Below, piece by piece: positions 1 through 28,091 of a stretch of 28,091 nt of DNA. The notes beneath the pieces are model-generated. The model ran no database searches. It was given only the letters and a program-made list of their open reading frames with translations, and was not told where the DNA came from. Numbering within the stretch: the first letter of the stretch is position 1; each line of letters starts with the position of its first letter. The stretch is from positions 1 through 28,091 of the IMG/VR virus record IMGVR_UViG_3300032607_000317, one strand, 5' to 3'. Source of the DNA: a virus. The position numbers and the translations under genes are program-made.

Positions 1-41
1 CTTTCGCCGGGATAGTTTGCCTCTGGGTAATGGCGGTTCAT
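1..41 (-). CDS. 5' end of an unknown gene, cut by the left edge
   Basis: An ATG at 41-39 overlaps the TGA of the ArdC-like gene as ATGA, the usual sign of translational coupling. The visible start reads MNRHYPEANYPGE and stays open to the window edge. A degenerate form of the operon's CAC-rich leader (about 53-72) lies just upstream. Thirteen residues are too few to name a function. It is probably the next gene of the leftward operon. Confidence 0.5.
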   Translation of the reverse strand, partial: MNRHYPEANYPGE

Positions 42-1009
42 GCTTCCACCTCTGGGGTAGTGGTGCCGGTGATCAGATCAGCAGCAGCCCGAGCTTTTGA
101 GAGGATCTTAAAGAGGCTTTTAGGCTCAGCCTTTAGGTGCTGCGCCCAGCCTTTCAAATATGCGGCGTGATTGGTGAACTCGCTGCCTATCTGTAAGCGG
201 TAGCAGATGAGCACAGCGGCTAGCTCTGCCACTAACTCTTCCAGGGCGTAAGCCTTGGCGTTTTCAGTGAGGCTAAGCATGGGCCTATCAAGCCTTGAGC
301 TGTGGCCGGTGCTGTGTGCCTGTTCATGGGCCCAGGTTGCAGCGTATGCCTCGCGGTTCATGAATGAATCAGCGGGTGGCATGGTGATCGAGTCGCTTCT
401 GTGGTTGTAGCTAGCGCGGCACCCCTCAAAGGTGGTTGTTACTTCCCACGCTTCAAGCACTGACTCGGCAGCCTCTAGCCTGGCAGCTGGTGCAGGTGCC
501 GGGCCGAGTCCTAGTGCTGCTTTGATCGCTGCATCTAGTGCAGCTTGGCTCTCCTCGGTAGCCCCCTGCAGATCTGCCGCATTAAATACGGCCACCGCCT
601 TAAATGAAACCCAAGACTTGGTGATGTCGACCGGGTCACCTCCTCCGACTGGCTCGGCTTGGTCTGTATAGCTGTTGAGCTGTGGCCGGATTATCCGGCA
701 AGCTTTGGTTCCTTTCTTTGGCCACCAACCCAACGGCTTACCCTGCCCGGCTCCTAACCACAGGGGCATTGAGTGCCCCCGGCTTAAGCTGCCCAGCTCT
801 AGCAATAAAGGGTTAGAGCCTGAGTACTCGGCCCCAGTGACGAGGTTGCGGTGCTGGCCCTGGTGCCCGTGCCATTCCCTCCGCCATGGTGGCAGCTCGG
901 CAGATTCCATAAGAGCCACTAAATCAGCGGCTAACTGTTCCTCTGGTGTGGGCCCGTCGTAAACCTTGCGGGCCCTGGTGCTGGTGGTCTTGGTTGTAGT
1001 GGCGGTCAT
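38..1009 (-). CDS. ArdC-like anti-restriction protein (ssDNA-binding plus zincin metallopeptidase domains)
   Basis: This 323-residue protein has the two-part layout of ArdC-type proteins. The N-terminal part (about residues 15-165) resembles the ssDNA-binding domain, with PPWRREW, WLGAGQG, KGTKACRI and KSWVSFKAVAVFNAADL. The C-terminal part (about 195-320) is a zincin-like peptidase with the zinc site HEQAH followed by STGH, and a downstream conserved Glu in LEELVAELAA. Family knowledge: ArdC proteins enter with mobile DNA and protect it from restriction; the protease target here is unknown. I chose the ATG at 1009 rather than 1054. It overlaps the stop of the upstream gene as TAATG and has GGGAGGTG upstream, while the extra residues (AAKQHHHHQG) are simply the translated CAC leader. 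It sits near the end of a coupled leftward operon, consistent with an early establishment role. Confidence 0.85.
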   Translation of the reverse strand: MTATTTKTTSTRARKVYDGPTPEEQLAADLVALMESAELPPWRREWHGHQGQHRNLVTGAEYSGSNPLLLELGSLSRGHSMPLWLGAGQGKPLGWWPKKGTKACRIIRPQLNSYTDQAEPVGGGDPVDITKSWVSFKAVAVFNAADLQGATEESQAALDAAIKAALGLGPAPAPAARLEAAESVLEAWEVTTTFEGCRASYNHRSDSITMPPADSFMNREAYAATWAHEQAHSTGHSSRLDRPMLSLTENAKAYALEELVAELAAVLICYRLQIGSEFTNHAAYLKGWAQHLKAEPKSLFKILSKARAAADLITGTTTPEVEA

Positions 1010-1212
1010 TAGATTGCACCTCCCTTGGTGGTGGTGGTGTTGCTTGGCTGCCATCCCAAACCATTGGCATACATACCTTCAAGGCCAACCTTCACAGCGT
1101 TGTAGGTCTCGGCGTATTGCTGCTCCTGATTTGAATTAACTGCCGCTAAATCTTCAGCAGCACAAAGCAAGGCGCTACGTATCCGCAGCCAATCAAATTG
1201 AGTTAGTTCCAT
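1009..1212 (-). CDS. Small unknown protein, 67 residues
   Basis: The protein begins MELTQFDWLRIRSALL and looks mostly helical and soluble, with no membrane segment or known motif. Its TAA overlaps the ATG of the ArdC-like gene as TAATG, so the two are probably translationally coupled. Its tail TTTTKGGAI is encoded by the CAC leader plus the Shine-Dalgarno sequence of the next gene, so regulatory sequence for the downstream gene doubles as coding sequence. Upstream it has its own CAC leader and an AGGA just before the ATG. The function is not recognised; the context suggests a small accessory partner in an anti-restriction or establishment operon. Confidence 0.6.
   Translation of the reverse strand: MELTQFDWLRIRSALLCAAEDLAAVNSNQEQQYAETYNAVKVGLEGMYANGLGWQPSNTTTTKGGAI
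1027..1039 (-). repeat. (CAC)n leader motif upstream of the ArdC-like gene
   Basis: On the minus strand this reads CACCACCACCACC. It lies about 18 nt before the ArdC-like start codon and inside the last codons of the upstream gene, where it encodes a Thr run (TTTT). It is one copy of a motif seen before most starts in this operon. Confidence 0.6.
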
Positions 1213-1218
1213 TGTGTT

Positions 1219-1234
1219 CCTGTGGTGGTGGTGC
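1219..1234 (-). repeat. (CAC)n leader motif upstream of the 67-residue gene
   Basis: The minus strand reads GCACCACCACCACAGG directly before AACACAATG. Fifteen bases (plus strand CCTGTGGTGGTGGTG, 1219-1233) are identical to the copy at 2055-2069, which precedes another gene of the operon. Unlike the other inner copies it lies in non-coding sequence. Confidence 0.65.
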
Positions 1235-1298
1235 TACCCAATGAGGGCAGCAGATAAACGAGGCCCTGGTGCAGGCCCCGCCTACGTGCTGGCTTCAC

Positions 1299-1550
1299 TC
1301 AATCGAAATCAATTGAGCAGACCTGATTGATTTCTTGGATGGCCCGCTGTGCTAACCAGCCAGGCCGGGGCGTGTTTCGCCCTGCCGCTACTGCTTGGCA
1401 CCACTTCCACCCCTCTAGGTATCTATTGGTTCCTGCAAGCCCCCAGCGTGCCGAGCTTTCACAGTTCCGGTTATGGGCCCTAGCTAGGTACCGAGCCAGG
1501 GTGGCCAGCTCCATGGGCCCCTGTTGTGGTGCGTGGTTGGGGTTAGCCAT
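1299..1550 (-). CDS. Small unknown protein, 83 residues
   Basis: The protein starts MANPNHAPQQGPMELATLAR and contains aromatic-rich and basic segments (RWGLAGTNRYLEGWKW, RNTPRPGWLAQRA). No transmembrane segment or catalytic motif is apparent. Its ATG lies inside the end of the preceding gene (8-nt overlap), and a degenerate CAC leader (CACTACCACCAACC, 1557-1570) precedes it. An intergenic gap of about 86 nt separates it from the next gene downstream. The function is not recognised. It is called a gene because of the coupled start and because it fills its share of a tightly packed operon. Confidence 0.55.
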   Translation of the reverse strand: MANPNHAPQQGPMELATLARYLARAHNRNCESSARWGLAGTNRYLEGWKWCQAVAAGRNTPRPGWLAQRAIQEINQVCSIDFD

Positions 1551-1731
1551 TGGTTTGGTTGGTGGTAGTGACGCGCCATGAAACGACTTGGTTCAGGTGG
1601 TAGCCATCGCCGTCTGAATAGGGCGGGAGGTTGTAGTAATCAATAAAACCAAGGGCTGCCCCTTTCTTATTGGTTCTGCTTTGGACCTGGTGCCATAACC
1701 GTGGGCATTTGATAAACCAAGGGGTAGGCAT
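1543..1731 (-). CDS. Small unknown protein, 62 residues
   Basis: The protein begins MPTPWFIKCPRLWHQV and includes GFIDYYNLPPYSDGDGYHL, which looks like a real folded segment rather than noise. The ATG at 1731 overlaps the TGA of the upstream gene (TGATG) and has GGGGG a few bases upstream. A GTG one codon earlier (1734) is an alternative start. The C-terminal residues TTTNQTNG are encoded by the degenerate CAC leader of the next gene. No family is recognised. Confidence 0.55.
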   Translation of the reverse strand: MPTPWFIKCPRLWHQVQSRTNKKGAALGFIDYYNLPPYSDGDGYHLNQVVSWRVTTTNQTNG

Positions 1732-2045
1732 CACAGGCCCCCGTCAGCGTCGCTGAATTGATCCTCGTAAAGCTTGGGTTCAATGCTGTGGTAAAGCGCC
1801 TCATATTCATCTACTGCGTCCTGGCAATAATCGGTTAGATCATCCCAGCAATAGAAGGGATCACCGTCCTGATCGCCGCAAGGGTCGAGCAGATAGAAAG
1901 CCCATTGGTGCTCATCGGTGCAGTAGCGCCAAGCAATAGTCCAACCCGTAGCCTCTTCAACCCTGCCGGCGTATGCCTTGCGAGCTGGTGCTAAGTCCCG
2001 AGCTGTTACCCCGTTACGGGTGCGGGTGGTGATAGTTGCGGTCAT
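1731..2045 (-). CDS. Acidic unknown protein, 104 residues, first gene of the leftward operon
   Basis: The protein begins MTATITTRTRNGVTARDLAP and is strongly acidic in its second half (DPCGDQDGDPFYCWDDL, then DYCQDAVDEYEALY). The acidic, aromatic character recalls DNA-mimic or protein-binding phage proteins, but this is only a compositional remark. Its first residues resemble the start of the ArdC-like protein (MTATTTKTTSTRARK), which may reflect shared start-region sequence in this operon. It is the promoter-proximal gene, with a CAC leader and a GGGGAAAA purine run before the ATG. Its stop overlaps the next start (TGATG). Confidence 0.6.
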   Translation of the reverse strand: MTATITTRTRNGVTARDLAPARKAYAGRVEEATGWTIAWRYCTDEHQWAFYLLDPCGDQDGDPFYCWDDLTDYCQDAVDEYEALYHSIEPKLYEDQFSDADGGL

Positions 2046-2054
2046 TGGTTTTCC

Positions 2055-2071
2055 CCTGTGGTGGTGGTGGG
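2055..2071 (-). repeat. (CAC)n leader motif upstream of the first operon gene
   Basis: The minus strand reads CCCACCACCACCACAGG, ending about 10 nt before the ATG at 2045. Its core is identical over 15 nt to the copy at 1219-1233. It lies in the 5' untranslated leader if transcription starts at the promoter proposed at 2106-2135. Confidence 0.65.
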
Positions 2072-2105
2072 TAGCGGAAGCGGTGAAGGGTCACCCCGCC
2101 TGTCA

Positions 2106-2135
2106 TATGTAGTATGCACCCGCTGAAGGGTGCAA
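2106..2135 (-). promoter_or_regulatory. Candidate sigma70-type promoter with an operator-like palindrome
   Basis: On the minus strand a TTGCAC (-35, 2135-2130) and a TACATA (-10, 2111-2106) are separated by 18 bp, pointing at the leftward operon. The spacer holds the inverted repeat GCACCC-N6-GGGTGC (2116-2133), placed where a repressor would block polymerase. A second inverted repeat (GGTGA-AGGG-TCACC, 2082-2095) shares the core TGAAGGGT. The promoter match is moderate; there is no transcript evidence. Confidence 0.4.
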
Positions 2136-2208
2136 TGGGTATATCTGGCCAATACTCATAAAGATTTAACAAACTGCAACAATCAACAGTTGGCCCCAGG
2201 CAGGCCCA

Positions 2209-2260
2209 AGGTCGTTTGCATTTACCCGAGGTGGCCCCAGGTCGTTTGCTTTACCCGAGG
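2209..2260. repeat. Imperfect tandem repeat, period about 30 bp, two copies
   Basis: AGGTCGTTTGCATTTACCCG (2209-2228, continuing AGG) recurs at 2239-2260 with a single A deleted. Each copy is preceded by a GGCCC(C)A sequence, and a further TGGCCCCAGG stands at 2191-2200. The pattern could be iteron-like or a protein-binding array; two copies are too few to decide. Confidence 0.65.
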
Positions 2261-2407
2261 CGGTGCGGCAACACAGAAAGACAGTTAGCGCCTAGGCCCT
2301 GGGCCTCTACGACCTAGGCCAAGGCTGCGTATCTGTCTATGCCACAGGTACGCAAGGCCCCCAGATCCCTTGGTACGACTGCAGTCTAAGCTCTGTCCAC
2401 CCTAGCT

Positions 2408-2426
2408 TTGGACAAGTATTGGACAA
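2408..2426. repeat. TTGGACAA direct repeat, 11-bp period, with an upstream inverted copy
   Basis: TTGGACAA occurs at 2408-2415 and 2419-2426, one helical turn apart. TGTCCA at 2394-2399 is the inverted partner. The spacing would place bound protein on one DNA face. It is followed by a C-rich tract. Confidence 0.45.
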
Positions 2427-2596
2427 AGCACCCCCCCCTACCCCCTGTTGTGGCTTGGATTACTAGGCCCCCCCGGGGGGTTCTGCAGCTGGGCAACCAT
2501 GCGTATAGCCCCTGAGATTTAGCGAACAAAAAATGGGCCTACCTGGGGTTAGCGCGACGTCTGCCGGTAGTTGGCTTGTGGTGGTTTTATCTTTCT

Positions 2597-2620
2597 CTCT
2601 CATCCGCGAAGCGGGGAGAG
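2597..2620. other. Hairpin with GCGAAGC core
   Basis: CTCTC pairs with GAGAG around CCGC-GAA-GCGG, with an AT/G internal mismatch. The centre GCGAAGC is a sequence known to form an unusually stable DNA mini-hairpin. A run of nine A follows on the plus strand (2622-2630). For neither direction does a U-run follow the stem, so it is not a standard terminator. Confidence 0.5.
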
Positions 2621-2644
2621 TAAAAAAAAAGTCGCTGGCCTCTA

Positions 2645-2699
2645 CAAGAGGTAAGCCTAAGGATTCATATGTACATATATAGCCTTAGGTATTCTCTTG
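2645..2699. promoter_or_regulatory. 55-bp interrupted palindrome
   Basis: Nested arms share nearly one centre (about 2672.5): CAAGAG/CTCTTG (2645-2650, 2694-2699), CCTAAGG/CCTTAGG (2656-2662, 2683-2689) and the perfect inner palindrome ATATGTACATAT (2667-2678). It could be an operator, an origin cruciform or an RNA hairpin. No U-run follows the outer stem. Confidence 0.6.
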
Positions 2700-2722
2700 T
2701 TAGTTAAGTGTGTATAGATTGC

Positions 2723-2744
2723 ATAGTTAGATTTATAGTTAGAT
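2723..2744. repeat. ATAGTTAGAT direct repeat, 12-bp period, near possible -10 sites
   Basis: ATAGTTAGAT is present twice, separated by TT. TATAGT lies within it, and TATAAA at 2753-2758 could serve as a -10 box for rightward transcription of the terminase module. No good -35 is seen at the right distance, so the promoter is only a possibility. Confidence 0.4.
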
Positions 2745-2780
2745 GCTGAGGATATAAACCCAGGCTGGCCTAGGTAGCCA

Positions 2781-2812
2781 GGGGGGGTAAGGGGGTCTGG
2801 GGGGGAGGGGGG
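2781..2812 (+). promoter_or_regulatory. Canonical G-quadruplex motif upstream of the terminase module
   Basis: Four G-runs of 7, 5, 7 and 6 are separated by loops TAA, TCT and A on the plus strand. This is far above the G3-loop-G3 minimum. If transcription starts upstream (for example near 2753), the RNA leader would also carry the quadruplex. It lies about 165 nt before the TerS start. Confidence 0.7.
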
Positions 2813-2913
2813 TTGGGCTCCCCATCCGTAGGTTTTACCTGTGGAAAACTAAGAGCAAAGCGGAGGGTTGTGTTAGTGTTATTTAGTAAACCTGTGGTGG
2901 GTTGACCAAAAGC

Positions 2914-2938
2914 AAAGGGGCTGAAGCCCGGCCCCTTT
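2914..2938 (+). other. Hairpin in the terminase leader
   Basis: AAAGGGGC (2914-2921) pairs with GCCCCTTT (2931-2938) over 8 bp. An alternative inner hairpin GGGC-TGAA-GCCC (2918-2929) competes with it. The 3' arm ends in TTT, but a proper U-run is lacking. It lies about 30 nt upstream of the TerS ribosome binding site, so an attenuator or leader structure is possible. Confidence 0.45.
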
Positions 2939-2976
2939 CTTGCTAATATCCATGTGTCGTTTAAGTGGAGGGGGCC

Positions 2977-3207
2977 TTGGCAAAAGCTGATGATTTGTTT
3001 CAAGAACTCCATGCAGGGTTAGCAGAACTATTGCGTGAGAAGTTAGTAGAAGGAACTATTTCAGTTAGTGAGATGGGTATATTGCGTCAGTTTTTAAAAG
3101 ACAATCAAATTACTGCTGTACCAGTAGAAGGCACACCATTTGGAGAGCTAGTGTCTTCTGTGCCAAATCTTGATAAGGTAGTGCACATGCGCCGCAAGGT
3201 CGCTTAA
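2977..3207 (+). CDS. Terminase small subunit (DNA maturase A-like)
   Basis: The protein would recognise phage DNA for packaging and recruit TerL. It begins AKADDLFQELHAGLAELL and continues through a FLKDNQI segment to a VEGTPFGELVSS tail. This matches my recollection of small terminases of T7-like phages (MxKAxELxxxLH..., RQFLKDNxI). The open frame extends to a GTG at 2965, but I prefer the TTG at 2977, giving 76 residues. A strong GGAGGGGG (2967-2974) sits just upstream of it, and that start puts AKADDLF directly after the initiator as in relatives. It is the first gene of the rightward module, followed by two virion-protein-like genes and TerL. TTG initiation may lower its level. Confidence 0.75.
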   Translation: MAKADDLFQELHAGLAELLREKLVEGTISVSEMGILRQFLKDNQITAVPVEGTPFGELVSSVPNLDKVVHMRRKVA

Positions 3208-3225
3208 TCCACCCGGTTTCCCCCC

Positions 3226-3642
3226 ATGCCTCCAACAGCTGCTGACATCCCAGCAAATTTTAGTATTGCAACGCCTCTTAATAGAGCTGCTGGCAATGCG
3301 CCGGCTATAGGTATTGGTACAGGTTTTGGCGGTGCTGTTACGCAAGCCACCAGTAAGAGCACAGGCGTAACATTGAGCAAGAAGTCTGGTGTTATCACCA
3401 TGGCTGCATCTGCTTTAGCCACTGTTACTGATGTGTCGTTTACCCTCACTAATACCGAGATAAGCTCAACAGACGTTATTGTTTGTAATCAAGGCACAGG
3501 CGGCACCAGTGGCGCTTACTTTTGTCGTTGCATTACCGTTGCTTCTGGCTCTTGTGTAATCAGGGTGTTAAACACTACTGCTGGCTCTTTATCCGAAGCC
3601 CTGACAATTAACTTCTGTGTTGTTGAAGCAGTGAACAGCTGA
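3226..3642 (+). CDS. Small virion/decoration-like protein, 138 residues
   Basis: The core from about residue 28 reads GIGTGFGGAVTQATSKSTG, then ITMAASALA, VSFTLTNTEI and a TAGSLSEALTINF end. This beta-rich module is one I recognise from small phage or prophage structural proteins and from C-termini of phage proteins, usually annotated as hypothetical or decoration-like. No signal peptide is present. The ATG at 3226 lacks a good Shine-Dalgarno (CCCCCC precedes it), so it may depend on readthrough translation from TerS. Its TGA overlaps the next ATG (TGATG), suggesting the two small proteins are made in linked amounts. Placement between TerS and TerL is unusual for a virion protein. Confidence 0.7.
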   Translation: MPPTAADIPANFSIATPLNRAAGNAPAIGIGTGFGGAVTQATSKSTGVTLSKKSGVITMAASALATVTDVSFTLTNTEISSTDVIVCNQGTGGTSGAYFCRCITVASGSCVIRVLNTTAGSLSEALTINFCVVEAVNS

Positions 3643-3956
3643 TGACATTACCTACCGTCACCGCCTTTACAGCTCTTACGGCTGTAGGCGTTACTGCCTT
3701 TCAAAGCCTTGATTCGGGCACCAATATTGCTTTCCAAGTGAAGTTGGCGACTGTTGGTACAAACGTTGTAATTAGGCTTAGTGGCTCTTTAGACGGCACT
3801 AGCTTCTTTACTTTGCAGTCGGATGTAACCCTGACGGCTAACGGCACCTATGGCTATGTGTTTGCTAATACACCTGTGCTATATGTACGGGGAGAATTGG
3901 TAAGCATTAGCACTGGTACACCTACAGTTACGATCAAGGTAGCAACATCGAACTAA
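3642..3956 (+). CDS. Small beta-rich phage protein, 104 residues
   Basis: The protein is rich in Thr, Val, Ser and Gly, with alternating hydrophobic strands (IAFQVKLATVGTNVVIRLSG, FFTLQSDVTLTANGTYGYV, PTVTIKVATSN) and no charged catalytic motif. It resembles small phage structural proteins that bind capsids or fibres, often adjacent to the family encoded just upstream. The start overlaps the upstream stop. Its own TAA is followed at once by the GTG of TerL, so the three genes form one translational chain. The exact role is unknown; virion decoration is an inference from composition and neighbour. Confidence 0.65.
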   Translation: MTLPTVTAFTALTAVGVTAFQSLDSGTNIAFQVKLATVGTNVVIRLSGSLDGTSFFTLQSDVTLTANGTYGYVFANTPVLYVRGELVSISTGTPTVTIKVATSN

Positions 3957-5705
3957 GTGGCTGTTAAATCGCTTGGCACTTGGCATGACTTGCCAGAGCC
4001 ATTTGCCAGTGATTTTCGTTATTTTCTTTGTGTCGTATGGAAACACATGGGTCTACCTGACCCAACACCAATTCAGCTTGATATAGCTGAATTTATGCAA
4101 CACGGCCCTAGTCGTCGCATTATCCAAGGTTACCGGGGGGTTGGTAAATCTTGGATGGCGGCGACTTTTGTTTTGTGGCGGCTACGGCTAGACCCACAGC
4201 AAAAGATCATGGTCAACTCAGCTAGTGGAGCAGAAGCTAAAAACTTCACCACCTTCTGCCTACAGCTGATACGTGACATGCCCATACTGCAATGCTTAGA
4301 ACCACAACGAGAAGAGCAGCGGTCTGCTGTACATGCGTTTGACGTACGCCAGTCGCGGCCAGACAAAAGCCCTTCCGTTAAAGCTGTTGGCATTTTTGGC
4401 CAAGTAACAGGTTCTAGGGCAGATCTAATAATTCCAGATGACATAGAAACTCCTACAACATCCTGGTCGGTTGGGATGCGGGAAAAACTACTAGCTGCTG
4501 TAGGGGAATACAACGCCATCCTTAAACCCGGTGGTGAGATCATGTATCTCGGCACACCACAAACAGAAGAGTCGATCTACAACAAGTTGTTGCATAAAGG
4601 CTTTACTACTTGCATTTGGCCAGCTAGATACCCAGCCAAAGTAGAAAGATATGGTGACAGGCTTGCTGCAATTGTTAGAGAAGCGCCAGCAAGCCTAGCT
4701 AATAAACCAGTTGATCCAGGTCGTTTTACCGAAATGGATCTGATTGAACGGGAGATGAGCTACGGCAAATCTCAGTTTGCTTTGCAGTTCCAATTAGATA
4801 CTTCGCTGTCTGACCTAGAACGTTTCCCTCTAAAGCTGACCGACCTGTTGGTGTTAGAGGTGGCCGATCACGCCCCAGAGAAGCTTGTGTGGTCTTCTGG
4901 GGCTGAATACCGAATCAGTGACCTGCCTGCCGTTGGCTTTAGTGGCGACTATTACCACCGCCCTGCATTTATCCACGGCGATTGGTTGCCCTTTGCTGGC
5001 TGTGTCATGTTTGTTGACCCGTCTGGCCGAGGTGCTGACGAAACTGCTTATGCCGTTGTCGCTCATCTAAACGGTAATTTGTTTGTACTAGAGGTTGGTG
5101 CATACCGCGAGGGTTACACAGAAGAAGTGTTAGAAGGTATAGCCAAGGCTGCTAAACGCAATAAGGTCAATCTTATTTTGCTAGAAGACCAGTTTGGCCA
5201 AGGCATGTTGCAAGCTTTGCTGCAACCGTTCTTACGCCTGCACCATCCATGCACAGTTGAGCCTGTACGTTCCAACATACAAAAAGAACGGCGGATTATC
5301 AAAGCTCTTGAACCTGTCCTAAACCAGCACAGGCTGGTTATTAATCGGTCTGTAATCGAGCAAGACACTAAAACACGGGATACCGATAACGTCGAAAGAA
5401 GGCTGGCGTATCAATTGTTTCACCAGCTAACCCATATCACGTTTGATAGAAACTGCCTGCAACATGACGACCGCCTTGATGCCCTGGCCGGTGCTATTGA
5501 ATACTGGAATGAATCCTTGGCAATTGATGAAGATCGCGCCATAGCTGAGCGCAAAGACGAGCTTTGGGATTTAGAGTTAGAAGCCTTTATGGGCAATATT
5601 GAGGGGGCTACCGATGCGCAATTTTTGGGCCGCAGTTTGGAGGATCTTCCTAAAACGGGAAATGCAGAAGGAGCACACTGGATGGCCGTCCGCAGCAACC
5701 GGTAA
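3957..5705 (+). CDS. Terminase large subunit (T7 gp19-like)
   Basis: This 582-residue packaging motor has an ATPase domain followed by a nuclease domain. The N-terminal part carries PTPIQLDIAEFMQHG and Walker A GYRGVGKS at about residues 58-65. A Walker B-type segment, ADLIIPDDIE, lies near 158-167, with a coupling-type LGTPQTEESIY further on. The RNase H-like nuclease domain starts at VMFVDPSGRGADETAYA (about 350), with LLEDQFGQGM and the acidic DDRLDALAGAIEYW (about 504) as further active-site candidates. Length fits T7-type TerL. The start is a GTG directly after the upstream TAA; no ATG is available nearby. The gene is rightward, opposite to the capsid, tail and fibre genes. Confidence 0.95.
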   Translation: MAVKSLGTWHDLPEPFASDFRYFLCVVWKHMGLPDPTPIQLDIAEFMQHGPSRRIIQGYRGVGKSWMAATFVLWRLRLDPQQKIMVNSASGAEAKNFTTFCLQLIRDMPILQCLEPQREEQRSAVHAFDVRQSRPDKSPSVKAVGIFGQVTGSRADLIIPDDIETPTTSWSVGMREKLLAAVGEYNAILKPGGEIMYLGTPQTEESIYNKLLHKGFTTCIWPARYPAKVERYGDRLAAIVREAPASLANKPVDPGRFTEMDLIEREMSYGKSQFALQFQLDTSLSDLERFPLKLTDLLVLEVADHAPEKLVWSSGAEYRISDLPAVGFSGDYYHRPAFIHGDWLPFAGCVMFVDPSGRGADETAYAVVAHLNGNLFVLEVGAYREGYTEEVLEGIAKAAKRNKVNLILLEDQFGQGMLQALLQPFLRLHHPCTVEPVRSNIQKERRIIKALEPVLNQHRLVINRSVIEQDTKTRDTDNVERRLAYQLFHQLTHITFDRNCLQHDDRLDALAGAIEYWNESLAIDEDRAIAERKDELWDLELEAFMGNIEGATDAQFLGRSLEDLPKTGNAEGAHWMAVRSNR

Positions 5706-5943
5706 GCTTAAAGCGTTTGTTGTTCGGGTGCCTGCTAACTATATTGATAAAACAAACCAAATCCAACGTGGTGCATTTCAAACTGTAGTTATGGCACCAT
5801 CTGAGATCATGGCTTGGGAGACAGCTATAGCTTGTGATATATGGGAAAAACTACCTTTTGATATCCAATACGTTCGAGTATTTCCTAAAGAAGTATCCCT
5901 TTGCACCAATAAAGAAAATGACACCAATTGTTATGATGGTTAA
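5662..5943 (+). CDS. Unknown protein, 93 residues, overlapping the TerL 3' end
   Basis: From the ATG at 5662 the protein reads MQKEHTGWPSAATGKLKAF, then a FQTVVMAPSEIMAWETAIA segment. It looks like a small soluble alpha/beta protein; the spacing of aromatic and hydrophobic residues is protein-like. It overlaps TerL by 44 nt in another frame. No close Shine-Dalgarno is evident. An AAGGAG (5668-5673) lies just inside the gene, where no alternative in-frame start follows. The family is not recognised. The position after TerL suggests a late accessory protein. Confidence 0.5.
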   Translation: MQKEHTGWPSAATGKLKAFVVRVPANYIDKTNQIQRGAFQTVVMAPSEIMAWETAIACDIWEKLPFDIQYVRVFPKEVSLCTNKENDTNCYDG

Positions 5944-6181
5944 TGCCGACAGCGGCACTGTTTGTCGTATTACTTACAACGGCAAAGTTAAAGAATGGAA
6001 ACACATGTGGCCTGCTATAATGTATTATCGTCAATTAACAGCAAGCCATGAGATTGATGTTGATAACGCAAAAGTTTTAGAGCTCTGTCGAGATTCCATT
6101 CTGGATGCTGCATCCACCAGCTCCATAATTCCGAGCTCCCCTTGCTACGATTGTGCACCGAACAACATGGGGCCAAGTTAA
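5918..6181 (+). CDS. Possible small protein, 87 residues, antisense to the HNH gene end
   Basis: From the ATG at 5918 the protein reads MTPIVMMVNADSGTVCRITY, then KVKEWKHMWPAIMYYRQ. The first half is protein-like. The last part (after about residue 65) runs opposite the conserved HNH motif and may be only a shadow. It overlaps the 93-residue gene by 26 nt and the HNH gene by 167 nt. Alternative starts are at 5933 and 5936. It could be a real 3' end of the rightward operon, or noise. Confidence 0.35.
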   Translation: MTPIVMMVNADSGTVCRITYNGKVKEWKHMWPAIMYYRQLTASHEIDVDNAKVLELCRDSILDAASTSSIIPSSPCYDCAPNNMGPS

Positions 6182-6356
6182 AACGGGTTGTGTGTCCACC
6201 GGCTTTCTTAGGTACTAAATGATCTAGCGTAATCTTGTCAAAGTGTTTGCCGCATACATAACAACAACTACCCCATTCTTCTATAATTGATTTCCTAAAC
6301 TTAGCCTTTGTAATTTTCTTAGAAAGAAGTTCAGTTTCATCAATTTGGTGTTCCAT
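6015..6356 (-). CDS. HNH endonuclease, 113 residues
   Basis: The protein has a CYVCGKHF zinc knuckle (Cys32/Cys35 area), the catalytic DHLVPKKAGG (His46), the central Asn60 in FNLAPCC and the final His68 in SVHNRSKG. This is a full HNH motif. The C-terminal WNLDRALKLLRYQ is a common helical end of small HNH proteins. It would cut DNA with a metal ion. It could be a free-standing homing enzyme or a packaging-associated nuclease; both are known for phage HNH proteins. Its start lies 17 nt inside the upstream small gene. It is the last leftward gene and meets the terminase module head-on, with the overlap noted at 5918-6181. Confidence 0.85.
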   Translation of the reverse strand: MEHQIDETELLSKKITKAKFRKSIIEEWGSCCYVCGKHFDKITLDHLVPKKAGGHTTRFNLAPCCSVHNRSKGSSELWSWWMQHPEWNLDRALKLLRYQHQSHGLLLIDDNTL

Positions 6357-6522
6357 TTAACTCAGGAAGTAAGTAGGAATTAACCTCATGAACAAGCAAA
6401 TGGCCATCGCTAGCTGCCATTTCCTTTAGCATAGAAACCATGTTGTCTTCAACTGTGTCGGCATCGTAAGGGCTGTGCACAGCAATAAGAGCCCACACTT
6501 CGACAACATACTGATTAATCAT
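6340..6522 (-). CDS. Small unknown protein, 60 residues
   Basis: I place the start at the ATG at 6522, which overlaps the C39-like gene's stop by 8 nt (ATGATTAA). The open frame continues upstream to 6648, but that part is an antisense-like reading of the peptidase gene, and its hydrophobic stretch is probably an artefact. The protein reads MINQYVVEVWALIAVHS, then an acidic, soluble C-terminal part ending ELNGTPN. The function is unknown. It lies between the probable lysin and the HNH gene. Confidence 0.5.
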   Translation of the reverse strand: MINQYVVEVWALIAVHSPYDADTVEDNMVSMLKEMAASDGHLLVHEVNSYLLPELNGTPN

Positions 6523-7210
6523 CGTAAGGGGGATGAGGTTTGCACAAAATCGCCCAACCGCTATTAGGCCCATCAACAAGCCACCGACGATTAAAATTAA
6601 GGCGTGAGTAGTGCTGGCCGCGACCGCCAGCACTACTGATATAGCCACCTTGGATTAAATTTGCCTCTCCGTTGGGGTCGTTGACCACCCAAAACTGGTT
6701 GTTAAAACCCGTAAGCACCGACCAATGGCCCCCGCCACTTGGGTGCAAAGCACTGCCGTGGTGTAACCAGCCCACCGCCACGGGCCGATTGTGCCTAAGT
6801 TCATTTTCTACCAGAGTTACCGATGCGTTGGTGACAAACCGTGCATCTAGGCCCATGTTTTGCAGCGTTTTAACTTGAGCCATTGCGTCCGTAGTATCCC
6901 CATATCGACTTCTTGATTTGTTGTACGCATCATCTGAGTCAACACGTTTCCAATACTTTGCCACCATGGCGCATGAGCTACTGAAGCATTCTCTATAGCC
7001 AGTTCCACTGGCATTGTCCAGTTGGTATTCATAAGGCACGTCAATTTGTACAGAGAGTGAAGGCTTGACCGGGGGGTCGCTCCTAAATAACACCAAAAAC
7101 TCTGCTTTTTGCTTGTCGTCAAGCTGATCCCAGGCAAAATTCCAGGCAGCTTGTTGGTGGGCAAGGGGTGGTTGTACTGTGTTTTTGGCGGCAGCAAGAA
7201 AATTAGACAT
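6515..7210 (-). CDS. C39-like papain-fold peptidase, candidate endolysin
   Basis: The 231-residue protein has a 50-residue helical, Gln/Ala-rich lead, then a C39-type peptidase core. GYRECFSSSCAMVAKYW holds the probable nucleophile Cys75. GGGHWSVLTG carries His162, and VVNDPNGE carries Asp178 as third residue. There is no signal peptide or TM segment, so it would act in the cytoplasm or need a holin to reach the wall. Family knowledge: C39-like domains cut peptides, including wall cross-links or protein leaders. The location between membrane-protein genes and the terminase end matches a T7-type lysis region. I infer endolysin, but a protease role in virion maturation is possible. Its ATG overlaps the upstream stop as TAATG. 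Confidence 0.75.
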   Translation of the reverse strand: MSNFLAAAKNTVQPPLAHQQAAWNFAWDQLDDKQKAEFLVLFRSDPPVKPSLSVQIDVPYEYQLDNASGTGYRECFSSSCAMVAKYWKRVDSDDAYNKSRSRYGDTTDAMAQVKTLQNMGLDARFVTNASVTLVENELRHNRPVAVGWLHHGSALHPSGGGHWSVLTGFNNQFWVVNDPNGEANLIQGGYISSAGGRGQHYSRLNFNRRWLVDGPNSGWAILCKPHPPYDD

Positions 7211-7568
7211 TAATCGCGTTTGTAAGGGGCATGAATAGACAAGCTGCCACCCAACAGACGGCTATCGCCTGTTTGCAGCTCTTCATCAATAGGGTGTTCT
7301 ATGACAACCGGAAGTTGCGGCAGCGGTTGCGCCTTGCTCCAGTCCGCTTCTGCTTGATCAAGCTTAAACGGAAGGGTTAACTCAAACCAATACTGCTGCC
7401 ACGCTTGCTTCCAGGTTATCCCTGTTGCTTTTTTTCTTGTATAGACCTCAACGCACTAAATGCCAACTGGATAATGCTGTTGCTTTTCAAAGGGCTAAGA
7501 GCAATTAGCTCAGAAGCAAGCGCAACTAATACCCAGAACACTGGGTTTTCAAGAAATGCAAGAGACAT
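7210..7568 (-). CDS. Predicted -1 frameshift fusion of the membrane protein with a 72-residue extension
   Basis: The -1 frame is open from a TAG at about 7456 to the TAA at 7212-7210. It has no ATG or GTG, and its first TTG comes near the end, so a normal start cannot explain it. Slipping at 7434-7428 gives 47 N-terminal residues plus ATGITWKQAWQQYWFEL and a hydrophilic end (DEELQTGDSRLLGGSLS), 119 residues in all. The stop overlaps the C39-like gene's ATG (TAATG), so the gene order needs this frame to be translated for coupling. The alternative is initiation at ATA (7419-7417), placed on the stop like an ATGA overlap. The function of the extension is unknown; it would probably lie in the cytoplasm. 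Confidence 0.6.
7416..7568 (-). CDS. Small single-span membrane protein, 50 residues (0-frame product)
   Basis: The protein reads MSLAFLENPVFWVLVALASE and continues LIALSPLKSNSIIQLAF to a basic tail EKKQQG. One membrane segment (about residues 8-24) is followed by a short amphipathic helix. I recall similar small proteins (NPxFWVxxAxxSExIxLSPLKxNSxIQL) in cyanophage genomes, without known function. In this place it is a candidate holin or membrane scaffold. It ends five codons after a slippery A AAA AAG site. Reading on in the -1 frame adds 72 residues. Confidence 0.7.
   Translation of the reverse strand: MSLAFLENPVFWVLVALASELIALSPLKSNSIIQLAFSALRSIQEKKQQG
7428..7434 (-). promoter_or_regulatory. 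Slippery heptamer A AAA AAG (programmed -1 frameshift signal)
   Basis: The minus strand reads GAA AAA AAG in the frame of the membrane peptide, giving the same heptamer used by E. coli dnaX. A Shine-Dalgarno-like GAGG (7449-7446) lies 11 nt upstream, close to the dnaX spacing. A short CAGG-GATAA-CCTG hairpin follows three bases downstream, with the 0-frame stop in its loop. Confidence 0.6.
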
Positions 7569-7622
7569 AAAACTGTGGTGAGGGCACTACTAGCGTACCA
7601 AGCCAATTTTATTTTGGCTTCT

Positions 7623-7688
7623 TCAGTATCCTTTGCCGCCTTTCTTGGTGCCTTTGCCGCCTTTAGTGCCGGGCTTGGGTTTCATCAT
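7623..7688 (-). CDS. Tiny Lys/Gly-rich peptide, 21 residues
   Basis: The whole peptide is MMKPKPGTKGGKGTKKGGKG plus Tyr. The start ATGATG overlaps the upstream gene's TGA, so it is likely coupled. The composition (8 Lys, 7 Gly) is extreme for chance and suggests nucleic-acid or membrane binding. It is too short for normal gene finders. A 7-bp stem (AAGCCAA/TTGGCTT) follows the stop, without a U-run. The function is unknown. Confidence 0.55.
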   Translation of the reverse strand: MMKPKPGTKGGKGTKKGGKGY

Positions 7689-7933
7689 GGCTCAGCTTGC
7701 GTTTCCAATATTGTAACCCTGGTCTCAACTGCTGCCAGCCGGTATTGGGTTTCTTTCCTGTCAGCTTTGTAATCAAGGTGCAACTCTTCCAGCCGGTTGC
7801 CAATAGTCTCAACAGCTAAAGTAAGCCTCAAAGTAAGATCCCTGTTTTCACGGGCAGTTTTAGAGGCATTGCTCCAACTCATCCATAGCGCAGTCACGCT
7901 AGAGCCGGCGAGGGCCGCTACAAGTTCAAGCAC
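7685..7933 (-). CDS. Small membrane-anchored coiled-coil protein, 82 residues (holin/spanin candidate)
   Basis: The start is a GTG, with GAGGG a few bases upstream. Residues 1-20 (LELVAALAGSSVTALWMSW) form one membrane segment. The rest is charged and helical with heptad-like hydrophobics (ETIGNRLEELHLDY, YRLAAVETRVTILE), as in a coiled coil. This layout, directly after the fibre gene, resembles the T7 position of the gp17.5 holin and Rz-type spanin. Which of the two it is cannot be decided. The 3' end overlaps the Lys/Gly peptide. Confidence 0.65.
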   Translation of the reverse strand: MLELVAALAGSSVTALWMSWSNASKTARENRDLTLRLTLAVETIGNRLEELHLDYKADRKETQYRLAAVETRVTILETQAEP

Positions 7934-7958
7934 AGGCCCTCGGGTCGATGCCGCTAGT

Positions 7959-10900
7959 TTACTTGGCGCTACTTAAAATTGCTACTTGGGCTTCTAGGGT
8001 TTCTATGCGAGCAACGGCTTCTTGCAAAGCCTTAACCGTGTAAGCAAGTATTGCGTCAAGTTTTAAGTGCTGTATATCTTCGCCGTCTTTCTCACCGGAC
8101 GCACCTTCTGGTAAAACCTCTTGCACTTCATGTGCAAGGAAACCAACAAAAGGTTTTTCGCTGGCTTTAAACACCTCATAGTCTTTGTGGGTATAGCGAA
8201 CAGGACGCAATGCCTTTATTTTTTCAGTTGCAAAATTCTCAAGATTGACTACATCTTTTTTAATTCTGTAATCAGACGCATAAGCAAATGAACCAATTTG
8301 GCTGGTATCTATATATAAGTAAGCAGCGGAGCCATCCCAATGAATATTAAACACATTAGCGTCTCTAGTCGCGGCTTGGCCAGCACCGCACATAACGTTT
8401 AATGCGGCTGCGCCTTTAACTGTGTTGCTTCCTACATTTATTAAAGCGTGGACGCTGCTAATAGTCACAGAACCAACTATGTGATAATTGCCAGCAGTTA
8501 GCTTCATAACAGCATTGGTGCCGGCTTGCTCAAAAAGAACACTTTCGTGTTGGAAAGTAAAATCTTTCCACGCAACGCCAGGTTCTATAGCGCCAAAAAT
8601 AGCTCCTTTTGTATTGTTGTAAGTAATACCCAAGGCACCCATGTTTTGGCTTGCAGTAGAGGTCGGGCTAGCAGTATGAATTAATATCGCCGTAGTAGCG
8701 GCACCCCAAGAGGCACCAAAGTCAAAAGTGCTACCTGGTTCGCCAACTTTAATATCTAGGCAGCCACAAGGAAACTCTTCCCTTATACCAAGCCGTGCAA
8801 TTCCCGGTGAAACAGCAAGTACGTTTGCATTGCCAGTAGTTGCTACCGTAAATTTATTAGTATCTTGAAGAGTAAATTTTGTTTCTGTAGTATTTAATGT
8901 CATTCCTACAATGCCATTACGGGTTAAATTAACTTCATTGGTGCCAAAGAACATACCTGTATCTGGATCAGCCGCTATACCTATTACAGGTAAGGCAGCA
9001 GTACCATTACTGCCGGGGTGGAATTTTGCAGCAGTAGTTGTACCAGTCGTAGTCATGTTCTGAGCGCCGAAGTCGCCCGTTACTTTTGTGCCAGCAATAG
9101 CTGCAGCGGCACTTACGTCAGCGTTAACAATTACGCCAGCCGCAATAGATGTTGCATTGCCAGAAGAAGTAACGTCGCCAGTTAAGTTTGCGTTAATGGT
9201 TACTGTTGCAGCATTGCCCGTGCAAGCAGCAGCTGTTGTTGCGCTAGAAGCAAGACCAGTTAAAGCTGCTGTGATCGTGCCAGCTGTAAAATTTCCGCTG
9301 GCGTCCCGAGCCACTATTGCGCTGTTGGTATTTGCATCAGTTGCTGTAGTTGCAGAATTGCTTACCTTCGACGCCGTGGAAATAGTGGCTAACTTTGTAT
9401 CCACAATCGCGGCAGATGCGCTTATGTCGGCATTAACTATTGATGTTCCAAGCGAAAGCTTGCTATAAACAATAGCAGCAGAAGCGTTAATATCGGCATT
9501 AAGTATTGTGCCGTCAGTAATCATTGTTGAAGTAACAGTCCCAGTGTCGCCGGTAGTAACTACGGTGCCAGTTATATTCGGCAGGGTTAAAGTTGTGTCG
9601 CTAGTAAGAGAGGCAGCAGTTACAACTGAAACTTTATTGCTGCCGTTGGCAGTTGCTTCTTTAAAATCAATTGCTTGGTTGTTGCCCATGACTAATGCAC
9701 CAGTCATGGTGTCACCAGCCTTAAGTACGTTGCTACTTGCAGCACCTGTTACTGCACCAACAACGCCTCCGTTAGCGTTAAGGGCTCCAGTAAAGGTTGA
9801 TATGCCGGTAACCCCTAAAGTTCCCCCAATAGATGTGTTGCCGGTGGTATCAGCAACAGTAAATGCTGTTGAATCAACAGTAATGCCACCGTTAGCAGCT
9901 AAAGCACCGGTTAAAGTGCTAGCACCAGTAACAGCAAGGGTAGTTGTAACAGAAAGGGCGGCGCTAAGGGCAACGTCTCCAGTAGCTCCAACAGCAAGAC
10001 GGGATACTCCGTCAGTTGTAATAGAAAATTGATTAGCTCCTGGGCTGAATACACCAGTATTGGGGTCTCCGCTAAAAAATAATCCAGGCAATAACGCAGT
10101 TCCTAATGTAACTCCAGCTGGGCCAGTAAATGTATCGCCAGTTTTACTCATTAAGTTGCCAGTTGCTGTAACGCCGCCTTGCCATGCGCTGCCGTTATAA
10201 ACGCGCAGTTCATTGGAAGTTGAGTTAAAAACTAAATCGCCTGTGTTTAAGCTGGTAGTTGGATCACTAGCTGCAATCCGATACACGTCCGCAAAATTGC
10301 TTACAGAAGCAAGGTTTGTTGCAACGCTATTAACATCGGCAATGCTAGCCCCAACAAGGTTTACGTTAGCTATAGCCCCACTAACAGTATTAATGTTGGC
10401 GCTGTTACTAGCAACACTATTGACGTTAGCTATAGCTCCAGCAACAGTATTAACGTTGGCTATAGCCCCGCCAACAGTATTAACGTTAGTTATATCAGTG
10501 GCTACAGTATTGATCTCGCTAACTGCTTCGTTTAAATCACTAGCAACAGTTTGAATATCGGCAATATTAGTAGCAACAGTTGTTACGTCAGCAGAGATGC
10601 CAGCAACAGTGGTCACTTCTGTGGCTTTAGGAACTAAACGGTGGAAACTATAGGTATTTAAAGTTGCAGTTGTTTCAATCAGTACGCCAAAGCCAGCTGT
10701 TAGGACAGTGGTGCTGCAACCTGTAATCGTGACGGTATTAGCGCCTTGGCCGTTAGCAATAGTTACGGTGCCAGAGCTTGGAGTGCGGGTTGTAGCTATC
10801 TCTTTAATGCTTACAATTGTTCCTGCACCGTCATTAACGTCAGGGTTGGCAGCAGGAAAGCTGGTTTCGTTTGCAATTGGAACAAACCCGCCTACATCAT

Positions 10901-12428
10901 CTACAAGATCAACAATCCTTGCATCAATAGCCCCGGTGCTAGCAATGAAACTGTCGCTGCCTGACCAAACATCAGTAGATAAAATTGTTTCGGTAGAGTC
11001 CTGCCTGAAATAACGGCTATCGCTAGCCAAGGTTGTAAATACGCTGGTGTCTAAACCGGTGTAACCAGAAACTTCAGATTGAACAACGACTGCAGCTGGG
11101 TTGAGCTTGGCAATTGTCAGCTCTCCATCTTTAACGTTAGCCAACTCAACAGCATCATCAGCTAGCTTGGCGTTGGTAACAGCATCAGCAGCAAGCTTTG
11201 CTGTAGTTACGTTTAAATCGGTAATTTTAGCTGTCGTAACAGCATCAGCGGCCAGCTTGCCGGTAGTAACGTTTAAATCGTTGATCTTAGCAGTAGTTAC
11301 ATTGGAGTCTGCAATCTTAGCGGTAGTAACATTGCTATCAGCGATCTTAGCTGTAGTAACATTAGCGTCTAAGATTTTAGCAGTAGTAACATTAGCGTCA
11401 GCTATTTTAGCAGTCGTAACATTGCTATCAGCTATCTTAATAGTTGTAACGTTGGCGTCTAAAATCTTGGCAGTGGTTACATGAGAGTCGGCTATCTTAG
11501 CAGTAGTTACATTAGAATCTAAGATCTTAACAGTAGTAACATTAGCGTCAGCAATCTTAGCTGTAGTAACAGCACTATCAGCAATCTTAGCTGTTTCAAC
11601 AGCAGCAACACCAAGTTCAGCAACAGTAACAGCAGCAGCAGCAATCTTAGCTGTCGTTACATTGAGGTTAGCTATCTTAGCGGTAGTAACATTGCTATCA
11701 GCAATCTTAGCAGTAGTTACATTAGAGTCTAAGATCTTAGCCGTAGTAACATTGGCGTCAGCTATCTTAGCGGTGGTTATGTTAGAGTCTGTAATTTTAA
11801 CTGTAGTAACAGCATCAGTGGCAAGTTTACCGGTGGTTATATTGGCGGCTAAAATCTTAGATGTAGTAACATTGTCGTCTAATATTTTAGCTGTAGTAAC
11901 ATTTCCATCAGCAATTTTAGCTGTAGTAACAGCACTTGCAGCAATCTTGGCTGTAGTAATAGCGCCGTCTGCTATCTGCGCTGTTGCAAAGCTTCTGGTA
12001 TCAACGTAGTTTTTGGTAGCTGCGTCTTGGGCGCTGCTTGGGTCAGCAACAAAAGTAATGCGTTGGCTACCAGCTGTCATTAGGCCCGTAGCGTCATCAA
12101 CAAATATGGCCCGTTTCTGGTTGTCGTCTAATTCTTGTTCAAGGTAAAGGTTCTGCAAAGCAGTTGTATCTAGGTCAGCAGCAACCAGCGTTGCCCCGTC
12201 CGTGTAGTTCACCAACACGCTATTAATTGGTGTAACCCGCCGTACTTCTACCCTTAGCCCGTTAGTTGGTGCGGTAGCGACTTGAACTGTGGTTGAGTCG
12301 GCGTAGGTGTAAGCAGTATCAACGTAGTTTACATAGACCTTGATGTGGGCCTGGCTGACGTAGGGGAAGGTGATAGCAAATTGAGTGGTGGAGCCATTGC
12401 CGGTGTAAGCAACGTAGGAATAAGCCAT
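7959..12428 (-). CDS. Tail fibre with T7 gp17-type N-terminus and S74 chaperone C-terminus, 1489 residues
   Basis: Residues 1-145 match the T7 fibre attachment domain (SYVAYTGNGSTTQFAITFPY, VNYTDGATLVAADLDT, LYLEQELDDN). Residues 150-449 are 30 consecutive 10-residue repeats of the type AKIADSNVTT, probably a long thin trimeric shaft. A second repeat block with IANVNTVAGA units lies at about residues 603-712, then modules with DPNTGVFSPG and DPDTGMFFG. The C-terminal domain from about residue 1380 is a peptidase_S74 intramolecular chaperone. Ser1385 and Lys1390 in SDYRIKKD fit its autocleavage dyad, and FLAHEVQEVLPEG is also typical. The chaperone would trimerise the fibre and then be released. 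The ATG overlaps the gp16-like stop (TAATG). Confidence 0.92.
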   Translation of the reverse strand: MAYSYVAYTGNGSTTQFAITFPYVSQAHIKVYVNYVDTAYTYADSTTVQVATAPTNGLRVEVRRVTPINSVLVNYTDGATLVAADLDTTALQNLYLEQELDDNQKRAIFVDDATGLMTAGSQRITFVADPSSAQDAATKNYVDTRSFATAQIADGAITTAKIAASAVTTAKIADGNVTTAKILDDNVTTSKILAANITTGKLATDAVTTVKITDSNITTAKIADANVTTAKILDSNVTTAKIADSNVTTAKIANLNVTTAKIAAAAVTVAELGVAAVETAKIADSAVTTAKIADANVTTVKILDSNVTTAKIADSHVTTAKILDANVTTIKIADSNVTTAKIADANVTTAKILDANVTTAKIADSNVTTAKIADSNVTTAKINDLNVTTGKLAADAVTTAKITDLNVTTAKLAADAVTNAKLADDAVELANVKDGELTIAKLNPAAVVVQSEVSGYTGLDTSVFTTLASDSRYFRQDSTETILSTDVWSGSDSFIASTGAIDARIVDLVDDVGGFVPIANETSFPAANPDVNDGAGTIVSIKEIATTRTPSSGTVTIANGQGANTVTITGCSTTVLTAGFGVLIETTATLNTYSFHRLVPKATEVTTVAGISADVTTVATNIADIQTVASDLNEAVSEINTVATDITNVNTVGGAIANVNTVAGAIANVNSVASNSANINTVSGAIANVNLVGASIADVNSVATNLASVSNFADVYRIAASDPTTSLNTGDLVFNSTSNELRVYNGSAWQGGVTATGNLMSKTGDTFTGPAGVTLGTALLPGLFFSGDPNTGVFSPGANQFSITTDGVSRLAVGATGDVALSAALSVTTTLAVTGASTLTGALAANGGITVDSTAFTVADTTGNTSIGGTLGVTGISTFTGALNANGGVVGAVTGAASSNVLKAGDTMTGALVMGNNQAIDFKEATANGSNKVSVVTAASLTSDTTLTLPNITGTVVTTGDTGTVTSTMITDGTILNADINASAAIVYSKLSLGTSIVNADISASAAIVDTKLATISTASKVSNSATTATDANTNSAIVARDASGNFTAGTITAALTGLASSATTAAACTGNAATVTINANLTGDVTSSGNATSIAAGVIVNADVSAAAAIAGTKVTGDFGAQNMTTTGTTTAAKFHPGSNGTAALPVIGIAADPDTGMFFGTNEVNLTRNGIVGMTLNTTETKFTLQDTNKFTVATTGNANVLAVSPGIARLGIREEFPCGCLDIKVGEPGSTFDFGASWGAATTAILIHTASPTSTASQNMGALGITYNNTKGAIFGAIEPGVAWKDFTFQHESVLFEQAGTNAVMKLTAGNYHIVGSVTISSVHALINVGSNTVKGAAALNVMCGAGQAATRDANVFNIHWDGSAAYLYIDTSQIGSFAYASDYRIKKDVVNLENFATEKIKALRPVRYTHKDYEVFKASEKPFVGFLAHEVQEVLPEGASGEKDGEDIQHLKLDAILAYTVKALQEAVARIETLEAQVAILSSAK
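10290..10620 (-). repeat. Second fibre repeat block (INTVxxAIAN type)
   Basis: About seven clear decapeptides, such as VNTVGGAIAN, VNTVAGAIAN, INTVSGAIAN and VNLVGASIAD, plus degenerate flanking units. The recurring plus-strand word is ACAGTATTAACGTT-like. It is probably another rod segment of the fibre. Confidence 0.75.
11082..11981 (-). repeat. 30 in-frame 30-bp coding repeats in the fibre shaft
   Basis: Thirty units of exactly 10 codons occur without a single indel, consensus AKI(A/L)D(S/A)NVTT. Units diverge at the DNA level, mostly at third positions, but several neighbours are nearly identical, so recombination could change shaft length. Confidence 0.9.
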
Positions 12429-15400
12429 TAGCGGAGGGCCTCTTGTTGGAATTGCTGGGGGTTCAGCCCGTATTTAAGCTGATACTTAACATCATTGTCT
12501 GCTGTTTCCTGTTTAAGCAGGATAAGTTGCAGGTCGGGGCGGGTTTCTAGATACACCTGCTTGGCAAGTTGCTTGTATTTCTGGATCACCCCGTCAATTT
12601 GGAGAGCACGACCACTCAGGTCTTCAGTACTAGGTTCGGTAATTGGTTGGTCTTGGTAAAATTTGCTTTTCATTAGGGAATCCAATTCTTGGTAGACAGT
12701 TGTATTGAAATTGGGGTCAGTAACAGTCGCCATAATTGTGTTGTATTTGCCAAATTCAGTAGGGCCAAGCCGGTTTTGCCGTCCAAAGTCAGCTGCGTGT
12801 GGCCCTCTAAAGTTTGCGCCCTTACTGTGCAAGCGAGCCATTTCTGCTGCAACTGGATCTATAGAACTTTGTTCTGCCCCTCTTTGGAGTGGCGACCAAG
12901 GCACGTATTGCATAGCCATTGACAGCCAGGGGTTATCAGGCGGTAGATGCGCATCGCCTAAAATGCCTGATTGCACAATCATGTCGCCAGTCAACCAGTT
13001 AATCCTTGCTGGGATGCCTTCAGACCAACCAGGGGTTTGGTTGCGAATCTCGTCAAGCGTTTCAGAAAAGAAACTGCCTGGTTCAATTGTTCTTACAGCC
13101 CGGTCGTCGATGCGGCGGCCTGCTCGTAAAGCCGAGCTAGCTGGCTCAAGCGAAGCAGCTATCCTTGAGAAATAGCGAGTCCATGAACTGCGAGAATTTG
13201 GCTGAATGTCTAAAGCAGCATTGCCAGCGACCGCTTCGTAGAACTCTGTAAATCCTTGGTAGTAAGTTTTACTTAAAGTACCTGAAGCAACCATACTTAA
13301 TACAGTAAGAGTTAAAGCGTCGCCTAAATTTTCTCTTTGCTCTTTAGTTAGGTTGCCTTGTATCTCAAAGTAATCTGCTACCGCGCCAAAGATAGTAGCA
13401 AAAGGTTCAGTTACTCTGTAGCTTACCCATGGCGTATCTTTAAACCGAATTGAATATGGCTGCTTGCCACTATCCCTCCATTTCTGTTTAGCTCCAGGAT
13501 CTTGTGGGCCGCCGCCAGTCATCTCAACTATCCCTGCACTTAAGCCAACCATGGCTAAAGCTATTGCACTTGAACCAACGGCTACGTCGCCAATAACCCT
13601 GTCCCTGGTCATTGCATCCATAGAGTTTAAGTCTCTGTAAGCCGTATCAACAAAAGGTGCAGCTGGCGTCATGCGTAGAGCAGATTTAATAATGTCGCCG
13701 GGTGTTCGGTTAAACGGCTGAAGAACAGCAAATGCAGGGTGGAAGTCAATTAGTTTCTGCCAAACCATTGGCATGACACTTGGGCCTTTAGTAAAGAAAG
13801 GTATGTCTTGCTTTTTATCTGCCCATTCCCTAGCCCAAGCTTCTGCTGCTGGGCCTTCCAGCTTTTTGTCTTTAGCTATTTCCATGCCCCTATCAAAAGT
13901 TCTGACTTCCATTTGCGCGTCAATATCATCAGTAAATGTGGCATACCTCATAGCTGTTTGAGCGTGAGGGCTTGTCATTATTGCGTCCAGAATAGTTCTG
14001 CCTTCTACGGTTGCATGTCTAGTAGCTCGTTTAACTGCTTCGTCAGCGTATCGTTGAGCGTATTCCATAGCTTCTTGGCTGTTGCGTTCTAAGCCTTGTG
14101 CAACAGCGTTATCCATTCCCATGGGCAAGTTGCGTACAAATTCAAATGATTGCCCTGCCAACACTTTGAATAAAGTGTCAGCTGCAATTTGAGCACGGAT
14201 TGGTGATGTAGCTGTCTGCCACAATCTCTTTTGAGCTATAGCCCAAGAAGTTTTATCTTGTATATTAATCCAAGGCATTGTGCTTACAGTAAAACCTTTG
14301 TCGCTAGTTGGTAAAATTACTGGGCCAGTTAATGGAATCAATTCTCCCTGATCTTTATTTATTTGTTGATCTAGAAAATCAAGGCTTTGGTTGTCTATGT
14401 CGTATAAAGTGCGGCCAGCTTTGTACGATTCCTTAGCTAACGCAAAAGCATTGGGTAAATTGCGAATGTATTGCCCATAGATTTGAGCACTGTATCCTGC
14501 GCGTTCAAACTGCCCCTGCAAACCAGCCCCTACAATTTGAGCTAATGGCATTTGTATTAATCTAACAACTCCATTTAAAGTGTTACCCCAGAAAGTTAAA
14601 CCTGACGACAATAGCTGGGCAGATCGGTACATAACCAATCCGTTCAATCCAATCTTACTTCCTTTGTTTATTTGACTCCAGAAGCTTGGGGCAAAACCAG
14701 GAACATCCCTTGTTGCTTTTAAGTTGTAAGCTATTTGATCTATCATTGCATCTAACTCTGGTGTAAATTCGCCGTTAATAATTGCCTCATTAAAGGCTGG
14801 ATCTATCTTGTCACCAAGGTGTTCTGCCAATGTAACAGCTTCTTCTTCCTTCGCTCCGTTTTCTAATATCTCATCTAACTTGTATTCTTCTAGGGTGTTT
14901 TTAAAATCTATACTGCCAGGTTGTGGCCGTTGAATTTGACCAGTTCTAAGTACTTGGCCAAGTGCCCTTGTAACTTTAACAACAGGAGTATTAACGTCCG
15001 ATGCGTGTTTGTAAATTGCAAGTAGCTCTTGGCGTAAAGCGTCTCTATCAACGTTTGTATCGTATTTAGAATTAAGCCATTGATCAGCAACAATAGCGGC
15101 TTTGTTGTTTGTGTAATCAGCTAGATACTGGGCCATTAGCAAAGATTTCTGCAATGCTGCAGCGTTTTCCAAGCTGCCAGCCCTGTATTCCAATTCCCCT
15201 AGAACTGCCTTGGCTTGATAATCATTCTTTGCAAGCCAACGTTCAGCTTGTTGTTTGACAATTTCATCAGGGATAGTAGGCATACCAGACACTTCTTCTC
15301 TTGTGCCTCCAGCATTCATCCAAGCTCTCATAGCGGCTGAGGCCCCTTCTGCGGCTTCAGGGTCTGGCACGTAAGCGGTTTCACCGCTAGGGCTTTGCAT

Positions 15401-18400
15401 AGGTTGTACGTTGCGATCAGCGACCACATTGGTAATTAAGTCGTCCAAGGTCATTTCACCGCTAGCTATCTTGGCTTTTACATTTTCGTATTCATCAATA
15501 AATCTTTCAGCACTACTTTTTAAAGCAGGCAAACCTTTGCCGCCTCTTCTGGTGTCTTCGTATGCCATGCTCATTGTCTGAAGTAAATCTAATCTTTCAA
15601 AATTAGGATCATTTGCGGTTTCTAATACACTTCCCAGCTCGCCACGTTTAGCTAGCTTGCCGCTGTAGGCATCTTCAAAAATAGATTTAATTGAGATAAA
15701 GCCACGTTCCTTAAAAGCATTGCCTACTCTTTCCACAAAATCGTAAAGGGTATCCATCACGGCAAAAGCTGCTTTCTGTAACCCAGAACTTTTTTCTAAT
15801 TCGTCGCGGGTAGCACCTAATAAAGCTTGAACGGGATCTAAATTATTTTTGCGAGCCCAAGCGTATATCTGGAAAGATACTGCAGCCTTTTCAATTGGCA
15901 GTAACTCATCACGACCTCCCTTTAAGTTTGCTGCAATCTCTTTAGCTGCACCAACTTCTAATTTAAATCCTGCAAGGAATTGGTTGAAAACTCTTAGCTC
16001 CTCTGGCTTTAAGAAATTAAATTGAACACGGTGAAAAGATTCATGGAATGCACTTTGCTCTAATTTATCAGTCAAAAACCGTAACAAGTCTGGTTGTTGT
16101 ACATCAGACGATAAAATTTGAAGATTATTTACTTCAATAATATCTTGCGTAGGATCGTACGTGCCGCTATATTTCATTGTTTCCCCTGGCTTATATCCCC
16201 ATGCAGCGTCGCCTTCTTTAGTTTCCATAAAGGCGTCGTTAAAACGAATAGCAGGTTCATCACCTGCAACAGTGCGAATAATCTTGGTTAACTCTTCCGC
16301 TAAAGCGCGAGTGGCTGGCTCGTCTACGGTCATATCTAATTCGTTTGCTTCTATCCGCTTAAGCAGCGCGTCTATTTCAGCTAACCGTGCTTGGATTTCC
16401 TCCCTTGTTGGGATTGGCTTCTTAGGCAACCCAGGCAACTCAGGCTCTCTGCTGCGTAAAGGAGTAAAGCTAGGATCGTAGATTGAACGGTAAGCATCTT
16501 GGGCTGCTTTTACTTCAGGGGTAAACCTACCCATACCTATATCGCTTCTAACTTGATCCATATTTAAGCTTTTTACTGCATCTGGATCGAAGGCTACATT
16601 TGCAGCTACGACTGCGTTATATGCTCGTTCGTCTGTAATTTCATCTACTTGCCGTTTGCCTTGATCAAAATACTTCTTATAAGCGCGGGCTGCACCTTCC
16701 ATTCGACCGCCATCATTTGGCCCAAATTTTCTAGTTGCTGCTTTAATCTCAGCGGCTAAAGGTGAAGGTGGTTCTATTGCAGCCGCAGCCACATTGCCCA
16801 TGGGTTGCACTGCTGTGCGAGCTATCCGCTCCCGTAGCTGATCAGCCAGTACCGTGTTTCCATTCTTTTCGGCAGCGGCCAGGCGGATTTCGTCAGGCGT
16901 TCCCGCTTTAGGGGCGGCTACTGCAGTTAGAACATTGTCAACTATTTCTTCAGCTGCAGAAACAGAAGCGGCCCCTGAAGCAGTTGGTTGCGATTGTTTC
17001 CCAAACGTTGTTGACCGCTGCTGCATGTCGTCGTAAGCGGCTCTGGTCGCTTCCGACGTCCAAAGTTGCTTTAGCTCTTCAAGGTTAATTTTTTTGCTAG
17101 CTAACTGCAAGTAGGCGGGATCAACCCGGAGCATGTAGCTGTGAACAACAAATGCCGCAAGGTCGTCGGTCTTGTATCCAAGGTTTAAGCCTTGGTCAAT
17201 GTCTTTCAAAATTCGGTTGCTGTTAATATCACCTGCGGCACGGATTTGTTTTTTGTCCGCCGAAGTAAGCGTTTTTCCTTTTAAAACATTTGTTTTATCA
17301 ATTCCTTCTTGAGCCCCTGCAGGGCGGTCATCTCTTATGGATACCTCGGGGCGCTGGATGCGTTGAAAGTCGGGGGCGTTGGCAGGGCCAATAACGCCAC
17401 GATTTGCAGCAGCAGCAAATTCATTAATAGTTAAACGTTCCGGGCTATCAGATAGAGCGGCCCCTGAAGCAGTTGGTTGCGGTTGGTTGTATGCAATAAC
17501 TTGATCATGGTCAAATACTCTTTGAAGAGTTTTGCCTGTCATTTCACTTTCTGGAACCCAAATAATTAGCCCATCGTGGCCACGCGATATAACTTGTTGT
17601 TTTAATTGCTCAGTTAAACCTTTAGCTGTCGCGTCATCTTGCCCTACTAAATTGCCAGTACGCCATCCAGCGGCTTGAGTTAATTCTCTCCACGCAGAAT
17701 CGCTGTCAATTACGAGGGGGCTTTCTAGCTGTATTGTTTCTCCAGTAATTTTATCGCCGTACTGTTTCGCATCCATTTGGCGGACAGCAATGTAACGACC
17801 TTCGCCACCAATAGCAATTTGAGGGCCTGCGTAAATATCAGCTTTAGCTTTGCCTTCTCCCCGGAACCCAGCAATAGCAATAGGTTGCCCAGTCCTAGCG
17901 TCCAATATGGAAGAGAGTGGCAAAGCAGGGGCAGCTGCTTCAGGTTCAACAGGTGTGGGTTGTGGTCGTGGTGCTTCTGGTGCTGGCTCTTCAAAGGGCA
18001 GCCGGGGGCCGTTAGCTTCATCGTCTATAGCTGCTCGTATCTGGGCAAGGTTTTCTTTAACGACCTGTGCAGCTTTTTTCTTAGGTGTTATTTGTGCAGC
18101 TAGGTTGTTTAGTAAGGCACGTACTGGGCCCTCGTATTGAGTTACCCGGTCAAATAGGTTTACTGCTTGTTGGGCAGTGGCCTTAGCTGCTTGACTGCCA
18201 GCAACGTCAATCACATTGCCAGCTGCTTCTAAGACACCTTGGCGGCCTGCTCTAGCAGCAGAAGATAAAGCAACAACCCCTTCGCGTAATGCCTTGGCGG
18301 CTTCTGTGCGTACATCCAACAACTGATCAAAGTTACTGGTAGCAAAGAAGTCTTCAAACCCTGGCAACATGCCACCGCCAGCAGTAGGCGTCGAGGCCGT

Positions 18401-20254
18401 AGCAAACTTTGCTTCTTGCATAGCCTGCGTAATCTTGTCAGCAGACCACTTGCCCTTCTCGGCACGGGCAGCAACGCTATTGATAATAGTTTCGTCTAGG
18501 TCTCTAACAGAACCCAAAGCAATAGCCCTGTCTTCTGTTAAGGCTCCTGTGGCTACTTGATCAAATACGTTCTGAGGTAACCGTGCAAGAGGAATAGCCC
18601 TAGAAGCTATTCTCCCGGTAAGGTTTACGCCAAAGTTTTCTAGGTTTTCTGGGCCTGCCTTCATGTCACGCAAAAACTTGGCAGCATCAATAGGAGTGCC
18701 TTGACCCTCTGCAATATTTTGCAAAGCGCCTACAGCCCGTGCTCCAACAGCGTCTGGGGTTTGTATGTATCTAACTAAAACTTTTGCTGTTCCAGACTCA
18801 AGTGCTTTTTGTACCCGGTTATGGCCATTAACAACAAAATCTTTACCAGTTGCTGGATCTTTCCAGACGCTAATAATTCCAGCAAGTTCAGGGTTGTATT
18901 CTTTGGATTCTTTTAGGGAACCGCTAACACCTGTCTTAGTTTTTGCGCCTGCAAGTTTATATTGGAATCGTTGGGGATCTATTGCAAGTGTCGTAGGGGC
19001 AACTTCTGCTACGTTGCGACCGACAGGTCTATCTAGCTCGTCCGCAAAAGATGGTTGCTCACCAGGATCTGCCTCTCTTGTTTCTGTTTGCTTAACTACT
19101 TCAGTTTGAAAGGCATCATTAGCGTTCTTAACATCATCAAGAGCTTCTAATACTTTTGGATCTTTTAATTTATCTAATTCGGTTTTGCCAGCAACAGCTT
19201 TATTGTAATTTTTAACAGCTTTAACTTGTTTAAAAAACCGGAAAGGCAATTCAAGGGCACCACCAAGAAGCAAACCTTCAAGGGCATTTTTAAAACGACC
19301 CTCTAATGCCCCGTCATTTGGGTCACTTTTAAGATAATCAATGACAAGAGGTTCAAATGCCGTGCCTTTAACTAGGTCGTTTGCAGCATCAGTAAGCCTG
19401 CCGGTGTACTGGTCAAAAGCAACTACATCAGTAATGGCAGATGTAATAGCAGCTTTGCCCGTTACTTGGGAAAGGCCAGATCTAGTTACAGCACTTGCAC
19501 CAGCTTGAACAACTTGGCCGACAGGGCCGGCAGCTTTTACGCCAGCTTGCACAACTCCTGATATTTTTGTACCAGCTTGGGCAAAGGGCGCTGCTGCCGC
19601 TGCAAGATCTTTAGCAGCCCTAAGCCTGGTCGTAGCTACCCCAAGTCTGGCTGCCATAGGCAACGCCGCAAAGGCACCTCTAACGGCCAAGCCACCTAAA
19701 CCCACTGCGGCAGAGCCGGTAACAAACCCTAGACCTAGTTGTAAAGCGCCAACTGCCAAGTCCTCAGCGGGGCCGCTACTTCTAGCTCTAGGCAATGCAG
19801 GCAGCACACCAAGGAAAGGCGCGTCTGGTGTTTTGGCTGATGTAGGAGATTTCTTGCCTAAAATTTTTGCGCCAACTTCTTGCACAAAGTCGCTGTTTTC
19901 TTGCAACGTAGTAAATAAAGCCCGTTGCGGAACTCTCTTTATTGCACCAGCAGGGCCAACAGCTTTATTGCTGTCATCAACCATTGCCTTGGTAGTAGCG
20001 CCAAAAGCTTTGCCAATGTCACCAGTTTTTTGTAAGGTCTGGAGCCCTGCGCCTGCTGCCTTTAACCCTTGGCCAACCATGCCAGTGGGATTAACGGCTT
20101 CTGCAATTCCTTTTACTTGGCCAATAAGATTTGCAGGTTTTAGGGCCTGCTCTAATTTATTTGCTGGGGTTGGCTTAGCTGGCTTCTGTGGGCCAAACTC
20201 AAACACCTCAGTGACTTTGCCTGTTACTGGATCTGTTTCGTACTTGACAGGCAT
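12428..20254 (-). CDS. Giant gp16-like internal/ejection protein with polyvalent-protein domains, 2608 residues
   Basis: The position between the gp15-like gene and the fibre is that of T7 gp16, but the protein is about twice as long. Visible modules in order: an Ala/Gly-rich, partly hydrophobic N-terminus; a ParB/Srx-like domain at about 425-520 (VVNGHNRVQKALESG); an ADP-ribosyltransferase-like domain at about 780-925 (IAGFRGEGKAKADIYAG, RYIAVRQMDAKQYGD, SRGHDGLIIWVPES); a zincin-like domain at about 1290-1560 with HESFH at 1404-1408, ending in FISIKSIFEDAYSGKLAKRG-type sequence; and a large C-terminal region (about 1880-2440) with PFNRTPGDIIKSA and PYSIRFKDTPWVSYRVTEPF, as in domains that accompany polyvalent proteins. 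These domains are known from proteins carried into cells by phages and conjugative elements. I infer ejection with the genome and host modification. Catalytic residues of the ART domain were not verified. Confidence 0.85.
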   Translation of the reverse strand: MPVKYETDPVTGKVTEVFEFGPQKPAKPTPANKLEQALKPANLIGQVKGIAEAVNPTGMVGQGLKAAGAGLQTLQKTGDIGKAFGATTKAMVDDSNKAVGPAGAIKRVPQRALFTTLQENSDFVQEVGAKILGKKSPTSAKTPDAPFLGVLPALPRARSSGPAEDLAVGALQLGLGFVTGSAAVGLGGLAVRGAFAALPMAARLGVATTRLRAAKDLAAAAAPFAQAGTKISGVVQAGVKAAGPVGQVVQAGASAVTRSGLSQVTGKAAITSAITDVVAFDQYTGRLTDAANDLVKGTAFEPLVIDYLKSDPNDGALEGRFKNALEGLLLGGALELPFRFFKQVKAVKNYNKAVAGKTELDKLKDPKVLEALDDVKNANDAFQTEVVKQTETREADPGEQPSFADELDRPVGRNVAEVAPTTLAIDPQRFQYKLAGAKTKTGVSGSLKESKEYNPELAGIISVWKDPATGKDFVVNGHNRVQKALESGTAKVLVRYIQTPDAVGARAVGALQNIAEGQGTPIDAAKFLRDMKAGPENLENFGVNLTGRIASRAIPLARLPQNVFDQVATGALTEDRAIALGSVRDLDETIINSVAARAEKGKWSADKITQAMQEAKFATASTPTAGGGMLPGFEDFFATSNFDQLLDVRTEAAKALREGVVALSSAARAGRQGVLEAAGNVIDVAGSQAAKATAQQAVNLFDRVTQYEGPVRALLNNLAAQITPKKKAAQVVKENLAQIRAAIDDEANGPRLPFEEPAPEAPRPQPTPVEPEAAAPALPLSSILDARTGQPIAIAGFRGEGKAKADIYAGPQIAIGGEGRYIAVRQMDAKQYGDKITGETIQLESPLVIDSDSAWRELTQAAGWRTGNLVGQDDATAKGLTEQLKQQVISRGHDGLIIWVPESEMTGKTLQRVFDHDQVIAYNQPQPTASGAALSDSPERLTINEFAAAANRGVIGPANAPDFQRIQRPEVSIRDDRPAGAQEGIDKTNVLKGKTLTSADKKQIRAAGDINSNRILKDIDQGLNLGYKTDDLAAFVVHSYMLRVDPAYLQLASKKINLEELKQLWTSEATRAAYDDMQQRSTTFGKQSQPTASGAASVSAAEEIVDNVLTAVAAPKAGTPDEIRLAAAEKNGNTVLADQLRERIARTAVQPMGNVAAAAIEPPSPLAAEIKAATRKFGPNDGGRMEGAARAYKKYFDQGKRQVDEITDERAYNAVVAANVAFDPDAVKSLNMDQVRSDIGMGRFTPEVKAAQDAYRSIYDPSFTPLRSREPELPGLPKKPIPTREEIQARLAEIDALLKRIEANELDMTVDEPATRALAEELTKIIRTVAGDEPAIRFNDAFMETKEGDAAWGYKPGETMKYSGTYDPTQDIIEVNNLQILSSDVQQPDLLRFLTDKLEQSAFHESFHRVQFNFLKPEELRVFNQFLAGFKLEVGAAKEIAANLKGGRDELLPIEKAAVSFQIYAWARKNNLDPVQALLGATRDELEKSSGLQKAAFAVMDTLYDFVERVGNAFKERGFISIKSIFEDAYSGKLAKRGELGSVLETANDPNFERLDLLQTMSMAYEDTRRGGKGLPALKSSAERFIDEYENVKAKIASGEMTLDDLITNVVADRNVQPMQSPSGETAYVPDPEAAEGASAAMRAWMNAGGTREEVSGMPTIPDEIVKQQAERWLAKNDYQAKAVLGELEYRAGSLENAAALQKSLLMAQYLADYTNNKAAIVADQWLNSKYDTNVDRDALRQELLAIYKHASDVNTPVVKVTRALGQVLRTGQIQRPQPGSIDFKNTLEEYKLDEILENGAKEEEAVTLAEHLGDKIDPAFNEAIINGEFTPELDAMIDQIAYNLKATRDVPGFAPSFWSQINKGSKIGLNGLVMYRSAQLLSSGLTFWGNTLNGVVRLIQMPLAQIVGAGLQGQFERAGYSAQIYGQYIRNLPNAFALAKESYKAGRTLYDIDNQSLDFLDQQINKDQGELIPLTGPVILPTSDKGFTVSTMPWINIQDKTSWAIAQKRLWQTATSPIRAQIAADTLFKVLAGQSFEFVRNLPMGMDNAVAQGLERNSQEAMEYAQRYADEAVKRATRHATVEGRTILDAIMTSPHAQTAMRYATFTDDIDAQMEVRTFDRGMEIAKDKKLEGPAAEAWAREWADKKQDIPFFTKGPSVMPMVWQKLIDFHPAFAVLQPFNRTPGDIIKSALRMTPAAPFVDTAYRDLNSMDAMTRDRVIGDVAVGSSAIALAMVGLSAGIVEMTGGGPQDPGAKQKWRDSGKQPYSIRFKDTPWVSYRVTEPFATIFGAVADYFEIQGNLTKEQRENLGDALTLTVLSMVASGTLSKTYYQGFTEFYEAVAGNAALDIQPNSRSSWTRYFSRIAASLEPASSALRAGRRIDDRAVRTIEPGSFFSETLDEIRNQTPGWSEGIPARINWLTGDMIVQSGILGDAHLPPDNPWLSMAMQYVPWSPLQRGAEQSSIDPVAAEMARLHSKGANFRGPHAADFGRQNRLGPTEFGKYNTIMATVTDPNFNTTVYQELDSLMKSKFYQDQPITEPSTEDLSGRALQIDGVIQKYKQLAKQVYLETRPDLQLILLKQETADNDVKYQLKYGLNPQQFQQEALR
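16967..16992 (-). repeat. 26-bp direct repeat, copy 1 (linker in the gp16-like gene)
   Basis: The copy is identical over 26 bp to 17456-17481 and encodes QPTASGAA. The two copies bracket a segment of about 160 residues between the ART-like region and the next part of the protein. Confidence 0.85.
17456..17481 (-). repeat. 26-bp direct repeat, copy 2 (linker in the gp16-like gene)
   Basis: The copy is identical to 16967-16992, 489 bp away. It encodes QPTASGAA just after the ART-like domain (context YNQPQPTASGAALSDS). Confidence 0.85.
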
Positions 20255-20257
20255 GGG

Positions 20258-23074
20258 CTAGGTTCCTCGTTGAACGCGGCGGAGAATGTCCATTGTGTAT
20301 TCCCTGATCGAAGGATACCGCCGCCCGTTGTAAGTTTGCACCCTGTTGTTGTCGTATTTGTTGGGGTCGCCGCTATACCAAGTAGACGCAGCTCTGCGAA
20401 TAGCAAGCGACTGTGAACGACCAGCTGCAATCTCATTGTCGTAATACTCCTGCAATTGACCCTTAACCACAGCGTCTTGAGCTGCTCTGTTGTATCTGTA
20501 TTGATTTGGGGTCAATCGTTGCCCATAAAATTTAGCCGTCCACGATGGTACGTTCTCTGGCATTACTTGCCCTATACCAATTGCACCAGAATCTGGGTTT
20601 AATATTTCATAGTTGTTACCGCTTTCTTTGCCTATAAGTGCCACCCTTAACTTTTGCCCTACTTGGTCTCCAATGGTGGGGTCGGGGCCTCCCATGCCTA
20701 AAGGCGCAGTATTAAGCGTTCTAGCCGCAGTAGGATTTTTCGTAGTCCATGCTTGTAAAGCATCTTGTATTAAACGCTGCACCGGGGTTGCCGTTGGAAC
20801 CATGGCAAAACCTGGGTAAGCGTTTGTAGCTGGCTCTGAAGTAGATACAAGGGGGCTTGTGTCTAAATCTAAAAGTCTTTGCTCTTGCCCAGGCGCTAGT
20901 TTTATATCGTGGTTTCTCATTTGATTAAAGAAAAACTCACTGGGCCTCATTGTGGAACTTTTAATAATTAATTTAGTAGAGTCATCTAATTCTTTGCCGT
21001 TTGATAAATCTTCTAACTGTTGTATCAATGTAGTTTTGTCGTATAATTTTTTATTCTTTATCTCTCTGTTTAATTGATTTACTTTACTTGGGGTGTTTTG
21101 CTTAATGCCGCCAAACATACCGTAACCAAAGCCTTGTTGGTTTAAAAGTTTTGTGTATTGCTCAGGGGTTTTAGCAGCTTGGGGAAGGCTGGCGTTAGGG
21201 CTTGATGCTCCTCCTGCTGGGTTATTCATCTGTCCAGCGGGAGGGAATGCAGCTGCGCCTGGGGGAGCTCCAGGGGCTTTATCATATTTGTCCATGGCTT
21301 TTCGATACAAGTTTTCAAGCTTGTCGCTTACATCGGTGCCTTTGCTATTCTTTATTATTTCGGTTCCTCGGCGCATTATATCGTTTCTTTCTTTAGCACC
21401 ATCTATATCTTCCTGTTTGCTTATTCCAGCATTACGATCTCCATAAAAACTTGTGTTTAAAGCTGCTTCCTGCCGTTGTCTAAACGTCCTAGCAAAGTCT
21501 TTAAGCACATCATTATTTAATTTATTCTCGCCAGCTTGCCGCTGTGTGTAGTTTTTATTAAGTTCATTGTAAGCTTCTTGCGATAAATTGCCGTTTCGAT
21601 ATTGTGTAAGTATGCGTTGTTTCCCAGCTGGAATGTCGTCAAGCATAGAAGCTTCGTATTCTCTTATAAAAGTTTCTTGTTGTATAGGAGCAATACGCGC
21701 TGCCCCAATCGCAGCACTTACAACGCTTAGTTGGCTATTAGCAATAGCAAGCAATTGAGGATCGCCCCCATAAACTTGAAGTAATCTTTTTCTTAGCTTT
21801 ATTTCAGCCGCTTGAAACTTTTGAGGGCTTGCTATTACATTTTCAGTAAATGTTTCGCTTATCATTGCCTTAGTTAAATCTTCTGTTGCTTTTTTGTTTT
21901 GACGTTCGTCTTCGTTTCTCTTTTCATTTAAACCTGCGTTCATTACTTTCCTTAATTCAAATGCTGCTACTGCTGCCGGTACGCCAAAAGAACCTATAAG
22001 CCTTGGCTGTTCCCCTGAAGCAACAAGCTGGCCAGTTTTAATAAGGCCCAACGCTAGAATTGCTTCGGTTCTAAATTTGTCTGGGTCTGCAGCGTTTAAC
22101 GATTGTATTGCAAGAATCTTGCCAATGTTATTTAAAGCATTAGCTTTGTATTTATCAAAGTTTGCCGGGGTCGTGGAATTGTATAGAGTTTGTTCAAGCT
22201 CTTCATAGGCTTGTCGTAAGCCTTGTACGCCAATTTGGCCTTTGGCAAGTGTGTTAAACAATCCTGAAACTTGTGAGAAATGGGTATCAATTACTTTTTC
22301 ATCAGCTGCATCGGCAAAGCGTTGCGTTTGCGCAGCGTTCTGCGCACCCATAGCTTGCGCTATAGACATTGCATTGCTACCCATTGCTTTTGCGTTAGCA
22401 CCTTTAGGCAGTATTAATTCAGTAAGTGTTTGCTTCCATTCATCTGTGTCGGCCCTTAATTCATTTATTGGGGTGCCAAATATACCTCTCTTTAAAGTGC
22501 TTACCTTAGAAGGCAAACTAGTAATGTTAGATTGAATTGCTAAATTGCCTAATGCTGTGTCTACATAGCTTTGAGTTTCTGGCCAAGCTGCTCTTAACTG
22601 GTTATAGACAGGCAACAGTGATGGGTCGCTTTGAACCTTAGCTCCAACGTCACCAATTGCTTCTTTAAACGACAAGTAGCCTTTGGTTTGCAATGACCCT
22701 GAAAGGGCTTGAGCTTCGGCTTGGTTTTCTTTCGTCTTTATTTCACGCCGCTGATCAAGGTATGTACCTAGATCCCCTAGGTTTTCGTTAAAACCAGACA
22801 GAGCCTTAGCTAAATTTGCTAAATCGTTACTAGGCTTTGGCGATTCAGGCCGGTCAAACATAAAAGGTTTGCCACCCAATTCAGCTTTACCAGCTTGGAT
22901 ATAGGTATTAACTGGTGTCGCTTGTGGGTTTAAAGCTGGTGTGCCGATGCTGTCTCCAGCAATAGGAGCGCCGCTTGACGTTTGGGCAAGGCCACCTAAC
23001 AGGCGTTGCGATGTTCCCCCTGTAAATTTATTGCCTTGTTCAAACGCAGCCCCGGAGCCAAGTTGTTTTGCCAT
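20258..23074 (-). CDS. gp15-like internal virion protein with C-terminal lytic transglycosylase domain, 938 residues
   Basis: Residues 1-750 are largely helical and Ala/Gln-rich, as in T7 gp15, with no membrane segment. The C-terminal 140 residues form an SLT-type transglycosylase: VALIGKESGNNYEI holds the probable catalytic Glu (about 815), followed by GAIGIGQVMPENV and NRAAQDAVVKGQLQEYY, then AIRRAASTWYSGDP. The enzyme would open peptidoglycan locally during DNA entry. In T7 this domain is at the N-terminus of gp16. Here it sits on the neighbouring protein, and the gp16-like protein carries other domains instead. It starts 2 bp after the gp14-like stop and ends 3 bp before the gp16-like ATG, so the three ejection proteins form one expression unit. 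Confidence 0.85.
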   Translation of the reverse strand: MAKQLGSGAAFEQGNKFTGGTSQRLLGGLAQTSSGAPIAGDSIGTPALNPQATPVNTYIQAGKAELGGKPFMFDRPESPKPSNDLANLAKALSGFNENLGDLGTYLDQRREIKTKENQAEAQALSGSLQTKGYLSFKEAIGDVGAKVQSDPSLLPVYNQLRAAWPETQSYVDTALGNLAIQSNITSLPSKVSTLKRGIFGTPINELRADTDEWKQTLTELILPKGANAKAMGSNAMSIAQAMGAQNAAQTQRFADAADEKVIDTHFSQVSGLFNTLAKGQIGVQGLRQAYEELEQTLYNSTTPANFDKYKANALNNIGKILAIQSLNAADPDKFRTEAILALGLIKTGQLVASGEQPRLIGSFGVPAAVAAFELRKVMNAGLNEKRNEDERQNKKATEDLTKAMISETFTENVIASPQKFQAAEIKLRKRLLQVYGGDPQLLAIANSQLSVVSAAIGAARIAPIQQETFIREYEASMLDDIPAGKQRILTQYRNGNLSQEAYNELNKNYTQRQAGENKLNNDVLKDFARTFRQRQEAALNTSFYGDRNAGISKQEDIDGAKERNDIMRRGTEIIKNSKGTDVSDKLENLYRKAMDKYDKAPGAPPGAAAFPPAGQMNNPAGGASSPNASLPQAAKTPEQYTKLLNQQGFGYGMFGGIKQNTPSKVNQLNREIKNKKLYDKTTLIQQLEDLSNGKELDDSTKLIIKSSTMRPSEFFFNQMRNHDIKLAPGQEQRLLDLDTSPLVSTSEPATNAYPGFAMVPTATPVQRLIQDALQAWTTKNPTAARTLNTAPLGMGGPDPTIGDQVGQKLRVALIGKESGNNYEILNPDSGAIGIGQVMPENVPSWTAKFYGQRLTPNQYRYNRAAQDAVVKGQLQEYYDNEIAAGRSQSLAIRRAASTWYSGDPNKYDNNRVQTYNGRRYPSIREYTMDILRRVQRGT

Positions 23075-23076
23075 GG

Positions 23077-23757
23077 CTATGGCCTCTTAGGCATGTTCAT
23101 GGATTTGTTAATGCCAATCCCTGCTTGTACGAGGGCCCCTCCTGCTTGTAGCAGGTAAGGGGTAGAGCTAGGTGCTTTCTGCATAATGGGAGCAATGGGG
23201 TCGTAGATCTGTTGCTTCACGTATTCTTGCTGAGAACCAATTCGATTAGCTCTTTCAGAACCAGAAGCGCGTTTCTGTTCTTGTGATTGCATAGAAGCAA
23301 ACGCTACGTTTCGATCTGTCACATAGTCGTATTGAGCTTGCTGCCTGTAGTAGTCATTAATTAACGCATCAATGCTGTTACCCACACGACCAGCAGCTTT
23401 AATTTCTCCCCTCGATTGTATCCCTTGTATTGCTGCTTTTTGTTTTTGTTGGGCCGCGACTTCTTGCTCTTGCATCAATCGCATATTAATAGCGCCTATT
23501 TCTTGGCCGTAAGCAATATCAGCTAACGCTCTAGTCTGAGCCCTTAAAGCTTCTTGCTGATTGAATTTGACATCCTCGTAGTACCTAGCATTTGCAGCTT
23601 GGCGTTGTTGATATTCGTAATTGCGTTGAGCTTCGTAATTGCGAAAGCCAACAGCTTCTGACTCAGCCTGGTATCCAGCTTGTGCGCTAGCTATGCCTAG
23701 CCCGCCTTGAACTACTGCTAGTACCCCAGTTGCAATGCCGCCGGTTGGATCACACAT
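23077..23757 (-). CDS. gp14-like internal virion protein, 226 residues
   Basis: The N-terminus (GGIATGVLAVVQGGLGIASA) is hydrophobic and Gly/Ala-rich, like the membrane-inserting end of T7 gp14. A long helical, Gln-rich middle follows (NYEYQQRQAANARYYEDV, RLMQEQEVAAQQKQKA). Near the C-terminus another Gly/Ala segment occurs (LLQAGGALVQAGIGI). In T7, gp14 forms the outer-membrane part of the ejection channel. This one would do the same with the gp15- and gp16-like partners. The ATG overlaps the gp13-like gene by 8 nt. Confidence 0.85.
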   Translation of the reverse strand: MCDPTGGIATGVLAVVQGGLGIASAQAGYQAESEAVGFRNYEAQRNYEYQQRQAANARYYEDVKFNQQEALRAQTRALADIAYGQEIGAINMRLMQEQEVAAQQKQKAAIQGIQSRGEIKAAGRVGNSIDALINDYYRQQAQYDYVTDRNVAFASMQSQEQKRASGSERANRIGSQQEYVKQQIYDPIAPIMQKAPSSTPYLLQAGGALVQAGIGINKSMNMPKRP

Positions 23758-24229
23758 GATGGGTCACCTTGCAGAACTCCAGGAATAAACGACCTTCTGT
23801 CCCATAGTTTGGCTGCTTTCGAGTAAAAGTGAACCCCATCCAGTGCAACCATTTTTTATGCACGGTGTTCCGAGCGTCCATGTAATTCCACAGCACGTCG
23901 TACTGCTGATCCAGGTCGGCCACCCAGGTTTTAATATTGCGCAAAAACCTGTGTCGGTTGGTGAAATCGTCAACCATGGCGTTAGTGCCCAACATCCATA
24001 CCTGCCCAACCCGTGGGTTTAGTTCATCAGGTACAACACCTCCAATAGCTATAGGCTTTTGGTTATGCGACAACATTGTTTTCATCGGGTTGCTAACGCC
24101 ATAACTGTAAATCAAACAGGTTCTTGGCCCTAAGCCAGAAGCAGCTTTTACTTCCATAACGTCTTCTTCTCTCATGTCTTCAGCAACAATTTCAATGTCG
24201 TTCCATTCAGTATCTCTAAGTAAATTCAT
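23750..24229 (-). CDS. T7 gp13-like protein, acetyltransferase (GNAT)-like fold, 159 residues
   Basis: The protein starts MNLLRDTEWNDIEIVAEDMR. It has PIAIGGVVPDELNPRVGQVW and YDVLWNYMDARNTVHKKWL, close in pattern to T7 gp13 (YDTLWNYV..NTSHIRFL). This order of strands resembles GNAT acetyltransferases, but no acetylation substrate is known. T7 gp13 is needed for virion assembly. I chose the ATG at 24229 because it overlaps the tail tube B stop as ATGA; the open frame extends to 24265 inside the upstream gene. Confidence 0.8.
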   Translation of the reverse strand: MNLLRDTEWNDIEIVAEDMREEDVMEVKAASGLGPRTCLIYSYGVSNPMKTMLSHNQKPIAIGGVVPDELNPRVGQVWMLGTNAMVDDFTNRHRFLRNIKTWVADLDQQYDVLWNYMDARNTVHKKWLHWMGFTFTRKQPNYGTEGRLFLEFCKVTHHV

Positions 24230-26658
24230 AGCCTTGCAGCCCTGCTGTGATACCAGCCTTCCCATTCAGCTGATTGGAAACGGCAAGGCAAAGGGCTGCT
24301 GCTTGTCAATTGAATAATGGTCTTTATGTTTTCGCCCATAACCGGAACCCTATAGCGATCGCTCTTGCTATTCATGACCCCGATATAGCTGGCATCACCT
24401 GGCGTTATGGCGTTGTAGGGGTAAGTTTGCGTGGCCCTGCCTTGCGGGGTAATCACAACGTTGAAGGCTGAGGTCGTATCAAACACCATTGTCCATGTTC
24501 TAAGCATTAACTTGGGCCCAGCAGCTACAGCCATGCCACCGCCTGCGGGCTGTTCCATAATGTATTGGGTACTGAATTGATAGCTCATGTCGTATAACTC
24601 GCCTACATAAAACTTTGTCCCTGCCAGGGTTAAGTTGCCGCTTACGACTATTTGCCCAACTCCACCAGTACCACCAGTTGCTGACACGCTAATGACGTTA
24701 GGTATTTGGCCATAAAGAAGAGGGTTAGCTGTGTAGTATCTGCCAACCAAGCGATAGGTAGCGCCAGCTTGCAATGGGTATGGCGGCTCAATGGTGGATT
24801 GCACAGCCAATCCAGAAGGGGTAGTAAGGGCTACGGTGCAGAGAGATTCATCAACCTTGCGATCTAGCAATAATTCAATTGCTGTAGTCGTATCGTCAGT
24901 TTGATTAGCCCTAAGACGTATCCTTTCTAAATACACACCGTCAGCATATTCAACCATTACATACAAATTACTGTCTAGAATATTAGCGCCTACAATTGAT
25001 TTGACAGTTCCAGAAAACTCCCAATACGACCAAGCTGATTGTAATTTAATGTCATCTTGATAAGTAAACTTATATATATAAAGTCTTCGCGGTTGATCTT
25101 TGCTAACAATTACTAGCATCTCTTCTGAGATAGTTGCGGTAAAAGAACATAGAGTACCTGGCAAATACTTAGGAATTGCCGATGTAATTTCTTCTGATAT
25201 AGGAGCAGGGCCGCTGCTATCGGGCAAGAAAAATTCTCGGATGCCAGTAAATGCACCTTTCGGTACAGCAAAATACAACGTCCGACCAATGGCTACTGGG
25301 TCAACAGTTGCAACCATTTCAAACGCGGTCATTGACGATATGTTTGCTGTCTTTGGCGTAAGCGCAGCAGCAACGTTACCTGTGTCCAACCGAAACTGGC
25401 CATGGCGGCTGAACAGCAGCAAACTGTTGGCAAAAGCTGAGCTAGCAATTAAGAAGTTGATCTCTGTACCGCCAACCGATATGTCAATAGGGTCGCTGTC
25501 AATTACGGTTTGGACTGTCTCTGGCCAGAACCTATCGAAACTGTCGGTTGCTGACAGAATTACGTTCTCATCAGCCAGAAACACCAGCCTATTCCTAAAT
25601 AAGTTTACGTTCTGAATAGTTGTGCCAACAAATGAAGGGTTAGGGGCAGTAGTTGTATCTCCCGCTACACGCTCAGACCAATCAAAATCTTCAAAGCTAA
25701 AGTTACCAGTTGCTGGATCACGTATTAATACATGCGGCATAGTTGCTTTATCAAGTTCGTACACAATTCCAGGCGCTACTGTCTCTCTCCAAACTCCTGC
25801 GCCAAAGCCACTGCCTGCTGCAGCTTCAAATTTAACGTAGTAATCATCTAAGCCAGTAGATTTGTTGCCTTGAATTTTTACAGTAAAGGCATGTTCAGCA
25901 ATAGTTGGCAGGTCTGACAAGGAATCGACCGTACCTTTAATTGCCTTTGTCATCTCACCATTTCTATTATCAGTAGAGCTGAGAGTGTAAGCGCCGCCGT
26001 TGTTTTTAACAATGCGAACAATGTAGTCATCAGCAGTCGCTACAAATGAAGCAAGAAAAGTAGCGTCAGCATTTAAAGTAGCAGCTAGGTTGGTAGCAAT
26101 AGTTACGTTAGACGGAACGGTAGGCGATGCAGCTGTAACTTCCGTTACGGTAATAGCATCAACTTTGATAGTGTAAGTAACAGCATAGTCAGCAGTTTTA
26201 ATAAACACCATACTCTTGGTGCCCCAGTTAGTAGAGGTGCTAGCTGTCATTGCTACTGTCTTTTCTCTATTAACAATAAAAGTATAGTCAGCAACAGAAG
26301 CTATTCTAAATACTTCTGATGGCTTGCCAGTAATGTTTAGATAGGCAGTTCCGTCAGGAGTAGAAACAGTTCTAGCTGTGCCATCTATATCAAAAGCTTT
26401 AATAGCATTGTCTTGAATTATTAGTAGGTTTCTAATAGTTCCGTCTCGATCAATAATTGCAGTAAAAGGACGCTCAGTTCCTGCGGTGCCGCTAAAGAGT
26501 TTGGCAATGTGGTAGGAAGGTGGCCGCTTCTTTAAGCCTTCAACCGGGCTTGGCATACAGTTGACAACTGATTCGGCCTGAGAAGCCAAGCGCAAAGCTG
26601 CAGGTTGCAGGCTTACGCCGTTGATCAAGTTAGGAATAGAGCCAGCAATGAGAGGCAT
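24226..26658 (-). CDS. Tail tubular protein B (gp12-like nozzle), 810 residues
   Basis: The start MPLIAGSIPNLINGVSLQPA, with VVNCMPSPVEGLKKRPP, is the signature N-terminus of T7 gp12-type nozzle proteins. Further on, PHVLIRDPATGNFSFEDFDW, NLFRNRLVFLADENVILSAT and DPIDISVGGTEINFLI are typical of the family. Length is close to T7 gp12 (794 residues). It forms the tail nozzle to which fibres bind. It begins 2 bp after the tail tube A stop. Confidence 0.95.
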   Translation of the reverse strand: MPLIAGSIPNLINGVSLQPAALRLASQAESVVNCMPSPVEGLKKRPPSYHIAKLFSGTAGTERPFTAIIDRDGTIRNLLIIQDNAIKAFDIDGTARTVSTPDGTAYLNITGKPSEVFRIASVADYTFIVNREKTVAMTASTSTNWGTKSMVFIKTADYAVTYTIKVDAITVTEVTAASPTVPSNVTIATNLAATLNADATFLASFVATADDYIVRIVKNNGGAYTLSSTDNRNGEMTKAIKGTVDSLSDLPTIAEHAFTVKIQGNKSTGLDDYYVKFEAAAGSGFGAGVWRETVAPGIVYELDKATMPHVLIRDPATGNFSFEDFDWSERVAGDTTTAPNPSFVGTTIQNVNLFRNRLVFLADENVILSATDSFDRFWPETVQTVIDSDPIDISVGGTEINFLIASSAFANSLLLFSRHGQFRLDTGNVAAALTPKTANISSMTAFEMVATVDPVAIGRTLYFAVPKGAFTGIREFFLPDSSGPAPISEEITSAIPKYLPGTLCSFTATISEEMLVIVSKDQPRRLYIYKFTYQDDIKLQSAWSYWEFSGTVKSIVGANILDSNLYVMVEYADGVYLERIRLRANQTDDTTTAIELLLDRKVDESLCTVALTTPSGLAVQSTIEPPYPLQAGATYRLVGRYYTANPLLYGQIPNVISVSATGGTGGVGQIVVSGNLTLAGTKFYVGELYDMSYQFSTQYIMEQPAGGGMAVAAGPKLMLRTWTMVFDTTSAFNVVITPQGRATQTYPYNAITPGDASYIGVMNSKSDRYRVPVMGENIKTIIQLTSSSPLPCRFQSAEWEGWYHSRAARL

Positions 26659-26660
26659 GA

Positions 26661-27272
26661 TTATTGACGGCGAAGGGCACGGCTAGGCATGTAGCCCATT
26701 ATGACAGCACTATGATTTGGATTACCGCGCAGCATGTTGTGATCTCCAACACTGGTTTCTATGTCCAAGAACATAGACCTAGCTTCTAGCTCAGCAGTCA
26801 AGTTAATTTTGCTCAGGTCGGCGCTACCAAGAATTGCTTCTTGCAGTTGACGGCCACCCTTGATGGTGAAGTAGGAGCGAGCGTGTTCAGGGAGATCATC
26901 CCAATCCAAGAAGTAAGTAACATCTGCGTAAAGGTCTTCTTCAAATTCGTAAGTATTATTGTAACGGTCGTATAACTTGGAACCGCGTTGCACAATATCA
27001 CTGAACGGGTAACGGTATCCATCTATTACTACTCGGCTAACGGTAGTAGCCAGGCTGATGTGGTTAGTATTTGCAGTTCTTAGCAAAAGTTTCTCGCGGT
27101 CAGTATTAAACGACCAGCCTTCAGCTTGCAACTTTCGACTAACATCGGTCAATGTATCTTGTGCTTGAGAAGCTAAGCCAAACAGGCCGTTAAGACTGGC
27201 AACTGGTGCTTCCCCTAGCATTTGCAATACCCTGTTAGTTGCCTCCAGGAAACTGGTCTTTGCAATAGTCAT
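26661..27272 (-). CDS. Tail tubular protein A (gp11-like gatekeeper), 203 residues
   Basis: The protein begins MTIAKTSFLEATNRVLQMLG and has the family pattern EAPVASLNG, AQDTLTDVSRKLQAEGWSFN and DREKLLL. Length agrees with T7 gp11 (196 residues). It joins the portal to the nozzle and carries the fibres. The ATG follows directly on the U-run of the terminator after the capsid gene. No Shine-Dalgarno is present, so translation of this gene may be weak or may depend on readthrough RNA structure. Confidence 0.95.
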   Translation of the reverse strand: MTIAKTSFLEATNRVLQMLGEAPVASLNGLFGLASQAQDTLTDVSRKLQAEGWSFNTDREKLLLRTANTNHISLATTVSRVVIDGYRYPFSDIVQRGSKLYDRYNNTYEFEEDLYADVTYFLDWDDLPEHARSYFTIKGGRQLQEAILGSADLSKINLTAELEARSMFLDIETSVGDHNMLRGNPNHSAVIMGYMPSRALRRQ

Positions 27273-27296
27273 AAAAAAAGGGGGCGTATTGCCCCC
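27273..27296 (-). terminator. Rho-independent terminator between capsid and tail tube A
   Basis: On the minus strand GGGGGC-AATAC-GCCCCC (27296-27280) is followed by seven T (27279-27273), then at once by the tail tube A ATG. A partial terminator after the capsid gene matches the place of T7 T-phi after gene 10, giving high capsid and lower tail output. Confidence 0.9.
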
Positions 27297-27323
27297 ATTG
27301 TGCCTGATTAGTAAAGGACTCGC

Positions 27324-28091
27324 TTACACGGTATCGAAGTAAATCTCAACAGCACAGTCAGGACGCAAGATGCCTGTACCAATAGCCATTGAAGCGATCA
27401 TGAACGTACCTTGCCATAGGGCGTGTACGTCACCACCAGTGGTTTCCATTTTGAGATCCATCAGCTTGACAGTACCAGCTGCCATAGGATTCCAAACCAA
27501 AGCAACGTTGGCTGTGTAGTCAGCATCGTATGCGTTGTTCTCCCCACTTACCGCAGAGCGGTTAGTGGTAGGTAAGTGGGTGGATTTGACGATGCTGATA
27601 CCAGCCACCTTTAAAACAGTACCGTCTGCATAAGCACCGGCACCGCCCCAATCGCGGTTGATAACGTTGGTCTCTTGCACCAACTTGTAATACTCACGAG
27701 GAGCTAATGCGCAATAGCGATCACCCTCGGGCAAGCTGTTCTCATCCATGGCCTGAGCAGCTGCAAACAATGCAGCAGCTAACTGGGCACCTGTCACTGC
27801 AGCTTTAGTAGCAGCAATGATCTTGACGCGAGTACCACCAGGGAGGTCGGTGTTGAAGTTAGTGGCAGTACGTGCAGCTTTAGCAATAACGGCAGCTACG
27901 TTCTGGTCGTAGGTATATGCCAAGGCATTACCCATTTCAACACTGAACTGAGAACGCACGTCGTAGTGGTTCTTAGCTTCGTCAATGTCAGGCAGGAACA
28001 CATGGCTGATTAGCTTGTCGTCAATGTTGACGGTAGCTTCAGCAACTTTTTGTGCAGTACCAATAATCTGGTTGCCAGGTGTGTGGTAGGC
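27324..28091 (-). CDS. Major capsid protein (T7 gp10-like), C-terminal 255 residues, cut by the right edge
   Basis: The frame is open to the window end and reads AYHTPGNQIIGTA, then TVNIDDKLISHVFLPDIDEA and NHYDVRSQFSVEMGNALA. This matches T7 gp10 (HTPG, DNLLIADVFIYDIEDAMNHYDVR). The HK97-type capsid body follows (LPEGDRYCALAPREYYKLV, IVKSTHLPTTN), ending YFDTV. The GTG at 28001 is an internal Val, not a start; the true start lies outside. The gene is followed by the terminator at 27273-27296. Confidence 0.95.
   Translation of the reverse strand, partial: AYHTPGNQIIGTAQKVAEATVNIDDKLISHVFLPDIDEAKNHYDVRSQFSVEMGNALAYTYDQNVAAVIAKAARTATNFNTDLPGGTRVKIIAATKAAVTGAQLAAALFAAAQAMDENSLPEGDRYCALAPREYYKLVQETNVINRDWGGAGAYADGTVLKVAGISIVKSTHLPTTNRSAVSGENNAYDADYTANVALVWNPMAAGTVKLMDLKMETTGGDVHALWQGTFMIASMAIGTGILRPDCAVEIYFDTV

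Follow-up and report, generated by a model that had tools for sequence, protein, structure and literature searches.

In phage T7, the middle part of gp16 is thought to be cytoplasmic, bracketed by TMH I and TMH II, and a clamp on the genome near 850 bp has been proposed (PMC8954989). The gp16 analogue of phage N4, the virion RNA polymerase (vRNAP), is also ejected; it is a giant enzyme that contains an HExxH domain (PMC12633501). Polyvalent proteins are also already known (Iyer et al. 2017, PMC5512222), in a text that nowhere mentions internal virion or ejection proteins and describes no fusion with them. A 2025 survey of ParB folds relied on the PF02195 and TIGR00180 models, and its text nowhere mentions virion or polyvalent fusions (PMC12704722). 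The large genes of the P-SCSP1 phages were guessed to encode internal virion proteins from size and position only (PMC9860041), and one cultured phage of this group has a cryo-EM portal–tail structure (PMC10575957). The literature that we searched contains no description of a fusion between a polyvalent protein and a T7-type gp16, of a ParB domain with a helix-turn-helix (HTH) in an ejection protein, or of a shuffling cassette zone. Here we show that one chain combines an exchangeable cassette zone with the metal site of a zincin, a ParB N-domain with HTH and a C-terminal block of gp16 type.

Gene context and the gp16 block

The window, the whole 28,091-nucleotide stretch analysed here, is a metagenomic virus fragment (IMGVR_UViG_3300032607_000317, positions 1 to 28,091). 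Its virion genes lie on the minus strand in the order capsid, gp11, gp12, gp13, gp14, gp15-like, the open reading frame studied here (P0001) and gp17 tail fibre; the terminase is on the opposite strand. P0001 runs from ATG to stop with no internal stop codon.

12428–20254, minus strand: whole ORF P0001, a gp16-type internal virion protein with inserted modules, 2608 aa
7959–12428, minus strand: gp17 tail fibre (context; PF03906)
20258–23074, minus strand: gp15-like protein with an SLT-like C-terminus (context; weak matches to phrog_6654/12661)
12461–14809, minus strand: gp16-type C-terminal block (aa 1816–2598; phrog_6651, tblastn)
19703–19759, minus strand: hydrophobic Gly/Ala-rich segment (aa 166–184), a possible first membrane segment (hydropathy, borderline)
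13538–13597, minus strand: hydrophobic segment (aa 2220–2239), a possible second membrane segment (hydropathy)

A first-pass annotation of this DNA had placed P0001 at the gp16 position, and this is borne out by the minus-strand gene order and by profile matches of gp12 (Phage_nozzle, E = 1e-225), gp13 (PF11090) and the gp17 tail fibre (PF03906, E = 6e-37). P0001 lies between gp15 and the tail fibre within the virion block, as gp16 does, and in the late gene context of polyvalent proteins. The motif strings quoted in the annotation, VVNGHNR, FRG (797–799), RYIAVRQM (from 820), GHDGLIIW and HESFH (1404–1408), all occur in P0001. Scans of the whole protein against Pfam, NCBIfam and PADLOC returned nothing significant; the sole phmmer match in the PDB, mitochondrial uS10, was judged spurious.

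The C-terminal block matches the internal virion protein family phrog_6651 (residues 2177–2454, E = 2e-28), and tblastn aligned residues 2166–2576 with internal virion protein D of Roseobacter phage CRP-114 (3e-17) and residues 2136–2423 with gene 16 of P-SSP7 (2e-8). Judged by these alignments, the final ~780 residues share ancestry with marine proteins annotated as gp16. This large region had been read as a polyvalent-associated domain; we reject that assignment in favour of homology to internal virion protein D/gp16. A profile of the block (alignment A5) found no PDB match at E ≤ 10, including to the solved T7 gp16, but the gp16 of CRP-114 also finds no PDB match, so the absence of similarity to T7 gp16 may reflect the limited reach of the method.

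The first hydrophobic segment is borderline in P0001 and below threshold in the relatives tested. In P0001, the two segments bracket the ParB/zincin part as TMH I and TMH II bracket the cytoplasmic part of T7 gp16, and we count this in favour of a membrane-spanning model; with no sequence match detected between the C-terminal block and structures of T7 gp16, the topology would be by analogy. Synteny and homology are what suggest that P0001 is present in virions and would be injected with the DNA.

The window has other features of interest. A separate minus-strand gene (38–1054) encodes an ArdC anti-restriction protein with ArdcN and MPTase-PolyVal domains (PF18818, E = 1.5e-33), a classic polyvalent-type protein. 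Another minus-strand gene (6515–7210) encodes a cysteine peptidase-like protein (Peptidase_C70/C39_2) that PHROGs classes as an endolysin. The tail fibre has a long array of VTTAKIADxN-type repeats and a terminal S74 endosialidase chaperone domain. The lytic transglycosylase (SLT) domain is on the gp15-like protein (L124:7778–10639, counterpart of the window gene) and not on gp16 as in T7; it was seen solely through the counterpart in P-SCSP1g (SLT_3, E = 1e-13), and a PDB sequence search did not show it at the C-terminus of the window's own protein.

A ParB module with an HTH

The N-terminal half of P0001 contains a block with the motifs of ParB.

18650–19012, minus strand: ParB N-domain (aa 415–535; Foldseek of the model of relative L011, profile–profile alignment with canonical ParBs, invariant columns of alignment A1)
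18395–18652, minus strand: ParB HTH-type region (aa 535–620; HTH_ParB PF17762, hhalign over 160 columns)
17978–18397, minus strand: helical block after the HTH, conserved in all relatives (aa 620–759; alignment A1)

The N-domain has a Box I-like DPQRFQYK (426–433), a Box II NGHNR (476–480) and a Box III-like ALQN (510–513). Across alignment A1, NGHNR is invariant, including the phosphate-contacting Arg of the GxxR motif, and a Box III-like A(L/M)(Q/E)N and an HTH-like tail are present. The best HTH_ParB match among relatives has E = 6.5e-4, with E = 0.14 for P0001 itself. An AlphaFold model of L011, which is 59% identical to the window protein over the ParB block, has reasonable confidence mainly in its ParB part (local pLDDT mostly 60–87). 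Foldseek matched this part to CTP- or CDP-bound ParB, Noc and KorB (E from 4e-6, prob 1.00, to 3e-4) in alignments of ~205 columns, ranked ahead of sulfiredoxins. In one comparison, hhalign aligned 160 columns with canonical ParBs (P = 2.6e-4), pairing GERRxRA with NGHNR, ENLQR with QNIAE and then the LRLLxLP...GxLSxGHARAL segment. The scans with PF02195 and TIGR00180 gave no match to P0001, and a curated DdrB-type ParB model gave none at E ≤ 1 in any of 31 members.

The identification of this module as ParB, with an N-domain and an HTH and thus more than an Srx-like motif, is well supported. The first-pass annotation had called it ParB/Srx-like: the ParB half of that call stands on the L011 fold and the profiles, whereas the bare DdrB/Srx-like domain gives way to an N-domain followed by an HTH.

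Compared with canonical ParB, P0001 lacks the second Arg of Box II and keeps only the Asn of Box III; the Glu is Gln in P0001 and Glu in part of the family, and the Arg of ENxxR is lost. No C-terminal ParB dimerisation domain was recognised. The residues that matter are known from Caulobacter ParB mutants (PMC8367383). Aligned to that protein, P0001 retains R104 and N136, has lost R103 and R139 and has Gln for E135, a pattern that makes nucleotide binding plausible and hydrolysis doubtful. The identity of the nucleotide in ParB folds is not predictable, as the 2025 survey warns (PMC12704722).

The last 300 positions of PHROG family 21 match the ParB block (aa 410–724, window 18083–19027, E = 2e-46), and the label of this family, ‘portal protein’, is probably wrong for the ParB part.

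A zincin metal site

15506–16351, minus strand: zincin-like metallopeptidase (aa 1302–1583; alignment A2, HMM survey, hhalign to ArdC-type MPTase-PolyVal)
16031–16045, minus strand: HESFH metal site (aa 1404–1408; sequence, alignment A2)

This part of P0001 has a GxYDP strand, the HExxH motif and a downstream Glu (1455). In alignment A2 (19 sequences, identity down to 21%), the His, Glu and His of HExxH, the upstream GxYDP and the downstream Glu are all invariant, and HExxH is kept in all 42 complete zincin-bearing proteins; Glu 1455 is probably the third zinc ligand. Hhalign against ArdC-type MPTase-PolyVal sequences, including the window's own ArdC, gave P = 0.0064, compared with 0.74 for an unrelated control, and placed the strand and HExxH in register. 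The zincin part of the L011 model is mixed, with mostly low pLDDT, and Foldseek returned no zincin match for it. A zincin module, as had been proposed from the HESFH string, is well supported by its invariant motif, whereas the fold was not confirmed by the structure model.

An exchangeable cassette zone and a probable divergent ART

16463–17977, minus strand: cassette zone (aa 760–1264), variable in length and content (comparison of relatives)
17477–17920, minus strand: ART-like cassette (aa 779–926; pooled-profile scores, hhalign; weak)
17456–17481, minus strand: left copy of the 26-bp exact direct repeat CGCAACCAACTGCTTCAGGGGCCGCT, encoding QPTASGAA (sequence comparison)
16967–16992, minus strand: right copy of CGCAACCAACTGCTTCAGGGGCCGCT (sequence comparison)
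16994–17449, minus strand: cassette with no assigned function (aa 936–1087), with 68% identity to a cassette that L028 has at a different place
16766–16816, minus strand: linker peptide TAVQPMGNVAAAAIEPP (aa 1147–1163), recurring between cassettes at positions that vary in relatives

Among relatives, the stretch from ParB to zincin ranges from fewer than 50 to several hundred residues of unrelated content. The gene of P0001 and that of its relative L002 have ~88% DNA identity on both sides of this zone, and the ART-like cassette and the next one are missing from L002. A 110-bp module, at 3336–3445 in the gene of P0001, has a 93% identical copy in L002 on the opposite side of the conserved linker TAVQPMGNVAAAAIEPP; this linker is found at other positions in ~20 loci. 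The in-frame exact repeats CGCAACCAACTGCTTCAGGGGCCGCT flank cassette aa 936–1087. As read from these alignments, even genes that are ~88% identical differ in which modules lie between ParB and zincin and in their order, through insertion, loss and shuffling. The L002 comparison, the flanking repeats and the recurring linker suggest recombination between short repeated linkers.

A search of phages, plasmids and viral contigs for the ART-like cassette of P0001 (FRG...GEGRYIAV...AKQYG...SPLVID...GHDGLII) located just one further copy, in L003. A profile pooled from ART-PolyVal members and the relatives' ARTs scored 18.2 bits on the fragment and 13.6 on whole P0001 (best of 200 shuffles, 4.2), and one from the relatives' ARTs scored 9.6 bits on the fragment (decoy maximum, 4.7). 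A profile built from PF18760 members alone did not score the cassette above shuffles, and hhalign gave P = 0.06. An AlphaFold model of this cassette and the next, from a three-sequence alignment, was uninformative (pLDDT 41) and was discarded. Within the catalytic His-Tyr-Asp/Glu set, the Tyr is kept and the motif places Arg (of FRG) at the His position, with an insecure alignment of the first strand. The cassette is probably, on weak scores, a divergent ART with Arg for His. The ART proposed from these strings thus survives in part: it scores above shuffles with the pooled profile, but the signal is weak and the canonical His is replaced.

Relatives have clear ARTs of the L037 type (PARP, E = 2e-7) and the L034 type (DUF3990/ART-PolyVal), and most ARTs other than those of P0001 and the P-SCSP1 clade keep the YHG[TN] motif. 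The ARTs of the P-SCSP1 clade (L124, L167, L169, L175–L186) mostly have Lys for the catalytic His (LRKGT). Basic substitution at this site is repeated, as Lys in that clade and as Arg in the window protein.

Relatives and domain architectures

The polyvalent part is encoded by 53 viral contigs, 17 cultured Prochlorococcus P-SCSP1 phages and one uncultured phage; a profile search with the ParB block returned 80 loci, which overlap with the 53 contigs. In 32 more phage records, the match is confined to the C-terminal block; many of these are annotated as internal virion or core proteins. The P-SCSP1g protein ULF49719.1 (2563 aa) is 44% identical to P0001 over 334 aa of ParB and 28% identical over 846 aa of the C-terminal block; the zincin is also matched.

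We compared architectures in 45 non-redundant complete ORFs with ParB. The commonest are ParB–zincin–gp16 (20) and ParB–zincin–ART–gp16 (20), followed by ParB–ART–gp16 (2) and by single cases of ParB–ART–zincin–gp16, ParB–gp16 and ParB–zincin without gp16. ParB is fused to the gp16 block in 44 of the 45, a zincin is present in 42 and a clear ART in 23. The constant core of the lineage is ParB plus the gp16 block, although the constancy of ParB is biased because the relatives were found partly through it. P0001 has at least two biochemically unrelated domains, ParB and zincin, in one chain, as polyvalent proteins have. The idea of a polyvalent-type architecture within a gp16-type ejection protein is supported by these two modules and by real ARTs in about half of the relatives.

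The lone non-fused case is Nohivirus S31C1 (L125:6408–14302), in which ParB–zincin is its own 1484-aa gene directly before a gp16-sized gene (1145 aa) whose similarity to the gp16 block is limited to a short GGGPxDPG motif (31 bits). UniProt names the S31C1 relative by a polyvalent-associated domain.

A 20-bp sequence, AGTGTCCCAAGTGCGGGAAC, encodes SVPSAGT in frame and occurs once per contig in 28 loci of the relatives (for example, L007:12398–12420 and L043:6709–6731); it is absent from the window. Its synonymous sites hardly vary: five of its seven codons have an identity near 1.0, compared with 0.48 for amino-acid-invariant ParB columns. It lies before ParB in one clade and after ParB in two others; of the shared 18-mers listed, no other occupies non-homologous positions in three clades. 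A promoter is not favoured because each contig has the sequence just once and always within the one gene.

Possible function and alternative explanations

Our preferred reading, which we consider quite possible but short of probable, is that P0001 is a giant gp16-type ejection protein with an inserted polyvalent block that delivers a nucleotide-gated ParB DNA clamp and cassettes freed by the zincin. P0001 would be stored in the virion core and ejected early, as is T7 gp16, and would insert into the inner membrane so that its middle part lies in the cytoplasm. Once there, the ParB module might close, under nucleotide control, on the first stretch of entering phage DNA and hold or ratchet it; by analogy with the corresponding middle part of T7 gp16, it would be a ready-made clamp. 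The zincin could subsequently trim the chain and free the ART and other cassettes, which would act on host targets and be swapped between phages as hosts and defences change. DNA clamping, ejection, self-processing by the zincin and the targets of the cassettes are what we infer here. Host RNA polymerase, named in the first-pass annotation as an effector target, gains no support; nothing here bears on such a target.

It is also conceivable, although somewhat unlikely, that all of the modules are host-directed effectors only, the ParB-like part being a DdrB-type nucleotidase or DNase that acts on host DNA or nucleotides and has no role in DNA uptake. Such a role was suggested by Iyer et al. (PMC5512222) for ParB domains of the DdrB-like kind in polyvalent proteins of phages, NGHNR carries the Asn noted for the DdrB family, and the variability of the cassettes resembles an arms race. 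However, the domain continues into a ParB HTH, its structural matches to ParB, Noc and KorB come ahead of Srx-type structures, it has no nuclease-type Pfam match and, unlike a fast-changing effector, ParB varies less than any other part of the N-terminal half.

The enzymes could instead act in the producing cell, with the zincin processing the chain before packaging and only the gp16 block or fragments entering the virion. Processing before packaging has been proposed for P1 DdrB, whereas the N4 vRNAP, which has an MPTase domain, is packaged unprocessed (PMC5512222). The separate ParB–zincin gene of S31C1, adjoining a gp16-sized gene, fits such a division of labour, but fusion of ParB to the gp16 block is nearly universal and therefore favours co-delivery; we regard action in the producing cell as unlikely.

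A mainly structural role for the added domains, as filler or scaffold in the internal core and with catalytic sites that are relics, seems improbable to us. Degenerate ART sites in two lineages (Arg in P0001, Lys in the P-SCSP1 clade) and the lack of both zincin and ART in L131 would suit relics; invariance of NGHNR, and of HExxH and the downstream Glu to 21% identity, would not, nor would retention of YHG[TN] by most other ARTs. An artefact, by chimaeric assembly or frame fusion, is rejected as having practically no chance even in a metagenomic fragment, given that dozens of independent contigs, as well as cultured P-SCSP1 isolates, carry the same fusion.

Returning to the ejected clamp with releasable cassettes, a bolder and rather doubtful version is that a whole lineage of T7-like phages has a ParB NTP switch in gp16 that holds or ratchets the first stretch of the genome, the rest being a recombining cargo bay released by its own zincin. 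If true, a nucleotide-gated clamp would explain in physical terms how gp16 controls DNA entry that does not depend on transcription. More generally, the results suggest that a marine T7-like virus and dozens of relatives deliver a multi-tool protein with the genome, and they bring together the T7-type ejectosome for DNA and injected polyvalent effectors, two fields so far described separately. How entering DNA is held or driven by gp16, a long-standing question, becomes testable with a defined domain that may bind nucleotide. The large internal proteins of the P-SCSP1 phages, which the describing paper could not annotate (PMC9860041), receive a homology-based annotation, and virion ejection proteins become an added context for ParB folds, one unmentioned in the recent survey text.

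Comparison with known systems

P0001 resembles T7 gp16 (internal virion protein D) in the gp15–gp16–gp17 order, in the hydrophobic segments that flank a large middle part and in a C-terminal block homologous to annotated marine gp16s. It differs in being twice the size (gp16-like proteins are 609–1337 aa in a review, PMC8954989), in having no recognised N-terminal SLT (on the gp15-like protein in P-SCSP1g) and in the addition of ParB, zincin and cassettes. With polyvalent proteins (PMC5512222), it shares the combination of unrelated enzyme-type domains (ParB, ART-type and zincin) in one phage late protein; unlike them, it is built into a T7-type ejection protein, its ParB has an HTH and it has no PolyVal Pfam match.

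The likeness to the CTP-switch clamps ParB, Noc and KorB extends to the N-domain fold, the GxxR motif and the HTH, whereas Boxes I and III of P0001 are divergent, a C-terminal dimerisation domain is not recognised and the module is fused to a virion protein. ULF49719.1 of the P-SCSP1 group (MPP-C) is the same protein, with ParB, zincin and C-terminal block, but has other cassettes and an ART located after the zincin with Lys for His. The N4 virion RNA polymerase, compared here by description, is likewise an ejected gp16 analogue of giant size, in which an enzymatic core is accompanied by an HExxH domain (PMC12633501), and has an RNA polymerase core where P0001 has ParB; by analogy, it is the nearest working precedent for P0001.
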